This document shows, piece after piece, positions 1 to 64,000 of a stretch of 64,000 nucleotides of DNA (position 1 is the stretch's first letter; the number at the start of each line of letters is the position of its first letter). The DNA is taken from the NCBI RefSeq assembly GCF_027257975.1, contig NZ_JANZKX010000005.1:62001-126000 (forward strand), read 5' to 3'. Under the pieces are notes generated by a model. It was not told the origin of the DNA. It made no database searches and saw nothing but the letters and a program-made list of their open reading frames with translations. Origin of the DNA: Pelomonas sp. BJYL3 (GTDB lineage: Bacteria; Pseudomonadota; Gammaproteobacteria; Burkholderiales; Burkholderiaceae_C). The position numbers and the translations under genes are program-made.

Positions 1-467
1 CGGGTCTGCTGACGGGCGGTGTCGCGCTCCAGCACCCGCAGAAGGGTCTGCGAGGGCTTGCCGCGCTGATGGCAGACCATTTGCCGCGGTCGATTCGGCC
101 AGTCGGTGAGCAGGGGCAGGTCGATGGCCTGCTCGTCGGCTTCGACCAGACCGCCCAGCACCGCCACATAGCGCTTCTCGACCCGGCGCGTGGCGAAGGC
201 ATCGCTCAGCAGGCGCTGCATCTCGGGGCTGCGGGCGAAGACCAGCAGGCCGGAGGTGGCCATGTCGAGACGGTGCACCACCAGCGCCTCGGGGAAGCGC
301 GCCTGCACGCGGCTGGCCGCGCAGTCCTGCTTGTCCTCGCCCCGGCCGGGCACGGACAGCAGGCCGCTGGGCTTGTCCACGACCACGCAGCCCGGGCCGA
401 CATGGACCCAGCCCAGCTGCAGCGTCTCGGGCGCCGGTGCGGGTGGCAGTGGGCTGGTGGCGCTCAG
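1..467 (-). CDS. RluA-family pseudouridine synthase, C-terminus missing
   Basis: This enzyme isomerises uridine to pseudouridine in rRNA or tRNA. The reverse strand carries the family signature HRLDMATSGL, in which the Asp is the catalytic residue, after a VVDKPSGLLSVPGRG segment; both are typical of RluA-type catalytic domains. The reading frame runs off the left edge in KPSQTLLRVLERDTARQQT, so the C-terminus lies outside the window. No ATG lies upstream of the catalytic motif. The only nearby in-frame candidates are CTG at 467, which overlaps the TGA of the upstream phosphatase gene, and GTG at 386, which would cut into the domain. I use 467, but the start is unresolved. The target site cannot be told from sequence. 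Confidence 0.85.
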   Translation of the reverse strand, partial: MSATSPLPPAPAPETLQLGWVHVGPGCVVVDKPSGLLSVPGRGEDKQDCAASRVQARFPEALVVHRLDMATSGLLVFARSPEMQRLLSDAFATRRVEKRYVAVLGGLVEADEQAIDLPLLTDWPNRPRQMVCHQRGKPSQTLLRVLERDTARQQT

Positions 468-940
468 AACTGCTCCACCCAGCCGCTCTGCACGGCGGAC
501 TGGGGATTGGACCCCGCCTGCCGCACCCGCTGCAGGGACTCCTCGACCTCCAGGCCGAGGCCCTTGAGCACGCAGGCCGCCACGGTGCCGGTACGGCCAA
601 TGCCCGCGGCGCAGTGCAGCAGCACGCGGTCGCCTACGCGCAGGCTGTGGATCAGCGTCTCCACGCCCTGGCGGAAGGCCTCGGGATTCGCGCCCAGGCC
701 GAAATCGCGCATGGGCAGGTGCTGCCAGCGAAAGGGCAGGCGGCCCTCGCTGACGGCCTTGTGGTACAGCGGCGAGAGCTGGGCCACCTCGTCCAGCGGA
801 TTGAGGCAGCTGACCAGGCTCAGCTGGCGCAGCCGGGCTTCGTCAAGGAATGCGCCCCAGGGCTCCAGGCGGCCGGGCATGGACTGCAGCCACAGCCGGC
901 CGCTGATGTCGGGAGGGAGTTCGAGTGCACGGAATGGCAT
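464..940 (-). CDS. Dual-specificity-type (Cys-based) protein phosphatase
   Basis: A 158-residue protein with the phosphatase loop HCAAGIGRTGT at residues 109-119: Cys110 would form the phospho-cysteine intermediate and Arg116 bind phosphate. An Asp-containing stretch near residue 79 (MRDFG) could supply the general acid. The size and the single domain fit small soluble dual-specificity or tyrosine phosphatases; the substrate is unknown. I chose the ATG at 940 because upstream in-frame codons read through the intergenic region that holds an operator-like palindrome. It overlaps the downstream pseudouridine synthase start by a few bases, so the two are probably one transcript. Confidence 0.82.
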   Translation of the reverse strand: MPFRALELPPDISGRLWLQSMPGRLEPWGAFLDEARLRQLSLVSCLNPLDEVAQLSPLYHKAVSEGRLPFRWQHLPMRDFGLGANPEAFRQGVETLIHSLRVGDRVLLHCAAGIGRTGTVAACVLKGLGLEVEESLQRVRQAGSNPQSAVQSGWVEQF

Positions 941-989
941 GGCGGGATTGTGCCTTCGGTGCCTGCCGATGTCAGCGGCGCGCTCGTGG

Positions 990-1012
990 TTAATCAACGA
1001 TTTGTTGATAAA
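990..1012. promoter_or_regulatory. Operator-like inverted repeat upstream of the MFS gene
   Basis: The 9-base arms TTAATCAAC and GTTGATAAA are reverse complements at 8 of 9 positions and are separated by 5 bases. The AT-rich repeat stands out in GC-rich DNA. It lies between the phosphatase start (940) and the MFS start (1078), which is where a repressor of the MFS-regulator operon would bind. The regulator encoded at 2358-2984 is the obvious candidate; that link is inference. Confidence 0.45.
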
Positions 1013-1077
1013 TTGAAGGCCTGCCTGCATCATGCCGCCATGACGAATCGACAGCCCCCCGCGGCCGCCCCCGCACC

Positions 1078-2361
1078 ATGAGCGCCGCACTCCATCCTCC
1101 GCTGCCCCAGCCCGAGGCCCCGCAGATCCGCCATCCCTACTGGGTGCTGGGCGCCGTGTGCGCGCTGGCCCTGATGAGCACGGTGGGCGTGTCCATGCCC
1201 TATCCCATCCTGGCGCCCATCTTCGTGGACGGGCCGCCGGATGCCTTCACCCACTTCCTGGGCCTCGACCCCAAGCTGCTGATGGGCCTGGCCCTGGCGG
1301 TCAACCCGCTGGGCATCCTGCTGGGCAGCCTCTTCATCGGGCCGCTGTCCGACCGCTACGGCCGGCGTGCCACTCTCAACGTCACGTTGACGGCCACGCT
1401 GCTGGGCTATCTGCTGACCGCCTATGCCCTGCATCAGCGCTGGTTCCTGGTCTTCGTGCTGGCCCGCTTCCTGACCGGCATCACCGAGGGCAATGTGGCC
1501 GTGGCCCGTGCCCTGGTGGCGGACCTGCACGGCCAGATCGACCGCACCCGCGGCCTGGCCTGGCTCAATGCCTGCCTCTATGCGGGCTGGCTGCTGGGGC
1601 CCCTGGTTGGCGGGCTGACGCTGGGCCTGGGCGAGCCTGTGCCCTTCGTGCTGGCCGGCCTGGCCATGCTGCCCTGCCTGGTGATCCTGGGCGCGGGCGT
1701 GCCCGCCGGCAAGCGCGTGAGCGGGCCCCTGCATCTGCTGCAGTCCATGCGCGAGCAGCAGGCCCTGGGGCTGCTGCGCGAGGACCCGGTGCTGGCGCGT
1801 CTGGCCCTGCTGCAGTTCCTCTACACGGTGGGCGTGACGGCCCTCTATGAATTCGCGCCGCTGTGGATGCTGGAGCAGGCCGGGCTGGGCAGCCGCGGCA
1901 TTGCCTACGTCACCGCCGCGCAGTGCGCCACCATGACGCTGGCCAGCGTGATGGCGGGGCGCTTTGGCAGCGGGCGGCGAGCCCATCCCCTGCGCGACGC
2001 CGCCTGGCTGGCCCTGCTCGCGGCCCTGGGCCTGAGCCTGCTGGCGGTGCTGCCGTCCACGCCGGGGCTGGTGATGATCGCCTTCCTGGGCCTGCCCCTG
2101 GCGCTCTACAACGCCGTCATGCCGGCCTGGATGTCCGAGCGCTTCGCCAGCCATGGCCAGGGGCGGGTGATGGGCCTGCTGTCCACCATCTTCTGCCTGG
2201 CCAATGTGGTGGTGGCCCTGCTGGGGTCAGGTCTTGCCTTGCTGTCCTCGCGCTGGATCATGGGCCTGGGCGGCCTGACCTGCGTGCTGGCGGCCTGGCA
2301 GCTCGTGGCGCTGGCGCGGGCGGAGCATCAGAGGGGTCGGCAGCAGGAGGGCCAGGCATGA
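1078..2361 (+). CDS. MFS transporter, 12-TM drug/metabolite exporter type
   Basis: A 427-residue inner-membrane protein with about twelve hydrophobic segments. The MFS motif A appears as GPLSDRYGRR in the loop after the second segment, which supports a proton-coupled antiporter of the major facilitator superfamily. The substrate is not predictable. The ATG at 1078 is preceded by an operator-like palindrome. The 3' end overlaps the regulator gene by four bases (ATGA), so transporter and regulator are translationally coupled; this suggests the regulator senses a stress or compound that the pump relieves. The gene contains one copy of the dispersed 16-base repeat in frame, encoding GSGLA. Confidence 0.88.
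   Translation: MSAALHPPLPQPEAPQIRHPYWVLGAVCALALMSTVGVSMPYPILAPIFVDGPPDAFTHFLGLDPKLLMGLALAVNPLGILLGSLFIGPLSDRYGRRATLNVTLTATLLGYLLTAYALHQRWFLVFVLARFLTGITEGNVAVARALVADLHGQIDRTRGLAWLNACLYAGWLLGPLVGGLTLGLGEPVPFVLAGLAMLPCLVILGAGVPAGKRVSGPLHLLQSMREQQALGLLREDPVLARLALLQFLYTVGVTALYEFAPLWMLEQAGLGSRGIAYVTAAQCATMTLASVMAGRFGSGRRAHPLRDAAWLALLAALGLSLLAVLPSTPGLVMIAFLGLPLALYNAVMPAWMSERFASHGQGRVMGLLSTIFCLANVVVALLGSGLALLSSRWIMGLGGLTCVLAAWQLVALARAEHQRGRQQEGQA
2223..2238 (+). repeat. Dispersed 16-base repeat GGGGTCAGGTCTTGCC, copy 1
   Basis: Identical to the copies at 7056-7071 and 32535-32550 (both reverse) and to 15 bases of 18138-18152. This copy is inside the MFS coding sequence and read in frame. Confidence 0.7.
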
Positions 2362-2984
2362 AGACCGAAGCCCGCCAGCGCCTGCTGCAGCAGCTCAAGA
2401 GCGGCGGCCCTCAGACGGCGGCGCAGCTGGCCGAAGGCCTGGGCCTCAGCGGCATGGGCGTGCACAAGCAGCTGCAGCAGCTGGCTGACGAAGGCCTGCT
2501 GCTGTGGCAGGACGAGGCCGGTGCCGTCGGTCGCCCGCGCCGCGTCTGGCGGCTCAGTGCCGCGGGCCATGCCGAGTTCCCGGATCGCCACGGCGAGCTC
2601 ACGGTGCAGCTGATCCACCAGGTCCGCAGCCTGCTGGGCGAGCCCGCGCTGGAGCGCCTGATCGATGCCCGCGAGCAGGACAGCGAACGCCGCTACCAGG
2701 CCGCCCTGGCCGGCAAGCGCGGCCTGCGCAGCGCCCTGCTGGCGCTGGCCGCCGAGCGCGAGAGCGAGGGCTATATGGCGCGGGTCGAGCGCGCGGGCGC
2801 GGACTGGCTGCTGATCGAGGACCACTGCCCCATCTGCGCGGCCGCCCAGGCCTGCCAGGGCTTCTGCCGCTCGGAGCTGGCCCTGTTCCAGCGCTGCCTG
2901 GCACCCTGGGGGCAGGTGCAGCGCACGGAGCACCAGCTGGCGGGCGCGCGGCGCTGCGCCTACCGCGTCAGTCCGCACCCCTGA
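2358..2984 (+). CDS. Winged-helix regulator with Cys-rich C-terminal cluster (SufR/COG2345-like)
   Basis: A 208-residue protein. Residues 4-65 form a winged helix-turn-helix (AAQLAEGLGLSGMGVHKQLQQL, then a GRPRRVWRL wing). The C-terminal half has Cys157, Cys160, Cys166 and Cys170 in DHCPICAAAQACQGFCRSEL, spaced CX2CX5CX3C, with a further Cys at 200. SufR-like regulators bind an Fe-S cluster with a comparable C-terminal motif, so redox or Fe-S sensing is likely but not shown. Its ATG overlaps the MFS stop, and its 3' end overlaps the convergent TPR gene by 17 bases. Autoregulation through the palindrome at 990-1012 is plausible. Confidence 0.78.
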   Translation: MKTEARQRLLQQLKSGGPQTAAQLAEGLGLSGMGVHKQLQQLADEGLLLWQDEAGAVGRPRRVWRLSAAGHAEFPDRHGELTVQLIHQVRSLLGEPALERLIDAREQDSERRYQAALAGKRGLRSALLALAAERESEGYMARVERAGADWLLIEDHCPICAAAQACQGFCRSELALFQRCLAPWGQVQRTEHQLAGARRCAYRVSPHP

Positions 2985-4038
2985 GGACGACGCGCAGCCA
3001 GGGATCGAGCTGCAGCAGCTCCTGCGCCAGCGCCTCGCGCGCCTGCGTGGCGGCCTGGGTGCAGCGCTGTTCCCAGCGTTGCCGTTCGGCCTCCAGCTCG
3101 CGGATGCGGTCCTGGGCATTGGGTCCGTCCATGGCACGCAGGCTGCGCAGGGCCTGTCGCAGGACCGAGCCGTGCAGCTGTACATTGGCCTGCAGGTCAG
3201 GCTCGGCGAGCAGGCGGGCCAGGAGCTGCCAGGCTTCGCCTGGGCGGCCCCGGCGGTTCAGCAGGTCGGCCAGGGTTTCCTCGGCCGACCAGCGCCAGTA
3301 GCGCGTCCGGTCATCGACGGACCATTGCGCCAGCAGCTGATTCAGCAGGATCTCGGCCTCATCCAGACGGTGCAGCAGCACCAGCAGGTGGGCCACGGCC
3401 AGCTTCAGCACGCCCTGGAAGATGGCATGCAGGCGGCCGTCCTGGGCCAGCGAGCGCGCCCCGCCCAGGTGGCGCTCGGCGCGGCGCAGGGCGAGGCGGG
3501 CCATCACCCGGCCTTCCTCGTCGCCGCGGTCCAGGGCCTGCTCGTGGGCGGCGGCCATGGAGACCAGCAGATTGGTGTAGGCCCGCATGCGGTCGCCGCT
3601 GTCGATGGACTCGCGGGCCAGGGAGAGGGCCCGCATGTGCAGCAGCTCGGCCTGGTCCAGCTCGCCCAGCCGGGCGTGGACATGGCCCAGGCAGCTCAGG
3701 CAGGCGGACAGCGGCTCATGCAGCTGCTCGCGCTCCAGGTAGCGCACGGAGGCGCGGGCCAGGGGCAGGGCTTCGGCAGCCAGTCCGAACTCGCACAGGG
3801 CCAGGGCGGCCTGGCGCAGGGCATGCGGGAGGGCCGTGGACGCCGGCCCGCCACTGAGGGCGGCCGCAGCGGCCAGGGCCTGGCGGCAGCTGCCCAGCAG
3901 ATCACCGGTCTGCCAGGACTGGATGGCCCGCTCAAGCAGGGCCTCGCCCGTGGCAGGGGCCTCCGGGGCGTCGGCGGCGGTGCGGGGAACCTCGGCCGGG
4001 GCGGCATCGGGGTGCTGCGGGTACTGCGGGGACTGCAT
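2968..4038 (-). CDS. TPR-like repeat protein of unknown function
   Basis: A 356-residue, soluble, Ala/Leu-rich helical protein. Helix pairs such as ALRQAALALCEFGLAAEALPLARASVRYLE and the following segment with HARLGELDQAELLHMRALSLARE look like tetratricopeptide repeats (roughly residues 60-280), so a protein-protein scaffold role is expected. The first 30 residues are Pro/Ala-rich and probably disordered; the last 50 form a charged coiled-coil-like helix. There is no signal peptide. It is followed on the opposite strand by a diguanylate cyclase gene whose start lies 71 bases away, so the two may share a control region. I do not recognise a specific family. Confidence 0.72.
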   Translation of the reverse strand: MQSPQYPQHPDAAPAEVPRTAADAPEAPATGEALLERAIQSWQTGDLLGSCRQALAAAAALSGGPASTALPHALRQAALALCEFGLAAEALPLARASVRYLEREQLHEPLSACLSCLGHVHARLGELDQAELLHMRALSLARESIDSGDRMRAYTNLLVSMAAAHEQALDRGDEEGRVMARLALRRAERHLGGARSLAQDGRLHAIFQGVLKLAVAHLLVLLHRLDEAEILLNQLLAQWSVDDRTRYWRWSAEETLADLLNRRGRPGEAWQLLARLLAEPDLQANVQLHGSVLRQALRSLRAMDGPNAQDRIRELEAERQRWEQRCTQAATQAREALAQELLQLDPWLRVVLRGAD

Positions 4039-4109
4039 GCCCGGACTCTATGCCAATTCCTTGGCGCCTCGCTCCCGGGATTCACCGCTAGACTGGGGCG
4101 AGAACCGTG

Positions 4110-5618
4110 ATGCCGGATCCTGCCATGCCCGCCGACAAGTCTTCCGAAGTCCGTGCCGCCCTGGACCGGCATGCCGACACCCACGAGTGGTTTGCGCTCT
4201 TCGAGCTGGCACCGATGTCCCTCTGGCTGGAGGACTTCAGCGCCCTGGCTCAGCTCTTCCGCCGGCTGCGGGCCGAGGGTGTGAGCGAGCTGCGACCCCA
4301 CCTGCAGCGCCATCCTGAGGACCTGCGGGTGTGCACCGAGGGTCTCCGGGTGCTGTGCGTCAACCGCATGACCCTGAGCCTGTTCGGCGCCCGGGACCAG
4401 GCCCATCTGGTGGCCAATCTGGGCGCCGTCTTCCGGGACGACATGCTGGACCACCATGTGCAGGATCTGGAGCGGCTGTGGCGCGGCGAGCTGAGCTACG
4501 AGAGCCAGACCGTCAACTACACCCTGGACGGCCGCCGCCTGGACGTGCGCCTGTCCGTGCGCGTGCTGCCGGGGCATGAGGCGGACTGGTCACGGGTGCT
4601 GCTGTCCCTCGAGGACATCACGGCGCGCGTGCAGGCCCAGCGCGAGCTGCAGGCCAGCGAGCGCTATGCCAACGGCCTCTTCGAGCATTCGCCTGTCTCG
4701 CTGTGGGTGGAGGACTTCAGCGGCGTCAAGCGCCTGTTGGACGAGGTCCGCGAGCAGGGCATCACCGACTTCCGTACCTTCACCGACGTCCATCCGGATT
4801 TCGTCGAGCGCTGCATGGCCCAGATCCGCGTGCTGCGCGTCAACCGCCAGACCCTGCGCCTGTTCCGCTCGCCCGACCAGGCCACCCTGGTGGCCCGCCT
4901 CAGCGACGTGTTCCGGGACGAGATGCGCCGCCCCTTCACCGAGCAGCTCATCGAGCTGTGGAACGGCCAGATCTTCCAGCAGCGCGAGACCGTCAACTAC
5001 ACCCTGGACGGCGAGCTGCTGCACGTGCACCTGCAGTTCAGCGTGCTGCCGGGGCATGAGCACGACTGGTCCCTGGTGCAGGTCTCGCTGACCGACATCA
5101 GCGCCCGCAAGAAGGCGGAGGCCTATCTCGAGTTCCTTGGCAAGCACGACGCCCTGACCAAGCTGCGCAACCGCAGCTTCTTCAGTGACGAGATCAACCG
5201 CCTGGAGCGTCGCGGGCTGGCGCCGCTGGGCATCCTGCTGCTGGATGTCAACGGGCTGAAGCGCTTCAACGACGAGACCGGCCATGCCGCGGGCGACGCC
5301 CTCCTGCGCCGTGCCGGCGAGGTGCTGGCCAAGGCGGTGGAGGCGCCGATGACGGCTTCGCGCATCGGCGGGGACGAATTCGTGCTGCTGATGCCCGGTG
5401 CCGACGAGGCCGCCGTGGAGGCCATGCAGGCCCAGGTCGAGGAGCTGCTGGAGCTCAACAATCAGTTCCATGCCGGGGCGCTGCTGGAGATGTCCGTCGG
5501 GCGGGCCGTGTGGCGCGGCGGCGAGCGCATCGAGGCCGCCGTGCATCGCGCCGACACGATGATGTACGAACACAAGAAGGCCTTTTACGCCGCCCGGACG
5601 CATGATCGGCGCGCCTGA
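4110..5618 (+). CDS. Diguanylate cyclase with two tandem PAS-like modules
   Basis: A 502-residue soluble protein that would make cyclic di-GMP from GTP. Two homologous sensor modules begin at residues 31 (FELAPMSLWLEDFS) and 191 (FEHSPVSLWVEDFS), exactly 160 residues apart. They share VNYTLDG, VLPGHE and FRD blocks, so one arose by in-frame duplication. A GGDEF domain follows (residues 340-500) with an intact GGDEF at 420-424; the usual RxxD inhibitory site just before it is absent. There are no membrane segments, so it senses a cytosolic cue. GTG at 4107 is a possible start, but the adjacent ATG at 4110 is preferred; ATG at 4125 is another option. Confidence 0.85.
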   Translation: MPDPAMPADKSSEVRAALDRHADTHEWFALFELAPMSLWLEDFSALAQLFRRLRAEGVSELRPHLQRHPEDLRVCTEGLRVLCVNRMTLSLFGARDQAHLVANLGAVFRDDMLDHHVQDLERLWRGELSYESQTVNYTLDGRRLDVRLSVRVLPGHEADWSRVLLSLEDITARVQAQRELQASERYANGLFEHSPVSLWVEDFSGVKRLLDEVREQGITDFRTFTDVHPDFVERCMAQIRVLRVNRQTLRLFRSPDQATLVARLSDVFRDEMRRPFTEQLIELWNGQIFQQRETVNYTLDGELLHVHLQFSVLPGHEHDWSLVQVSLTDISARKKAEAYLEFLGKHDALTKLRNRSFFSDEINRLERRGLAPLGILLLDVNGLKRFNDETGHAAGDALLRRAGEVLAKAVEAPMTASRIGGDEFVLLMPGADEAAVEAMQAQVEELLELNNQFHAGALLEMSVGRAVWRGGERIEAAVHRADTMMYEHKKAFYAARTHDRRA

Positions 5619-5651
5619 CCGACGCACCTGACGGACGCACCTGACCGACGC
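5611..5651 (+). repeat. Short tandem repeat, about 13-base unit, three copies
   Basis: The unit CGCACCTGACSGA is repeated across the stop codon of the diguanylate cyclase gene; the first copy is one base short. It is probably a replication-slippage product. No function is evident. Confidence 0.55.
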
Positions 5652-5665
5652 TGCGGCGGCCCGGC

Positions 5666-6145
5666 TCAGGACACCATGTAGGCCGCCGATCCCGTGCTCA
5701 GGAGGCGTCCCTGGGCATCCATGAACTCCATGCGGGTGCTGGCCACGCGGCTGCCCAGGCGCAGCACCTCGGCCCGGGCCCGGAAGCGTTCGCCGATGGC
5801 GGGGCGCAGGTAGTCCACCCGCAGGTCGATGGTGCCCAGCTTGTTGAAGCGCTGCAGGCGGGCGGCCGGGAGCTCGTCGCGGTGGCGGTCGCCGATGGCC
5901 GTCATCACGGCCAGGCCGCCCAGAGCGTCCAGCGTGGCCGAGATCACGCCGCCATGCATGCGGTGGTGGGCGAAGTGCCCGATCAGCTCGGGGCGCATGG
6001 CCACGGTGGCTTCCGCGGCCTGCGCCTCCAGTGCGGTGACCTGCAGACCCAGCACCTTGTTGAAGCTGATGTGCTCCTCGAAGATCTGGCACAGGGCGGT
6101 CGTGAAGTCGGCCTCGAAGACCGTGCGGGGCGGCGTGCTGCTCAT
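5666..6145 (-). CDS. Hotdog-fold thioesterase (YigI/PaaI-like)
   Basis: A 159-residue protein with the hotdog-fold pattern HFAHHRMHGGVISATLDALGG at residues 57-77, where the HGG turn and following helix carry the active-site region in PaaI/YigI-like acyl-CoA thioesterases. Further conserved-looking blocks are TIDLRVDYLRPA and FMDAQGRLLSTGSAAYMVS. It would hydrolyse an acyl-CoA in the cytosol; chain length is unknown. The ATG at 6145 gives the usual family length. It stands alone between a convergent cyclase gene and a divergent secreted thioredoxin gene. Confidence 0.82.
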   Translation of the reverse strand: MSSTPPRTVFEADFTTALCQIFEEHISFNKVLGLQVTALEAQAAEATVAMRPELIGHFAHHRMHGGVISATLDALGGLAVMTAIGDRHRDELPAARLQRFNKLGTIDLRVDYLRPAIGERFRARAEVLRLGSRVASTRMEFMDAQGRLLSTGSAAYMVS

Positions 6146-6290
6146 CCCCCGACACTAACCCAGCGGCCGTCCGCCGGGGCCTGGGGCCTTCCCCTGCAGA
6201 ATGACGCCCAGGCGACAAGCCGCAGGGCCGCCGAGCCGGCTTAAGCCGGGGCTAAGACGTCTGCCGATCCTGCGCAGCACACTAGCGCCC

Positions 6291-7067
6291 ATGATCAGCG
6301 TCCATCACTTCCGCCCCCTCCGTCCGGCAGCGCTGCTGGCGGCCCTGGCCTTCAGCGCCACCATGAATCTGGCGCAGGCGGCCGGCTTCAGCCTGCCGCA
6401 GGCGGCGGCCGAGGAGCCTGCCTTCCTGGCGGCCCTGGGCGTGCCGGCGCAGACCCCGCTCCGCTACCAGGACGAGGACGGCCGCGACCTGCCCCGAGAG
6501 GCCTTCTACCAGCGCCTCAAGGCGGCCGAGGGCAAGCTGAGCGTGGCCATCTCCAAGAGCACGCAGGGGGTGGCGCTGCAGCTGCAGCCGCCCGGCAGAC
6601 GGCCGGACACGGCGCGCTTCAAGGTGTCTGCGGGCGATGCCGTGCCCGGCTTCTCGCTGCGCTCCCTGGACCAGGCGGCGCTGTCGCCGGACACCCTCAA
6701 GGGCCGCTACACCCTGATGAGCTTCTACTTTGCCGGCTGCGCCCCGTGCGTGGCGGAGGTGCCTGTGCTCAACGGGCTGCAGGCGCGCATGCCTGAGCTG
6801 CGTCTGGCCGCCGTCACCTTCGACGACGAGGCCACCAGCCGGCGCTTCGTCCAGGACCACGGTCTGCGCTGGCCGGTCTATCCCCAGGCCAAGCCCTTCC
6901 TGCAGTCCCTGGGTGTCAACAGCTTCCCGGCCTTCGCGCTGCTGAGCCCCGAGGGCAAGGTGGTGAGCATCGGGCCCCTGCACGAGCTCCAGCGCAGCGA
7001 GAAGCCGGTCGAGCTGCTGCAGCGCTGGGTCCAGGAGCAGATCGCCCGCGATGCAGGCAAGACCTGA
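6291..7067 (+). CDS. Exported TlpA-like thioredoxin-fold protein
   Basis: A 258-residue protein. Residues 1-31 form a signal peptide ending ...AQAAGF. A thioredoxin-like domain (about 112-250) has the redox pair Cys150-Ala-Pro-Cys153 in FYFAGCAPC and a cis-Pro-type segment NSFPAFAL. This fits periplasmic TlpA/ResA-type thiol reductases. Residues 35-110 are an extra N-terminal region without a recognised family. I chose the ATG at 6291 because it directly precedes the signal peptide; the earlier in-frame start would add a non-secretory leader. The stop codon lies inside a copy of the dispersed 16-base repeat. Confidence 0.8.
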   Translation: MISVHHFRPLRPAALLAALAFSATMNLAQAAGFSLPQAAAEEPAFLAALGVPAQTPLRYQDEDGRDLPREAFYQRLKAAEGKLSVAISKSTQGVALQLQPPGRRPDTARFKVSAGDAVPGFSLRSLDQAALSPDTLKGRYTLMSFYFAGCAPCVAEVPVLNGLQARMPELRLAAVTFDDEATSRRFVQDHGLRWPVYPQAKPFLQSLGVNSFPAFALLSPEGKVVSIGPLHELQRSEKPVELLQRWVQEQIARDAGKT

Positions 7068-7071
7068 CCCC
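7056..7071 (-). repeat. Dispersed 16-base repeat, copy 2
   Basis: Reverse-orientation GGGGTCAGGTCTTGCC, identical over 16 bases to copies at 2223 and 32535. It supplies the last codons and the TGA stop of the TlpA-like gene. Confidence 0.7.
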
Positions 7072-7097
7072 GGGCCTGACTCAGGCGCCGCTATGGC

Positions 7098-7295
7098 TCA
7101 CTTGCTGTCCGGCGTCTTGCAGGTGCTCATGCCGAAGGGCAGGTAGGCCGGGCAGAAGCGCAGCAGGCCGGTGGCAATGAAGACCAGGCCGATCCAGCCC
7201 CAGGCGCCGATGAAGCCCAGCAGGGTGGCGGCGATCAGGACGACGCCGGCAATGACGCGCATGGCGCGGTCCAGGGTTCCGACATTGGCTTGCAT
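7098..7295 (-). CDS. Small DUF2892 inner-membrane protein
   Basis: A 65-residue protein with MQANVGTLDRAMRVIAG at the N-terminus and two hydrophobic helices, ending in a CPAYLPFGMSTC segment. This is the pattern of DUF2892 proteins related to the membrane part of E. coli YgaP, which occur with rhodaneses and sulfur-stress genes. A GAAGGAG ribosome site lies 6-8 bases before the ATG at 7295. It is the last gene of the leftward RND-TrxC-OsmC run and is a paralogue of the gene at 8241-8450. Confidence 0.8.
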   Translation of the reverse strand: MQANVGTLDRAMRVIAGVVLIAATLLGFIGAWGWIGLVFIATGLLRFCPAYLPFGMSTCKTPDSK

Positions 7296-7323
7296 GTGAG
7301 TACTCCTTCGGGGGTCTGTGGTT

Positions 7324-7791
7324 TCAGTGGGTGAGGGGGGTGGCAGGCTTGAGCAGGGCGCCCTCGGCATCCCGCACTTCCGTGGTGATGGCAATGCCCT
7401 GGCCCACGCTCTGCGTCACGGTGCAGAAGGCCTCGAACTGGCTCAGTACGCGATCCAGGTGCTGCAGCTGCGCGGCGGGCACGCCCAGCTGCAGCTGGGC
7501 GCGCATGGCCAGCACCCGCACCCGGCCTTCGGCATTGCGGCCGACCTGGGCCTCCACACTGCAGCGCAGCGGCTCGGGCGCCTGTTTGTACTTGCGCAGG
7601 GCGAAGAGCAGGGAGTCCGAGAGGCAGTTGGCCACGGCCGCGCACAGCAGCTGCACGGGCGACGGGCCCTGGCCGGTGCCCAGGGGGGGCGGCTCATCGG
7701 TCAGCAGGGCGGGGACCTCGCCGCCGAAGCGGGTGTCGAAGCGGTAGTCCGCTTGCTGGACCAGGTCGACGCGAACGAGTTCATCGCTCAT
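7324..7791 (-). CDS. OsmC/Ohr-family protein
   Basis: A 155-residue protein with the OsmC fold pattern. Cys56 (in LLCAAVANCLSDSLL) and Cys123 (in FEAFCTVTQS) match the two redox cysteines of OsmC/Ohr peroxidases, which reduce organic hydroperoxides and, in some members, persulfides. The ATG overlaps the trxC stop by one base, so it is co-translated with a thioredoxin that could re-reduce it. The neighbourhood (rhodanese, DUF2892, ArsR) points to reactive-sulfur or thiol stress; this role is inference. Confidence 0.82.
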   Translation of the reverse strand: MSDELVRVDLVQQADYRFDTRFGGEVPALLTDEPPPLGTGQGPSPVQLLCAAVANCLSDSLLFALRKYKQAPEPLRCSVEAQVGRNAEGRVRVLAMRAQLQLGVPAAQLQHLDRVLSQFEAFCTVTQSVGQGIAITTEVRDAEGALLKPATPLTH

Positions 7792-8225
7792 CAGGCATGT
7801 CCTTTCTGGAGATGGGATTGAAGCCAGCGAAGCAGCTCGGCAGCCGACATGGCGCCGCTCTGGCGCGCAATCTCGCGGCCGCCAAGGAACAGCGCCAGGG
7901 TGGGGATGCTGCGGATGCCCAGCCGCGCGGCAGTCTGCGGGCAGGCTTCCGTGTCGACCTTGATGAAGCGCACGCCGGGCGCCTGCGCGGCCGCAGCCTC
8001 GAACTGCGGCGCCATCATGCGGCAGGGGCCGCACCAGGCCGCCCAGAAGTCCACCAGCACGGGCGCCTCGGTCTTGGCGATGTAGTCGGCGAACAGGGCG
8101 TCAGCGAGGGCCAGCGGGCGGGGCGGTGCGATCTCGGCCCCGCAGCGGCCACAGACCGGCTGGTCCTGCAGGCGCTCGGGCGGGACGCGATTGGTGGCGC
8201 CGCAATGGGCACAGACCAGATGCAT
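7791..8225 (-). CDS. trxC: Thioredoxin 2 (TrxC type)
   Basis: A 144-residue thioredoxin with an N-terminal zinc-binding pair of CXXC motifs (Cys5/Cys8 and Cys25/Cys28), the hallmark of TrxC, followed by the active site WCGPC at residues 64-68 and the cis-Pro segment RSIPTL. It reduces disulfides in the cytosol using thioredoxin reductase. It sits between a DUF2892 gene and the OsmC gene in one leftward transcript with an RND pump, which is unusual for trxC and suggests induction by the ArsR-type regulator of this locus. Confidence 0.93.
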   Translation of the reverse strand: MHLVCAHCGATNRVPPERLQDQPVCGRCGAEIAPPRPLALADALFADYIAKTEAPVLVDFWAAWCGPCRMMAPQFEAAAAQAPGVRFIKVDTEACPQTAARLGIRSIPTLALFLGGREIARQSGAMSAAELLRWLQSHLQKGHA

Positions 8226-8240
8226 GGACTTCTCCTTGAT

Positions 8241-8450
8241 TCAGCAGCCCGGGCGCACCCCGAGCTTTCGCAGGATCGATTCCATCATGCACCAGCGGGT
8301 GAAGCCGCTCTGCAGCAGGTTCAGGCCGACAAAGGCGGTGAAGGCCAGCCACCACTGCGAGTGAAACACGGGACTGCCGGGCAGGCCCAGGGCCAGGGAC
8401 AGCAGCACGAAGAAGCCGGCGGCGATGCGCACGATTTGCCAGGAAGTCAT
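8241..8450 (-). CDS. DUF2892-like small membrane protein
   Basis: A 69-residue protein with two hydrophobic segments (IVRIAAGFFVLLSLALG and WWLAFTAFVGLNLLQSGF) followed by TRWCMMESILRKLGV, the usual C-terminal end of DUF2892/YgaP-like membrane modules, including a conserved Cys. It begins one base after the RND permease stop codon, so it is tightly coupled. Members of this family accompany rhodaneses in persulfide handling; the exact role is unknown. Confidence 0.78.
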   Translation of the reverse strand: MTSWQIVRIAAGFFVLLSLALGLPGSPVFHSQWWLAFTAFVGLNLLQSGFTRWCMMESILRKLGVRPGC

Positions 8451-8451
8451 G

Positions 8452-11400
8452 TCAGTCTCCTTCAGTGGGTGAGGTCGTGGGAGCGGGGGCCAGCAGCAGG
8501 TGCAGGCGGTGGCGGTAGGCGACGAAATAGAGGGTCGGGATGACGATCAGCGTCAGCAGGGTCGAGACCAGGATGCCGAAGATCAGCGAGATGGCCAGGC
8601 CGTTGAAGATGGGGTCGTCCAGGATGAAGAAGGCGCCCAGCATGGCGGCCAGGCCCGTCAGCAGGATGGGCTGGGCGCGGGTGATGGCGGAGCGCAGGAT
8701 GGCCGTCTCGAAGGGCAGGCCGGCCCGCAGCTGCAGCTGGATGAAGTCCACCAGCAGGATGGAGTTGCGCACGATGATGCCGGCCAGCGCGATCATGCCG
8801 ATCATGCTGGTGGCGGTGAACTGCGCGCCCAGCAGGGCGTGGCCGGGCATCACGCCGATCAGGGTCAGCGGGATGGGCGCCATGATGACCAGGGGCGTCA
8901 GGTAGGAGCCGAACTGGGCCACCACCAGCAGGTAGATCAGCACCAGGCCCACGGCGTAGGCGGCGCCCATGTCGCGGAAGGTCTCGTAGGTGATCTGCCA
9001 TTCGCCGTCCCACTTGAGGGCGTAGCCGCGGAAGGCGTCGTCGGGCTGGCGGATGAAGTGCTCGTCCACCGGCCCGCCGTCCGGCGCCCGGAGCTGGGCG
9101 ATGGCGCTGCGCATCTGGAACATGCCGTAGAGCGGGCTGTCCACGCGCCCGGCCATGTCGCCGGTGACGTAGTTCACCGGCAGCAGGTCCTTGTGGAAGA
9201 GCGGCTGCTCGCGCTGCGTGTCGGACACCGTCACCAGCTCGCGCAGCGGCACCAGCGCGCCCTGGGCCGAGCGCACGCGCAGCGAGAGCAGGGCGTCCAG
9301 GCTGCCCTGCTGCTCGGGCGGCAGCTGCAGCCAGGCGGCCGTGGGGTACTTGCTCTGGTCATGCAGCCACAGCACGGCCTCGCCGGCCTGCGCCGTGCGC
9401 AGGGTGCTGACGATGGCCGCCTGGCTCACGCCCAGCTGCGCCGCGCGGGCGCGCTGCACCAGCAGCAGCTGGCGCGGGGCCGCGGCGATGCTGCTGTCGT
9501 CCACGTCGACCACGCCGGCCTGCTGCTCGAAGACCTGGCGCACCTGGCGGGCCAGCTGCTGGCGGCCGGCGTCGTCGGGGCCGTAGACCTCGGCCACCAG
9601 CGGGGCCAGCACCGGCGGACCCGGCGGCACCTCGACCACCTTCAGGTTGGCGCCGAAGCGCCGCGCGATGGCCTGCAGCGGCGGGCGCAGGCGCGTGGCG
9701 ATCGCGTGGCTCTGGTCCTTGCGGTGCTGCTTGTCGACCAGGCTGACCTGGAGATCACCCTGCTCGCTGCCGGAGCGCAGCCCGTACTGGCGCACCAGAC
9801 CGTTGAAGTTGATGGGCGAGGCCGTGCCGGCGTAGGCCTGGTAGTGCAGCACCTCGGGCACGGTGGCCAGGTAGGCGCCCAGCTCGTGCATCACCGCGGC
9901 CGTCTGCTCCAGCGGCGTGCCGGCGGGCAGGTCCACCACCACTTGCAGCTCTGACTTGTTGTCGAAGGGCAGCATCTTCAGCATCACCAGACCGGCCACC
10001 GGCAGGGCCAGGGACAGGGCGATCAGCCCCGCGATGCCCAGGCCCAGCAGGCGGCGGCTGCGCGGGCCCCGCTTCGCGTCCAGCAGCGGCGTGAACAGCC
10101 GCGTGAAGACGGGCGCCAGCTTCGCCGAGAGGCCGTGCAGCGCGTCCGGATCCGCCGCGTGGTCGGCCGGCAGGGCCTTCATCCACAGGCGGGCCAGCCA
10201 GGGCGTCACCACGAAGGCGATGGCCAGGGACAGCAGCATGCCCATGCTGGCGTTGATGGGGATGGGGCCCATGTACGGCCCCATCAGCCCGCTGACGAAG
10301 GCCATGGGCAGCAGCGCGGCAATCACCGTCAGCGTGGCCAGGATGGTGGGGCCGCCGACTTCATCGACGGCACCCGGGATCAGCTGCGCCAGGCTGCGGC
10401 CGGGATGCAGCTGCTGGTGGCGGTGGATGTTCTCGACCACCACGATGGCGTCGTCCACCAGAATGCCGATGGAGAAGATCAGCGCAAACAGCGACACCCG
10501 GTTGAGCGTGAAGCCCCAGGCCCAGGAGGCGAAGAGGGTGACGGTCAACGTGAGGATCACGGCCGTGCCCACGATGGCGGCCTCGCGCCGGCCCAGGGCC
10601 AGGAAGACGAGGGCCACCACCGAGGCGGTGGCGAAGAGCAGCTTCTGGATCAGCTTCTGCGCCTTGTCGTTGGCGGTGGCGCCGTAGTTGCGCGTTTCCT
10701 GCACCTGCACGTCGGCGGGGATGACGGTGTTGCGCAGGGTGTCCACGCGCTGCATCAGGGCGTTGGCGACGTCGATGGCGTTCTCGCCGGCCTTCTTGGT
10801 GATGGCCATCGTGATGGCCGGATATTCGCCACGCACGCCGGAGGCCGCACCAGGCGGCAGCGGGGCGCCGCCCGTGCCATGCCAGACATAGCGGCTGGGC
10901 GTCAGCGGGCCGTCCACGATGCGGGCCACCTCGCGCAGGAACAGGGGCTTGCCCTCGCGCACGCCCACCACCAGCGTCTCCAGGTCCCGGGCCGAGGCGA
11001 GCCAGGGGCCGGCCTCCAGCGCGACGGCCTGGCCGCCCTGCAGCAGATCGCCCAGGGGCAGACCCATCTGGGCCGACTGCAGGGCCTGGCGCAGCTCGCC
11101 CAGGCTCAGCCCCGCCTTGGCCAGGCGGGCGGCATCGATGTGGATCTGCACGGCGCGGCCCGGGCCGCCCAGGCTCACCACGTCACGGGTGCCGGGCACC
11201 CGCTTGAGCTCGCTCTCCAGGCTGTGGGCCACGCGTTCAAGCGCATAGGCCCCGGTCTCGGGCTGCGTGCTGAAGAGGGTGAGGCTGACGATGGGCACGT
11301 CGTCGATGCCCTGGGGCTTGACCAGGGGCTGCTGCACGCCCAGGCCGGCGGGCAGCCAGTCCGCATGGCTGCTGACGGTGTCATGCAGGCGCACCAGGGC

Positions 11401-11742
11401 CTCGGTGCGCGGCACGCCCACCTTGAACTGCACGGTCAGCACCGCCAGGCCCGGCCGCGAAACCGACATCACATGCTCGACGCCCGCCATCCGCGCCAGC
11501 ACCTGCTCGCCGGGGCTGGCCACCATCTGCTCCACGTCCTTGACCGAGGCGCCGGGGAAAGGCACCAGCACCTGGGCCATGGTGACGTTGATCTGCGGCT
11601 CCTCCTCGCGAGGCGTGACCATCACCGCGAAGATGCCCAGCAGCAGGGCCACCAGGGCCAGCAGGGGCGTGATCTGCGCAGACTGGAAGAAGGCCGCGAT
11701 GCGACCCGAGACGCCCAGTGCCGGCTTGTCCATTGATTTCAT
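8452..11742 (-). CDS. RND efflux pump, inner-membrane permease subunit
   Basis: A 1096-residue protein of the resistance-nodulation-division superfamily, the proton-driven pump of a tripartite exporter. It has a first membrane helix near residues 24-44, a large periplasmic loop, a helix 4 motif GILVDDAIVVVENI with the paired Asp of drug-type (HAE-like) pumps rather than the heavy-metal type, and a second half of the same layout (GIIVRNSILLVDF). GGGAGG precedes the ATG at 11742; ATG at 11733 is an alternative. It follows its adaptor gene by 12 bases. No outer-membrane factor is encoded here, so a TolC from elsewhere is needed. Confidence 0.92.
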   Translation of the reverse strand: MKSMDKPALGVSGRIAAFFQSAQITPLLALVALLLGIFAVMVTPREEEPQINVTMAQVLVPFPGASVKDVEQMVASPGEQVLARMAGVEHVMSVSRPGLAVLTVQFKVGVPRTEALVRLHDTVSSHADWLPAGLGVQQPLVKPQGIDDVPIVSLTLFSTQPETGAYALERVAHSLESELKRVPGTRDVVSLGGPGRAVQIHIDAARLAKAGLSLGELRQALQSAQMGLPLGDLLQGGQAVALEAGPWLASARDLETLVVGVREGKPLFLREVARIVDGPLTPSRYVWHGTGGAPLPPGAASGVRGEYPAITMAITKKAGENAIDVANALMQRVDTLRNTVIPADVQVQETRNYGATANDKAQKLIQKLLFATASVVALVFLALGRREAAIVGTAVILTLTVTLFASWAWGFTLNRVSLFALIFSIGILVDDAIVVVENIHRHQQLHPGRSLAQLIPGAVDEVGGPTILATLTVIAALLPMAFVSGLMGPYMGPIPINASMGMLLSLAIAFVVTPWLARLWMKALPADHAADPDALHGLSAKLAPVFTRLFTPLLDAKRGPRSRRLLGLGIAGLIALSLALPVAGLVMLKMLPFDNKSELQVVVDLPAGTPLEQTAAVMHELGAYLATVPEVLHYQAYAGTASPINFNGLVRQYGLRSGSEQGDLQVSLVDKQHRKDQSHAIATRLRPPLQAIARRFGANLKVVEVPPGPPVLAPLVAEVYGPDDAGRQQLARQVRQVFEQQAGVVDVDDSSIAAAPRQLLLVQRARAAQLGVSQAAIVSTLRTAQAGEAVLWLHDQSKYPTAAWLQLPPEQQGSLDALLSLRVRSAQGALVPLRELVTVSDTQREQPLFHKDLLPVNYVTGDMAGRVDSPLYGMFQMRSAIAQLRAPDGGPVDEHFIRQPDDAFRGYALKWDGEWQITYETFRDMGAAYAVGLVLIYLLVVAQFGSYLTPLVIMAPIPLTLIGVMPGHALLGAQFTATSMIGMIALAGIIVRNSILLVDFIQLQLRAGLPFETAILRSAITRAQPILLTGLAAMLGAFFILDDPIFNGLAISLIFGILVSTLLTLIVIPTLYFVAYRHRLHLLLAPAPTTSPTEGD

Positions 11743-11754
11743 GGGGCCTCCCGC

Positions 11755-12849
11755 TCAACGCACTCGGGCTGCGGCCTGCGGCTCCAGGGCCACGCGCTCG
11801 CCGGCCCTGAGGCCGCTGAGGATCTCGATCTCGCCGCCGCGGCGCTCACCCAGGCGCACCTGGCGCAGCAAGGGGCGGCCTTCGGCGTTGAGCACATAGA
11901 GCCCCGTCATCTCGGCGCGCCGGACCACGGCCTCCGCGGGCACGAGCAGGACCGCGGGCCCTGCCGCATCCGGCGCGGTCCCGCCGAGACGGATGCGGGC
12001 AAACTGCCCCGGCACCAGGCCCTTGAGCGTGGACGGCAGCTCCGCCCGCAGCTCCACGGTGCCGCTGCCGCTGTCGACGGTGGGCAGCCACTGCACGCGG
12101 CTGGGCATCTGGCCCTGAATGCCGAGGCCGGGGATGTCCACCAGCACGGTGCGGCCCGTGCCCTGGGCGAGCTGGGCCTGGGCCTGCGGCACATGGGCGG
12201 TGACGCGCAGGGCGGCCGGGTCGTAGAGCACGGCGAGGCTGCGGCCGGGCAGGGCCATGTCACCCTGCACCACGGGCACCTCGGCGATCACGCCGGCATA
12301 GGGCGCGCGCAGCTGGTACCAGGCGCTCTGGCTGCGCGCGGCGCCGGCCTGGGCCAGCTGGGCCTGCACCTGCGCCTCGGTCGCCTTGAACTGGGCTTCC
12401 GCCTGATCCAGGGCCGCCTGGCTGATGAAGCGCTGGCGGAAGAGCTGCTGCTGGCGGTCCAGCTCGCGCCGCGCCAACTCCAGCTGCGCACGGGCGACCT
12501 GGGCCTGGGCCTCGCTGGCCTGGGCGCTCTGGTCGGCGCTGCGCGCGTCCAGCCGCATGAGCAGCTGGCCGGCCTTGACGGCGTCTCCCGGCTTGATGCG
12601 CAGCTCAAGCACGGCGCCAGCCACCTGGGCGGCCAGCGTGGTCTGGCGCAGGGCCTCGACGCGAGCCTCGTGCGCCTGGCCCAGCCCGCCCGTGCCGGAC
12701 TGCACGGTGTAGGTCTTGAGCGCCGGCTGAGCCGCCCCGGACGCCAGGGCCGGCAGGCCGGTCAGGGCCCACGCCAGTGTCAGCGCGGCGGCCGGAGCCC
12801 AGGCGGGCAGGGGCCGGAGCGGGTGCGAGGGAGGAGGGGTCTTGCGCAT
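11755..12849 (-). CDS. RND efflux pump, periplasmic adaptor subunit
   Basis: A 364-residue membrane-fusion protein. A signal sequence (residues 1-37, ending ALAS) is followed by a biotinyl-lipoyl-like half motif (AGAVLELRIKPGDAVKAGQLLMRLD), a coiled-coil hairpin (about 100-165) and the second lipoyl half (LRAPYAGVIAEVPVVQGDMALPG). It bridges the RND permease to an outer-membrane channel. It is the first gene of the leftward operon, and its ATG at 12849 lies 43 bases from the inverted repeat that probably binds the divergent ArsR-type regulator. Confidence 0.9.
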   Translation of the reverse strand: MRKTPPPSHPLRPLPAWAPAAALTLAWALTGLPALASGAAQPALKTYTVQSGTGGLGQAHEARVEALRQTTLAAQVAGAVLELRIKPGDAVKAGQLLMRLDARSADQSAQASEAQAQVARAQLELARRELDRQQQLFRQRFISQAALDQAEAQFKATEAQVQAQLAQAGAARSQSAWYQLRAPYAGVIAEVPVVQGDMALPGRSLAVLYDPAALRVTAHVPQAQAQLAQGTGRTVLVDIPGLGIQGQMPSRVQWLPTVDSGSGTVELRAELPSTLKGLVPGQFARIRLGGTAPDAAGPAVLLVPAEAVVRRAEMTGLYVLNAEGRPLLRQVRLGERRGGEIEILSGLRAGERVALEPQAAARVR

Positions 12850-12891
12850 GGTGGGGGTCGCGGGCTGGACAGAGGGCTGTGTTGGATTTAT

Positions 12892-12913
12892 TATTTGCGC
12901 AATCACGCAAATA
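12892..12913. promoter_or_regulatory. Perfect inverted repeat, probable ArsR-family operator
   Basis: TATTTGCG, six bases, then CGCAAATA: 8-base arms with no mismatch. It sits in an AT-rich patch between the divergent adaptor gene (start 12849) and the ArsR-type gene (start 12982). The length and arrangement suit an ArsR/SmtB dimer, so one site could control both directions. Confidence 0.65.
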
Positions 12914-12981
12914 GTCAAATGAATCTGAACCGGCAAGGCGAACCGAAGCCCGCCTGCCGCCGCGCCGGAGGTCGGTCTTCC

Positions 12982-13389
12982 ATGCCCCAGTCCCGTTCTG
13001 ATGCTGATCCGCCGCTGCCCGGGCCGCCGCCGGCCGTCGCCCCGCACTGCGGCCTCCGCGACCTGCCCGACAGCGCCCTGGAGCAGGTGGCAGGCTTCTT
13101 CCAGCTGCTGGCCGAGCCCAGCCGGCTGCGCGTGCTCAACCTCCTGCGTGAGCAGCCGCAGTGCGTGGGTGATCTGGCCCGGGCCTGCGGCAGCAGCGCC
13201 GCCAACATCTCCCGCCACCTGGCGCAGCTGCAGCGCCATGGCCTGGTGCACCGCGAGGGCCGGGGCACCAGCGTGTACTACCGCATCGCCGATCCCTCGG
13301 TCTACGCGCTGTGCGACCTCGTCTGCGGCCAGCTGGCCCGCCAGCAGGCCCATCTCGCCGAGGTCCGGGCCCGCTTTCTCAAGCCCTGA
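12982..13389 (+). CDS. ArsR/SmtB-family repressor, Cys-rich
   Basis: A 135-residue winged-helix protein. The core reads LAEPSRLRVLNLLREQPQ, then VGDLARACGSSAANISRHLAQL as the recognition region, and a VYYRI wing. Cys61 and Cys69 flank the DNA-reading helix and Cys111/Cys115 lie in the C-terminal helix. Thiol-switch members (BigR/SqrR/YgaV) and metal sensors of this family both use cysteines in comparable places, so the sequence does not settle the ligand. The rhodanese, TrxC, OsmC and DUF2892 genes favour persulfide sensing. I chose ATG 12982 (GGAGG ten bases upstream) over ATG 12919, which nearly touches the operator and lacks a ribosome site. Confidence 0.85.
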   Translation: MPQSRSDADPPLPGPPPAVAPHCGLRDLPDSALEQVAGFFQLLAEPSRLRVLNLLREQPQCVGDLARACGSSAANISRHLAQLQRHGLVHREGRGTSVYYRIADPSVYALCDLVCGQLARQQAHLAEVRARFLKP

Positions 13390-13434
13390 ACGCCCGGCGG
13401 TCCCGGTCCCTCTTGAACGCAACGGAATCCCGCA

Positions 13435-13761
13435 ATGAACGCTCACCTGCTGTCCCTCGATCCCCGTGCCGCTCTGGAAGCCCTGGCGCAAGGGGCCTGG
13501 CTGGTCGATGTCCGCGAGGCCCACGAGGTCCGGAGAATGGCCTATGACGTGGAGCGGGTGCTGCACCTGCCCCTGAGCGAGCTCGAGCGGCGCCACCACG
13601 AGCTGCCCATGGATGCCGAGCTGCTGATGGCCTGCGCGGCCGGCGGCCGCAGCCAGCAGGCCATGAACTACCTTCTCCATCATGGGCACCGCAAGGTACG
13701 CAACCTGGCAGGGGGCATGGCCGCCTGGCTGGCCCACGGCCTGCCGGTGCGGGCTTCCTGA
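13435..13761 (+). CDS. Single-domain rhodanese (sulfurtransferase)
   Basis: A 108-residue protein with one rhodanese domain: LVDVREAHEV near the N-terminus, the catalytic loop Cys67-Ala-Ala-Gly-Gly-Arg-Ser, and NLAGGMAAWLAHGLPV at the end. The six-residue loop is typical of sulfane-sulfur transferases such as GlpE/PspE. It would carry a persulfide on Cys67. It lies 45 bases downstream of the ArsR-type regulator gene, so the two are probably co-transcribed and answer to the operator at 12892-12913. Confidence 0.9.
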   Translation: MNAHLLSLDPRAALEALAQGAWLVDVREAHEVRRMAYDVERVLHLPLSELERRHHELPMDAELLMACAAGGRSQQAMNYLLHHGHRKVRNLAGGMAAWLAHGLPVRAS

Positions 13762-13883
13762 GGGAATCGGCCGCCAGCCGCAGGCCCGGATTCGCGGCAT
13801 CTGTCGCATATCAAGGCTTGTCCCTGTGGCGTAGACGCCCATGCAACGGGCCGGCCGTCGCCTGCTTCCTCTAGGATGGTTGG

Positions 13884-14951
13884 ATGGTGTTGCGCATCCT
13901 GCTGGTTTTGTCATGCCTTCTGGGATTCCCGGGCCTGCCGGTCCCGGCTGCGGCTCAGCCGGCGGCCAAGGTCCTGCGCGTGCTGGCCTGGCCGGGCTAT
14001 GCCGATCCTGAGGTGCTGCAGGGCTTCACGCAGAAGACCGGGGCGCGGGTCGAGCTCACCGTGGTGGGATCGGACGAGGCCATGCGGCAGCGCCTGCTGG
14101 CCAACAAGGGCCGGGACTTCGATGTCTTCGCGCTCAACACCGCCGAGCTTCAGCAGTACATCGATCAGGGCATGGCCCTGCCCATCGAGCTCCAGCGCAT
14201 CCCCAACACCCGCCGCCAGCTGCCGCGCTTTCGCGAGCTCTCGTCCATCCCGGGCCTGAGCCGCCGGCGCGAGGGCCAGCTGCAGGTCTTTGCCGTGCCC
14301 TACACCTTTTCTGAGATGGGCCTGATCTACGACCGGCGCCAGGTCACGGCCCCGCCGGCCTCCCTGCAGGAGCTGTGGGATCCGCGCTGGAAGGGCAAGG
14401 TCCTGGCCTATGCGGGCGGCACCCACAACTTCTCGCTGGCCGCCCTGGCGCTGGGGCAGAGCCAGCCCTTCCGCATCGAGGACGCGCGCTGGCCGGCGGC
14501 CGTGGACAAGCTGGTGGCCCTGCGGCGCAATGTGCTGGGCTTCTACAGCCTGCCTGAGGAATCCGTGCAGCTCTTTCTGCGGCACCGCGTCGCGCTGATG
14601 TACGCCAACTACGGCATGCAGCAGGTGCACCTGCTGAAGGCGGCCGGCGCCGATGTGGGCTACGTCATCCCGCGCGAGGGGGCGTTGGCGTGGCTGGACT
14701 GCTGGGCCATCTCCGCCGCGACGCAGCAGGCCGAGCTGGCCCATGCCTGGATCAACTTCATGCTGGAGGAGCCCGCCAGCAGCCTGCTGGTGACGCGCCA
14801 GGGCCTCGCCAACACGGTCAGCGAATCGGTGAGCAGCGCGCCGCAGGTGACGCTGCGCTGGCTGGAGCCGGTGGAGGATGAGCAGCGGCGCGAGCAGCTG
14901 TGGTCGCGCATCCAGTCCGGCGACCGGCCGTCCAAGGTGCTGCAGCGATGA
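13884..14951 (+). CDS. PotD-like periplasmic binding protein (NspS-like)
   Basis: A 355-residue protein with a signal peptide (1-25, ...VPAAAQP) and a type-II periplasmic binding fold resembling spermidine/putrescine-binding PotD: VLRVLAWPGYADPEVLQGFTQ, DVFALNTAELQQYI, VPYTFSEMGLIYD and WKGKVLAYAGG. No ABC permease or ATPase genes adjoin it. Instead its stop overlaps the start of a membrane diguanylate cyclase gene by four bases. This mirrors the NspS-MbaA polyamine sensor of Vibrio cholerae, so the protein probably reports ligand to the cyclase rather than feeding a transporter. The ligand itself is not proven. Confidence 0.82.
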   Translation: MVLRILLVLSCLLGFPGLPVPAAAQPAAKVLRVLAWPGYADPEVLQGFTQKTGARVELTVVGSDEAMRQRLLANKGRDFDVFALNTAELQQYIDQGMALPIELQRIPNTRRQLPRFRELSSIPGLSRRREGQLQVFAVPYTFSEMGLIYDRRQVTAPPASLQELWDPRWKGKVLAYAGGTHNFSLAALALGQSQPFRIEDARWPAAVDKLVALRRNVLGFYSLPEESVQLFLRHRVALMYANYGMQQVHLLKAAGADVGYVIPREGALAWLDCWAISAATQQAELAHAWINFMLEEPASSLLVTRQGLANTVSESVSSAPQVTLRWLEPVEDEQRREQLWSRIQSGDRPSKVLQR

Positions 14952-16690
14952 AGGGCGGCATCTCCTGGCGCCTGGGCCTTGCCCTCGCCCTGAGCGGCGT
15001 GCTGGCCGCCGGGCTGACGGGCTATTACGCCTACAGCGCCAGCCGCCAGCTCCTGGTGTCCGCCGCTGAGCAGCGCCTGGTGACGGCCACCCGGGTGCTG
15101 GTCCGGCAGCTGGCCGTGGGCCTGGACGGCACGGCCCGGGACGTGCTGATGGTGGCCGGCCACCCGGGCGCGGCCCGCATGCTGCTACGGACGGACCCGG
15201 AGGTGCTGGCTCGCAGTGAGACGACCCTGGCCCTCCTGTTCCGGCAGATGCTGGAGACGCATCCCGAGTACTTCCAGATGCGGCTGATGGACGCCGCCAA
15301 CCACGGCATCGAGCGCGTGCGCGTGGACCGCGACGACCTGGGCGTGACGCGCGTGCAGGGCGACGACCTGCAGGAGAAGGGCCACTATCCCTACGTCTAC
15401 GAAGCCCTGCGGCTGCAGGCGGGCCAGGTGTACGTCTCCCGGGCGGTGATCAACCACGAGGTGGGGGCGCACGCCGGGCAGGGCAAGCCGGCCCTGGAGG
15501 TGTCGGCGCCGGTGATGGACATGCGAGGCGTGGCCCTGGGCGTCATCGTGATCAATGTGGACCTGAACGGTCTCTTCGGCCAGCTGGCCGCCGACCTCCC
15601 GCCGAGCCTGCAGCTCTACCTCAGCAATGCCCAGGGCGAGTACCTGGTCCATCCCGACCGGAGCAAGACCTTTGCCTTCGACCGCGGACAGTCCTCGCTC
15701 GTGCAGGACGAGTTTCCCGGCGTGCGCGAGCTGCTGGTGAACCCGCCCGCCCAGGACGAGCAGACCGTGGTGACCCGCTCCGAGGGCAGCGATGCCTCCG
15801 TGCAGGTGGCGGCCTTCGTGCGCCAGCCGGCGACCGCGCTGAAGGCCGAGGAGGATTTTGTGCTGGGCCTTTCGCAGCCCCTGTCCGAGGTGCTGTCCGA
15901 GAGTGACAGCCTGGGGCGCATGGTGCTGCGCATCGTCGCGGCCTTCAGTGCCATGGCGGTGCTGCTGGCCGCCCTGCTGGCGCGTGCCCTGACGCGGCCG
16001 CTGGCGCAGATCGTCCGTGCGGTCGAGGGCTTCGTGGGCGGCCTGCGCAGCGGCGAACTGCCCACCGACCGCCGGGACGAGATCGGCATGCTGGCCCGCT
16101 CCATCGAGCACATGCAGCTGCAGATCAGCGGCCAGTTCGCCAAGCTCGCCCAGAAGCAGCACGAGCTGGACCACCTGGCCAGCCATGACAGCCTCACCGG
16201 CCTGCAGAACCGGCGCTTCTTCATGGACCGCCTGGACCACGCCCTGGCCCATGCCCGGCGCGACCAGGGCCGCCTGGCCATGCTCTTCGTGGACCTGGAC
16301 GGCTTCAAGGAGATCAATGACAGCGTGGGCCACGCGGCCGGCGATGCCGTGCTCAAGGCCCTGGCCCTGCGGCTGCGGCACCTGGTGCGGGAGTCCGACA
16401 CCGTGGCCCGCATCGGCGGCGACGAGTTCGTGATCCTCATCGACCAGGTCAGCGACCCCGAAGACGTGGACGTGGTCGCCCGCAAGATCCGCGACGCCCT
16501 GGCCGAGCCCGTGCAGTGGGACGGGCGCGAGCTGCGGGTGGGCGCCAGCGTGGGGGTGGCTCGCTTCCCCGAGCACGGCCAGGACGCCGAGACGCTGATG
16601 GTCGCAGCCGATCAGGCCATGTACCGCGCCAAGAGCGGCGGTGGCGGCCTCATCTGCCATGCCGAGGCGCCGCCGCGGCGCCTGCCCTGA
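14948..16690 (+). CDS. Membrane diguanylate cyclase: periplasmic sensor, HAMP, GGDEF
   Basis: A 580-residue inner-membrane protein. Helix 1 spans residues 8-28; a periplasmic double-Cache-like domain covers about 32-320 (YFQMRLMDAANHGIERVRVD, GHYPYVYEALRLQAGQVYVS); helix 2 spans 328-347; HAMP follows to about 400; and GGDEF runs 410-575. The catalytic GGDEF is at 490-494, with the inhibitory RxxD (RESD, 481-484) at its usual five-residue distance. There is no EAL domain, unlike MbaA, so it can only synthesise cyclic di-GMP. It is translationally coupled to the PotD-like protein, its likely periplasmic partner. Confidence 0.9.
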   Translation: MKGGISWRLGLALALSGVLAAGLTGYYAYSASRQLLVSAAEQRLVTATRVLVRQLAVGLDGTARDVLMVAGHPGAARMLLRTDPEVLARSETTLALLFRQMLETHPEYFQMRLMDAANHGIERVRVDRDDLGVTRVQGDDLQEKGHYPYVYEALRLQAGQVYVSRAVINHEVGAHAGQGKPALEVSAPVMDMRGVALGVIVINVDLNGLFGQLAADLPPSLQLYLSNAQGEYLVHPDRSKTFAFDRGQSSLVQDEFPGVRELLVNPPAQDEQTVVTRSEGSDASVQVAAFVRQPATALKAEEDFVLGLSQPLSEVLSESDSLGRMVLRIVAAFSAMAVLLAALLARALTRPLAQIVRAVEGFVGGLRSGELPTDRRDEIGMLARSIEHMQLQISGQFAKLAQKQHELDHLASHDSLTGLQNRRFFMDRLDHALAHARRDQGRLAMLFVDLDGFKEINDSVGHAAGDAVLKALALRLRHLVRESDTVARIGGDEFVILIDQVSDPEDVDVVARKIRDALAEPVQWDGRELRVGASVGVARFPEHGQDAETLMVAADQAMYRAKSGGGGLICHAEAPPRRLP

Positions 16691-16717
16691 AGAAGGCCGG
16701 GCCGGGCCGCCGCCCGA

Positions 16718-17785
16718 TCAGGGCCGCCGCGCGCGGCAGAGCATGGCCATCAGCAGACCGAACCCCAGCAGGGACAGACCATGCAGCCAGGCCGCGCAGG
16801 GCAGCAGGTGCGAGGCGCCCACGCCCACCTGGCCCAGGGCCCGCAGCAGCAGGCTCAGCGCCATCAGGCCCAGAGGCGCCAGTGCCCAGGGGCTGTAGCG
16901 CGGCTGCAGGCGCAGCAGGGCGGGCAGCATGATGGGCGCATGGCCGAAGACCATGGCCATCACGAAGCCCAGCCACAGCCAGTGCCAGGCCAGCTGCGGC
17001 AGGCCCTGCAGCCCCGCCAGTGCGGCCGCCGCGGCCCAGGCATAGCCCAGCAGCAGGCAGCGCGCCGTGTGGCCGGCCCAGGCCTTTGCACGCCACTGGC
17101 GGCGGGCGATGTCGAAGACCAGCAGCCACAGGGCCAGGCCCAGCAGCAGCGGCCAGGCCAGCCGCGCGGCGAGCGCCGGCTGCCAGAGGCTCAGGCCGCC
17201 GCTGGCCAGCAGCCCCGCCCACAGCAGCAGGAATCCGTGGCGGGCCAGCGGGCCCAGGGGCAGCAGCCGGCAAAGCTCGCGCCGCTCCCCCGCGATGGTC
17301 AGCAGCAGGAAGAGGGATCCGTTCCAGCGCAGGGCGAAGTCCGAGCCCTGCGCCTGCCCGGCCACGGCCATCAGCAGGGGCAGGGCGGCGCTGGCCTCGA
17401 TCAGCAGGGGCAGGGACCAGGCCCGCGAATGCCCCGCCCACAGGTACAGCGCCAGCAGGCCCAGTGCGGCAGCGGCCCAGAGGCCCAGGGCCACGCCGGG
17501 CAGGCCGGCGACCAGGACCACCCCGGCCAGGCCGCAGGCCAGCGGCACCGCAAAGCCACGGCCCAGCGCGGCCGCCCGCTCCAGTGAAATAAGGGTGGCG
17601 AAGAAGCCGCCCAGCATCAACAGCCCATGGTACTGCAGGGCCTGCTGGGCGATGAAGGACAGGCCCACAGGCAGGCCGCCCAGGCGCTGCAGCCCGCCAG
17701 CCAGGGCCAGCAGCAGATTCAGCAGGGCCAGGGGCAGCGCGAGGCGCAGGCCCAGGGGCAGGGGGCGGCGCGCGTGGGGGTTCAC
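16718..17785 (-). CDS. Polytopic membrane protein of a NO/respiration cluster
   Basis: A 355-residue, very hydrophobic protein with about ten to twelve helices. Histidine-bearing helix ends recur: LQYHGLLMLGGFFATLISLERA, WHWLWLGFVMAMVFGHAPIM and WLHGLSLLGFG. These recall NnrS, whose gene lies upstream in the same operon, so haem or metal contact is possible, but I do not recognise a named family. No ATG fits: the first in-frame ATG lies inside a helix, and the GTG at 17785, 25 bases after the DUF59 stop, gives a short Arg-rich N-terminus before helix 1. It is the last gene of the leftward NsrR-CcoG-DUF59 run. Confidence 0.65.
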   Translation of the reverse strand: MNPHARRPLPLGLRLALPLALLNLLLALAGGLQRLGGLPVGLSFIAQQALQYHGLLMLGGFFATLISLERAAALGRGFAVPLACGLAGVVLVAGLPGVALGLWAAAALGLLALYLWAGHSRAWSLPLLIEASAALPLLMAVAGQAQGSDFALRWNGSLFLLLTIAGERRELCRLLPLGPLARHGFLLLWAGLLASGGLSLWQPALAARLAWPLLLGLALWLLVFDIARRQWRAKAWAGHTARCLLLGYAWAAAAALAGLQGLPQLAWHWLWLGFVMAMVFGHAPIMLPALLRLQPRYSPWALAPLGLMALSLLLRALGQVGVGASHLLPCAAWLHGLSLLGFGLLMAMLCRARRP

Positions 17786-17810
17786 GGGGTGTGGGTGACG
17801 CCGGCGGGGC

Positions 17811-18161
17811 TCAGGCCCAGCCCAGGCGCAGGCGCAGGGCGGTGGACATGCGCTGGGGCGTCCAGGTGGCGTCCCAGTCCATCTCGACCGCCACCGCCCA
17901 GTCCGGCGGGCAGGCCTGGCGCAGGGCGGTCTCGGCATCCTCGATCAGCACGTCGGCCATGGGGCAGGTGGCGCTGGTGGGGATCAGCGTCAGGGTCACG
18001 CCGGCGGGGCCCAGCACGAGGCTGTCCACCAGCCCCAGGTCCACGATGCTCTCGCCGATCTCGGGGTCGGCCACGCGGCGCAGCACGGCCATGAGGCGCT
18101 CACGCTCGGGGTCGGCGGCGGCTGTGGGGCTGGTGGCGGGGTCAGGTCTTGCGTCGTCCAT
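17811..18161 (-). CDS. DUF59/MIP18-family Fe-S assembly-type protein
   Basis: A 116-residue protein matching the DUF59 fold (also in PaaD and SufT): VADPEIGESIVDLGLVDSLVL, then TLIPTSATCPMADVLIEDAE with the characteristic Cys in TCPMAD, and a terminal segment with DWDATWTPQRMS. Such proteins help mature Fe-S enzymes. It lies between ccoG and the membrane-protein gene, 21 bases from the ccoG stop. Its first codons (ARPDP) are encoded by a copy of the dispersed repeat, suggesting the N-terminus was reshaped by that element. Confidence 0.82.
   Translation of the reverse strand: MDDARPDPATSPTAAADPERERLMAVLRRVADPEIGESIVDLGLVDSLVLGPAGVTLTLIPTSATCPMADVLIEDAETALRQACPPDWAVAVEMDWDATWTPQRMSTALRLRLGWA
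18138..18152 (+). repeat. Dispersed repeat, copy 3 (15 bases)
   Basis: GGGGTCAGGTCTTGC, followed by G instead of C. It lies in the 5' end of the DUF59 gene on the other strand, where it is read as ARPDP. Confidence 0.65.
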
Positions 18162-18182
18162 GAGGGCTCCGGGGTGGCGCTG

Positions 18183-19643
18183 TCAGCGCGGCACGAAGAA
18201 GCTGGCCTCGGCCTGGAAGGCGGGGGCCTCTGGATGGTCGAGGTCGCGGGCCAGCAGCTGCACGCGGCGTGCACCGCTCTCCCGGACCACGCCCGGTGGC
18301 AGGCGCAGCTGCACGGGCAGGGACACGATGGCGGCCGGCGCCACCTCCACCCGTTCACCGCCAAGCAGGCGCAGGCCTGGCAGGCCGGCGGCCTCCAGCG
18401 TGAGGTGCAGGGTGCGCTCGCTGCGGTTGAGCAGCTGCAGGCGGTAGACGTTCTCGACCTGGCCGTCGTCGACCTGGCGGGCCATGACCCCGCGGTCCTT
18501 GATGACGTCGATCAGCAGGGCGCTTCGCTGGCTCAGCTGCCAGACCATCAGTGCGCCCAGGACAGCCAGGGCGCCGCCGTAGATCAGCACCCGCGGCCGC
18601 AGGGTGCGCCGCCACATCTGGGCGCGTGTGAGCCCCTGGGCCACGCCGTTCTCCGTGGCATAGCGGATCAGGCCGTGCGGGGCGCCGATCTTGTCCATCA
18701 CCTGGTCGCAGACGTCGATGCAGGCGGCGCAGCCGATGCACTCGTTCTGCAGGCCCTTGCGGATGTCGATGCCGGTGGGGCAGACCTGCACGCACAGGGT
18801 GCAGTCCACGCAGTCGCCGCGGCCCTGGGCCAGCACCTCGGCCGACTTGCGCGAACGTGCGCCGCGCGGTTCGCCGCGCTTGGCGTCGTAGGTGATGATG
18901 AGCGAGTCGGCGTCGATCAGGGCGCTCTGGAAGCGGGCATAGGGGCAGATGTACTTGCACATCTGCTCGCGCAGCCAGCCCGCATTGCCATAGGTGGCGC
19001 CGGCGTAGAACAGCACCCAGAACAGCTCCCAGGGCGAGAGCGCGAACTGCATCAGCGCCGCGCTCAGCTCGCGGATGGGGCTGAAGTAGCCGACGAAGCT
19101 GAAGCCGGTGAACAGGGCCAGCAGGATCCAGCCGGCGTGCTTGGCCGACTTGCGGGCCAGCTTCTCGGGGCTCCAGGGCGAGGCGTCCAGGCGCATGCGG
19201 GCCTGGCGGTCGCCCTCGGTGTGGCGCTCTATCCAGAGAAAGAGCTCCGTGTAGACGGTCTGCGGGCAGGCATAGCCGCACCACAGCCGCCCGGCCACGG
19301 CGGTGAAGAAGAAGAGCAGCAGGGCGCTGAAGACCAGCAGGGTCGCCAGGTAGATCAGGTCCTGCGGATAGAAGACCAGGCCGCCGATGTAGAAGCGCCC
19401 GCCCACCAGGTCGAAGAGCAGGGCCTGGCGGCCTTCCCATTGCACCCAGGGCATGCCGTAGAAGAAGAGCTGGGTCAGCGCCACCAGGGCCCAGCGCCAG
19501 TTGGCGAAGCGGCCGCTGACGGAGCGCGGGTAGATCTTCTGCTCGGCCACGTAGAGCGAGCTGCCGGCCGCTGCGGCAGCGGCCTGGATGGGAATGACGC
19601 GGCGGGCCGCGGGGTCGGCGGCAGGGGGCTCGGCGGAGGACAT
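18183..19643 (-). CDS. ccoG: CcoG/RdxA/FixG-type cytochrome cbb3 maturation protein
   Basis: A 486-residue membrane Fe-S protein. Several helices (about residues 55-215) contain GRLWCGYACPQTVYTELFLW and MCKYICPYARFQ; two ferredoxin-type [4Fe-4S] motifs follow (CVDCTLCVQVCPTGIDIRKG and NECIGCAACIDVCDQ); and an Ig-like periplasmic tail completes the protein. CcoG reduces copper for assembly of the cbb3 oxidase. ATG 19643 is chosen because the residues before it are low-complexity read-through. The gene starts 8 bases after the nsrR stop, so oxidase maturation is co-expressed with the NO regulator. Confidence 0.93.
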   Translation of the reverse strand: MSSAEPPAADPAARRVIPIQAAAAAAGSSLYVAEQKIYPRSVSGRFANWRWALVALTQLFFYGMPWVQWEGRQALLFDLVGGRFYIGGLVFYPQDLIYLATLLVFSALLLFFFTAVAGRLWCGYACPQTVYTELFLWIERHTEGDRQARMRLDASPWSPEKLARKSAKHAGWILLALFTGFSFVGYFSPIRELSAALMQFALSPWELFWVLFYAGATYGNAGWLREQMCKYICPYARFQSALIDADSLIITYDAKRGEPRGARSRKSAEVLAQGRGDCVDCTLCVQVCPTGIDIRKGLQNECIGCAACIDVCDQVMDKIGAPHGLIRYATENGVAQGLTRAQMWRRTLRPRVLIYGGALAVLGALMVWQLSQRSALLIDVIKDRGVMARQVDDGQVENVYRLQLLNRSERTLHLTLEAAGLPGLRLLGGERVEVAPAAIVSLPVQLRLPPGVVRESGARRVQLLARDLDHPEAPAFQAEASFFVPR

Positions 19644-19651
19644 GCGCGGGG

Positions 19652-20110
19652 TCAGGCCTTGAGGGCGCGGATGGGGAAGTCGGGAGGCGGGCGCAGGGGC
19701 AGCTTGCGGCCCGGCGGCGGGAGCAGCTCGGCCAGCGTGTGCTGGTCCAGCTCGCCCAGGAAGGCCGCGAGCGCTTCCTTGAAGATGCGGGTGAGGCGGC
19801 AGCGCTGGGTCAGGCGGCAGTCGCTGTCCTCGCCCAGGCATTCCACCAGCATGAAGTCGGGCTCCACGGCGCGCACCAGGGCGCCGAGGTTGATGGCCGA
19901 GGGATCGTGCGCCAGGCGCATGCCGCCGCCCTTGCCGCGTACAGTGGTGATCCAGCCGCCCAGCCCCAGCTGGTGGGTGATCTTGGTCAGGTGGGCCTCC
20001 GAGATCTCATAGGCTTGCGCGATCTCGGCGGTGGTGCACAGGCGCTCCGGATGGCTGCCGAGGTAGATCAGCAGTCGCAGCGCGTAGTCGGTCATGGTGG
20101 TGAGGCGCAT
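19652..20110 (-). CDS. nsrR: Rrf2-family nitric-oxide-sensing repressor NsrR
   Basis: A 152-residue Rrf2 protein. The N-terminal winged helix reads MRLTTMTDYALRLLIYLG and KITHQLGLGGWITTVRGKGGG. The cluster ligands are Cys91, Cys98 and Cys104, in ECLGEDSDC and RLTQRC, followed by FKEALAAFLGELDQHTLAEL, a stretch close to E. coli NsrR. Its [Fe-S] cluster reacts with NO and releases DNA. It lies inside the nnrS-ccoG operon, so it probably controls its own transcript; the promoter region upstream of the DUF2249 gene is the natural place for its operator. Confidence 0.9.
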   Translation of the reverse strand: MRLTTMTDYALRLLIYLGSHPERLCTTAEIAQAYEISEAHLTKITHQLGLGGWITTVRGKGGGMRLAHDPSAINLGALVRAVEPDFMLVECLGEDSDCRLTQRCRLTRIFKEALAAFLGELDQHTLAELLPPPGRKLPLRPPPDFPIRALKA

Positions 20111-20134
20111 GGAGGCATTGTCTCCCTGTCAGGC

Positions 20135-21331
20135 TCAACCGGGCTGGCCATCTGCGCGGGTGCGCACCAGGAACGGTACATAGCGCCACAGATAGAGCGC
20201 GAACGAGACGCTCCACAGCAGGGACGAGGCCAGGGCCGCTTCCATCAGCCACTGCGGCCGCAGCAGCGGCAGGGCTACGCGGACCAGGGCCGCGGCGAAC
20301 ATGCAGAGGTAGGCGAGGGTCTCCACCGGACCGGCCTGCAGGCGGCGCCCGGTGTGCCCCAGGGCCGTGCGGGTGATCATGCCCAGGGTGATCATGCCGA
20401 TCACGCCCACTGTCAGCGCATGGGTGGCCGGGCCGCTGGGCAGCTGCCACAGCAGGGCGGCGATGCGCAGCAGCAGATGCACCGGCAGCCACAGATAGGC
20501 GGCGTGCAGCACCCACACCAGCGGATTGCGCCAGGTCTTCCAGGGCTGCCACAGCAGCAGGCGCCAGCTGTGGGCCAGCAGCGCGAGGCTCAGCACGGCA
20601 AAGCTCAGGCCGCCGCCCACGCCCAGGGCGTCCAGCACGAGGAGGGCGATCACGCTGCCCAGCGAGGCCTGCTCCACCCAGGGCTCGCGCCGCGCCTGCA
20701 TGCCCGGCACGCCGTTGTTGGAGAACATGGGCACCACGCGACCGGCCATCACCGCGATCATGAAGAGCACGACGTCCAGCCCCAGCGGCAGGCCGGCGGC
20801 GCTCAGCAGCGGCAGGTTCAGCAGGCCCATGCTGCCCAGGTGCAGCAGCGCGCTGCCCAGGCCCATCAGGACCAGCAGACCGACGAAGAAGTAGTTGCGG
20901 CGGTTGCTCCCCTTGTGCAGGGCCTGCCACAGGCCCCAGGCCGCGGCCCAGGGCACCGCCACATTGAGCAGCAGGGACAGCCAGGCCCAGGGGCTCAGCA
21001 CCGCCAGGCGGGCCAGCACCCACAGGGCCGCGAGGGCCTGCAGCGGGCGCCCGGTCGGCGTGGCCTGCCCGGACCAGTTGCGCCCGGCCGTGAACAGGAA
21101 GCCGATCACCACCGCCAGCGCATAGCCGAACACCATCTCGTGCGCGTGCCAGGCCGGGCCCTGGAGCAGCGCGTGCGGCAGCCAGCCGCTGAACTGCAGC
21201 GCCCACAGGGGCACCATCAGCAGGGCCTGCAGCGCGGCCAGCAGGTAGAAGGGCCGGAAGCCCAGGGCCCACAGGGCGAAGCCAGCCCGCGGGGCCGGCG
21301 GTTCCTCGAGGCGCAACAGGACGGTGCTCAT
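20135..21331 (-). CDS. nnrS: NnrS family haem-copper membrane protein
   Basis: A 398-residue protein with about twelve hydrophobic helices. Family landmarks are GFRPFYLLAALQALL at the N-terminus, GPAWHAHEMVFGYALAVVIGFLFTA (His pair), GRVVPMFSNNGVPG and TVGVIGMITLGMITRTALGHTGR. NnrS relieves nitrosative stress and is normally induced by NO through NsrR or Dnr/Nnr. ATG 21331 is used; earlier in-frame codons overlap the DUF2249 region. The gene precedes nsrR by 24 bases. Confidence 0.93.
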   Translation of the reverse strand: MSTVLLRLEEPPAPRAGFALWALGFRPFYLLAALQALLMVPLWALQFSGWLPHALLQGPAWHAHEMVFGYALAVVIGFLFTAGRNWSGQATPTGRPLQALAALWVLARLAVLSPWAWLSLLLNVAVPWAAAWGLWQALHKGSNRRNYFFVGLLVLMGLGSALLHLGSMGLLNLPLLSAAGLPLGLDVVLFMIAVMAGRVVPMFSNNGVPGMQARREPWVEQASLGSVIALLVLDALGVGGGLSFAVLSLALLAHSWRLLLWQPWKTWRNPLVWVLHAAYLWLPVHLLLRIAALLWQLPSGPATHALTVGVIGMITLGMITRTALGHTGRRLQAGPVETLAYLCMFAAALVRVALPLLRPQWLMEAALASSLLWSVSFALYLWRYVPFLVRTRADGQPG

Positions 21332-21369
21332 GGTGTCAGTCTTTCTTGCCAAGGCGTCAGGGCGAGGCC

Positions 21370-21642
21370 TCAGCCTCCACAGCAGCCACAGCAGCTCTTG
21401 CCGGCGGGCTTGCGGGAGATGCGGACACGCCACTGCTCGGGGCCCGACTCCAGGGCCTCCCACTCGAACTGGCCGGGCCACATCACCTGGAACTGGCGGT
21501 GCAGGGGCTCGGGGTTGTGGTCGTTGCTGAGCTCCAGCCAGCCACCAACGGGCAGGGCCTCGAAGGTGCCGAAGATGGTGGGGTGGCGCTCCTGCGGCGG
21601 CAGGCTGGGCACATGGATGTGGGGCATGGCGGTGGTGTTCAT
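21370..21642 (-). CDS. DUF2249-like small protein with Cys-rich tail
   Basis: A 90-residue soluble protein. The core (HPTIFGTFEALPVGGWLELSNDHNPEPLHRQFQ, residues 20-52) is the DUF2249 pattern seen in NO/anaerobic gene clusters. The C-terminus ends CCGCCGG, four cysteines that could bind metal. ATG 21642 is used; codons upstream would run into the regulatory region. It is the first gene of the leftward operon with nnrS, nsrR and ccoG. Confidence 0.82.
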   Translation of the reverse strand: MNTTAMPHIHVPSLPPQERHPTIFGTFEALPVGGWLELSNDHNPEPLHRQFQVMWPGQFEWEALESGPEQWRVRISRKPAGKSCCGCCGG

Positions 21643-21715
21643 CTTTAAACCTTCATGTGAGATGTAGGAATTGTGCCGAGCGGCATGACGTAAAGCAATA
21701 TTTAGGATATTTCTT

Positions 21716-21729
21716 TTGACCTGGATCAA
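21716..21729 (-). promoter_or_regulatory. FNR/Dnr-type box upstream of DUF2249-nnrS-nsrR operon
   Basis: The palindrome TTGATCCAGGTCAA, read on the reverse strand, matches TTGAT-N4-ATCAA at nine of ten positions. Its centre is about 80 bases upstream of the ATG at 21642. A site centred at -41.5 would put transcription start near 21681. It is probably the activator site for this operon. Confidence 0.65.
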
Positions 21730-21769
21730 GTGGCGCCGGCCGCCTGGGCGGCGCCGCCGGCCCCGGTGC

Positions 21770-23398
21770 TCAGTCTTCGGGCATGGACAGGCGCTTGACC
21801 GCCCGCACGAAGCGGCTCAGCGTGGGCGACAGCGAGCCGGCCGGCAGCCGGGCGTCGATCAGCTGGAAGCGGCCGCGCTGCTGGAGCGCCTGGTCCAGCG
21901 CCATGCGCAGCTCGCCCACGGTGGCGGCGCGGTGGCCGGTGCCGCCCATGCCGGCGGCCATGGCGGCGAAGTCCCAGTCGCCGCGGCCGTGGTAATGGCC
22001 TTCGGGCTGGAAGGTGCGCAGCATCTCCCAGCTGCTGTTGTTGAAGACCACGACGATGGGATCCACGCCCAGGGCCCGGGCGTTGCCCAGCTCCCAGCCC
22101 GTCATCTGGAAGGCGCCGTCGCCGACGAGGATCAGCGGCCGGCGGCCGGTGGCCACCTGCAGGCCCAGGCCGGCGGGCACGCCGTAGCCCATGCTGGCGT
22201 AGTAGCCCGGCGCGAGCAGGTCGCCCGGGGCCAGGTCCAGGGCGCTGAAGAGGCAGTCGCCCACATCGCTGGCCACGGGCATGGCGCCGTGGCGCTGCTG
22301 GAACTCGTTGAGCACGCTGATGATGGCGCCCGGACTCAGCGCTGCGTCTGCGCTGGGCAGCAGGGGCGCGGGCCAGGGGTGGGGCGGCGCGGCCGGACGC
22401 AGGGGCCGGGTCAGCAGGCGCAGCAGCAGGGCCTCGACCAGGTCCTTGATCGGCACGTCGTGGTAGCTGTGGTGGCCCATCTCCACCTGGCCCTGCCACA
22501 CGCGGATGCCGTGGCGGAAGTCGATGGGCCGGCGGGCGGCGGCGAAGTTGGTGTCGCTGAGGATGGCGCCCAGCAGCAGCAGGCCGTCCGAGCTCTCGAC
22601 CTGCTCGGTCAGCGCCGCGTCGCCGGCCAGGCCCAGGTAGGTGCCCAGCAGGGGCACGCCGGCATCGTGCAGCAGGCCACGACCCATCAGCGTGGTGGCC
22701 ACCGGGATGTCCAGGCGCCGCGCCAGCTCGGCCACCTGCTCCTCGATGCCGTAGCGGCGGATCTCCACGCCCACCAGCATCAGCGGATGACGGGCCTGGC
22801 GCAGGCGGGCCAGCAGCTCGTCGGCGCAGGCGGCCAGGCGCTCGGCGTCCACCGGGCGTGCCTGCGGTGCGGGCACGGGCTCGCAGGGGCGGGCGGGCAT
22901 GTCGCGCGGGATCTCGAGGTAGACCGGCCCGGCCTCGCGCAGGGCCGAGTCCAGCACGCGGGCGATCAGGGCCGGCGCGGTGCGCGGATCGTCCAGGCGG
23001 GCCTGGTCGACGGTGATCTCCTGGAAGATGCGCCACTGGCTGTCCAGGGACTTGACCTGATGGTGCAGCATCAGCCCGCTGGCCGCCTCGTGCGCGGCCG
23101 GGGCGCCGGACAGAATCACCAGCGGCACCCGTTCCGCATAGGCACTGGCCACGCCGTTGACGAGGTTGAGCGCGCCGGCGCCGTAGGTCACCGCGGCCAC
23201 GCCCAGGCCGCCCCGGGCGCGCGAGGCCGCATCCGCCGCGAAGGCCAGCGCGGGCTCGTGTGAGAGCGGATGCAGGGGCAGGGTGCCGGCCTTCTGCATC
23301 TCCAGGAACAGGGGCAGGGCGAAGTCGCCGGGGATGCCGAAGACCTCGGTGGCGCCGCGCGCCTGGAGAGCCTGCAGCAGGGCTTGGGTGAGATTCAT
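21770..23398 (-). CDS. ipdC: Thiamine-diphosphate-dependent indolepyruvate/phenylpyruvate decarboxylase
   Basis: A 542-residue ThDP enzyme. The cofactor-activating Glu lies in LSHEPALAFAADAASRARG near residue 50, and the Mg-ThDP motif is GDGAFQMTGWELGNARALGVDPIVVVFNN. The order of Pyr, central and PP domains and the length fit 2-oxo-acid decarboxylases of the IpdC/PpdC type, which make indole- or phenylacetaldehyde, the committed step to auxin-type acids. Other decarboxylases of the family cannot be excluded. ATG 23398 gives the usual N-terminus (MNLTQALLQALQARGATEVFGIPGD). It lies 31 bases downstream of ubiT on the same strand and could be in that transcript. Confidence 0.78.
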   Translation of the reverse strand: MNLTQALLQALQARGATEVFGIPGDFALPLFLEMQKAGTLPLHPLSHEPALAFAADAASRARGGLGVAAVTYGAGALNLVNGVASAYAERVPLVILSGAPAAHEAASGLMLHHQVKSLDSQWRIFQEITVDQARLDDPRTAPALIARVLDSALREAGPVYLEIPRDMPARPCEPVPAPQARPVDAERLAACADELLARLRQARHPLMLVGVEIRRYGIEEQVAELARRLDIPVATTLMGRGLLHDAGVPLLGTYLGLAGDAALTEQVESSDGLLLLGAILSDTNFAAARRPIDFRHGIRVWQGQVEMGHHSYHDVPIKDLVEALLLRLLTRPLRPAAPPHPWPAPLLPSADAALSPGAIISVLNEFQQRHGAMPVASDVGDCLFSALDLAPGDLLAPGYYASMGYGVPAGLGLQVATGRRPLILVGDGAFQMTGWELGNARALGVDPIVVVFNNSSWEMLRTFQPEGHYHGRGDWDFAAMAAGMGGTGHRAATVGELRMALDQALQQRGRFQLIDARLPAGSLSPTLSRFVRAVKRLSMPED

Positions 23399-23429
23399 GG
23401 CGGGCTCCGGCCGGTGGCGGTTCAAGGCT

Positions 23430-23906
23430 TCAGAGAGGGCGCCCGAAGGCGGTGGCGGGCAGCAGCGGGCCGATGGCATCGAGGGTGTTCTTGAGCATCA
23501 GGCCGAACTCGGTGTTGCCTTCCATGACCAGGGCGCGGTCGAAGAAGAGGCGGTCGGCGTCCTCCTCGCCGCGCAGCAGCCGCCACAGGGCGGGCGTGCG
23601 GGCGCGGATGCGCAGCAGCACCGGCGCCTCGCGCGGGGCCAGCGTGAAGCCGGCATCGCCCAGCTGCAGGCGCAGGCGGATGCCGGGTTCCAGCAGCTCC
23701 AGCTCCATCACCTTGTGAGACAGGCTTTGGCGCTGGCTGGCATCCAGACGCGGCAGCAGGACCTGGTCCAGCAGACGAGCGGCGACGAAGGAGGGCGGCT
23801 CCACGGGCAGGCGCCGCACCACGCCGCGGACGTGGTCCAGCAGCATCTGGTGCAGGCCGGCCGGGGCCGTGGGGCGTGCAGTGGCGTCGCGCGGGGAGGC
23901 TTGCAT
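23430..23906 (-). CDS. ubiT: UbiT, SCP2-domain accessory protein for O2-independent ubiquinone synthesis
   Basis: A 158-residue protein with a sterol-carrier-protein-2 fold: LEPGIRLRLQLGDAGFTL, LLRIRARTPALWRLLRGEEDADRLFFDRALVMEGNTEFGLMLKNTLDAI. UbiT binds lipidic quinone precursors in the anaerobic pathway. The AAGGACT ribosome site precedes the ATG at 23906. It follows ubiV by 10 bases; the ubiU-ubiV-ubiT order on one strand identifies the set. Confidence 0.92.
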   Translation of the reverse strand: MQASPRDATARPTAPAGLHQMLLDHVRGVVRRLPVEPPSFVAARLLDQVLLPRLDASQRQSLSHKVMELELLEPGIRLRLQLGDAGFTLAPREAPVLLRIRARTPALWRLLRGEEDADRLFFDRALVMEGNTEFGLMLKNTLDAIGPLLPATAFGRPL

Positions 23907-23916
23907 GGGAGTCCTT

Positions 23917-24912
23917 TCAGGCCAGGGCCTGCATGCCCGGCTGCTGGTGGGCGAAGCCATGGACCAGGCTGCCGGGCAGGTCCAGGGTTTGCAGTTCGGC
24001 CAGGGCCTCGTCGGCATCGGCGCCCTGACGGTAGACGGCGTCGAAGAGCGCCAGCACGCGAGAGAAGCCGCCGCTGCAGGGTGAGAGCCGCAGGGCCTTC
24101 ACGCCCGCGGCGCGCACGGCCTCGTGTTCCTGCAGCAGGCACTGCAGGCCGGCTGACTGCGTCGAGATGCCGTTCAACGCGAGGAAGGGCTGGCCCTCGC
24201 TGGTGCGCAGCAGCAGGCCGTCGGCGTCGTCACGGCAGCGGAATTCGCACTGGTCCTTGCTCAGGCGGTGGTGGCGCGCAGTGAAACAGCGGGCCGAGAA
24301 GGCCAGCGGCATGCGGCCGAAGGCCAGCAGCTCGGTGGCCACGGGCCGGCCCAGCGCCTGCACCGGATCCAGCGGCGGATTGCAGCGTGCGAGGGCCGCC
24401 AGAGACATCTCCGCCGGCGGCACCCAGACGCCCGCGCCCAGGCTGGCCAGCTCCTCCAGCGCGGGCCGGTTGTAGACGTTGATGTGCGGCCCCAGCACCA
24501 GCTGGCTGCGGCGCTCCTGCGCGGGCAGCTCGCGGGTGAGGCCGTGCCAGACCTGCAGGGCCGAGGCGTCACCCGCCTCGAAGTCCATGGGCGTGTCAGC
24601 ACTGAGGGCGGCCTCGGCCAGGCGGCGCAGGCCGCGCAGCTCGGCCTCTGACATCAGCAGCGGCATGCTGGCCAGGCGCACGCGCTTGCCGGCCTGCTGC
24701 AGCTCGCGCGCGATGGCCAGCCAGTCCTCCAGCGAGAACTCGTTGCGGCGCGAGCAGGTGACCTCGCCCAGCACGATGGCATGGGCGGGGCTGTCCGCCA
24801 GCTCGGCGTAGAAGTGCATCAGCGTCTGGCGCGGCCACCAGTACTGCAGCGGGCCGACGGTGAGGGTGGGGGCTTGTAGGGCGGTCATCGGACGTTGGTC
24901 GCTGCGGCTCAT
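23917..24912 (-). CDS. ubiV: UbiV, U32-family Fe-S protein of O2-independent ubiquinone hydroxylation
   Basis: A 331-residue U32 peptidase-like protein without protease function. Four cysteines in the UbiV arrangement, Cys53 (EVTCSRRNE), Cys209, Cys222 and Cys226 (RCFTARHHRLSKDQCEFRC), would hold a [4Fe-4S] cluster. With UbiU it forms the complex that hydroxylates quinone precursors without O2 using prephenate. Its ATG at 24912 overlaps the ubiU stop (ATGA); an internal ATG at 24888 is less likely given this coupling. Confidence 0.93.
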   Translation of the reverse strand: MSRSDQRPMTALQAPTLTVGPLQYWWPRQTLMHFYAELADSPAHAIVLGEVTCSRRNEFSLEDWLAIARELQQAGKRVRLASMPLLMSEAELRGLRRLAEAALSADTPMDFEAGDASALQVWHGLTRELPAQERRSQLVLGPHINVYNRPALEELASLGAGVWVPPAEMSLAALARCNPPLDPVQALGRPVATELLAFGRMPLAFSARCFTARHHRLSKDQCEFRCRDDADGLLLRTSEGQPFLALNGISTQSAGLQCLLQEHEAVRAAGVKALRLSPCSGGFSRVLALFDAVYRQGADADEALAELQTLDLPGSLVHGFAHQQPGMQALA

Positions 24913-25916
24913 CGCCAGGGTCGGTCAAAGGCGCCCAGGGTGCTCTGCTGGCCCTCGGCCCAGTGCGAGAGTGCCTGCTGCCAGGCGGGCGTGACGGTGT
25001 AGCGCTCGCCCGAGGCGGCGCGGTCGATGGCCTCGCGCCAGACCTTGCTGACCTGGGCCACATAGGCCGGGCTGCGCTGGCGGCCCTCGATCTTGAGGGC
25101 ACGCACGCCGGACTCGATCAGCTGCGGCAGCAAGGCCAGGGTGTTGAGGCTGGTGGGCTCCTCCAGTGCGTAGTCGCGCTGGCCCTGCACGTCGAAGCGG
25201 CCCTTGCACAGCGTGGGGTAGCCGCGCGCCTCCTCGGGCGCGTAGTGGTCGATCAGCACGCCGTTGAGCCGGGCCTCGACGCCGTCCCCGCGTTCCTGCC
25301 ACTGCACGGCCGAGGGGGGCGAGCACACCCCATGCGTGTTGGGCGACTGGCCCGTGGCATAGGAGGACAGCGCGCAGCGGCCCTCGACCATCACGCAGAG
25401 GCTGCCGAAGCCGAAGACTTCGATCTCCACATCGGTATGGCGGATCACGTGCTGAACCTGCTGCAGCGTCAGCACGCGGGGCAGCACGGCACGCTGGATG
25501 CCGTAGCGCTCGCGGTAGAAGTTGATGGCCTCGTAGCTCGTGGCCGAGGCCTGCACGGAGAGGTGCAAGCGAAGCTGCGGATGGGCCCTGGCTGCATAGG
25601 CCAGCACCGCGCAGTCGGCGACGATCAGCGCATCGGCGCCCAGGCTCGCGGCGCTGTCCACCGCGGCAAACCAGGGGGCCAGGTCTTGCGACTGGCCGTA
25701 GGTGTTGAGCGCCATCAGCACCTTGCGCCCGCGCTGGTGCGCATAGGCCATGCCGCTGCGCACCTGCTCCAGGTCGAAGTTGAGGCCACCGAAGTTGCGG
25801 GCATTGGTGGCGTCCTTGAGGCCCAGGTAGACGGCGTCAGCGCCCGCATCCACCGCCATCTGCAGGGCGCGCAGGCTGCCGGCCGGACACACCAGCTCAG
25901 GCTTGTTCAGGCTCAT
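24909..25916 (-). CDS. ubiU: UbiU, U32-family Fe-S protein of O2-independent ubiquinone hydroxylation
   Basis: A 335-residue protein starting MSLNKPELVCPAGSLRALQMAVDAGADAVYLG, the U32 family opening. The cluster ligands Cys174, Cys181, Cys198 and Cys237 match E. coli UbiU spacing. The protein partners UbiV. It is the first gene of the ubiU-ubiV-ubiT(-ipdC) transcript and diverges from a CRP/FNR-family regulator, which fits induction when oxygen is low so that ubiquinone can support anaerobic respiration. Confidence 0.94.
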   Translation of the reverse strand: MSLNKPELVCPAGSLRALQMAVDAGADAVYLGLKDATNARNFGGLNFDLEQVRSGMAYAHQRGRKVLMALNTYGQSQDLAPWFAAVDSAASLGADALIVADCAVLAYAARAHPQLRLHLSVQASATSYEAINFYRERYGIQRAVLPRVLTLQQVQHVIRHTDVEIEVFGFGSLCVMVEGRCALSSYATGQSPNTHGVCSPPSAVQWQERGDGVEARLNGVLIDHYAPEEARGYPTLCKGRFDVQGQRDYALEEPTSLNTLALLPQLIESGVRALKIEGRQRSPAYVAQVSKVWREAIDRAASGERYTVTPAWQQALSHWAEGQQSTLGAFDRPWR

Positions 25917-26052
25917 GAATAGAAGGGCCAGGCCCCCCGCTTTTTAAAGTTGCAAAATATATGAACCTTATTCGCGCAGGGTTTTGCGCCCGCGCAAATG
26001 CGGGTGGCCCCGCGACCTGGGGGAAGCGCTGATCCGGCGGAAGGGCTGGGCG

Positions 26053-26066
26053 TTGATGCCGCTCAA
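26053..26066 (+). promoter_or_regulatory. FNR/Dnr-type box between ubiU and the CRP/FNR-like gene
   Basis: TTGATGCCGCTCAA matches TTGAT-N4-ATCAA at nine of ten positions. The centre is about 80 bases before the regulator's ATG at 26139, the same distance as the box at 21716 from its gene, and about 143 bases before ubiU. It suggests autoregulation of the regulator, and perhaps joint control of ubiU. The remaining part of the 25917-26138 gap has an AT-rich patch (25941-25975) that may hold the ubiU promoter. Confidence 0.55.
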
Positions 26067-26138
26067 ACTGGATCGATCAGCGGCGCCGCAAAGTGTGGCT
26101 TGTGCACGATTCAGTGGCACGACTCCGAGGAGACCCGC

Positions 26139-26921
26139 ATGGGATCGATCGACTGCGCATCGACGGCGGCGCCAACACCCGAGGGCGCCCTGGAAAGGAC
26201 GCATCGCAGGCGCGCCGCCGCGATGGCTCAACCGCTTATTTCCGAACGTGTGGCGGCACCGCTGCGCGAAGTGCTGATAGAGGTCGGCCAGTGGCGCCGC
26301 GTGCCCGCCGGTCAGCCCCTGTTCGAGCAGGGCGAGCACTGCGAGACCATGTGGCTGCTGCTGGAGGGCAGCGTCTGCCTGGGCCACCACGACAGCCAGG
26401 GCGAATGGCGCCAGTTCCGCCTGGCCGAGGCCGGTGAGTGGATGGGCTGCGCCGCCTGCTGGCTGCGCGAATCCCACAACCTGCGCGCCGTGGCCGCGGT
26501 GGACGTGCTGGCCGTGGGCATGAGCCGCGCACAGATCGACGCCTGGGCCGCCGAGGACCCGGCCGCCTGGCGCGCGGCCATGGAATCCGTGGTCGATGCC
26601 CTGGCCGAGCTGCAGCTGCAGCAGACCCGCCAGGCCGTGCGCCGCGAAAGCCTGGATGCGCTGGGCCGCGTGTCCGAGTGGCTGCTGGACATGTGGCGCC
26701 GCCAGGGCAGCCCGGTGCGCTTCATCCAGCGCAAGAAGTACGTGGCCTCGCAGCTGGCGATCACGCCCGAGACCTTCTCGCGCTGCCTGCGCCAGCTGGA
26801 GGAGGAGCAGTGCATCAGCGGCGCAGGCTACGAGCTGCAGATCCTGGCGCCCGACCTGCTGCGCCAGAAGGCCAGGCCGCGTTGCGAGGACAAGGCCGCC
26901 GCGGCCCGCGCAGGCGCCTGA
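26139..26921 (+). CDS. CRP/FNR-family transcriptional regulator (Dnr/Nnr-like)
   Basis: A 260-residue protein. A cyclic-nucleotide-like sensor domain covers about 40-150 (VPAGQPLFEQGEHCETMWLLLEGSVCLG), then a dimer helix, then a HTH (residues 200-225) with recognition helix ETFSR (211-215). The Glu and Ser-Arg are the FNR residues that read TTGAT, consistent with the two boxes seen here. The FNR-type N-terminal Cys cluster is missing, so O2 sensing by Fe-S is unlikely; a haem/NO-type Dnr or Nnr role is possible. GAGGAG precedes ATG 26139; ATG 26220 is an alternative. Confidence 0.83.
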   Translation: MGSIDCASTAAPTPEGALERTHRRRAAAMAQPLISERVAAPLREVLIEVGQWRRVPAGQPLFEQGEHCETMWLLLEGSVCLGHHDSQGEWRQFRLAEAGEWMGCAACWLRESHNLRAVAAVDVLAVGMSRAQIDAWAAEDPAAWRAAMESVVDALAELQLQQTRQAVRRESLDALGRVSEWLLDMWRRQGSPVRFIQRKKYVASQLAITPETFSRCLRQLEEEQCISGAGYELQILAPDLLRQKARPRCEDKAAAARAGA

Positions 26922-26998
26922 GCGGCCGGCCACGGTAACGCGGGACAGGGGGCCGGCATGCCGCTAAGCTCTGGGCTGGCAAATTTCCGGAGCCGCCC

Positions 26999-27229
26999 AT
27001 GCAAGCCCCCGTGCACCGCTTTTCCGACCTCTTCGCCCAGCTGGGCCTGGCCAACGACGCCGCCAGCATCGAGGCCTTCCTGCTGGACCATTCCCCCTTG
27101 CCCGACACGCTGCGGCTGGAGGAGGCGCCTTGCTGGAACGCCGCGCAGGCCGCGCTGCTGCGCGAGGAACTCCGGGCCGATGCCGACTGGGCCGAGCTGG
27201 TGGACCAGCTCAACGCGGCCCTGCGCTGA
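26999..27229 (+). CDS. DUF2789 small protein
   Basis: A 76-residue acidic protein: MHRFSDLFAQLGL-type opening (here VHRFSDLFAQLGLANDAASI), LLDHSPLPDTLRLEEAPCW and a terminal EELRADADWAELVDQLNAALR. This is the DUF2789 pattern, common as a single gene in Burkholderiales and Pseudomonads, with unknown function. It stands alone downstream of the regulator. Confidence 0.82.
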   Translation: MQAPVHRFSDLFAQLGLANDAASIEAFLLDHSPLPDTLRLEEAPCWNAAQAALLREELRADADWAELVDQLNAALR

Positions 27230-27373
27230 GCGGCGCCCCGGCCGTGGCATCCGCTACGGTGGCGCGCTAGCGTCGGCGGGGCTGGCCTTGAAAAAGGCAA
27301 ACTGCATCAAGGATTCCTTGGGCGCGCATCCCTAGACTGGCCACTTCGTCAAGCAGAGGCAGGGAGTCTCGCG

Positions 27374-28165
27374 ATGGAGTTCGTACGCCGCCGTCAATGT
27401 CTTCTGTGGGTGCCGGCCCTCTGGCTGGCCGGCCAGGCCCATGCCGAGGTCCGTGACCTGCCCGATGCCATCAACAAGGCCGGTCGCCTGCGCATGCTGA
27501 GCCAGCGCTGCGCGAAGGCCTATATGGCCCTGGGCCAGAAGGTGCGGTCGGAGCAGGCGGAGAAGGTCCTGTCCGATTCCATGGCGCTGTTCGACCGCCA
27601 CCTGGTCGAACTGCGGGCCTTTTCACACAGCCCGGCCGTGGCCAAGGTCTACGAGCAGATGGACGGCAGCTGGAGCGCCTACAAGCTGCTGCTGGTCGGC
27701 GAGCGGCCTCATCCCAAGGGGGCAGAAGCCGTGATGGCCGCGGCGACCCAGGTGCTGGCCCAGGCCCAGCAGGGCACGGGGCTGCTGGAGCAAGCCTCGG
27801 GCAAGTCGGTGGGGCGCCTCGTCAACCTGGCGGGGCGGCAGCGCATGCTCAGCCAGCGCATGGCCTCGGCCTACCTCGGTGCCGCCTGGGGCGTGCAGAG
27901 CGAGGGCCTGGTCAAGCAGCTGAATCAGGCCCGCGAGGAATTCACGCAGGCCCAATCCAACCTCAAGGCCGCGCCCGAGACCACGGCAGCCCTGCGCTCG
28001 GAGCTGGAGATGGTGGACCAGCAGTACGTCTTCTTCGACGCCGCGCTGCGCGCCCTGCGGCCCGGCAACACCGACACCCGCTCGCTCAGCGAGGTCTTCA
28101 CCACCAGCGAGCGCATCCTGCAGCTCATGGACGAGGTGACGCAGCAGTACGCCCGGCAGGCCTGA
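27374..28165 (+). CDS. Exported protein with two PilJ-type sensor modules
   Basis: A 263-residue protein: signal peptide (1-24, ending GQAHAE) and two repeats of the PilJ/nitrate-sensor helix, at residue 34 (NKAGRLRMLSQRCAKAY) and residue 151 (NLAGRQRMLSQRMASAY), each followed by a four-helix-bundle-like stretch. In PilJ and NarX-type receptors this motif lies in the periplasmic sensor. Here there is no membrane helix after it and no signalling domain, so it is a free periplasmic protein. It may bind a ligand and act on a partner encoded elsewhere. Confidence 0.78.
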   Translation: MEFVRRRQCLLWVPALWLAGQAHAEVRDLPDAINKAGRLRMLSQRCAKAYMALGQKVRSEQAEKVLSDSMALFDRHLVELRAFSHSPAVAKVYEQMDGSWSAYKLLLVGERPHPKGAEAVMAAATQVLAQAQQGTGLLEQASGKSVGRLVNLAGRQRMLSQRMASAYLGAAWGVQSEGLVKQLNQAREEFTQAQSNLKAAPETTAALRSELEMVDQQYVFFDAALRALRPGNTDTRSLSEVFTTSERILQLMDEVTQQYARQA

Positions 28166-28268
28166 GGTCAGGGGGCGCTTTTGTGCCGGGCCAGGCCCTC
28201 CGGCGGCGCAGCGGATGCCAAGTCCCGGCGCCTGCAGGGGATGCCGCTGCATGCTAGGCTGCCGCCCC

Positions 28269-28877
28269 ATGAGCAAGCCCACACTGATCTACTTCGACGC
28301 CCCGGTCAGCCGCGGCGAGGAATGCCGCCTGGCCCTGCACCTCGCAGGGGTGGATTTCGAGGACCGCCGCATCCCGTCCGCCGACTGGCCGGCGCTGAAG
28401 CCCTCGACGCCCTACGGCGCCATGCCCATCCTCGAGATTCCAGGCCAGGCGCCGCTGGGCCAGACCAACGCCATCCTGGTGCTGATCGGCCGCCGCCACG
28501 GCCTGCATCCCAAGGACGACTTCGAGGCCGCGCGCCACGAGGCCATGATGGCCCACGTGGAGGACCTGCGCGCCGCGGTGGGCCCCACTATCCGCATGGA
28601 GGCCGAGGAAAAGCGCCGCGTGCGCGAAAACCTGGTGGCCGGCTTCCTGCCCGACTGGGCGGCGGCGGCCGAGCGCAACATCCTGGCCCAGCCCTTCTTC
28701 GGCGGCGAGCAGCTGAACGTGGTGGACCTGAAGCTGCACATGGCCGTGCGCTGGTTCCTGGGCGGCAAGGTCGATCACATTCCGGCCGACATCTTCGCGG
28801 CCTACCCGCGTCTGATGGGTGTGCACGACGCCGTGCGCGAGCATGCCGGCGTGAAGGCCTGGTACGCCAGGGGCTGA
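28269..28877 (+). CDS. Glutathione S-transferase family protein
   Basis: A 202-residue protein. A thioredoxin-like N-terminal domain (KPTLIYFDAPVSRGEECRLALHLAGVDFEDRRI) has the glutathione-contact cis-Pro in YGAMPILEI, and an all-helical C-terminal domain follows. The layout resembles sigma-class-like bacterial transferases: Tyr8 is a candidate catalytic residue. Cytosolic detoxification is likely. ATG 28269 places the fold at the N-terminus; an earlier ATG would add 18 unrelated residues. Confidence 0.85.
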   Translation: MSKPTLIYFDAPVSRGEECRLALHLAGVDFEDRRIPSADWPALKPSTPYGAMPILEIPGQAPLGQTNAILVLIGRRHGLHPKDDFEAARHEAMMAHVEDLRAAVGPTIRMEAEEKRRVRENLVAGFLPDWAAAAERNILAQPFFGGEQLNVVDLKLHMAVRWFLGGKVDHIPADIFAAYPRLMGVHDAVREHAGVKAWYARG

Positions 28878-28921
28878 GCGCGCACAGCGCCCGGCGCCTC
28901 GATAGCCGGGCGGTGAGGGGC

Positions 28922-28952
28922 TTGACCTTCCCACCGGGGCAAGCCTCACAGT
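28922..28952 (+). promoter_or_regulatory. MerR/CueR-type copper promoter with 19-base spacer
   Basis: The -35 element TTGACC and a -10-like CACAGT (28947-28952) are 19 bases apart, the over-long spacing used by MerR-family activators. The spacer starts TTCCC and holds GGGGCAAG, giving the imperfect dyad CTTCCC/GGGCAAG of CueR sites. It lies 44 bases upstream of the first gene of the copper cluster. No cueR is in the window. Confidence 0.6.
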
Positions 28953-28995
28953 GCGACTGCCGCGACTCCCGCGGCCGTCCTCTTACACTTCGAGC

Positions 28996-29424
28996 ATGAG
29001 CACTTTCTGGCGGATCGCACTGGCATGGATGCTGGCCCTGGCCTTGCCCCTGCAAGGCCATGCCTCCCAGCGTCTGCTCGCCAGCGCCTTCGCGCCGGTG
29101 CTCGCCGGTGTTGAACCCATGCAAGCCCGCGACGCAGCCGGCGGACCCGGTCTGCACGAGGGCATGATGACCGGCCTGGCGAGCGCTCATGCCAGCCATT
29201 GCGACCAGGCCGCCGCCGCGGCGGATGGCGATCCCGCCAAGCCCGCCTCCACGGGCAGCTGCAGCGCCTGCGCCTCCTGCTGCCATGCCGCGGCCCTGCC
29301 TCCGGCGGTGCCCCAGCTGCCCCTGATGCCTCTGGCCCTGCCCGAGGCGCCCGAGTTCCACCTGGCCCTGGCCTATGTGTGGCTGGACGGGCTGGAGCGG
29401 CCGCCCAGGCCCGCCCTGCGCTGA
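28996..29424 (+). CDS. Small exported Cys/His-rich protein of the copper cluster (CopL-like)
   Basis: A 142-residue protein with a signal peptide (1-24, ...LQGHASQ) and a central metal-ligand-rich stretch: HEGMMTGLASAHASHC, then GSCSACASCCHAAALPP. It ends with LALAYVWLDGLERPPRPALR, a C-terminal pattern I associate with small proteins encoded next to copper-resistance operons. It probably binds copper in the periplasm or acts as a leader protein for the operon. It is the first gene after the CueR-like promoter. The family assignment is tentative. Confidence 0.65.
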   Translation: MSTFWRIALAWMLALALPLQGHASQRLLASAFAPVLAGVEPMQARDAAGGPGLHEGMMTGLASAHASHCDQAAAAADGDPAKPASTGSCSACASCCHAAALPPAVPQLPLMPLALPEAPEFHLALAYVWLDGLERPPRPALR

Positions 29425-29641
29425 AGCGCGCGCGGCCCTTTTGCGCCGCCACACCGTGCGGCCCTGTCCGGGGGCCTGCCATCCTTGATCCCGTCGATGC
29501 CAGGCCTGCGCACCCGAGCCGGGCCGGCCGGCGTTCAACGCACCCGCTGCCTGTCGACGCCTGCGCCAGCCCATGGCTGCCGGCACCGCCGGGCGAGCCC
29601 TGACGATTCCCATGGTCTCCACGCCAATGAACGAGCTGCCC

Positions 29642-31057
29642 ATGCACCCCCACATCACCCGAGTCCGCCTGTCGCGGCTGGCCCTGGCGCTGGCCCCGCT
29701 GCTGCTGGGCGCCTGCGCCAGCCTCAGCCCCGATGAGGGCATGGCCCCCCTTCAGTCCACCGCGAGGCAGCAGCTCCAGGCCGAGCTGCAGACGGCGCGC
29801 ACGCCGCAGGACCAGGACCGCATCGCTGCCCGCGTGGCCGAACTGCTGCGGCAGCCCCTCAGCGCGGACAGCGCCGTGCAGCTGGCCCTGCTCAACAATC
29901 GCGGCCTGCAGGCCGGCTTCCAGTCCCTGGGGATTGCCGATGCCGAGCGGGTGCAGGCCAGCCGCCTGCCCAATCCCGGTTTCCGCCTGGGCCGCCTGAA
30001 GCAGGGCGAGGAGCGCGAGATCGAGCGCACGCTGGCGCTGGACCTCGGGGCCCTGATCAGCCTGCCCCTGCGCCGCCAGCAAGCACAGCAAGGCCTGGTG
30101 GCCCAGCAGCGCGAGGTGGCGCTGCAGATGCTGGCCCTGGCCGCCGACACCCGCAAGGCCTTCTACGAGGCCGTGGCCGCGCAGCAGACCGCCGCTTACC
30201 GCCGCGACGCCCGCGAAGCCGCGCAGGCCGCCGCCGAGCTGGCGCGTCGCATGCAGCAGGCCGGCAACTGGAGCGCCCTGGACCAGGCCCGGGAGCAGGG
30301 CTTCCTGGCCGAGGCCCGGCTGGGCGCTCTGCAGGCCGAGCTGGCACAGGGCCGCGCCCGCGAACGGCTGGCGCGCCTGCTGGGGCTGGCCAGTCCCGAT
30401 GCATTCCTGCTGCCGGACCGGCTGCCCGCGCTGCCGGCCCAGGTGGAGGCGCCGCCGGACATCGAGCGGCAGGCCCTGCAGGGGCGCCTGGACCTGCAGG
30501 CGGCCCGGGCTCGGATGGAGGCCAGCGCCCGCGCCCTCGGGCTGAGCCGCGTGACCCGCTTCGTCGATGTGCTGGAGCTGGACCTCAAGCACAACAGTGC
30601 CAGCGAGGCCCCGCGCCAGACCGGCGTCGAGCTCGGCTTCGAGATTCCTCTCTTCGACTGGGGCGAGGCGCGTGTCGCCCGGGCCGAGGCCCAGTACCTG
30701 CAGGACGCCCACCTCGCCGCGCAGGCCGTGATCGAGGCCCGCTCCGAGCTGCGCGAGGCCTACCAGGGCTACCTCAGCGCCCATGAGGTAGCCCGCCACT
30801 ACCGCGACGAGCTGCTGCCCCTGGCGCGGCGGGTGTCGGACGAACAGCTGCTGCGCTACAACGGCATGTTCATCGGCGTCTTCGAGTTGCTGGCCGATGC
30901 GCGCACGCAGATCGGCACCGTCAGCGCCTCCATCGAGGCCCTGCGCGATTTCTGGATCGCCCGGGCGGACCTGGACCTGGCCCTGGTCGGCCGGCCCGCG
31001 CTCGCACCGACCGTGGCGCCCGCCCCCTCGAACAGCGCCCGCGGCGCCGCGCACTGA
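29642..31057 (+). CDS. TolC-type outer-membrane efflux lipoprotein
   Basis: A 471-residue protein. A lipobox LLLGAC puts the acylated Cys at residue 25. Two outer-membrane-efflux domains rich in long helices follow, with conserved bits such as ALLNNRGLQAGFQSLGIADAERVQASRLPNPGF and VELGFEIPLFDWGEARVARAEAQY. It would form the outer-membrane channel of an exporter. It directly precedes the multicopper oxidase gene and is distinct from the TolC-type protein paired with CusBA at 33893. Starts at 29573, 29612 and 29627 are possible; 29642 gives the shortest lipoprotein signal. Confidence 0.85.
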   Translation: MHPHITRVRLSRLALALAPLLLGACASLSPDEGMAPLQSTARQQLQAELQTARTPQDQDRIAARVAELLRQPLSADSAVQLALLNNRGLQAGFQSLGIADAERVQASRLPNPGFRLGRLKQGEEREIERTLALDLGALISLPLRRQQAQQGLVAQQREVALQMLALAADTRKAFYEAVAAQQTAAYRRDAREAAQAAAELARRMQQAGNWSALDQAREQGFLAEARLGALQAELAQGRARERLARLLGLASPDAFLLPDRLPALPAQVEAPPDIERQALQGRLDLQAARARMEASARALGLSRVTRFVDVLELDLKHNSASEAPRQTGVELGFEIPLFDWGEARVARAEAQYLQDAHLAAQAVIEARSELREAYQGYLSAHEVARHYRDELLPLARRVSDEQLLRYNGMFIGVFELLADARTQIGTVSASIEALRDFWIARADLDLALVGRPALAPTVAPAPSNSARGAAH

Positions 31058-31068
31058 AAGGACAGCCC

Positions 31069-32493
31069 ATGTTTTCCCGACGCAATTTCTTCCGTGGTGC
31101 CGGTGCGCTGACGGCCGCCGTGTCGGCCGCCTCCGTCAGCCGCGTGGCCCTGGCCGCGCTGCCTGAGGCCGTCCAGCAGACCAGCCCCGACACCCAGCCG
31201 CCCCTGGCGCCCAGCGCCGGCCGCCCCTACCGCCCGGTGGTCACGCTCAATGGCTGGACCTTGCCCTTTCGCATGAACCAGGGCGTCAAGGAGTTCCACC
31301 TCGTGGCCGAGCCCGTGCTGCGCGAGCTCGCGCCCGGCATGAAGGCCCGGCTGTGGGGCTACAACGGCCAGTCGCCCGGGCCCACCATCGAGGTGGTGGA
31401 GGGCGACCGCGTGCGCATCTTCGTCACCAACCGCCTGCCTGAGCACACCAGCGTGCACTGGCACGGCCAGCGCCTGCCCAACGGCATGGACGGCGTCTCC
31501 GGCCTGACGCAGAAGGCCATCCAGCCCGGGCAGACCTATGTCTACGAGTTCGTGGCGCGCCGCCCCGGCAGCTTCATGTACCACCCGCATGCCGACGAGA
31601 TGACGCAGATGGCCATGGGCATGATGGGCCTGTGGATCACGCACCCCAAGGGCCGGCACCCGCTGATCGAGGAGGTGGACCGCGACTTCTGCTTCCTGCT
31701 CAACGCCTTCGACATCGATCCCGGCTCCGCCACGCCGCGCATCATGACCATGCTGGACTTCAACCTGTGGTGCTGGAACAGCCGTGTCTTCCCCGGCATC
31801 GACACGCTCAATGTGCGCAGGAACGACAAGGTCCGCATCCGCGTGGGCAACCTCACCATGACCAACCACCCCATCCACGTGCATGGCCATGAGTTCACCG
31901 TGACCGGCACCGACGGCGGCCCCGTGCCCAAGACCGCGCGCTGGCCCGAGGTCACCACCGACGTGGCCGTGGGCCAGATGCGCCAGGTCGAGTTCGTCGC
32001 GGACGAGGAGGGCGACTGGGCCTTCCATTGCCACAAGAGCCACCACACCATGAACGCCATGGGCCACCAGGTGCCCACCATGATCGGGGTGAAGCAGCAG
32101 GACCTGGCCGAGAAGATCGCGAAGCTGGTGCCCGACTACATGGCCATGGGCGAAAGCGGCATGGCCGAGATGGGCAGCATGCAGATGCCCCTGCCGGACA
32201 ACACCCTGCCCATGATGACGGGCGACGGCCCCTTCGGTGGCGTCGAGATGGGCGGCATGTTCTCCATCCTCAAGGTGCGCAAGGACCAGAAGCCCGGCGA
32301 CTACAGCGACCCGGGCTGGTACCGCCACCCGCCCGGCACCGTGGCGCGCGAGTGGACGGGCGGCCTGCCCGATGCCGCGCGCTCCGGCACGCCAGGCGGC
32401 CAGTCCATGCCCCGCCAGGCCCCCTCGGAGACCGAGCTGCGCGCGCGCAAGCCAGGCGCTCATGGAGGGCACGGTGGGCATGGCGAGCATTGA
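31069..32493 (+). CDS. Multicopper oxidase, Tat-exported (CopA-like)
   Basis: A 474-residue periplasmic copper oxidase. A twin-arginine signal (SRRNFFRG) is followed by the copper ligands HWHG (130-133), HPHADE (172-177), HPIHVHGHEF (267-276) and HCHKSHHTM (320-328), together covering type 1, 2 and 3 copper sites. A Met-rich segment (MGESGMAEMGSMQM) and a His-rich tail (GAHGGHGGHGEH) probably bind extra copper. It would oxidise Cu(I) to Cu(II). GAAAGGAC precedes ATG 31069, 11 bases after the TolC-type gene. Confidence 0.92.
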   Translation: MFSRRNFFRGAGALTAAVSAASVSRVALAALPEAVQQTSPDTQPPLAPSAGRPYRPVVTLNGWTLPFRMNQGVKEFHLVAEPVLRELAPGMKARLWGYNGQSPGPTIEVVEGDRVRIFVTNRLPEHTSVHWHGQRLPNGMDGVSGLTQKAIQPGQTYVYEFVARRPGSFMYHPHADEMTQMAMGMMGLWITHPKGRHPLIEEVDRDFCFLLNAFDIDPGSATPRIMTMLDFNLWCWNSRVFPGIDTLNVRRNDKVRIRVGNLTMTNHPIHVHGHEFTVTGTDGGPVPKTARWPEVTTDVAVGQMRQVEFVADEEGDWAFHCHKSHHTMNAMGHQVPTMIGVKQQDLAEKIAKLVPDYMAMGESGMAEMGSMQMPLPDNTLPMMTGDGPFGGVEMGGMFSILKVRKDQKPGDYSDPGWYRHPPGTVAREWTGGLPDAARSGTPGGQSMPRQAPSETELRARKPGAHGGHGGHGEH

Positions 32494-32517
32494 GGGCGGC
32501 CAGCGAAAGGCATCACG

Positions 32518-33003
32518 ATGAAGACAAACGAAATGGCAAGACCTGACCCCCTGCGCCGCCACGCCCTGCATTTGGTCCTGGGCCTCGGCGCCCTGGCCGT
32601 GCCCGGCCTGGCCCTTGCGGCGGCGCCGCGCGTGCAGGTCTGGAAGGGCCCGGCCTGCGGCTGCTGCACGGACTGGATCCGGCATCTGCAGGCCCAGGGC
32701 TTCCAGGTTGACGTGACCGAGGGCGGCAACACCCAGGCGCGCCAGCGGCTGGGCATCCCCCTGGCGCTGGGCTCCTGCCATACCGCGCTCGTGGGCGGCT
32801 ATGCCCTCGAAGGCCATGTGCCCGCCCGCGAGATCCGCCGTCTCCTGCAGGAACGCCCGCAGGCCCTGGGCCTGGCCGTGCCCGCCATGCCCCTGGGGTC
32901 GCCCGGCATGGACGGGCCGGCCTACGGCGCTCGCAAGGATCCCTACGAGGTGCTGCTGCTCCTGAAGGACGGCAGCACCCGTGTCTACCAAAACTATCCA
33001 TGA
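32518..33003 (+). CDS. DUF411 exported metal-binding protein
   Basis: A 161-residue protein with a signal segment (about 12-36) and the DUF411 core: VQVWKGPACGCCTDWIRHLQAQGF, a Cys-Gly-Cys-Cys metal-ligand motif in a thioredoxin-like context, and LGSCHTALVGGYALEGHVPAREI. DUF411 proteins accompany copper/silver resistance genes. Its first codons (MARPDP after an initial MKTNE) lie in a copy of the dispersed repeat, so the ATG at 32533 that opens MARPDP is an alternative start. Its stop overlaps a possible cusF start. Confidence 0.88.
   Translation: MKTNEMARPDPLRRHALHLVLGLGALAVPGLALAAAPRVQVWKGPACGCCTDWIRHLQAQGFQVDVTEGGNTQARQRLGIPLALGSCHTALVGGYALEGHVPAREIRRLLQERPQALGLAVPAMPLGSPGMDGPAYGARKDPYEVLLLLKDGSTRVYQNYP
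32535..32550 (-). repeat. Dispersed 16-base repeat, copy 4
   Basis: Reverse-orientation GGGGTCAGGTCTTGCC, 16 of 16 bases identical to copies 1 and 2. It lies at the 5' end of the DUF411 gene and is read as ARPDP, as in the DUF59 gene. Confidence 0.7.
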
Positions 33004-33014
33004 AGGACGTACGC

Positions 33015-33356
33015 ATGCACACGATCAAGCTCAAGCCCAAGCACCTCGCACTCGCCGCACTGATCGCCGCGGGCGCTCCCCTCGCAACACCTGTCCTGGC
33101 CCAGAGCACGGCCGCCTCCACGCCGGCCAGCGAGCTGAGCGAGGGCGAGATCCGCAAGGTCGACAAGGAGGCACGCAAGCTGACCATCAAGCATGGCGAG
33201 CTCCGCAATCTGGACATGGCCGCCATGACCATGGTGTTCCAGGTGAAGGACCCGGCCATGCTGGACCAGGTCAAGGCCGGCGACCACGTGCGCTTCAAGG
33301 CCGAGCGCAAGGGCGCCAGCCTGGTGGTGACGGAGCTGCAGCCCCCGCTGCGCTAA
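33015..33356 (+). CDS. cusF: CusF-like periplasmic copper chaperone
   Basis: A 113-residue protein with a signal peptide (1-30) and one CusF domain: EIRKVDKEARKLTIKHGELRNLDMAAMTMVFQVKDP. The ligands His60, Met71 and Met73 correspond to those of E. coli CusF, but the Trp that caps Cu(I)/Ag(I) is replaced by Met68. The fused CusF domain in the adaptor at 35169 keeps that Trp. GAAGGA precedes ATG 33015; ATG 33000, overlapping the DUF411 stop, is the alternative. Confidence 0.85.
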   Translation: MHTIKLKPKHLALAALIAAGAPLATPVLAQSTAASTPASELSEGEIRKVDKEARKLTIKHGELRNLDMAAMTMVFQVKDPAMLDQVKAGDHVRFKAERKGASLVVTELQPPLR

Positions 33357-33417
33357 GGCCGCCCCCCCTTTGATCTGAGGCAAGCTGCCGCTGCCGCCGC
33401 CTTCTATGCTTGCGACC

Positions 33418-33825
33418 ATGCAACTCGCCAGGCGCCTTCGCCGCTGGATGGGCTCCGGCCTGTCGCTGGCCCTGCTGTTCATGCAGCTGGCCACGGCGGC
33501 CTATGCCTGCCCGCAGCTGGCGGCCGCTTCGGCAGCGGTCTCGATGGCGGCCCAGATGCCTGGCTGCGAAGGTATGGGCGCCGGCATGGACGAGGACCAG
33601 CCCCAGCTGTGCAAGGCCCATTGCGAGAAGGATGCGCAGGGCAGGGCGCTGTCGGCCGTGCCGGACCTGCAGCCCAACGCCTCGGCGCCGGCCCTGCTGA
33701 TGGGCGTCGTCACGCCGCTGCAGCCGGCCCTGCCGCCGCTTCTGCAGCGCCTGCATGCCGGCGCGCCGCTGCGCCCGCCCGGGGCGCCGCCCTTGTACCT
33801 TTCACTGCTGATCCTCAGGAATTGA
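33418..33825 (+). CDS. Small exported Cys/Met-containing protein upstream of cusCBA
   Basis: A 135-residue protein with an N-terminal hydrophobic signal (1-31, ...LATAAYACPQ) followed by a segment with MPGCEGMGAGMDEDQPQLCKAHCEKDAQGR and a Pro-rich end. The Cys, His and Met residues suggest periplasmic metal binding, like the small protein at 28996 that opens the first half of the cluster. No named family is recognised with certainty. ATG 33406, four codons earlier, is equally possible. Confidence 0.6.
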   Translation: MQLARRLRRWMGSGLSLALLFMQLATAAYACPQLAAASAAVSMAAQMPGCEGMGAGMDEDQPQLCKAHCEKDAQGRALSAVPDLQPNASAPALLMGVVTPLQPALPPLLQRLHAGAPLRPPGAPPLYLSLLILRN

Positions 33826-33892
33826 GCCGGACCCGCGTCGCCGCGCATGGGGCGCGGCCGACTGTCGTCCTGTCTCGATGCCGAGGATCACC

Positions 33893-35164
33893 ATGTCTGC
33901 CTTCCTTCCCGGCCGTGCGCGCAGTCGCCCGGCCCCTGCCGGCGCCGTCAGTGCGCGGGCGGCGCTCCTGTCCTTCGCCCTGCTGGCCGGTCCGGCCGTC
34001 GCGCTGGACCCGGCCGAGGCGCTGCGCCTTGCCGAACAGCTGAACCCCGCCCTTCACGCCCAGCAGGCCAGTGCCGACGGCGCCCGGGCTTCGCAGGCCG
34101 CCGCCGCCGCACTGCCCGACCCGCGACTGAGCCTGGGCGTGGAGAACCTGCCCACCACCGGCCCCGACCGCTGGAGCCTGACGCGCGACTTCATGACCAT
34201 GCAGCGCCTGGCGCTCATGCAGGAGGTGCCCAACGCCGCCAAGCGTGCCGCCCGCGCCGAGGCCGCCCAGGCCCGTGCCGACCGGGAGCGCGCACTCCTG
34301 GTGCTGCAGCGCCTGCAGCTGCGCCAGGCCCTGGGCACGGCGTGGATCGCGGTGCAGTCGGCGCAACGGGGGCGCGACCTGCTGCAGGCCCTGGTGGACG
34401 AGAACCTGCAGCTGCAACGCACCCTGCCGGCCCGCATCGCCGGCGGCAGCGCGGCGGCCGCCGAGCTCGTGATGGCGCGCCAGGAAGCCCTGGCCCTGGC
34501 GGACCGGCAGGATGAGCTGACGCGCGAGCTGTTCAAGGCGCGCGCGGCCCTGCGCCGGCTCGTCGGCCCGCGGGGCGACGAGCCCCTCATCGGCGAGCTG
34601 CCCCTGCCCCCCGTGCAGGCTGAGGCGCTGCGGGCCCGCCTGCATGCCCATGCCGAGCTCGCCGCCTTCCCGGCTCAGCAGGCCCTGGCCCGGGCCGAGC
34701 TGCGCGAGGCCGAGTCCGAATCGCGCGGCGACTGGGCCTGGGAGCTGGCCTACAGCCGCCGTGGCCGGCAGTGGGGCGACATGCTCTCCTTCCAGCTCAG
34801 CTTCGACCTGCCCTGGCAGCGGGAGCGCCGCCAGCAGCCCATGGCCGCGGCGCGCCAGCGGGAGCTGGAACGGGTGCAGCTGGAGCGCGAAGAGGCCGAG
34901 CAGCGCCACCGCCTGGCGCTGGAGGAGGACCTCGCCGAGCTGCAGTCCCTGGCAAGTCAGCACGAGCGCCTGACTTCGCAGGGCCTGCCCCTGGCGAAGG
35001 ACCGCGTGAGCCTGGCCTTGAGCGCCTACCAGTCCGGCAAGTCCGACCTGGGGGCGGTGCTGGCGGCGCGCGCCCAGCTGCTGGAGCTGCGCCTGCGCCA
35101 GAACGAGCTGCAGACGCGGCAGGCGCTGCTGCAGCTGCGCCTGAACAGCCTGGCTGAGGAGTGA
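33893..35164 (+). CDS. cusC: TolC-family outer-membrane channel of a Cus-type pump
   Basis: A 423-residue protein with a signal region (about 1-38, ...GPAVALD) and long helical outer-membrane-efflux repeats (ALPDPRLSLGVENLPTTGPDRWSL; RLALMQEVPNAAKRAARAEA). No lipobox Cys is present, unlike the TolC-type protein at 29642. It ends 4 bases before the adaptor gene, so it is the channel of the CusCBA system. GAGGATC precedes ATG 33893; ATG 33878 is the alternative. Confidence 0.85.
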   Translation: MSAFLPGRARSRPAPAGAVSARAALLSFALLAGPAVALDPAEALRLAEQLNPALHAQQASADGARASQAAAAALPDPRLSLGVENLPTTGPDRWSLTRDFMTMQRLALMQEVPNAAKRAARAEAAQARADRERALLVLQRLQLRQALGTAWIAVQSAQRGRDLLQALVDENLQLQRTLPARIAGGSAAAAELVMARQEALALADRQDELTRELFKARAALRRLVGPRGDEPLIGELPLPPVQAEALRARLHAHAELAAFPAQQALARAELREAESESRGDWAWELAYSRRGRQWGDMLSFQLSFDLPWQRERRQQPMAAARQRELERVQLEREEAEQRHRLALEEDLAELQSLASQHERLTSQGLPLAKDRVSLALSAYQSGKSDLGAVLAARAQLLELRLRQNELQTRQALLQLRLNSLAEE

Positions 35165-35168
35165 AGCC

Positions 35169-36650
35169 ATGAATCGCAAGATGATCCCCTGGACCCTGGT
35201 CCTGCTCGCGCTCGGCGCGGGTGCCGGCTGGTGGGTGTCCCGCTGGAGTGCCAGCCCCACGTCGCCGGCTGCGCCCGCCGAGCGCCGGGTGCTGTACTGG
35301 TACGACCCCATGGTGCCGGGCCAGCGCTTCGACAAGCCCGGCAAGTCCCCCTTCATGGACATGCAGCTGCAGCCCCGCTATGCCGACGAGCCCGAGCCCG
35401 GCGGCCCGGCCCTGCAGCTGGACGCCCGCACCGTGCAGGCCCTGGGCCTTCGCACGGTACCGGTGCAGCGGCGCGAGGTGGCCGCGGCGGTCGAGGTGCC
35501 GGGCACGCTGCAGCTGAACGAGCGCGATGTGAGCCTGGTGCAGGCGCGCAGCGGCGGCTTCGTCGAGAAGGTGCACGCCCATGCGCCGGGTGAAGTCATC
35601 GCGGCGGGCGCGCCTCTTGCGGATCTCCTGCTGCCGGACTGGCTGGCCGCGCAACGGGAGTTCCTGGCCGTGCGAGCCCTGGGCGACGTCGCCCTGACCG
35701 ACGCCGCCCGCCAGCGCCTGCCCTTGCTGGGCATGCCGGCGGCGCTGATCGCCGAGGTCGAGCGCAGCGGCCAGGTGCAGGCGCGGCACACCGTCGTGGC
35801 GCCGCGCACTGGCCTGCTGGCCGAGCTGATGGTGCGCCAGGGCATGACGGTCTCGGCCGGCATGAGCCTGGCCCGCATCAATGGCCTGGACCCGCTGTGG
35901 TTCGAGGTGGCGGTGCCGGAGCTGCAGGCCGGTGCCATCGCCCTCGGGCAGGAGGCCGAGCTGCGCCTCGCGGCCTACGGTGCCGAGGTCTTCAAGGCCC
36001 GCGTGAGCGCCGTGCTGCCCGAGGCCAGCCGGGAGACGCGCACCCTGCGCCTGCGTCTGGAGCTGCCCAATCCGGGCCTGCGGCTGAAGGCGGGCCTGTC
36101 CGGCCAGGCCCGCCTGCAGGGGACGCCGCGCACGGCCCTGCTGCTGCCCAGTGAGGCAGTGGTGCGCAGCGGGCGGCGTGCGATCGTGTACGCGGTCGAT
36201 GCGCCTGGCCGCTTCCATCCCGTCGAGGTCCAGCTGGGCGCCGAGCTGGGGGACGAGCTCGTCATCACCGGCGGGCTGGAGGCCGGGCAGTCGGTGGTGG
36301 CCTCGGCCACCTTCCTCATCGATTCCGAGGCCAGCCTGCGCGGGGTGCTGCCCGTGCCGGCCGCGAGCGAGCCTGCGCCGGTGGCTCAGGCCGTGAGCCA
36401 CAGCGCGCTGGGCCGCATCGAGGACCTGGGGGCGGGCGAGCTGATGTTGTCCCACGAGGCCATCCCGGCCCTGCGCTGGCCGGCCATGACCATGGGCTTC
36501 AAGCTGGCCGAGCCGCGCCTGGCAGCCGGGCTGACGAGGGGGCAGACCGTGCGGTTCAGCTTCGTGCAGCGGGGCGATGAGCCCGTGATCACGGCGATCC
36601 AGCCCGTTGCGCCGGCAGCAGCGGCCTCGCGGACCGGAGGTCGGCCATGA
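35169..36650 (+). CDS. cusB: CusB-type adaptor with C-terminal fused CusF domain
   Basis: A 493-residue membrane-anchored adaptor: helix 7-24, a heavy-metal-binding motif [25 protein letters not shown] (41-65) with Met/Tyr-Asp-Pro-Met ligands, barrel-sandwich and beta-barrel domains (100-395), then a linker and a complete CusF-like domain (412-478). The fused domain keeps His429, Trp437, Met440 and Met442, the full Cu(I)/Ag(I) site. The fusion would deliver metal straight to the pump. It overlaps the cusA start by four bases. Confidence 0.9.
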
Positions 36651-39600
36651 TCGCCCGCCTGATCCGCTGGTCCGTCGGCAACCGCTTCCTGGTGCTGCTG
36701 GCGACCCTGCTGCTGACCGGCTGGGGCCTGTGGGCCGTGCGCGGCACGGCCATCGACGCCCTGCCCGACCTGTCCGACGTGCAGGTCATCATCCGCACCT
36801 CCTACCCGGGGCAGGCGCCGCAGATCGTCGAGAACCAGGTGAGCTATCCGCTGTCCAGCACCATGCTCTCGGTGCCCGGTGCCAAGGCAGTGCGTGCCTT
36901 CTCCTTCTACGGCGATTCCTTCGTCTATGTGCTCTTCGAGGAAGGGACCGACCTCTACTGGGCGCGCTCCCGTGTGCTGGAGTACCTCAACCAGGTGCAG
37001 GGCCGCCTGCCGGCCTCCGCGCGCCCGGCGCTGGGGCCGGACGCCACCGGCGTCGGCTGGATCTACCAGTACGCCCTGGTGGACCGCAGCGGCCGCAACG
37101 ATCTTTCCCAGCTGCGATCACTGCAGGACTGGTTCCTGAAGTTCGAGCTCAAGAGCCTGCCCGGCGTGGCAGAGGTGGCCAGCGTAGGCGGCATGGTGCG
37201 GCAGTACCAGGTGGTGCTGGACCCCCTGCGGCTGAGCGCGCTGGGCATCACCCAGGCCCAGGTCCGCGAGGCCCTGACGGCCGCCAACCAGGAGACCGGC
37301 GGCTCGGTGCTGGAGCTGGCCGGCGCCGAGTACATGGTCCGGGCCGACGGCTACCTCAAGACCCTGGACGACTTCCGCGCCGTGCCGCTGGCCCTGCGCT
37401 CGGGCGTGCCGGTGCGCCTGGGCGACGTCGCCACCGTGCAGCTGGGCCCCGAGATGCGGCGCGGCATCGCCGAGCTGGACGGCGAGGGCGAAGTGGCCGG
37501 CGGCGTGGTGATCCTCCGCTCCGGACGCAACGCGCAGGAAGCCATCGCGGCGGTGCGCGCCCGGCTGGCCGCACTGCAGGCGGCGCTGCCGCAGGGCGTC
37601 GAGATCGTCACCACCTACGACCGCAGTGCCCTCATCGAGCGTGCCGTCAGCAATCTGAGCCACAAGCTGCTCGAGGAGTTCCTCGTCGTGGCCCTGGTCT
37701 GCGCCGTCTTCCTGTGGCACCTGCGCTCGGCGCTGGTGGCCATCCTGGCGCTGCCGCTGGGCGTGCTGGCCGCCTTCATCGTGATGCGCTACCAGGGCAT
37801 CAACGCCAACATGATGTCCCTGGGCGGCATCGCCATCGCCATCGGCGCCATGGTGGATGCGGCCGTGGTGATGATCGAGCACGCGCACAAGAAGCTGGAG
37901 GCCTGGCAGCATGCGCACGAGGGGCGGATCCCGTCCGGCGGCGAGCGCTGGCAGCTCATCACCGACGCTGCCGTGGAGGTGGGACCGGCGCTGTTCTTCT
38001 CGCTGCTGGTGATCACGCTGTCCTTCGTGCCCGTCTTCACGCTGGAGGCGCAGGAAGGGCGTCTCTTCGGCCCGCTGGCCTTCACCAAGACCTATGCCAT
38101 GGCGGCGGCGGCGGGGCTGTCCGTCACCCTGGTCCCGGTGCTGATGGGCTTCTGGATCCGCGGCCGGATCCCGGACGAGCAGCGCAACCCCATCACCCGT
38201 GCGCTGATCGCCGTCTACCGGCCCGCGCTGGAGTGGGTGCTGCGCCGGCCGCGCGGCACGCTGGTCCTGGCCCTGATGGTGCTTGCCAGCACGGCCTGGC
38301 CCTTGATGCGCCTGGGCGGCGAGTTCCTGCCCGCCATCGACGAGGGCGACCTGCTCTACATGCCCTCGGCCCTGCCGGGACTCTCGGCCCAGCGTGCGAC
38401 CGAGCTGCTGCAGCTGAGCAACCGCATGATCCGCACGGTGCCCGAGGTCGAGCATGTCTTCGGCAAGGCCGGCCGCGCCGAGACCGCCACGGACCCGGCG
38501 CCGCTGGAGATGTTCGAGACCACCGTCAAGCTCCGGCCCCGCGAACAGTGGCGCCCCGGCATGACGCCGGAGAAGCTGGTGGAGGAGCTGGACCGGGCGG
38601 TGCGCATCCCCGGCCTGTCCAATCTGTGGATCCCGCCGATCCGCAATCGCGTGGACATGCTGGCCACGGGCATCAAGAGCCCCATCGGCGTCAAGGTCAG
38701 CGGCCCGGATCTGGCGGCCATCGAGCGCATGAGCCTGAGCATCGAGCAGGTGGCGCGCACGGTGCCGGGCGTGAGCTCGGCGCTGGCCGAGCGCCTCACC
38801 GGCGGGCGCTATCTCGACGTGCACATCGACCGAACCGCCGCCGCACGCTACGGTCTCAACGTGGCCGATGTGCAGGCCGTGGTGGCGGGCGCCATCGGCG
38901 GTGAGAACATCGGCGAGACGGTGGAGGGCCTGGCCCGCTACCCCATCAACCTGCGCTATCCGCGTGAATGGCGGGACTCGCCGCAGCGCCTGGCCGAGCT
39001 GCCCCTGCTGACGCCCGCGGGCCTGCAGATCACCCTGGGCAGCGTGGCCCGGCTGCGCCTCGGCGAAGGACCGCCCATGCTGCGCAGCGAGAACGCGCGG
39101 CCCACGGGCTGGGTCTATGTCGACGTGCGCGGCCGCGACCTGGCCGCGGTGACCCGCGAGCTGCGGGCTGCCGTGGCGAGGTCGGTGAAGCCGGAGCCCG
39201 GCACGAGCATCGCCTACTCGGGCCAGTTCGAATATCTGGAGCGCGCCAATGCCCGGCTGCAGGTGGTGGTGCCGGCCACGCTGCTGATCATCTTCCTGCT
39301 GCTGTACCTGACCTTCCGCCGGCTGGACGAGGCCTTGCTGATCATGGCCACGCTGCCCTTCGCGCTGACCGGCGGCGTCTGGTTCCTCTACCTCATGGGC
39401 ATGCATCTGTCGGTGGCCACCGGGGTGGGCTTCATCGCGCTGGCAGGGGTGTCGGCGGAGTTCGGCGTGGTGATGCTGGTCTATCTGCGGCATGCGCTGG
39501 AGGCGCGGCAGCGCGAGGGCGAGGCGCTGTCTCGCGCCGAGCTGCTGGACGCCATCCGCGAAGGTGCCGTGCTGCGCGTGCGGCCCAAGGCCATGACGGT

Positions 39601-39766
39601 GGCGGTGATCCTGGCCGGCCTGCTGCCCATCGTCTTCGGCAGCGGCACGGGCATCGAGGTGATGAGCCGTATCGCCGCGCCCATGCTGGGCGGCATGCTC
39701 AGCGCTCCGCTGCTGTCGCTGTTTCTGATCCCGGCCGCCTTTCTGCTGCGGCGGGGCAGGGCTTGA
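36647..39766 (+). CDS. cusA: CusA-type heavy-metal RND efflux pump
   Basis: A 1039-residue inner-membrane proton antiporter that exports Cu(I)/Ag(I). Family features are [23 protein letters not shown] at the N-terminus, the helix 4 motif [19 protein letters not shown] (Asp and Glu of heavy-metal-type pumps), a Met/charge-bearing periplasmic cleft, and [15 protein letters not shown] near the C-terminus. CGGAGG precedes the ATG. It completes the CusCBA system. Whether the substrate is copper, silver or both is not decided by sequence, but the oxidase and CusF favour copper. Confidence 0.93.
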
Positions 39767-39874
39767 GCGGGCGCAAGCTCCGCGGCGATGCCAGGCTGCG
39801 GTCGTTATGCATGGGTGTATATTGCGCTCGATTCAATCCACCGCCTCCGCAATCCACAAGGACTGCGCACCGTC

Positions 39875-40636
39875 ATGCTCCTTCCCCACCGTCTCCTGCT
39901 GAAGGCCGCGCTTGGCGGCGCCATGCTCTGCGCGCTGCCGGCCCTGGCGGCTGATCTCACCGTCTCCGCTGCGGCGAGCCTGGGCAATGCCTTCAAAGAG
40001 ATCGCACCGGCCTTTGAAGCCCGCCACCCCGGCACGCGCGTGCTGCTCAATGTCGGGGCCTCGGACGCTCTGCTGGCCCAGATTGCCAAGGGTGCGCCGG
40101 TGGACGTCTTCGCCTCCGCGGACCAGGAGACCATGGACCGCGCCGAGGCACAGAAGGCCGTGCTCACGGGCACGCGGCGCGACTTCGTGGCCAACAGTCT
40201 GGTGCTGGTCGTGCCTGCGACCGGCGCGGTGAGCCTCAAGGCCCTCACAGACCTGCAGCTGCCTGCCGTGCAGCGCGTGGCCCTGGGCAAGCCCGAGGGC
40301 GTGCCGGCGGGGCGCTATGCCAAGGGTGCCCTGGAGGCCGCCAGGCTGTGGCCTGCAGTGGCGTCCAAGGCCGTCTATGCCAGCAATGTGCGGCAGGCCC
40401 TGGACTATGTGGCGCGGGCCGAGGTGGACGCCGGCTTCGTCTATGCCACTGATGCGGCCGTGCAGCAGGAGAAGGTCCGTGTGGTCGCCGTGGTGCCGAC
40501 CGTCTCGCCCATCCGCTACCCCGTGGCGGCCGTGGCCGGCGGCGGCAATGCCGAGGGCGCCCGCCAGTTCATCGACTACCTGCTCTCGCCGGCGGGCCAG
40601 GCGGTGCTGGCCCGCCACGGATTCCAGAAGCCCTGA
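39875..40636 (+). CDS. modA: Molybdate ABC transporter substrate-binding protein
   Basis: A 253-residue periplasmic protein: signal peptide (1-26, ...ALAAD), then LTVSAAASLGNAFKEIAPAFEARHPG, LNVGASDALLAQIAKGAPVDVFASADQETMD and VYASNVRQALDYVARAEVDAGFVYATDA, all characteristic of ModA. It binds molybdate or tungstate. No modB or modC follows; a convergent GH15 gene ends 8 bases away, so ModA is an orphan here. ATG 39875 places the signal at the N-terminus. Confidence 0.9.
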   Translation: MLLPHRLLLKAALGGAMLCALPALAADLTVSAAASLGNAFKEIAPAFEARHPGTRVLLNVGASDALLAQIAKGAPVDVFASADQETMDRAEAQKAVLTGTRRDFVANSLVLVVPATGAVSLKALTDLQLPAVQRVALGKPEGVPAGRYAKGALEAARLWPAVASKAVYASNVRQALDYVARAEVDAGFVYATDAAVQQEKVRVVAVVPTVSPIRYPVAAVAGGGNAEGARQFIDYLLSPAGQAVLARHGFQKP

Positions 40637-40644
40637 GGCGCGGC

Positions 40645-42462
40645 TCAGATCATGCTGTCCCAGGGCGCCGAGAGTCGCACGGCGCTGTGGATGATGCCCA
40701 CCATGGAGTAGGTCTGCGGGAAGTTGCCCCAGAGTTCGCCCGTGGCCGGGGCCAGGTCCTCGCTCAGCAGGCCCAGCCTGTTGCGGCGGGACAGCATGGC
40801 CTCGAAGTTCTCCCGGGCCTGCGCCCGCCGGCCGGTGCGCGCCAGGGCGTCGATGTGCCAGAAGGTGCAGACATTGAAGGCGGTCTCGGGGAATCCGAAG
40901 TCGTCGCGGCCTTCGTAGCGGCGCATGAAGTAGCCGTCGCACAGCGTGGTCTCCAGGGCGCGGACGGTGCTGATGAAGCGCGGGTCCTGCGGGTTCAGGA
41001 AGCCCACCTCGCCCATCAGCAGCACGCTGGCGTCCAGGTCCGATCCCTCGAAGCTCTCGACGAAAGCCTGGCGCTTCTCGTTCCAGGAGCGGGCCAGGAT
41101 CTTGGCCTGGATGGCATGGGCCCGCGTGCGCCAGAGGGCGGCGCGCTCCGGTTGCGACATGCGTTGCGCCACGTGGGCCAGGCGGTCACAGGCGGCCCAG
41201 CACATGAGGGCCGAGGACGTGTGGATGCGTGCCCGCGTGCGCAGCTCCCAGATGCCGGCGTCGGGCTGCTCATGCAGCAGCCAGGCCTGCTCGCCCATGG
41301 ACTCCAGGGCCTCGAAGTCCTTGGTGTCCGCCTGCCTGAAGAGGCGCATGTCATGGAAGGCCTGGGCCGCGCCCAGCACCACGCTGCCGTACACGTCGTG
41401 CTGGAAATGCTCGTAGGCCTGGTTGCCGATGCGCACCGGCCCCATGCCCCGGTAGCCGTACGCGCCTTCCACGATGGACTCCGGCAGATCGGCCTCCAGG
41501 CCCAGGCCGTAGAGCGGCTGGACATGGCCGTCTCGCGCGCTGCGGATCACGTTGTAGAGCCAGTTCAGGTAGCCCTCCATGGTGCCCACCTCGGAGAGGC
41601 CGTTGAGCGCGCGCACCACGAAGAAGGCGTCGCGAATCCAGCAGTAGCGGTAGTCCCAGTTGCGGCCGCTGTTCGGGGCCTCGGGAATGCTGGTCGTCAT
41701 GGCGGCCACGATGGCGCCGGTCTCCTCGTACTGGCACAGCTTGAGCGTGATGGCCGCGCGGATCACCGCTTCCTGCCATTCCAGGGGCAGGGCCAGGCGG
41801 TGGGTCCAGTGGCGCCAGTACAGGGAGGTCTGCTCCTCGAAGCTGCGCGCCGTCTCCTCGATGCCGGCGTCGAGGGTCTCGTCCGGCCCCAGCAGCAGGC
41901 TCACCGGCTTGTGCAGGGAGAACCAGGTCTGGTCGACCAGATAGCTCAGCGGCACATTGGTGCTGAGCCGCAGCACCAGCTCGGGCAGGATGTAGCGCAG
42001 GTGATGGCTGCCGCGGGTGAGGGTGGGGGCCGTGCGCCCCCAGTCGCCACGCGGTGTCACGCGGAAGCGCACGCGGGGGTGCCCGGCCAGGGGCCGCACG
42101 CGGCGCACGAGCTGCGCGGGCCTGAAGGGGCGGTCACGGGTGATGAAGCGAGGGGCGAAGTCGATCACCTCGATGCCCTGGCCCTGCGCGTCCCACAGCT
42201 CGGTGCGCACGATGGCCGTGCCCGGCTCGTAGCGCTGCTCGGATCGCGCCAGGTGCTCGATCTCCACGCTGAAGACGCCTTCCGAGCCGATGCCCTCTGC
42301 CGAATGCATCAGCGCGTCGAAGACCGGTGTGCTGTCGAAGCGCGGCATGCAGCACCAGACGATGTGGGCCTTCGCGTCCACCAGGGCGCTGATCTGGCAG
42401 TTGCCGATGAGTGCCAGGTCCAGGGACGCCGGCGAGGTTTGCAGCGATTGCTTGTCCTGCAT
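40645..42462 (-). CDS. GH15 glucoamylase/trehalase-type glycoside hydrolase
   Basis: A 605-residue protein with an N-terminal beta-sandwich region (LALIGNCQISALVDAKAHIVWCCMPRFDSTPVFDALM) and an (alpha/alpha)6 barrel. Barrel landmarks are SGRNWDYRYCWIRDAFFVVRALNGLSEVGTMEGYLNWLY, EGAYGYRGMGPVRIGNQAYEHFQHDVYG and FPETAFNVCTFWHIDALARTGR, with the paired catalytic Glu residues expected in these last two areas. GH15 members of this shape hydrolyse glucosides or trehalose. It diverges from otsA with 124 bases between starts, so trehalose turnover is a reasonable guess. AGAGGTC precedes ATG 42462. Confidence 0.85.
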   Translation of the reverse strand: MQDKQSLQTSPASLDLALIGNCQISALVDAKAHIVWCCMPRFDSTPVFDALMHSAEGIGSEGVFSVEIEHLARSEQRYEPGTAIVRTELWDAQGQGIEVIDFAPRFITRDRPFRPAQLVRRVRPLAGHPRVRFRVTPRGDWGRTAPTLTRGSHHLRYILPELVLRLSTNVPLSYLVDQTWFSLHKPVSLLLGPDETLDAGIEETARSFEEQTSLYWRHWTHRLALPLEWQEAVIRAAITLKLCQYEETGAIVAAMTTSIPEAPNSGRNWDYRYCWIRDAFFVVRALNGLSEVGTMEGYLNWLYNVIRSARDGHVQPLYGLGLEADLPESIVEGAYGYRGMGPVRIGNQAYEHFQHDVYGSVVLGAAQAFHDMRLFRQADTKDFEALESMGEQAWLLHEQPDAGIWELRTRARIHTSSALMCWAACDRLAHVAQRMSQPERAALWRTRAHAIQAKILARSWNEKRQAFVESFEGSDLDASVLLMGEVGFLNPQDPRFISTVRALETTLCDGYFMRRYEGRDDFGFPETAFNVCTFWHIDALARTGRRAQARENFEAMLSRRNRLGLLSEDLAPATGELWGNFPQTYSMVGIIHSAVRLSAPWDSMI

Positions 42463-42586
42463 ACAGAGACCTCTTGTTGCTGATCGAAACCCATGAAGCG
42501 CGCGTCGTTGACGCAATATTGGTACAAGAACGCTCGCATGGCACCGGGCCCCGCCTCGGAATCCGGGCCCATGCCGGAATCCAGGG

Positions 42587-44926
42587 ATGAAGACACTCAG
42601 ACTCCAACTGCGCTTCCTGCTTCCTCTGGCGGTTGCGCTGGTAGGGGCGGCCTACATCGCGCTGCCACTGCTGGATCAGGTTACCTTGCGATGGTTCTCA
42701 CGGGACCTCAATAGCCGTGGCGCCCTGATGGTCAATGCCATGTCGGACGCCGTGGCGGAGGCCCTGCTGGACCCGCGCGGGGAACGGCTGTCCACGCTGC
42801 TCGACCGGGCGGTGCAGGACGAGCGCCTGTTCGCCATCGCCGCCTGCGATGCCCAGGGCACGCTGCTGCATGCCACGCACGCCTTTCCGGACGGGCTCAG
42901 CTGTGCGCGCAGCCTCTCCATCGCCAACCGCCAGGATCCTCGTCTCAAGCTGGCGGGCGGTGCCGTGCATGTGGGCGTGCACCACATCATGCGGCCGGCG
43001 CCTGATCTGCCCGCCGAGCCCTGGGGAAATCCCGCCAGCGGGCCGGCGACCTTCGACGCCGCCTCGGCTGCGCCCGCCCAGGACGCGGCCGCTGCGGCTC
43101 AGGGGCCTGCGATCGTCGGCCGCCTGGTGCTGCTGCATGACATGAGCTTCATCGAGAAGCGCAGCCAGGACACCCGGCGCTACCTGGTCGGCTTCATCGC
43201 CATCCTGGGCTTTGTCATCGCCCTCATCACCGTCATCGTGGCGCAGCTGAGCTGGCGCGGCTGGGTCAAGGGTGCGCGGGCCATCATGCGGGGCGAGGGG
43301 CTGGTCAGCCCGCTGCTGCCGCCGCCGGAGCTGGCGCCCTTTGTCGACGAACTCCGCAACAGCCTGCGCGACCTCGAGGACGAATACCGCCGCATGCAGG
43401 GCCCGGCCCTGGAATGGACCGGCGAGCGCCTGCGCAACCTGCTGCAGACCCAGCTGCGGGGGGACCAGGTCATCGTGGTCTCCAACCGCGAGCCCTACAT
43501 CCATGAGCAGGGGCCGGAGGGCATCGTCGTGCGCCGGCCCGCCAGCGGCCTGGTCACCGCGGTGGAGCCGGTGATGCGGGCCTGCTCGGGCACCTGGATT
43601 GCCCATGGCAGCGGCAGCGCGGACCGCGAGGCCGTGGACCGCCACGACCGCGTGGCCGTGCCGCCCGGCGTGGAGGACTACCAGCTGCGCCGCATCTGGC
43701 TGACACCCGAGGAGGAGCAGGGCTACTACTATGGCTTCGCCAACGAAGGGCTGTGGCCGCTGTGCCATGTGGCGCACGTGCGGCCGGTCTTCCGGGAATC
43801 GGACTGGGAGGCCTACCAGCGGGTCAACCAGCGCTTCGCCGATGCCGTCGTGGCCGAGGCCCGCAGCGAGGATCCCGTGGTGCTGGTGCAGGACTACCAC
43901 TTCGCCCTGCTGCCGGCCATGATCCGTGCCCAGCTGCCTCAGGCCACGGTGCTGACCTTCTGGCACATCCCCTGGCCCAATCCGGAGTCCTTTGGCATCT
44001 GCCCCTGGCACAAGGAGATCCTGCAGGGGCTGCTGGGCAGCACCATCCTGGGCTTCCATACCCGCTTCCATTGCCGCAATTTCATGGAGACGGTGGACCG
44101 CTCCCTGGAGGCCCGCATCGAGGCCGAGTACTCCACCATCCGCTTCCAGGACAAGGAGACGCTGGTGGAGAGCTACCCCATCTCCATCGAATGGCCGGAG
44201 CCCGCCACGGTGGCGGCCTGGCCCAGCGTGGCCCAGTGCCGCCAGCAGGTGATCGACCGCCTGGGCCTGCCGCAGGACCTGTGCCTGGCGGTGGGTGTGG
44301 ACCGCTTTGACTACACCAAGGGCATTCTGGAGCGGCTCAATGCCGTGGAGCGGCTGCTGGAGAAGGCGCCCGAATGGATCGGCCGCTTCGTCTTCGTGCA
44401 GGTGGCCGCGCCCACACGCGCCTCGCTGGACGAATACCGCAGCTTCCAGGAACATGTGGAGCGGGTCACCGAGCGCATCAACACGCGCTTCGGGCGGCCC
44501 GGCTACCGGCCGGTGCACCTGCTGGCCCAGCACCATGAGCCGGACGCCGTGAACGAGCTGTTCCGCGCCGCGGACATCGGCGTGGTCACCAGCCTTCACG
44601 ACGGCATGAACCTGGTGTGCAAGGAGTTCGTGGCTGCCCGTGACGACCAGCAGGGTGTGCTGGTGCTGAGCCGCTTTGCCGGCGCGGCCCGTGAGATGAC
44701 GGAGGCGCTGATCGTGAATCCCTATCACGTCGAGGAGACGGCCGACGCCCTGCTGCGCGCCGCCACGATGCCACCGGCCGAACAGCGCGAGCGCATGGTG
44801 AGCCTGCGCAGCACGGTGCGGGAGTTCAACGTCTTCCGCTGGGCGGCCCGCATGCTGGCCGATGCCGGCCGCTGGCGACTGCGGGCGCGCGTGGAGGCGC
44901 GCGTGCGGCGGCTCGGCTCGGGCTGA
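42587..44926 (+). CDS. otsA: Trehalose-6-phosphate synthase fused to an N-terminal membrane sensor-like domain
   Basis: A 779-residue protein, far longer than soluble OtsA (about 470). Residues 11-30 and 200-221 are membrane helices bracketing a roughly 170-residue periplasmic domain with [16 protein letters not shown] and [15 protein letters not shown]-like linker reaches about 290. The GT20 domain then runs from 294 to the end: [86 protein letters not shown] and [15 protein letters not shown]. It makes trehalose-6-phosphate from UDP-glucose and glucose-6-phosphate at the membrane, perhaps under control of a periplasmic cue. Confidence 0.92.
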
Positions 44927-44940
44927 GGGCAGGGCGGGCC

Positions 44941-45726
44941 ATGAAGCTGCACATCTTCAGCCCGCAGGGGGAGCTGGCACTGGCCGCCACCATGGCGTCC
45001 CGCCCGCTGCTGGCTTTCGATTTCGACGGCACGCTGGCCCCCATCGTCGCCCTGCCCGACATGGCCCGCATGCCCCCCGGTGTCGTCAGCCGCCTGCGGC
45101 TGCTGTCGCTGCGCCTGCCGGTGGCCATCGTGACGGGCCGGGAGGTGGCCGATGTGCGCAAGCGCCTGGACTTCACGCCGACCTACATCGTCGGCAGCCA
45201 TGGCGCCGAGAGCGATCTGCTCGATCCATCTCCCGTGTGGGTGAGCGCCATGGAATCGGCCCGGGAGTGGCTGCAGCCCTTTCGTGCCGAGCTGCAGGAG
45301 CTGGGCGTGCAGGTCGAGGACAAGCGCAGCTCCATCGCCTTGCACTACCGCATGGCGCGGGACCGCGAGCGGGCGCGGCAGCGGCTGGAGGAGATCATGA
45401 AGACGGCGGGCCCGGCCCTGCATGTCTTCGGCGGCAAGCTGGTCTTCAACATCGTGGCCGCCCGGGCGCCGGACAAGGCCGATGCCGTGCATGCCGTCGT
45501 GGCCCGCGAAGGGGCGGCCGCAGCGGTCTTCATCGGCGACGACATCAATGACGAGCCGGTGTTCCAGCGGGCCCCGGCGCATTGGCTGACCATCAAGGTC
45601 GGCCGCACCAGCTGGCAGTCCAGGGCCCGCTTCTACCTGGACAGCCCGCTTGAGATGGCCCTGCTGCTGGACCGCATGCTGGCGCAGTCCGGCGCCCCGC
45701 CAGCCCGGCCTGCCGGCCTTCAGTGA
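44941..45726 (+). CDS. otsB: Trehalose-6-phosphate phosphatase
   Basis: A 261-residue HAD-superfamily phosphatase. Motif I is DFDGTLAPI (Asp27 nucleophile, Asp29 acid/base); IVTGRE follows; and motif IV is [12 protein letters not shown]. It dephosphorylates trehalose-6-phosphate and lies 14 bases after otsA on the same transcript. Its stop overlaps the convergent chemoreceptor gene by 7 bases. Confidence 0.93.
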
Positions 45727-47306
45727 GCAGCGCCGGCCAGCTCGTCCCGCAGGTGGAAGCTGGCCACGGCCTGCAGCAGACCCTGGGCCTGGTTGCGCAG
45801 GCTGTCCGCGGCCGCGGCACTCTCCTCGACCAGGGCGGCGTTCTGCTGCGTCACCTGGTCCAGCTGGCTCACCGCCGCATTGATCTGGCCGACGCCCGTG
45901 GACTGCTGGCTGGTCGAGGTGTTGATGTCATGGATCATGTCGGTCAAGCGCTTCACCTCGGCCACGATCCCGGCCATGGAGGCGCCCGCCTGACGGACCA
46001 GCTGACTGCCCTGGTCGACCTTGCTCGAGCTGTTCTCGATCAGCTGCTTGATCTCCTTCGCCGCCTGGGCGCTGCGCTGGGCCAGGATGCGCACCTCGCC
46101 CGCGACCACCGCGAAGCCCCGGCCCTGTTCTCCCGCCCGGGCGGCCTCCACGGCCGCGTTCAGGGCCAGGATGTTGGTCTGGAAGGCGATGCCGTCGATG
46201 ACGCTGATGATGTCCGTGATGCGCTGGCTGGCCTGGCCGATCTCGTCCATGGTGTGCATCACCTGCTGCATGACCCGGCCGCCGGTGTCGGCCGCGCTGG
46301 TGGCGGCCTGGCCGACCTCGCTGGCGGCGCGGGTGGTCTCGGAGTTGATCGCGATGGAGCCGGAGATCTGCTCCATCGAGGCCGCCGTCTGCTGCAGATT
46401 GCTGGCCTGCTGCTCCGTGCGCTGGCTCAGGTCCAGATTGCCCACGGCGATCTCGCTCGCAGCGGTGGCGATGCACTCGCTGCTGTTGCGCACGTTGTGG
46501 ATCAGGCCGTGCAGCGACTGCTGCATGGCGCTCATCGCGGCCACGATGCTGCCGGGCCGTGCCCGCGAGGCGTCGATGCGGGCCGCCAGATTGCCCCGCG
46601 CGATCTCGTTGGCCATGGCCGCCACGGCCTCCGGCTCTCCACCCAGCTGGCCGGTGATCCGGCGCGTCAGCAGGGCGCCGATGGCAATGCCGAAGGCCCC
46701 GCTGAGCACGGTCAGCAGGAGCAGGATGCCGCGGGCCTGCTCGTAGACCTCGGTGCCGGCGTCGGCGGCCTTCTTGCCCTGGGCTTCCTTCAACTCGGAG
46801 AGGTGGGAGAGCTTGTCATCGACCTGCTGGTTCAGGTCCCGCACCTGGGTGCCGAGCTCGCGGCTCGCGGCCGAACGCTCTGACAGCGGATCCTGTGCCG
46901 CGGTCTTGAAGAACTGCCGCGCCACCGGCAGCCAGCGGTCGATGGACTGCCGGGTGTCGGCGAACTGGCCCTTGCCTTGCTCCGTGATGAACAGGGGCTG
47001 GGCCAGGGCCAGCTGCTTTTCCATCGACGCGATGGCCGATTCGAAGTTGCGAACGGCCGTCTCGCGTTCTTGCGGCGTCGTTGCGGCCGAGAAGCGGGCG
47101 CGCTCCCGGCCGGCATAGATCAGGTTGATGTTGGCCTCCTTGATGTAGGAGAGGCCCAGCAGCTCTCGGTCATAGAGCCTGTCATTGAAGTCGTTGACCG
47201 TGCCAATGCCCCGGATGCCGACCATTGCGACGATCACCCCAAAGGCCACGACGGCCATGAAGCCGAGGATCAGGCGCGTGGCGAGCTTCATCTTCGAAAC
47301 GCTCAT
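45720..47306 (-). CDS. Methyl-accepting chemotaxis protein
   Basis: A 528-residue chemoreceptor: helix 1 (8-30), a periplasmic four-helix-bundle sensor (about 35-185, MCP_4HB-like), helix 2 (190-212), HAMP and a long cytoplasmic coiled coil. The CheA/CheW contact tip is [34 protein letters not shown]. No NWETF-type receptor-binding pentapeptide ends the protein. The ligand is unknown. GGGAG precedes ATG 47306. It is transcribed toward otsB and followed upstream by a gene-poor region. Confidence 0.93.
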
Positions 47307-48068
47307 GTGAATGCTCCCTTTCTGATGACCCTGACTGCCCAGGGGGATGGAAAGAATCGCGCAAAACGGCTGCTTTGAGAAATGGCCCTACCGATGAAGA
47401 GGTTCCGCACGGCAAGGCGGGCGAGGCCTTTCAGGGCACGGCGCTTGCCCCGCAGCGCCATCAACTTCTGGAGCTTCCATGCCATTCAGTGATGGGCCTT
47501 CCTGCCTGGACGGGCAGCCCGCCGCCGGCATCTCGCAGGCATGAAGGCGCTCACGCCCCCCGGCCCTGATCGGCCCTGATCGGTCATGTGCTGCGCATCA
47601 CGGCCGATCTGGGCCTTCTGGAGGCAGGCGCCGATCACATCAGCTCAATCTCGCCGCCGCGAAAGGTGTTGCCTGGCGGGTCGCAGGCGTTGGGCAGCGG
47701 CCCGTGGCGGGGCTGATGAGCCATGCGGCCACGGCCGGTGACGCGCATTTCCGCAGCAGGACTTCCAGCAGGCGCGCCCTGTGATCCATGCCCGCCTCAG
47801 GGGCTCCCTGGACCTCATCCAGCAGCCGGCTCGCAGCAGGGTCGAGCGCCGCTTGGGCCGCATGCCGGCCTAGGGCTCCATGGCCGGCCCCCGGTCGAGG
47901 CGGCCTGCAGATGGCGGCGGCAGGGTCATGAAGGGGAGTGTCATTAAGGCGTTATTGGTTCCACTCTAGAGTGGCCCAGGCATGCGCTCCGACCGGAGTG
48001 TGTGCTCCCACAGATCCTCAAAAGGGATCTTTCGCAACCACGCAGGAGATGGCATTTGCCATTGATTC
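47307..48068. other. Gene-poor stretch with palindromes and a degenerate coding-like frame
   Basis: No convincing gene. Reverse-strand frame 47650-47880 reads GHGALGRHAAQAALDPAASRL, then LLDEVQGAPEAGMDHRARLL, which looks protein-like but has no start codon, so it may be a gene remnant. A 60-codon basic ORF (47303-47485, reverse) lacks a ribosome site. CCCTGATCGG occurs twice in tandem near 47565-47585. Three inverted repeats precede the kelch gene: 47961-47974, CTCCGACCGGAG at 47986-47997, and AGATCC/GGATCT at 48012-48030. The stretch must also hold the chemoreceptor promoter. Confidence 0.5.
47961..47974. promoter_or_regulatory. Perfect 14-base palindrome upstream of kelch gene
   Basis: CCACTCTAGAGTGG is fully self-complementary and lies 95 bases before the kelch gene start, just after an AT-rich patch (TTAAGGCGTTATTGG). 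It may be an operator; no regulator is identified. Confidence 0.4.
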
Positions 48069-49247
48069 ATGAAGAAACTGTTGAAGTGTCCCCCGCTGTC
48101 GCATTCACTTTCGCTGGGGCTGAGTCTCCTGGTCGCCACCGTGCTGTCCTCGGCCTCATGCCAAGCTTCCGCCCTCGAGCCGGCCAGGTCTGAGACGTCG
48201 GAGCTCGTCGCCAAGGGCAGGGCTGGCCGCGTGTACGCCTTCACCCGGCTGCACGTCGCGAGAAGCCAGGGTCATACCGTGACCCCGCTGGGCGATGGCC
48301 GCCTGCTGGTGCTGGGTGGCCGCAGCGACAACCGTGCGACCCGCGCCGCAGAGCTCATCGATCCGCTGACGGGCCAGGTGGAACTCCTGAGCAGCATGGT
48401 GCAGGCTCGCCAGGGTCATGCGGCCACGCTGCTGCCGGACGGCCGTGTGCTGGTCACGGGTGGAGACCTCGGCGACGGCCGGGTGCTGGCCATGAGCTCG
48501 GCCGAGATCTTCGACCCCGTCAGCAAGACCTTTCAGGCCCTGCCCAGGCCCATGACGCTCGAGCGCTCCCGCCATACCGCAACGCTGCTCAACAGCGGCA
48601 AGGTGCTGATTGCCGGCGGCCAGGGGCTCAGTCCTGCCATGGTCACGTTCTCCGCGGAGCTCTTCGATCCTGTCAGCGGCAGCTTCGAGAGCCTGGCACC
48701 ACAGCGCCTCGTGGCGCCGCGTACCTACCATGCGGCGGCCTTGCTGGCGTCCGGCCAGGTGCTGATCGTCGGCGGGACCGACTGGCAGACGCTGCGGGCG
48801 CCAACGTCAGCAGAGCTGTATGACCCGGTCCGCAACACCTTCACGCAGCTGGCGTGCCCCTTGTCCTTCAGGAACGAGATGCCGCAGCTGATCACGCTCG
48901 GCTCCGGTCGCGTGATGGTGCTGAACTCGCGGGGCGCCGATCTGTTCGATCCCCTCAGCCAGACCTTCCAGGCCATCGCGGGGCCGCGCAAGGCACGTGC
49001 CTACGAGGCGGCCAGCGCCCTGGGTGATGGCGGCGCGGTGGTGCTCGGAGGGCTCAGCGCCGATGCCGTCACCCCGACCGTGGAACGCTACGACCCCCTG
49101 CGCGGCGTCTTCTGGTCCGCCGGCCGGCTGCACAAAGAGCGTGCCTGGGGTGTGGCCATCCTGGCCAACCATGGGGGCGTGCTCGTCATCGGGGGCGTCG
49201 ACCAGGGTGATGCAGCGATCGCGGATGTGGAGGTCTACTGGCCCTGA
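48069..49247 (+). CDS. Exported kelch-repeat beta-propeller protein
   Basis: A 392-residue protein with a signal sequence (about 1-36, with a possible lipobox-like LSSASC near residues 26-31) and about six kelch-type blades of 45-50 residues. Each blade has a GHTATLL-like strand, GxVLVxGG and AEIFDPVSxxF: HTVTPLGDGRLLVLGGRSDN, HAATLLPDGRVLVTGGDLGDG, HTATLLNSGKVLIAGGQG, YHAAALLASGQVLIVGGTD. It is a secreted or surface binding protein; no catalytic residues of galactose oxidase are evident. Confidence 0.82.
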   Translation: MKKLLKCPPLSHSLSLGLSLLVATVLSSASCQASALEPARSETSELVAKGRAGRVYAFTRLHVARSQGHTVTPLGDGRLLVLGGRSDNRATRAAELIDPLTGQVELLSSMVQARQGHAATLLPDGRVLVTGGDLGDGRVLAMSSAEIFDPVSKTFQALPRPMTLERSRHTATLLNSGKVLIAGGQGLSPAMVTFSAELFDPVSGSFESLAPQRLVAPRTYHAAALLASGQVLIVGGTDWQTLRAPTSAELYDPVRNTFTQLACPLSFRNEMPQLITLGSGRVMVLNSRGADLFDPLSQTFQAIAGPRKARAYEAASALGDGGAVVLGGLSADAVTPTVERYDPLRGVFWSAGRLHKERAWGVAILANHGGVLVIGGVDQGDAAIADVEVYWP

Positions 49248-49421
49248 TCCCGCATTGAGACCGCACAGAGCAGCACAGGAGATCGGGCTGCTCACACATC
49301 GCACCCCGGTGGCGCGCCCTGTAAGACCTGCTAGGGCCTCAGTGGCCTCTGTGCCCCTAGCATGCTGACCGCGGAAGTCCTCGGCCTGGATCGCAGGCAT
49401 CGGTGCACAGAGGAGGCGTCA

Positions 49422-50267
49422 ATGAACGGAAAGTCGGAACGCGGGTCCGCAACGGCGGCCATGACCTTTGACTGCATGTGTCGTGTCTCGATCGACCAGC
49501 GGGCGCTGGGCATCACGCTCTACTACCTGTCCCGGGATGGGGGCTCGTTCGGCCCCGAGATCATTGCGCTCGCCGGCACGGTCAAGAGTCCCGCCTCGGT
49601 CTACCCCAAGGGCATGCTGAGCTGCATGGTGCCGCCCCAGGCCCTGTCGGGCATGGCCGTCACGATGACGCTGCAAGGGTATGGCCCGCCCAGCGAGTCA
49701 GTCAGTACGCTGTCCTTGCGTGCGGTCGAGACAGGCCAGCTGATCGCAATCGGCGACCTCTACGGTACCGGCCTGGGCAGCGGACTGGCCGTCGGCGCCG
49801 GAACCTTCGGCCAGGCGAAGCCGTTCATGCTGGCCATGGCCCCTGAGAAGTACGTGATGACCATTGGCGGCAGCGTGAACGAGGCTGGCAGCCCCATCCT
49901 CCTGGGCGAACGCAACTGGAGCGACGCCCAGGCCTGGCGATTCAGGCCCGCCAAGGCGCCCGGCTTCTACTGGCTGGAGAACTACGTGAGCGGGCTGGTG
50001 GCAGGCCCGTCGAAGGCGACTGCAGGCGCGGGCACTCCGCTGGAGCTGCAGGCCCGGACGGGCGACGACGCGCAGCTGTGGTCCCTTGCCTATGCGGCCG
50101 TGGACCCCCATCGAGTCGTGCTGTCATCGAAGGCCGATGCGTCGCAGGTGGTGACCTTGTCGGGAGGCAGCATGGAAGACGGCGCCCCCATCGTCCAGGC
50201 GGCCGCCGACGGGCAGGTCACGCAGGCGTGGCTGATCCTGGGGTCAAGGGCTTGGGGGGAGTCCTGA
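49422..50267 (+). CDS. Ricin-type beta-trefoil lectin-like protein
   Basis: A 281-residue protein without an obvious signal peptide. The C-terminal half (about 140-275) has RICIN-fold repeats: AQAWRFRPAKAPGFYWLENYVSGLVAGPSKATAGAGTPLELQ, ending in DDAQLWSLAYA, and a third lobe VVLSSKADASQVVTLSGGSMEDGAPIVQ ... QAWLIL. The N-terminal part (residues 25-105) reads as a separate beta domain with paired CMC cysteines near residue 18. Carbohydrate or membrane binding is likely. AGAGGAGG precedes ATG 49422. It faces the lipid operon tail to tail. Confidence 0.68.
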   Translation: MNGKSERGSATAAMTFDCMCRVSIDQRALGITLYYLSRDGGSFGPEIIALAGTVKSPASVYPKGMLSCMVPPQALSGMAVTMTLQGYGPPSESVSTLSLRAVETGQLIAIGDLYGTGLGSGLAVGAGTFGQAKPFMLAMAPEKYVMTIGGSVNEAGSPILLGERNWSDAQAWRFRPAKAPGFYWLENYVSGLVAGPSKATAGAGTPLELQARTGDDAQLWSLAYAAVDPHRVVLSSKADASQVVTLSGGSMEDGAPIVQAAADGQVTQAWLILGSRAWGES

Positions 50268-50323
50268 TCTTTGCGCAAGTTGCAGCATCGACGGGGCCTC
50301 CTGTGCACGTCATGGCGTGCCAC

Positions 50324-51202
50324 TCAGTCGATGAGCTGGCGAGAGCGCAGCGCGCCGATGAACTGGCCCAGGAAGAGGGTGCGGACAAAGTAGAGCAGCA
50401 CGCTGCGCTCGATCAGCGCAGGCCGTATGTCAGGCAAGAGCGCGGCATGTGCCGAAGGCAGCTCAGTCCAGTGCAGCCGCTCGTTGTCGTGATGGGCCGT
50501 GTGGTAACCCACGTTGAACCAGAACCAGTTGATCCAGCCGACGAAGTTGCGTGAGTGGTTGTGCCTCGACCCTGCCACCGCATGCGCATGCTGGAGGTAG
50601 TTCGATGCCAGCAGGAAGTGCAAGCCCAGCAGCTGGGGCAGCGCAACGTAGATCAAGGCCTTGAACGGGTCCAGAACCACCAGGGTGGCCCAGAGCGACA
50701 GCAGCGCCAGGTGCTGCAGCATGATCCACCAGAACTCCGCGCGGTCCTGATGCCAGCACTTCCGCAGGTGGTCCCGCCTGAGGCGCTGGAGGGCGGGCAG
50801 CACCTGGAACGGGAAGCGCAGGTAACCCAGCAGGGTGTTGCCCGTGTCATGGCGCGCCACCCGCGTCAGGTCACCCGGGCTCTGGTTGTGCCGATGGTGG
50901 CTGTCGACGTGGGCGGGCTGGAACAGGAACACGGGCTGGCCTTGCAGCAGACCGATCCAGAGATCGGTGATCCGGTTCAGGATCGGGTATCGCCAGATCG
51001 GCAGGTGCGCATGGTTGTGATTGATGCAGCACAGACCGATGACCAGCATGAGGGTCAGCCCGTAGGCGGCCGCATTGACCGCCGCTTGCTGCCACTGCCA
51101 GCTCACGAGAGTCGGCAGTGCGATGAGGTAGGAGACGCTCTGCCAGTCGCGGCGATGGTGCACAAGAGTCATCGTGAGTTCAGTCGTGCGAGTGGGGGGC
51201 AT
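50324..51202 (-). CDS. Membrane fatty acid desaturase family protein
   Basis: A 292-residue di-iron membrane enzyme. The histidine boxes are HNHAH (62-66), HVDSHHRH (98-105) and HTAHH (234-238), with an added HAHAVAGSRHNH (205-216). Hydrophobic helices lie between them. This fits fatty-acid desaturase/hydroxylase-type oxygenases. Its ATG shares one base with the stop of the upstream acyltransferase-like gene. It is the last gene of the six-gene operon and probably oxidises the lipid product; substrate unknown. Confidence 0.85.
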   Translation of the reverse strand: MPPTRTTELTMTLVHHRRDWQSVSYLIALPTLVSWQWQQAAVNAAAYGLTLMLVIGLCCINHNHAHLPIWRYPILNRITDLWIGLLQGQPVFLFQPAHVDSHHRHNQSPGDLTRVARHDTGNTLLGYLRFPFQVLPALQRLRRDHLRKCWHQDRAEFWWIMLQHLALLSLWATLVVLDPFKALIYVALPQLLGLHFLLASNYLQHAHAVAGSRHNHSRNFVGWINWFWFNVGYHTAHHDNERLHWTELPSAHAALLPDIRPALIERSVLLYFVRTLFLGQFIGALRSRQLID

Positions 51203-52407
51203 CAGGGGACCGTCCTGACCGCTTGCCCGGACGCCGGCCTGGCGAGGACGTCGCAAAGGCGCCTGAGAAACGCTTCCAGCCGGCCGCCATCGCCGCTGGC
51301 CGCCGGGCACGACAGGGAGATCTCGAGGCCGTGATCATGCTGGATCGATTCCACGCTCAAGGCGGTTCCGGGCGTGTTGAAGGGGAGCAATGACACGGCG
51401 TCCGGGGTGCACTGGGGCGTGGCGAAGTCGCTCAATGCGACGCTTCCAAGGTGCGAGAGCGTGGCGGAGGTGAGGTAGGCGCCGCGCCTGACCTGCCGGG
51501 CATGGTATCGATCAAAAGTCCGGCCCAGCAGGGCCCGGGGCAGCATCGGGATGAATCCATCCAGCGCTGAATAGCGAAGCTCGTCATGCCGCCGCAGGGC
51601 GGTGATGATGTCGCGGTAGCACGTGTTCCAGTCCGACGCTGTCTGCAGCGACAGGAACAAGGGATTGCTGAGATTGGCCGTGGAGCGCAAGGTCGCATCC
51701 TTCCTGCGAAGGTCTACCGGCATCATGAGGCGGCAGGGCTGGCCAGCACACATGGAAGCCATGAATGCGGCCATCCGGGCACTGGCGGTGACCACCTGAC
51801 CTGGGACCGTGGCATGGGCATGCACGAAGTGCCTGCCGGCGTGGGCAGGTGGCCCCAGGGGCGAAGTCTGGTCGGCCTTCAGGAACGGGCGACGTCCGGC
51901 ATGGGCCCGAGCCTTCAGATAGTCATGATCGGAGACCATACAGGCAGTGCCCGCCGGGGACGTTCCCCGCAGGATCCGGAAGACGTCTTTGGCGAAGAGG
52001 AGCAGCCCTGCTGCATCCATCAGCGCATGCGAGCAGCGGAAGATCAGGCCGCAGCCGGGCCAGTACAGCACTTCCAGGAGGGGCGTGTCCTGGATGCCGA
52101 GCTGCTGGTGCAGGGCGGGATGCGCCAGGGTAAAGGGGAGGGCGTCGCCGGGCAGGCGCAGTTGGGGGGCGAGGCCGCTGTCATGCCAGCGCCTGCCGCG
52201 AACGCGGAGCCGCGCACCGGGGTTCGCGCTCGCCGCCTGCTGGATCGCCGCTTCCAGCAGGGCCCGCTCGGGCAAGCGGGCGAGTGCGACGCGCAGCTGG
52301 ATCGCGAAGGGAGCGAAATGCGGGGAGGCCGCCAGGTACAGCCATTCATAGGGCGTCACCCTTCGTACAGGCGTCCAGGGGGGGAGCACCTCAGGCCCGG
52401 TGTTCAC
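51202..52407 (-). CDS. Condensation-domain/HxxxD acyltransferase-like protein
   Basis: A 401-residue soluble protein. HALMD at 127-131 (SHALMDAAGLLLFAKDVF) gives the HxxxD active site of the superfamily that includes NRPS condensation domains, wax-ester synthases and alcohol acyltransferases. Further family-like parts are LMMPVDLRRKDATLRSTANLSNP (the DFGWG-side region is not clear) and VRRGAYLTSATLSHLGSVALSDF. It would join an acyl group to an amine or hydroxyl. The start is GTG 52407: GGAGGA lies six bases before it, and it overlaps the adenylating-enzyme gene by 17 bases. Confidence 0.7.
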   Translation of the reverse strand: MNTGPEVLPPWTPVRRVTPYEWLYLAASPHFAPFAIQLRVALARLPERALLEAAIQQAASANPGARLRVRGRRWHDSGLAPQLRLPGDALPFTLAHPALHQQLGIQDTPLLEVLYWPGCGLIFRCSHALMDAAGLLLFAKDVFRILRGTSPAGTACMVSDHDYLKARAHAGRRPFLKADQTSPLGPPAHAGRHFVHAHATVPGQVVTASARMAAFMASMCAGQPCRLMMPVDLRRKDATLRSTANLSNPLFLSLQTASDWNTCYRDIITALRRHDELRYSALDGFIPMLPRALLGRTFDRYHARQVRRGAYLTSATLSHLGSVALSDFATPQCTPDAVSLLPFNTPGTALSVESIQHDHGLEISLSCPAASGDGGRLEAFLRRLCDVLARPASGQAVRTVP

Positions 52408-53683
52408 GGACGATCCTCCGGCATTTGGCAAGGGCCTCCCCAGCGGGCACGGTGCCGTGGCAGGTCCAACTGAGCTGCTCGGTGGCGATGCCGAGCCGAG
52501 CCAGCCCATCGAGCAGTCCCTGCTGTAGCAGCGTCATGCCGTGAGGGTCCAGGCTGGCATGCAGGTCCAGGTTGGCGGGGCCGCGCTGTATCAGGCGATA
52601 GTCAGCCTCCCGGGGCAGGCACTGCGCAATCACCCGTGACAGGGAATCGGCAAAGACCTGCACCTGCGGGTGGCGCCGGCCGGGGAGCAGCAGCATGTCG
52701 TCATGCCGGCCCTCGATAGCATCCAGGGCGAGGCAGGCGCTGCCGCAGGGGCAGGGCGCCTGGCGCGCCAGCAGCACGTCATCAAGCCGGTAGCGCACGA
52801 AGGGCTGCGTCAGCCGCGTGAAGTCGGTGATCACCGGGATGAAACGCCGCCGTTCGTGGTCCAGCCAGCGCGGCTCTACATGGACATAGCCTTCGTTGAG
52901 ATGAAGGACCCCGTGTGCACAGGTGCTGGCGAGAAAGCCTTCGGTGGCCTGATAGACCTGATGGACCGGCCCGAAGACGCTGGCGATCAGCTCGCGGTCG
53001 CGAGGCTCCAGCACCTCGGCCACCGAGATCACGCGGCGGGGCCGCAGGCGCAGGCCGCCCTCCAGTGCACGAAGTGCCAGGGCGCGAAGCACCTGGGCTG
53101 GGGCGACGATGATGGTGGCATCGAAGGCCTCGAGCGCATCGAGGTTGTCATCGAAGGGTTGCAGGAGATCGAAGAATCGGAAGGCGATCCAGTGCGAGCG
53201 GACGCTCTCGTACACATTGCTGTTCGCCCGCAGGAACAGGGCGACACGCTCCCGGGCGAGAAGGCCGGCAGGCAACATTCTGGCCAGCATGACGCCGGCC
53301 CAGATCGCCGCCTCCCGGTCGCTGATGGCGAACACGCCGCGCTGCCCCGACGTGCCCGACGACAGGCCGACATTGATGGACTTCAGTCGTGGCCTGAAGT
53401 CCCGGCTGCGCTCGGCGTCCAGGGCCGCATCAAACACCTGGCGCAGCTGGAGTCCTGCCGTGTTGATGTCGTCGAAGTGGGCCAGCATGCGCTGCTTGTC
53501 CATGTCAGGCCATTCGCACAGGGGCCGGTCGCCCAGGCCAGCGTAGAAGGGACTGGCAGTGGCCAGCATTCGCTGGAATCGAGCCAGGTGGGTGCGCTGA
53601 TGGGCCTCCAGTGCCTCGCGCGAGGCGAAGCGCATCCGGCGCTCGCGCAGGTAGGCCGTCAGCAGTCGAAGGCCGCGCATCAT
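52391..53683 (-). CDS. F390-synthetase/PaaK-like adenylate-forming protein
   Basis: A 430-residue protein of the ANL-related PaaK/CapK group. The phosphate-binding loop is LSSGTSGQRG (107-116). Further features are QATEGFLASTCAHGVLHLNEGYVHVEP (the acidic A5-like region), TDFTRLTQPFVRYRLDDVLL, and CPCGSACLALDAIEGRHDDML, where three Cys may bind zinc as in some PaaK-like enzymes. It would activate a carboxylate as an adenylate. Its start overlaps the MBL gene stop by four bases. The substrate is unknown; probably the acid made by the upstream enzymes. Confidence 0.78.
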   Translation of the reverse strand: MMRGLRLLTAYLRERRMRFASREALEAHQRTHLARFQRMLATASPFYAGLGDRPLCEWPDMDKQRMLAHFDDINTAGLQLRQVFDAALDAERSRDFRPRLKSINVGLSSGTSGQRGVFAISDREAAIWAGVMLARMLPAGLLARERVALFLRANSNVYESVRSHWIAFRFFDLLQPFDDNLDALEAFDATIIVAPAQVLRALALRALEGGLRLRPRRVISVAEVLEPRDRELIASVFGPVHQVYQATEGFLASTCAHGVLHLNEGYVHVEPRWLDHERRRFIPVITDFTRLTQPFVRYRLDDVLLARQAPCPCGSACLALDAIEGRHDDMLLLPGRRHPQVQVFADSLSRVIAQCLPREADYRLIQRGPANLDLHASLDPHGMTLLQQGLLDGLARLGIATEQLSWTCHGTVPAGEALAKCRRIVREHRA

Positions 53684-54486
53684 GGCGCTTGCTCCGGTGC
53701 CTCGTGGGTCAGCATGACTGGAATGCCGCGTGCATGCAGTGCATGAAGACTGTGCAGGGTGCGGTAATAGGCGGACCGCCTGTGCTGGATGAGGAAGGAC
53801 AGTTCGGACGGACCCCGCAGGGCCTCGTAGCTTTCCTTTGCCCAGGCCGCATCGGAGGCGATCAGCAGCCAGCCCTGTTCCAGGCGGACAAAGGCCCCGA
53901 GGTGACCGATGGCATGGCCGGGCAGCGGGACGATCAGGACTTCACCACTGCCATCCAGGTCCGCCCCAAGGGCGAAGGGTGACAGTTCGGCCGGCAGTGC
54001 GCGCTGCGGCAAGGACTCGACGAACTGCAGACGCGACTGTGTGTCCGCCGGCACGAGCCCTGGCAGGAAGGCACGTCGAAGGGCCCGCAAGCCGCTGAGT
54101 CCCTGGACACTGTCCCAGGCCTCGCCCGAGCAGACGATCCTCGGCGTCGGGAAGTCCTTGAGCCCCGCCATGTGATCGGCATGGAAGTGGGAGATCACGA
54201 TGGACTGCAGGTCCCTGCCGTGCAGGCCTTCTCTGCGCAGTTGCTCGACCAGCGCAGCCTGCGCATCCAGATGCACGGGGGTCACCAGCGGATACAGACG
54301 ATAGATTCCGCGCGCTGCATCTTTGAAGTGCGTGGCATAGCCCGTATCCCAGAGGTGCAGCCCGCGCGAGGTCTCGATCAACCAGGCCCTCGAAGGAAAG
54401 CAGCGGCTCTCCAGTCCCGCACCTTTCAGGGCCATGCAGGCGGGGTGCATGCAATGGCCAACCTCGAACGCACGCAGTCTAGCCAT
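53680..54486 (-). CDS. Metallo-beta-lactamase-fold hydrolase
   Basis: A 268-residue protein with the metal motif HFHADH (His100, His102, Asp104, His105), a further PLPGHAIGH His and SDAAWAKES, the expected ligands of a binuclear zinc or iron MBL-fold hydrolase (lactonase/thioesterase type). The N-terminus RLRAFEVGHCMHPACMALKGAG is unusual for the fold. Its start overlaps the SDR gene by 8 bases. In this operon it may release or hydrolyse a thioester or lactone intermediate; this is inference. Confidence 0.83.
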   Translation of the reverse strand: MARLRAFEVGHCMHPACMALKGAGLESRCFPSRAWLIETSRGLHLWDTGYATHFKDAARGIYRLYPLVTPVHLDAQAALVEQLRREGLHGRDLQSIVISHFHADHMAGLKDFPTPRIVCSGEAWDSVQGLSGLRALRRAFLPGLVPADTQSRLQFVESLPQRALPAELSPFALGADLDGSGEVLIVPLPGHAIGHLGAFVRLEQGWLLIASDAAWAKESYEALRGPSELSFLIQHRRSAYYRTLHSLHALHARGIPVMLTHEAPEQAP

Positions 54487-55480
54487 GGGACTTCAGCCAG
54501 TCGGCCGTCCGTGCAATGCCTAGCTCCAGGCTCACCGCGGGCTCGTAGCCCAACAGGGCCCGGGCGCGCGCCAGATCCAGTGTCATGTCATAGGACAGCA
54601 CCCCGACGCTGTACCGGGTCAGGCGCGGCTCACGTCGGGTGAACAGGGCCTGGCACTCCATGACCGTCGCCGCGGCAGCCAGGGCGAGGGGGGGAATGTC
54701 CAGGATCTGCATGCGCCAGCCCAGCTCCCGCGTGAACAGGCGGTGGAGTACCTCCGCGATGGGGGCTGGCTCGCCGTTGGTGATGTTGAAGGCGAGGCCG
54801 GAGGACAGTTCTGCACGCAGGGTGGCCAGCCACATCGCCTGGACCACATTGCCCACATAGGTCATGTCGATGACGGCACGACCGCCCCGTGGCAGCGGCA
54901 GGCGACCGCCATGCCGCCGCAGCATTTCCTGCAGGCGCGGGACGAGTACCTGGTCATGAGGTCCGAAGATGGCCCGGGGTCGCAGGATGGCCACGCGCAT
55001 GGAGGGAAAGCGCAGGCCAGCCTCTTGCACGGCATCCTCGGCCAGCGCCTTGGTGCGGGCGTAGTGATTGACCGGCCGACGGGCCCGGAATGACTCGTTG
55101 ACACCATGGCGGTGCGAGTAGTCGAAATAGATGGCTGGCGTGGAGACATGGATGAAGCGCGACACCCCACATTCGCCAGCGGCCTGGACAAGGCGGGACG
55201 TGGCCCGCACATTGCAGTCCTGGAACCGTTCACGGGCCCCCCAGGGCGAGGAGAGCGCCGCGCAATGCCACACGGCATGCACGCCGTCCAGCAGGGCGCG
55301 CAGGGCGGGCCCATCCGCCGTCACGAGGTCCAGGCCCATGAATTGGGCGCCGCGCTGGCGCAGCGCGCTGCCGACCTGCGCATTGCGTCCTGTCGCCCTC
55401 ACGTCGACGCCTTGCTCCAACAGAAAATCGACAGCATTGCGCCCCAGGCCCCCGGTGGCTCCGGTCACAAGTACGCGCAT
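54479..55480 (-). CDS. Extended SDR (NAD-dependent epimerase/dehydratase; OleD/3beta-HSD-like)
   Basis: A 333-residue Rossmann protein. The nucleotide motif GATGGLGR is at 7-14, the catalytic Tyr140-xxx-Lys144 lies in NHYARTKALAEDA, and the Ser/Thr of HVSTPAIYFDYS completes the site. The size and the RPRAIFGPHDQVLVPRLQEM stretch resemble 3-beta-HSD/OleD-type 2-alkyl-3-keto-acid reductases. It would reduce the keto group made by the KAS III enzyme next to it, only one base away. A specific substrate cannot be assigned. Confidence 0.82.
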   Translation of the reverse strand: MRVLVTGATGGLGRNAVDFLLEQGVDVRATGRNAQVGSALRQRGAQFMGLDLVTADGPALRALLDGVHAVWHCAALSSPWGARERFQDCNVRATSRLVQAAGECGVSRFIHVSTPAIYFDYSHRHGVNESFRARRPVNHYARTKALAEDAVQEAGLRFPSMRVAILRPRAIFGPHDQVLVPRLQEMLRRHGGRLPLPRGGRAVIDMTYVGNVVQAMWLATLRAELSSGLAFNITNGEPAPIAEVLHRLFTRELGWRMQILDIPPLALAAAATVMECQALFTRREPRLTRYSVGVLSYDMTLDLARARALLGYEPAVSLELGIARTADWLKSHG

Positions 55481-55481
55481 G

Positions 55482-56573
55482 TCAGAGGTCCAGGACCAGC
55501 CCGCCCAGACTCACGCCCGCGGCGGTGCCTATCAGCAGGGCGCGGCGCCCCGGGCCCAGCAGGCCGGACGACAGCGCTTCATGCAAGGCCGTGGGGATTG
55601 ACGCTGCCACCTGATTCCCGTGCGTGGGGTAGATGTCCACGATGCGGCACCTGTCCAGCCCCATCTTGCGGATCATGTGAGCCATGCCAAGGTGGCTGGC
55701 TTGGTGGGGCACGACAACGTCGATGCTGTCGAGGGTGATTCCCGCGGCGGCCAGGAGCTCACTCATGAAGCCCGGCATCTTCTGCAAGGCCAGCTTGAGG
55801 ACCTGCTTGCCATTCATGCTGAAAAGGAAATCGGCACCTTGGGCCCCGTCTGCCAGCGTCTTGCCCGTGCCGCCGCCGCGTATCTCGCACAGGCGCCGCC
55901 CCTCGGTGTAGGTCTGGTAGCCAAAGGAGCGGATCCCTTGCCGGCCCTGGCCTCGCTCCACGAGGGCTGCGGCCGCCCCATCGCCGAAGATGAGGGACGA
56001 CTCCGGATGGCTCCAGTCCAGCCCATGGGAAGCCTGGTCCGCGGAGACCACGGCAATGCGGCGGTAGCTGCCCGAGGCCAGCAGCGACGCGGCCATCTTC
56101 AGGGCGACGACAAAGCCCAGGCAGCTGGCGTTCACGTCAAAGGCCGGTGTGCCGGCAGGTAGCCCGGCATGCGCCGCGATGGCGCAGGCGGTGGATGGCA
56201 GGGCCTGCTCCTGGACGCCACAGGCGGCGATCAGGAGGTCAATGGATGCCGGGTCGACGCCCGCGTTCCTCACCGCGTCCCCGAGAGCCCGCGCGGCCAG
56301 CTGACTCTGCGATTCAGCGGCCGACGAAAATCGCCGGCAGCGAATGCCCGACATCTTGAAGCTGTAGCCCGCCGGCTGCCGGAGCTGCTCGTCCAGCATG
56401 GCCGCGGTCATCAAGGTGTCTGCTTCTGCCTTGCCGGTGGCCAGCAGCCGAAGGCTCAGGAATGGCGGGTGGTCGCCAGCGCTGAGCGCAGGGTCAGTCC
56501 TTGCCTCCTCCGCACGGGCCTGTGCGCCCGCGAGGGCACGCTTCCTGAACGGAATCGTTCCTTGTTCGTTCAT
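55482..56573 (-). CDS. KAS III-like ketoacyl synthase (FabH/OleA relative)
   Basis: A 363-residue thiolase-fold condensing enzyme. The catalytic triad is Cys151 (FDVNASCLGFVVAL), His290 (VVPHQAS) and Asn320 (THGNQVAASIP), as in FabH. GDGAAAALVERG and the C-terminal IGTAAGVSLGGLVLDL fit the fold. There is an N-terminal extension of about 38 residues before the fold begins (FLSLRLLATGKAEADTL). It would condense an acyl-CoA/ACP with malonyl-ACP or another acyl-CoA. It is the first gene of the operon, so it probably makes the committed step. AT-rich DNA (56595-56620) precedes it. Confidence 0.85.
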   Translation of the reverse strand: MNEQGTIPFRKRALAGAQARAEEARTDPALSAGDHPPFLSLRLLATGKAEADTLMTAAMLDEQLRQPAGYSFKMSGIRCRRFSSAAESQSQLAARALGDAVRNAGVDPASIDLLIAACGVQEQALPSTACAIAAHAGLPAGTPAFDVNASCLGFVVALKMAASLLASGSYRRIAVVSADQASHGLDWSHPESSLIFGDGAAAALVERGQGRQGIRSFGYQTYTEGRRLCEIRGGGTGKTLADGAQGADFLFSMNGKQVLKLALQKMPGFMSELLAAAGITLDSIDVVVPHQASHLGMAHMIRKMGLDRCRIVDIYPTHGNQVAASIPTALHEALSSGLLGPGRRALLIGTAAGVSLGGLVLDL

Positions 56574-56678
56574 TCTTCCCCCCTGTCTGTCGCTCTTGTT
56601 TTATGCGAATGTTATGCCGGCCCGCTCATGTGCTGGGCCGTTCGGCATGTTAGCGCGGGCGCAGGGGCAGGGTCGGAG

Positions 56679-56828
56679 TCAACGCCAACAGTGCCCCCAT
56701 CCGCCCGTCAAATAGCTCTCGACGTGCGCCGCCTCCCCCCAACTGGCCAACCATTGCTTCATCCGATCAAGGTGCTCTGATGAAACTCCGTGATCGACAT
56801 AGAGGGAGACTCGCCTCGTCGTAGTCAT
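56679..56828 (-). CDS. Possible small ORF or truncated gene, 49 residues
   Basis: The ORF starts MTTTRRVSLYVDHGVSSEHLD and ends ESYLTGGWGHCWR. An AGGAGAGG ribosome site lies 7 bases before the ATG, and the composition (Trp, His, Tyr) is protein-like. The abrupt end after GWGHCW looks like a truncation, possibly a remnant of a longer protein. No family is recognised. The rest of the 434-base gap (56574-57007) holds the KAS III promoter and the tRNA terminator, with no other gene. Confidence 0.35.
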   Translation of the reverse strand: MTTTRRVSLYVDHGVSSEHLDRMKQWLASWGEAAHVESYLTGGWGHCWR

Positions 56829-56944
56829 GCGAGCGCCTCTCCTGCGCCCCCAATGACTCGAAACGAGCTTTGGCCGGGTACAAAAGGAAACAGCCCCTGT
56901 CGAGGCTGTTGAATTCACGGCTTGCACCTGTGAAATGAACTGAA

Positions 56945-56965
56945 GGATTGCACACGGTGCAATCC
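56945..56965 (-). terminator. Hairpin downstream of tRNA-Ala
   Basis: GGATTGCAC-ACG-GTGCAATCC: a perfect 9-base stem with a 3-base loop, 43 bases beyond the tRNA 3' end. The T-run after it is weak (TTCAGTTCATTTC). A second stem, ATGCTT/AAGCAT, lies at 56967-56989. It is probably the tRNA transcript terminator. Confidence 0.5.
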
Positions 56966-57007
56966 AATGCTTCAAGTCACACTAAGCATCAAGGGCTTAG
57001 ATGCCGG

Positions 57008-57083
<76 letters not shown>

Positions 57084-57194
57084 ACGGTCGCGAAAAGTAT
57101 AGCCAGGCACTGTGACGTGTGCGAGTGCCCGTTGGAACTGAGCGAAACTGCGGGCCTTGCCACGGAGTCCGGGCTTGTGCACCCGGGAGCAGCC

Positions 57195-58064
57195 ATGTCC
57201 GAACACAGCGCCGATTGGTTTGAATCGCAGTACAACAACCGTCGCCGTGTCCCCGAGGCCGAGGTCCTGTTGCAGCGCTGGGCCGAGGCGTCGGCGCTGG
57301 TGCGGGAGCAGGCACGCTGCCAGCTGGATCTGCGCTACGGTGCCGGGCCACGGCAGCGCCTGGATGTGTTCAGTGACAGCGTCGCCAAGGCGCCCGTGCT
57401 GGTCTTCATCCACGGCGGCTACTGGCGGGCGCTGTCCAAGGAGGACCTCTCCTTCGTCGCGCCGGGCTTCACCAGCGAAGGCGCGGTCGTGGTCATCCCA
57501 GGCTATGACCTGTGCCCCGAGGTCAGCATGGAGCGCATCCCGCTGCAGCTGGCCGAGGCGCTGGCCTGGGTCTGGCGCCACGTGGCGGACTATGGCGGCG
57601 ACCCCAATCACATCGTGCTGGCCGGCCATTCGGCGGGCGGGCATCTGGCCGCCTTGCTGAGCTGCTTCGACTGGAAGAGCCTGGCACCGGACCTGCCGCG
57701 CCAGCTGGTCAAGGGCGTGCTGTCCCTCTCAGGCCTGCATGAGCTCGAGCCCCTGGTGCATACGCCTTTCCTGCAGGCCGACCTGCGCCTGGACGAGGCC
57801 AGCGCCCGCCGCCTGAGCCCGGTGCATCAGGCGCCGCCGGATTCCCCGCTCTATGCCGTCGTCGGCGGAGCGGAAAGCGAGGAGTTCAAGCGCCAGTGCC
57901 GCCTCATCCAGGAGGCCTGGGGCCCACAGGCCGTGCCCGTGGTCGAAGAAGTGCCAGGCTACAACCACTTCGACCTGCTCTACGACCTGGTGGCGCCCGA
58001 AGGCATCAGCCATGCCCTGGCGCGCCGTCTGCTGGACCTGCGCTGGTACAGCCCGCTGCTCTGA
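57195..58064 (+). CDS. Alpha/beta hydrolase, kynurenine-formamidase-like
   Basis: A 289-residue cytosolic hydrolase. The oxyanion motif is HGGYW (in VLVFIHGGYWRALSKED), the nucleophile elbow is GHSAGGHLAALL, and a His near the end (EVPGYNHFDLLYDL) completes the triad. HGGYW plus this overall length match kynurenine formamidase-like esterases, but no tryptophan-catabolism genes adjoin, so the substrate is open. ATG 57195 is used; the longer frame upstream reads through the tRNA gene and is spurious. Confidence 0.83.
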   Translation: MSEHSADWFESQYNNRRRVPEAEVLLQRWAEASALVREQARCQLDLRYGAGPRQRLDVFSDSVAKAPVLVFIHGGYWRALSKEDLSFVAPGFTSEGAVVVIPGYDLCPEVSMERIPLQLAEALAWVWRHVADYGGDPNHIVLAGHSAGGHLAALLSCFDWKSLAPDLPRQLVKGVLSLSGLHELEPLVHTPFLQADLRLDEASARRLSPVHQAPPDSPLYAVVGGAESEEFKRQCRLIQEAWGPQAVPVVEEVPGYNHFDLLYDLVAPEGISHALARRLLDLRWYSPLL

Positions 58065-58076
58065 AGTTGCGGCGGC

Positions 58077-58691
58077 TCAGACCGCCATGTAGCGCCCCGG
58101 ACGGTGGTTGATGGCCAGGGCCGCGTTCATCGCGGCCATGCCCAGCAGGGAATAGCCGATGCGCTCGGGGCTGACCACCGCCATGGAGGCCAGCAGGATG
58201 CTCGCGTCCAGCGCGGCCTGCATGTAGCCGGCACGCCAGCCGCGGCTGTCCTGGAGGTACAGCACCAGGATGTTGAGGCCGCCCAGGCTGGCCCGGTGGC
58301 GGAACAGGATCAGCATCCCCGCGCCAATCATCAGGCCGCCGGCGATCGCCGCGAACCAGGTGTTGATCTGGGAGAACTGGACCAGGCGCGGCAGCGCCTC
58401 GGACAGCGTGGACATCAGCGTCACCGCCGCCACGGTCTTGAGCGTGAAGGCCAGGCCCATGCGCCGGTAGGCCAGCCAGTAGAAGGGCAGATTGATGCAG
58501 AAGAACAGCAGACCGAAGGGCCAGCCGCTGGTGTAGTGCAGCAGGAAGGCGATGCCCACGGTGCCGCCGGTGAGCATGCCCACCTGCTTGAACAGGGCCA
58601 CGCCCAGGGCCACGAAGAGCGTGCCCGTCAGCAGGGCCTGCGCGTCCTCGAACAGCGTGTGCCGGAAGCTCTTGGTACTGATCACGCCCAT
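58077..58691 (-). CDS. YitT-family membrane protein
   Basis: A 204-residue protein with five to six helices. Family features are GTLFVALGVALFKQVGMLTGGTVGIAFLLHYTSGWPFGLLFFCINLPFYWLAY and ASLGGLNILVLYLQ. YitT-type proteins have unknown transport function. ATG 58691 follows a GAGGTC ribosome site; GTG 58712 would overlap the DUF2788 gene by 14 bases. Confidence 0.83.
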   Translation of the reverse strand: MGVISTKSFRHTLFEDAQALLTGTLFVALGVALFKQVGMLTGGTVGIAFLLHYTSGWPFGLLFFCINLPFYWLAYRRMGLAFTLKTVAAVTLMSTLSEALPRLVQFSQINTWFAAIAGGLMIGAGMLILFRHRASLGGLNILVLYLQDSRGWRAGYMQAALDASILLASMAVVSPERIGYSLLGMAAMNAALAINHRPGRYMAV

Positions 58692-58698
58692 GCGGACC

Positions 58699-58917
58699 TC
58701 ATTCGCCGACACCGGACAGGAAGAACTTGATCAGGCCCTTGGCGGCAAAGCCCACCAGGCCGAAGCCCAGGCCCAGCAGCAGGATGAAGGTGCCGAACTT
58801 GCCCGCCTTGGACTCGCGCGCCAGCTGCAGGATGATGAAGACCATGTACAGCATGAAGGCCGTGACGCCCACGCTGAGCCCGAACTGGGCGATCTGTTCC
58901 TCGGTATAGCCAAACAT
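58699..58917 (-). CDS. DUF2788 small membrane protein
   Basis: A 72-residue protein, MFGYTEEQIAQFGLSVGVTAFMLYMVFIILQLARESKAGKF..., with two hydrophobic helices, the typical DUF2788 layout. Function unknown. It starts 4 bases after the DUF2189 gene stop and is followed by the YitT gene, so the three form one leftward transcript. Confidence 0.82.
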   Translation of the reverse strand: MFGYTEEQIAQFGLSVGVTAFMLYMVFIILQLARESKAGKFGTFILLLGLGFGLVGFAAKGLIKFFLSGVGE

Positions 58918-58921
58918 CTCT

Positions 58922-59731
58922 TCAATCGTTGCGGGTCAGGCCCGAGGTGTCCACGAGGTCCCGGTAGGCATGCCAGCTGGCATGCCCCAGCCAGGGCAGC
59001 ACGACGACGAAGCCCAGCATCAGCGTGGCCATGCCCAGCAGGGTCAGGCCCATGATGAGGACGGCCCACAGCGCCACCGGCGCGGGGTACTCCATCACCA
59101 CGCGCCAGCTGGTGAACACGGCGCCCAGCACGCCGATCTGGCGGTCCAGCAGCAGGGGCACGGCGATCACGGTGGAGGCGAAGACAGGAGCGGCCAGCAG
59201 GGCGCCCAGCGCCAGCCAGACCTCGAAGAGATGGCTTTGCTCGTTGAGCACCACATGGCGCAGGAAGTCCAGGGGCTTCAGGATGGGCACGCCCGCAAAG
59301 CCGGTGATCAGCGAGGCCGAGGTCATCACCCAGCCGGTGCCGGCAAAGGCCAGCAGCACGCCGAAGAGCACCAGCCGCCCGTCGCGGGGCTTCCAGACGT
59401 TCAGCACCGTGCGCAGGCCGGGGTGGCGGTTCGCCTCGATCTCGCGGCTGATGGCGTAGAGCCCGGTGGCAAGAATGGGTGCGACCAGCAGGAAGCCGCT
59501 GAAGGCGCCGGCCAGCAGCCAGAAGCGGTCACGGCCGAGCAGGAAGATCAGCGCACCGAGCAGGGCCAGCACCAGGCCGTGCAGCAGCGAAGGGCCGGGG
59601 CAGCGCGTCATGTCTGCCCAGCCGCGGGCCAGCCAGCCCAGCGGGCGCAGTGGCGGCACGGGCTTGACGCCGAAGCGGCGCGACTCCTGCAGGGCTTTCT
59701 CGGTGTACTTGTTGGGCATCAGGATGTTCAT
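58922..59731 (-). CDS. DUF2189 membrane protein
   Basis: A 269-residue protein with about six helices and the DUF2189 opening: PLRPLGWLARGWADMTRCPGPSLLHGLVLALLGALI, then REIEANRHPGL and VLPWLGHASWHAYRDLVD at the C-terminus. The terminal HASWHAYRDLVD segment is a conserved-looking feature of the family. Function unknown; it heads the DUF2189-DUF2788-YitT run. Confidence 0.85.
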   Translation of the reverse strand: MNILMPNKYTEKALQESRRFGVKPVPPLRPLGWLARGWADMTRCPGPSLLHGLVLALLGALIFLLGRDRFWLLAGAFSGFLLVAPILATGLYAISREIEANRHPGLRTVLNVWKPRDGRLVLFGVLLAFAGTGWVMTSASLITGFAGVPILKPLDFLRHVVLNEQSHLFEVWLALGALLAAPVFASTVIAVPLLLDRQIGVLGAVFTSWRVVMEYPAPVALWAVLIMGLTLLGMATLMLGFVVVLPWLGHASWHAYRDLVDTSGLTRND

Positions 59732-59822
59732 GCTGCCATGCTCGACCCTGGCGGGCCTTGATGGGCATCAAGACTAACCCTGATGCCCGCGGATCATCCG
59801 GCCGGGGAGGGCGTGGCCCATG

Positions 59823-59857
59823 AAAAAGCCGCCCCGGCCGGTGGCGGGGGCGGCTTT
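59823..59857 (-). terminator. Rho-independent terminator of the giant repeat-protein gene
   Basis: On the reverse strand AAAGCCGCCCC and GGGGCGGCTTT form a perfect 11-base stem with an 11-base loop, followed by T5. It lies 18 bases beyond the stop codon at 59875. Confidence 0.85.
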
Positions 59858-59874
59858 CGCTGGGGCCTTCAGCC

Positions 59875-62800
59875 TCAGATAAGCGGCACGATGCGGTTCA
59901 GGTCATCGTCCTCGCCAGGCGCCTTGCGCAGCGGCACCAGCTGGTGGTGCAGCACGCCGTGGTGGCCCGGTTGGGTGACCCCGTCGCCCAGCAGGTTGCC
60001 CGCCGGTCCGGCCAGGACGTCGCCCAGGCTCAGCTTGGGTTCGCCGGACTTGCCGTGCTCCGGCGTCGCCGCATGGGCGTCGCCCGAGCTGGCGGCGCTG
60101 CTGGCGGACTCGCCCGTGTCCTTGGCGAACCAGACGTCCGCCATGTCATGGGTCTTGCCGTCGCTGGTCGTGTAGCCGGAGACCAGGCCCACCAGGTTGC
60201 CGTTGTTCACCGCCGTGCCGGTCTGCGCATGCAGGTCCAGCGAGGTGATGCCCAGATCCGCCAGGGCCTTCAGCTCGCCCGCGTCGGTCTTGCCGTCGTG
60301 GTTGGCATCCACCCAGAGCTTGAGCTGGCCGAACTGGGCGTCGGTGGCGTTCAGCGCGCCGTCATGGTTGCTGTCCAGCGTGGCCATGGCCTGGTAGCCG
60401 TTGGCGGCGCGGCTGCCGTCCGCCAGCTGGGTGCCGCTGCCGAACAGTTCCTTGCCGTCGTTGATCTGGCCATCGCCGTTGCGGTCCATGACCAGCAGGC
60501 CGTCGTTGCCGCCCACCCAGCCCCACTTCTGGGCGTTGCCGGTGCCGTTCAGGTCGAAGCTGACGCCCTGGGCCGCCGCGGTCGTCGAGACGCCGTTGCC
60601 GTCCAGGTCCAGCACGATGGGCGAGGTCAGCCACAGGGCATCCAGTTGGGCGCCGGTCATCGCGTGGATCACTTCCGTGGTCAGCGCGCCGAACTGGGTC
60701 ATGTTCAGCTTGGCGATGTCCTCGGACTCCATGCCCAGGATCTGCTCCGTCGTGAGGCTGTGGATCTGCTCCGTGGTCAGCCCGGCGATCTGCGAGGTGG
60801 TCAGGGCCTTGATGTCATCGCTGGCGAGGTGCGAGAACTGGTCCGTCGTGAGCGCGTGGATCTGGGCCGAGCTGAAGGCCGCGATCTGCGTGGTGCTCAG
60901 CGCATTGATGTCATCGCTGCTGAAGGTGCTGATCTGGTCCGTGGTCAGCGCCAGCACCTGGGCCGTGCTCAAGGCGGCGATGTGCTCGGTGCCCAGGGCC
61001 GAGAACTGCTCGGTCGACAGCGCATGCAGGGCGGAGGTCGACAGCAGCTTGATGTCATCGCTGCTGAAGGCCGCCATGTCGGCGCTGTCGATGCCCTTCA
61101 CCTGAGCCGAGGTCAGCAGACCGATCTGCGTGCTGGTGAAGGCATCGATCTGGTCGGAGCTGAAGGCCTGGAGGTCATCAGACTGCAGGGCGCGGAAGGC
61201 CGCCGTGCTCAGGGCGCGGATGTCCTCGGACGAGAAGGTCACGATCTGGTCCGAAGTCATGGCCGTGACCTGGGCCGCGCTGAGCGAGGCCACCTGGTCG
61301 GAGCCCAGGGCCTGGATGTCGGCGGTCTCCCACTTCTGGACCTGCGTCGTCGTCAGCGCGGCCACCTGCACCACGCTCAGCGTCGGCACCTGGTCGCTGG
61401 TCAGGGCGTTCAGCTGGTCGCTGCTCAGGGCGCGGACGGCGAAGGCGTTCAGCGCGCGGAGGTCGTCCGTCTGCATGGCCGCGATCATGCCCACGCTGAT
61501 GCCGGGCACCTGGACCGAGGTCAGGGCCGCCATCTGGGCGGTGCCCATGGCATTGAAGTCGTCCGAGCCCATCGCGTTGATCTGGGCCGAGCTCAGCGCC
61601 GCCACCTGGGTCACCGTCAGCGCGGCGACCTGGTCGGAGGTCAGCGCCACGAACTGGTCGGTGCTGAAGCTGCGCAGGGCTGCAGTGCTCAGGGCACGCA
61701 GGTCATCCGTGGCCAGGGCCGCGATCTGGTCGGAGTGCAGACCGGCGACCTGGTTGGAGGTCAGCCCGCTGTACTGCGCCGTGGTCAGCGCCACCAGCTG
61801 GTCCGTGCCCATGGCGCCCAGCTGGACGCTGCTGATGCCGCGGATGCCGGCACTGCTGATGGCCTGCAGATCCTCGGTCGCCAGCTTCATGAACTGGTCG
61901 GTGCCGATGGCTGCGACCTGCGTCGAGCTCATGGCTGCGTACTGGTCGGTCGTGAAGGCCACCAGGTCCTCGCTGCCCAGGCCGCGGATCTGTGCGCTGG
62001 TCAGCGCATTGACCTGGGCCGTGGTCATGGCGGCGAACTGGTCGGAACCGAGCGTGCCCAGCACATCCGTGCTGATGGCGCGCAGGGCGGCCGTGCTGAT
62101 GGCACGCAGATCGTCCGACTGCATCTTGGCCAGCTGATCACTGCTGAAGCCCACGATCTGGCTGCTGGTGAGGGCCGCGGCCTGGGCCGTGGTCAGTGCC
62201 ACGACTTCATCCGTGGTCAGCGCGGCGATCTGGGCCGAGCTCAGGCTGCGCAGGGCGGCCGTGTTGAGCGCCGCGAAGTCCTCGGTCTGCAGGGCACGCA
62301 GCTGGTCGGTGCCCAGGGCAGAGACCTGCGCCGAGGTGAGCACGGCGAACTGGTCGGTGCCCAGCGCGTTCAGGTCGTCGCTGACCATGCCCTTGATCTG
62401 CGCGCTGGTGAGCGCGGCCACCTGGGCGGTGGTCAGGGCGCCGATCTGGTCAGAGCCGAGGGCACCGATCTGCTCGGTGCCGAGGGCCCGGATGGCCGCG
62501 GTGCTGATCGCACGGAGGTCGTCGGTTTCCAGCGCAGCGATCTGGTCGGTGCTCAGGCCCTTGACCTGCGCACTGGTGAGCGCCGCGGCCTGGGCCGTGG
62601 TCAGTGCCTTGATCTCGTCGGTCGAGAAGCCGCCGAACTGGTTGCCCGGGCTGGTGGCCAGCGAGGCGATCTGGGCCGAGGTGAGGGCCACGATCTGGTC
62701 GGAGGTCAGCGCGGCGATCTGGTCGCTGCTCAGCGCCTTGATCGTGGCGGTGCTGAGGGCGCGCAGGTCGTCGGTCTCGATCTTGGCGATCTGGTCGCTG

Positions 62801-64000
62801 GTGAGGCCGGTGACCTGGCTGCTGGTGAGGGCCGCGGCCTGGGCGGTGCTCAGGGCCACGATCTCATCGGTGGTCAGGGCACCGATCTGGACGGAGCTCA
62901 TGCCACGCAGGGCCGCCGTGTTGATGGCGGCGAGGTCCTCGGTCTGCAGGGTCTTGATCTGGTCGCTCGTCAGGGCGGCCACCTGGCTGGAGCTCAAGGC
63001 CTTGAACTGGTCGGTGCCCAGCGCGTTGAGGTCGTCGCTGGCGAGGCTCTTGAGCTGGCTGCTGGTCAGCGCCTGGACCTGGCTCGTGGTCAGCGCGCCC
63101 AGCTGGTCCGAGGTCAGCTGTGCCAGCTGGTCGGTGCCCAGCGCCTTGATCACCGAGGTGCTCAGGGCACGCAGGTCCTGGGTCTCGAGCTTGATCAGCT
63201 GGTCGCTGGTCAGGCCGCCGATCTGTGCCGAGGTCAGGGACGCCGCCTGGTCGGTGGACAGCCCGATGATCTGGTCGCTGGTCAGCGCGCTCAGCTGCGC
63301 CGAGGTCAGGCCCTTCAGGGCGGCCGTGCTGATGTTGCCGAAGTCGTCGGTGGTCATGGTGCGGATCTGGTCCGTACCGATGGCCGCGATCTGGGCCGAG
63401 CTCAGCACCTTGATCTGGTCGGACACCAGGGCATTGAGGTCGTCGCTGCCCAGGCCCTTGATCTGGGCGGTGGTCAGGGCCGAGACCTGGGCGGTCGTCA
63501 GTGCGCCGATCTGGTCGGAGCCCAGGGCCGCGATCTGCTCGGTGCTGAGGGCCTTGATGGCGGCGGTGCTGATGGCGCGCAGGTCATCGGTCTCGAAGGC
63601 GGCCACCTGGTCGGTGCTCAGACCCTTGACCTGGCTGCTCGTCAGCGCAGCGGCCTGGGCGGTGGTCAGGGCGCGGATGTCGTCCGTGGCGAAGCCGCCG
63701 AACTGGTTGCCCGGTGCGGTCGCCAGGGCCGCGATCTGGGCCGAGGTCAGGGCCACGATCTGGTCAGACGTCAGGGCGGCGATCTGCTCGCTGCCCAGGG
63801 CCTTCAGCGTCCCGGTGTTGAGGGCGCGCAGGTCGTCGGTCTCGAGCTTGGCGATCTGGTCGCTGGTCAGGCCGGCGACCTGGCTGCTGGTCAGCGCGGC
63901 GGCCTGGGCCGTGGTCAGGGCCACGACCTCGTCCGTGGTCAGCGCGCCGAGCTGGACCGAGCTCATGCCACGCAGGGCCGCGGTGTTGATGGAGGCGAAG
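59875..64000 (-). CDS. Giant 8-residue-repeat protein with EF-hand-like C-terminus, 5' end outside window
   Basis: The frame is open to the right edge, giving at least 1,375 residues. Most of it is an 8-residue repeat with consensus ALTSDQIA (variants GLTSDQIA, ALTTAQVA, KLETDDLR, ALSTAAIK). The last 240 residues contain VLDLDGNGVS, DRNGDGQINDGKELFG, LDSNHDGALNATDAQFG and VDANHDGKTDAGEL: DxNxDG calcium sites common in large RTX-type secreted proteins. It is probably exported, perhaps by a type I system, as a surface adhesin or fibre, but no transporter is in view. The ATG at 63966 is internal to the repeat array and not a real start. Confidence 0.85.
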   Translation of the reverse strand, partial: FASINTAALRGMSSVQLGALTTDEVVALTTAQAAALTSSQVAGLTSDQIAKLETDDLRALNTGTLKALGSEQIAALTSDQIVALTSAQIAALATAPGNQFGGFATDDIRALTTAQAAALTSSQVKGLSTDQVAAFETDDLRAISTAAIKALSTEQIAALGSDQIGALTTAQVSALTTAQIKGLGSDDLNALVSDQIKVLSSAQIAAIGTDQIRTMTTDDFGNISTAALKGLTSAQLSALTSDQIIGLSTDQAASLTSAQIGGLTSDQLIKLETQDLRALSTSVIKALGTDQLAQLTSDQLGALTTSQVQALTSSQLKSLASDDLNALGTDQFKALSSSQVAALTSDQIKTLQTEDLAAINTAALRGMSSVQIGALTTDEIVALSTAQAAALTSSQVTGLTSDQIAKIETDDLRALSTATIKALSSDQIAALTSDQIVALTSAQIASLATSPGNQFGGFSTDEIKALTTAQAAALTSAQVKGLSTDQIAALETDDLRAISTAAIRALGTEQIGALGSDQIGALTTAQVAALTSAQIKGMVSDDLNALGTDQFAVLTSAQVSALGTDQLRALQTEDFAALNTAALRSLSSAQIAALTTDEVVALTTAQAAALTSSQIVGFSSDQLAKMQSDDLRAISTAALRAISTDVLGTLGSDQFAAMTTAQVNALTSAQIRGLGSEDLVAFTTDQYAAMSSTQVAAIGTDQFMKLATEDLQAISSAGIRGISSVQLGAMGTDQLVALTTAQYSGLTSNQVAGLHSDQIAALATDDLRALSTAALRSFSTDQFVALTSDQVAALTVTQVAALSSAQINAMGSDDFNAMGTAQMAALTSVQVPGISVGMIAAMQTDDLRALNAFAVRALSSDQLNALTSDQVPTLSVVQVAALTTTQVQKWETADIQALGSDQVASLSAAQVTAMTSDQIVTFSSEDIRALSTAAFRALQSDDLQAFSSDQIDAFTSTQIGLLTSAQVKGIDSADMAAFSSDDIKLLSTSALHALSTEQFSALGTEHIAALSTAQVLALTTDQISTFSSDDINALSTTQIAAFSSAQIHALTTDQFSHLASDDIKALTTSQIAGLTTEQIHSLTTEQILGMESEDIAKLNMTQFGALTTEVIHAMTGAQLDALWLTSPIVLDLDGNGVSTTAAAQGVSFDLNGTGNAQKWGWVGGNDGLLVMDRNGDGQINDGKELFGSGTQLADGSRAANGYQAMATLDSNHDGALNATDAQFGQLKLWVDANHDGKTDAGELKALADLGITSLDLHAQTGTAVNNGNLVGLVSGYTTSDGKTHDMADVWFAKDTGESASSAASSGDAHAATPEHGKSGEPKLSLGDVLAGPAGNLLGDGVTQPGHHGVLHHQLVPLRKAPGEDDDLNRIVPLI
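60640..64000 (-). repeat. 24-base coding repeats in 1,065-base higher-order units
   Basis: About 140 octapeptide units occur in the visible part. Equivalent residues recur at exactly 1,065 bases (355 residues): MSSVQLG begins at 63966, MSSVQIG at 62901 and ISSVQLG at 61836. An insert ALATxPGNQFGGFxTD recurs with the same period in the first two units and is lost in the third. The array ends near 60640, before the calcium-binding part. Confidence 0.85.

Follow-up and report, generated by a model that had tools for sequence, protein, structure and literature searches.

The closest described condensing enzymes are MxnB and CorB of the myxopyronin and corallopyronin pathways. MxnB couples two carrier-bound beta-ketoacyl chains in vitro (PMC5724707, in the part available), and both enzymes carry V94 where OleA and PpyS have their catalytic Glu (E117 in OleA; excerpts of PMC4578411). 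OleABCD olefin and oleACD beta-lactone systems work by a condense-reduce-adenylate logic, the order also proposed here, and lipstatin biosynthesis (lst) involves LstAB (excerpts of PMC12141560). In the available parts of two further papers, an F390 synthetase-like gene is mentioned in ladderane work, in another FASII setting (PMC2649909), and coenzyme F390 synthetase is merely named in phenol-degradation data (PMC5501837).

In the window (the whole stretch of 64,000 nucleotides analysed) we identified six open reading frames on the minus strand, between positions 50324 and 56573:

KAS, 56573-55482, minus strand: 363 aa, first gene of the operon, KAS III-type condensing enzyme placed in an MxnB/CorB-like subgroup
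RED, 55480-54479, minus strand: 333 aa, NAD(P)-dependent extended SDR, OleD/3beta-HSD-like reductase
MBL, 54486-53680, minus strand: 268 aa, MBL-fold hydrolase of a lactonase-like branch
ADE, 53683-52391, minus strand: 430 aa, PaaK-like adenylate-forming enzyme, TIGR02304 "F390 synthetase-related"
HXD, 52407-51202, minus strand: 401 aa, stand-alone HxxxD protein related to NRPS N-terminal domains, GTG start with GGAG upstream (start chosen; a longer ORF exists from 52509)
DES, 51202-50324, minus strand: 292 aa, membrane fatty acid desaturase (start chosen; a longer ORF exists from 51310)

The junctions from KAS to DES are +1, -8, -4, -17 and -1 bases. The tightly coupled lipid-type operon proposed in the initial annotation was thus found as described, with all ORFs, the one-base gap and the overlaps of 8, 4, 17 and 1 bases; the catalytic residues said to be intact are likewise present as motifs in KAS, MBL, ADE, HXD and DES. 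Because the genes are so tightly coupled, we infer that all six are carried on one transcript. A scan for sigma-70-type promoters gave 0 sites (0.6 expected). A separate alpha/beta hydrolase ORF is encoded at 56967-58064, on the strand opposite to the operon.

The first four genes are a recurrent module, and HXD and DES are local add-ons. KAS, RED, MBL and ADE occur together on one strand in 41 of the 44 ADE loci scanned (L031-L057, L064-L072 and L074-L081; 43 distinct, since one E. coli locus is counted as both L070 and L081), in the order KAS-RED-MBL-ADE in 34 loci and with KAS after ADE in 7. Kept out of the 44 was L073, a plasmid locus with ADE alone and no annotated partners within 10 kb. 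Three loci are short of a partner: in L041, KAS falls before the first base of the contig; in L042, the contig end truncates RED, and ADE is on the opposite strand to KAS and MBL; L055 has only a piece of ADE. The 10-kb flank limit may also explain a missing partner. The hosts belong to seven phyla, plus plasmids (11 of the 20 plasmid records with ADE were examined), and the module is present in 672 of 5426 complete E. coli genomes, about one in eight. Since the four genes are found together again in many distant genomes, their clustering goes beyond chance. Scattered homologues had been named beforehand as evidence against the proposal; they are clustered instead. The four proteins also agree in their pairwise distances (rho 0.55-0.65; for none of the six pairs did any of 1000 permutations reach the observed value); shared host ancestry may also give rise to such correlations.

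The initial annotation had treated all six genes as a single unit. We dropped this reading, as HXD and DES occur jointly in only one of the 44 other loci (Noviherbaspirillum, L031), and describe a four-gene core with a variable tail. Elsewhere the constant core is accompanied by genes for ATP-grasp and GNAT-like proteins, glycosyltransferases, a sulfotransferase, DUF3419, or PAP2 with a hydroxylase and desaturases. No description of the four-gene module was found in the open-access literature (accounts in subscription journals would escape this search), and no characterised pathway there matched the set, an outcome that the initial annotation had also listed as telling against it.

KAS has the Pfam domains ACP_syn_III and ACP_syn_III_C and the triad C151-H290-N320. 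Its nearest NCBIfam model is PRK07204 (302 bits, under the cut-off of 402), its nearest PDB sequences are MxnB (4v2p, 178 bits) and CorB (4yuc, 160 bits), and matches to LstA-like proteins reach only 36 and 60 bits. In a tree of only 38 rows, with MxnB and CorB sequences copied from an alignment and module KASs from the loci at hand, the 26 module KASs form a 28-row clade with MxnB and CorB (support 98/98), in which these two adjoin one long-branched row, L052 (97/84). Outside the clade are FabH (of E. coli, the window genome's own and two more), one OleA-like row and two LstA-like rows. The housekeeping FabH of the window genome is encoded elsewhere (G000:C22) and is 52% identical to that of E. 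coli. At the position of the OleA Glu, the window KAS has Leu and the module KASs have Leu or Ile (26/26), and Glu is kept in the OleA-like L089 and the two LstA-like rows; an OleA-type KAS was dropped on the ground of this replacement. In common with MxnB and CorB are the C-H-N triad, a hydrophobic residue in place of the Glu and an R-x-GG[TS]-type stretch. By its position in the tree, KAS is an MxnB/CorB-like ketosynthase, a placement that does not by itself dictate the reaction; it may join two long acyl thioesters. Whereas MxnB and CorB serve PKS/NRPS assembly lines, the partners of the module KAS are a reductase, an MBL hydrolase and an adenylating enzyme.

RED matches Pfam Epimerase (114 bits) and 3Beta_HSD (92 bits), and its top NCBIfam model is OleD (NF042422), at 163.5 bits far under the cut-off of 580. 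MBL is a Pfam Lactamase_B protein with metal ligands H100-x-H102-x-D104-H105, H191, D212 and H261, and the HxHxDH-H-D-H pattern is invariant in 26/26. When its predicted structure (pLDDT 94.1) was compared with the PDB using Foldseek, lactonases took the first 26 places in the best 50 of 927 matches. Ligands and fold are those of MBL lactonases, and the protein, an MBL-fold hydrolase in the initial annotation, sits among them. AHL lactonases and 4-pyridoxolactonase share the fold and the zinc ligands, but MBL has only about 20% identity and lies far under the family cut-offs (best 55.5 bits to the AHL lactonase/pyridoxolactonase equivalogs, cut-off 325). MBL has Trp where AHL lactonases carry Tyr; this and the low lactonase scores count against the scheme favoured below. 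As modelled, the fold is lactonase-like, and MBL may hydrolyse a lactone or a thioester.

ADE is a clear member of TIGR02304 (aden_form_hyp; 484.9 bits, cut-off 251.9), the name of which, "F390 synthetase-related protein", does not include the four-gene context. The motifs SSGTSG, YQATEG, YRLDD and EGRHDD and K420 are in place, and the adenylation motifs and K420 are kept in 29 homologues. The profile of ADE matches PaaK structures; aryl acids are the substrates of PaaK relatives, which counts against the scheme favoured below.

Neither Pfam, NCBIfam nor the PDB sequences gave a credible match for HXD. It carries the HxxxD motif of NRPS condensation domains as H127-x3-D131 (both residues invariant in 6/6) and is 43% identical to the N-terminus of a 1002-aa NRPS of Noviherbaspirillum (L031) and 37% identical to an NRPS of Rhodococcus (L083). 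In L031, the HXD-type domain heads a single-module NRPS with AMP-binding and PP-binding domains. The relatives are N-terminal domains of NRPSs, so HXD, called acyltransferase-like in the initial annotation, is no separate family of free-standing acyltransferases. The claim that the set lacks an ACP is correct for the operon, which has no dedicated carrier, but fails for the Noviherbaspirillum relative because the same protein carries the AMP-binding and PP-binding (carrier) domains. NRPS carriers abound in the window genome, with 36 PP-binding places. A separate A-T partner for HXD in this genome was considered and dropped: the A-T portion of the L031 protein matches 37 places, none adjoining the operon, and the best of these are inside long NRPS frames on other contigs. 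A Pfam condensation domain was dropped as a candidate identity: there is no Pfam or PDB match, and hhalign gave no link to two canonical condensation domains of the window genome (HHxxxDG; probability 0.1, against 0.4 for the MBL control, with thin profiles), which counts against the scheme favoured below. The predicted structure is of poor quality (mean pLDDT 39.3, from an alignment of two rows) and was left out of account. DES is a Pfam FA_desaturase (PF00487, 81.5 bits) with all three His boxes (HNHAH, HVDSHH and HTAHH) and is 61% identical to the L031 desaturase.

The four-gene set probably makes an unusual fatty molecule and activates it. We tentatively favour, at a little under an even chance, a biosynthetic core of four conserved genes, joined locally by two tailoring genes, that follows a condense-reduce-hydrolyse-adenylate-transfer scheme. 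Given the observed gene content and order, conservation, motifs, KAS subgroup and MBL fold, we predict the reactions, substrates, step order and product as follows. Two acyl chains, brought as thioesters, would be joined by KAS as MxnB and CorB do, and the beta-keto group would be converted to a hydroxyl by RED. MBL would free the product from its carrier or open a lactone to give a free acid, which ADE would convert to an acyl-adenylate. In the window strain, HXD may hand the acyl group to an acceptor and DES may desaturate a chain; in other hosts, the last place would be filled by other, interchangeable head-group enzymes. That the four genes make an undescribed class of two-chain lipids (with an alpha-branched or hydroxylated acyl scaffold and exchangeable head groups), using an MxnB-like KAS outside polyketide assembly lines, is a more speculative proposal, possible rather than likely.

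Alternatively, KAS may extend an unusual acyl starter with malonyl-ACP in the manner of FabH, with RED giving the 3-hydroxyacyl product, MBL acting as a thioesterase, as PqsE does, and ADE activating the 3-hydroxy acid for transfer. We consider this possible, though less likely than not. The C-H-N triad is that of FabH, with no glutamate base, the window KAS reaches 198-218 bits against FabH models (NCBIfam), and the operon has no dedicated carrier protein; moreover, the excerpts of PMC4578411 place MxnB and CorB within the FabH clade, which leaves room for malonyl-ACP extension by KAS. However, KAS is set apart from true FabH with 98/98 support, the Foldseek list for MBL is headed by lactonases and does not include PqsE (best 50 of 927 matches), and, as ordinary FASII already yields 3-hydroxyacyl-ACP, there would be no need for a KAS and a reductase of its own.

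It is rather unlikely that HXD is the remnant of an NRPS after loss of its A and T domains, with HXD and DES idle and only the four-gene core functional. The L031 counterpart gene does carry AMP-binding and PP-binding domains, the HXD-DES pair recurs in only one of the 44 other loci, and HXD was found in one of 300 genomes of the order, the window's own. Yet HXD is full length and open, keeps H127 and D131, has a GC3 of 0.81, similar to neighbouring genes, and is coupled to DES by a TGATG stop-start junction.

We doubt that the operon follows the Ole and lipstatin pathways, in which case KAS would join two acyl-CoAs without decarboxylation, RED would form a 2-alkyl-3-hydroxy acid, and ADE would close a beta-lactone in place of OleC; equally doubtful is the remainder, in which MBL, replacing OleB, would act on the lactone and HXD, with A-T domains, would add an amino acid as in lipstatin. 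OleACD clusters without OleB produce beta-lactones (excerpts of PMC7064751), which counts for this route, as do the OleD-like RED (117 bits to the LstD-like protein of L085) and the lactonase-like MBL. HXD relatives include NRPSs in lipstatin-like clusters of Rhodococcus and Streptomyces (two of four regions examined), with the layout KAS, KAS-like, fatty acid CoA ligase, epimerase, NRPS and formyltransferase, and the Noviherbaspirillum NRPS is collinear with a lipstatin-like NRPS (32% over 997 columns). However, NRPS regions L084 and L086 have another layout, and the L031 NRPS is equally close to those. Of the LstA/LstB pair, fatty acid CoA ligase, NRPS with A and T domains and formyltransferase of a lipstatin-type cluster, the operon has only HXD, the NRPS N-terminal-domain relative (Pfam, NCBIfam). 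For this comparison we assume the gene names LstC to LstF. In the tree, KAS does not group with the OleA-like or LstA-like rows, it is without the OleA/PpyS Glu, and ADE is of the PaaK-like TIGR02304 type, with no OleC/LstC-type AMP-binding match in Pfam. As the initial annotation had noted, classical OleB and OleC are absent: no OleB and no OleC-type AMP-binding protein occur among the six genes (Pfam, NCBIfam), and the hydrolase is MBL.

A chance neighbourhood of unrelated metabolic genes is extremely improbable: each enzyme family is common by itself, but the one-strand arrangement in 41 of 44 loci refutes it for the first four genes, and for HXD and DES the link is backed by two hosts only.

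The constancy of the four-gene core across distant phyla, with changing neighbours, suggests a shared building block whose decoration can be exchanged. If our preferred two-chain reading is true, a missing biosynthetic route would be named, and there would be a place to seek a function for the large, unnamed TIGR02304 family. MxnB-type chemistry would move out of specialised antibiotics and into the ordinary lipids of bacteria. On the more speculative proposal of an undescribed two-chain lipid class, at least seven phyla would share it, and roughly one complete E. coli genome in eight would carry it. The occurrence in some E. coli makes the module testable in well-equipped hosts.

All six reading frames are on the window's minus strand, and the tight coupling reported in the initial annotation was confirmed: the first junction is a one-base gap, and the following ones are overlaps of 8, 4, 17 and 1 bases.

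56573 to 50324, minus strand: six reading frames read from the window, for a KAS III-type condensing enzyme (KAS), an OleD-like reductase (RED), an MBL-fold hydrolase (MBL), an adenylate-forming enzyme (ADE), an HxxxD protein (HXD) and a membrane fatty acid desaturase (DES)

For this coupling HXD requires a GTG start at 52407 (GGAG upstream) and DES the ATG at 51202; GC3 is 0.76-0.86 across all six genes. Pfam and NCBIfam named four of the six proteins beyond doubt, and searches of both assigned ADE to TIGR02304. Directly downstream (48069-50267, plus strand) are encoded a Kelch-repeat protein and then a ricin-type lectin-domain protein. A repetitive protein of 1363 aa with 37 ALTTAQ repeats (PF20080, 983 bits) is encoded at 59875-63966 on the minus strand.

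Searching genome contigs with ADE gave 25 loci with named hosts, two of which are cut contigs (L041, L055). KAS, RED, MBL and ADE were all detected within the stretch by tblastn in 23 of the 25, with L042 included via a RED fragment at its contig end. A set of 44 loci combines these 25 with further genome-search loci, annotated plasmids and E. coli; it includes L070 and L081, which are one locus, and non-independent Paenibacillus and Metabacillus rows, and leaves out L073 (ADE alone). All four genes are open frames on a single strand in 41 of the 44, ordered KAS-RED-MBL-ADE in 34 and with KAS after ADE in seven. Of the 44, only L031 (Noviherbaspirillum) has HXD and DES together, so the six-gene unit originally proposed is reduced to a core of four. 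Pairwise distances of the core proteins correlate (rho 0.55-0.65, 41 taxa; 0/1000 permutations as high for each protein pair), to which shared host history can contribute in part. A KAS-RED gap of ~1.1-1.3 kb in nine loci (L033-L035, L038-L040, L043, L074, L077) fits an inserted ATP-grasp gene, and KAS is separate from ADE in L044, L047, L050 and L054. Pseudomonas sp. Leaf58 (L072, 1330-11263) has the core in order with several unrelated genes between, and megaplasmid pMPPla107 (L073, 9968-11266) has a TIGR02304 gene with no annotated KAS, RED or MBL within 10 kb.

Complete modules were found in Pseudomonadota, Bacillota, Campylobacterota, Elusimicrobiota, Fusobacteriota, Bacteroidota and Chloroflexota (L044, L047, L050), several hosts being MAGs in which misbinned contigs are possible. 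ADE is uncommon and scattered in its distribution. With the window counted in both samples, the TIGR02304 cut-off is exceeded in 3 of 300 genomes from the window's order and in 7 of 398 from its phylum, and 20 plasmid records carry the gene. Among 5426 complete E. coli genomes, 672 have a seven-gene version, 671 of them across no less than 80% of its length. In the strain opened, this version is flanked by narI on one side and by a tRNA-Tyr gene, with purU adjoining, on the other, and its genes run KAS, RED, MBL, ADE, PAP2 phosphatase, sterol-desaturase-family protein, fatty acid desaturase.

L081, 7001-13882: E. coli seven-gene version
L070, 6203-13084: E. coli seven-gene version
L064, 2744-9092: module in genome G511 (f58)

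The L064 module is preceded, some 2-3 kb upstream and with other genes intervening, by two genes whose sequences we read as encoding an AHL-synthase-like protein and a LuxR-like regulator.

The genes flanking the core vary with the host. ATP-grasp proteins (one cluster member tested, ATP-grasp_3) and GNAT/FemAB-like proteins (one member barely above Pfam cut-offs, a second without a match) each occur in 12 of the 25 ADE loci. PAP2 is found in L064 and E. coli, FA_hydroxylase in L056, L065, L066 and E. coli, and one or two copies of FA_desaturase in these four and L064. Elsewhere there are glycosyltransferases (L032, L054), GH3 (L052), sulfotransferases (L075, L076) and DUF3419 (L079), a family linked to betaine-lipid synthesis.

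No credible match to HXD was found in Pfam, NCBIfam or the PDB sequences. In its L031 homologue (1002 aa), the HXD-like part is followed by AMP-binding and PP-binding domains. Among plasmids, HXD matched 23 records (21 Streptomyces, two Rhodococcus); among 20 listed records, 17 carry an NRPS or adenylation-protein annotation and three carry none. Two of the four regions opened (L083, L085) have the layout of a lipstatin-type cluster and the other two do not; along most of its length, the L031 NRPS aligns collinearly with each of the four groups, at ~32-33%. Because HXD-like parts stand at NRPS N-termini and the HxxxD motif is present, HXD is predicted to be an NRPS N-terminal domain, condensation-like in motif and position. 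The motif of the acyltransferase-like protein first named here is upheld (H127 and D131 are invariant in 6/6 sequences), and the relatives place it among NRPS domains. An HXD profile gave no signal against two canonical condensation domains, nor did the control. In L084 and L086, HXD-like NRPS N-terminal domains lie in Streptomyces plasmid clusters with menaquinone (futalosine) genes adjoining. The window genome is itself NRPS-rich, with 36 PP-binding places and frames up to 7206 aa (contigs C1, C3, C6, C24, C25).

The solved sequences nearest to KAS are the stand-alone ketosynthases of myxopyronin (MxnB, 178 bits) and corallopyronin (CorB, 160), then FabH (~120-140), with OleA far lower (~58). 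In a 38-row tree, 26/26 module KASs group with MxnB and CorB in a single clade (98/98). Outside it fall E. coli FabH, two other FabH chains, the window genome's own FabH (52% to that of E. coli) and another KAS, one OleA-like row (labelled by an OleD gene above cut-off in the same stretch and a Glu-Pro motif) and two LstA-like rows (labelled by cluster layout). PMC4578411 describes a Glu serving as base in OleA and PpyS; this position is Leu or Ile in 26/26 module KASs, hydrophobic as in MxnB and CorB (Val). MxnB joins two carrier-bound beta-ketoacyl chains, according to PMC5724707. PMC4578411 places MxnB and CorB within the FabH clade, which counts against a simple transfer of the MxnB reaction to KAS. 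A FabH-like variant of the pathway appears rather unlikely.

RED scores best with OleD, at 163.5 bits far below the cut-off of 580 (Bacillus RED, 227 bits). The structure model of MBL (pLDDT 94.1) has lactonases as the first 26 of 50 Foldseek matches listed (927 in total) at ~20% identity, two of the 26 being so named in a separate comparison; Trp215 occupies the position where AHL lactonases have Tyr. A beta-lactone variant of the pathway is improbable. ADE retains the phosphate-binding loop, YQxTEG, YxLxD, GRxDD and the C-terminal Lys420 (alignment of 29), and its profile matches PaaK structures.

We tentatively favor a pathway in which KAS would condense, RED reduce, MBL hydrolyse and ADE adenylate, followed by transfer of the adenylated product; this is the simplest order employing every conserved enzyme. 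The three readings diverge only in the substrates joined by KAS and the target cleaved by MBL. The suggestion of an undescribed system has held up as far as full-text searches of an open-access library go, which gave no paper describing the four-gene module; subscription papers could contain one. The enzymes of the module are individually of known kinds, and their combination is new as far as we know.
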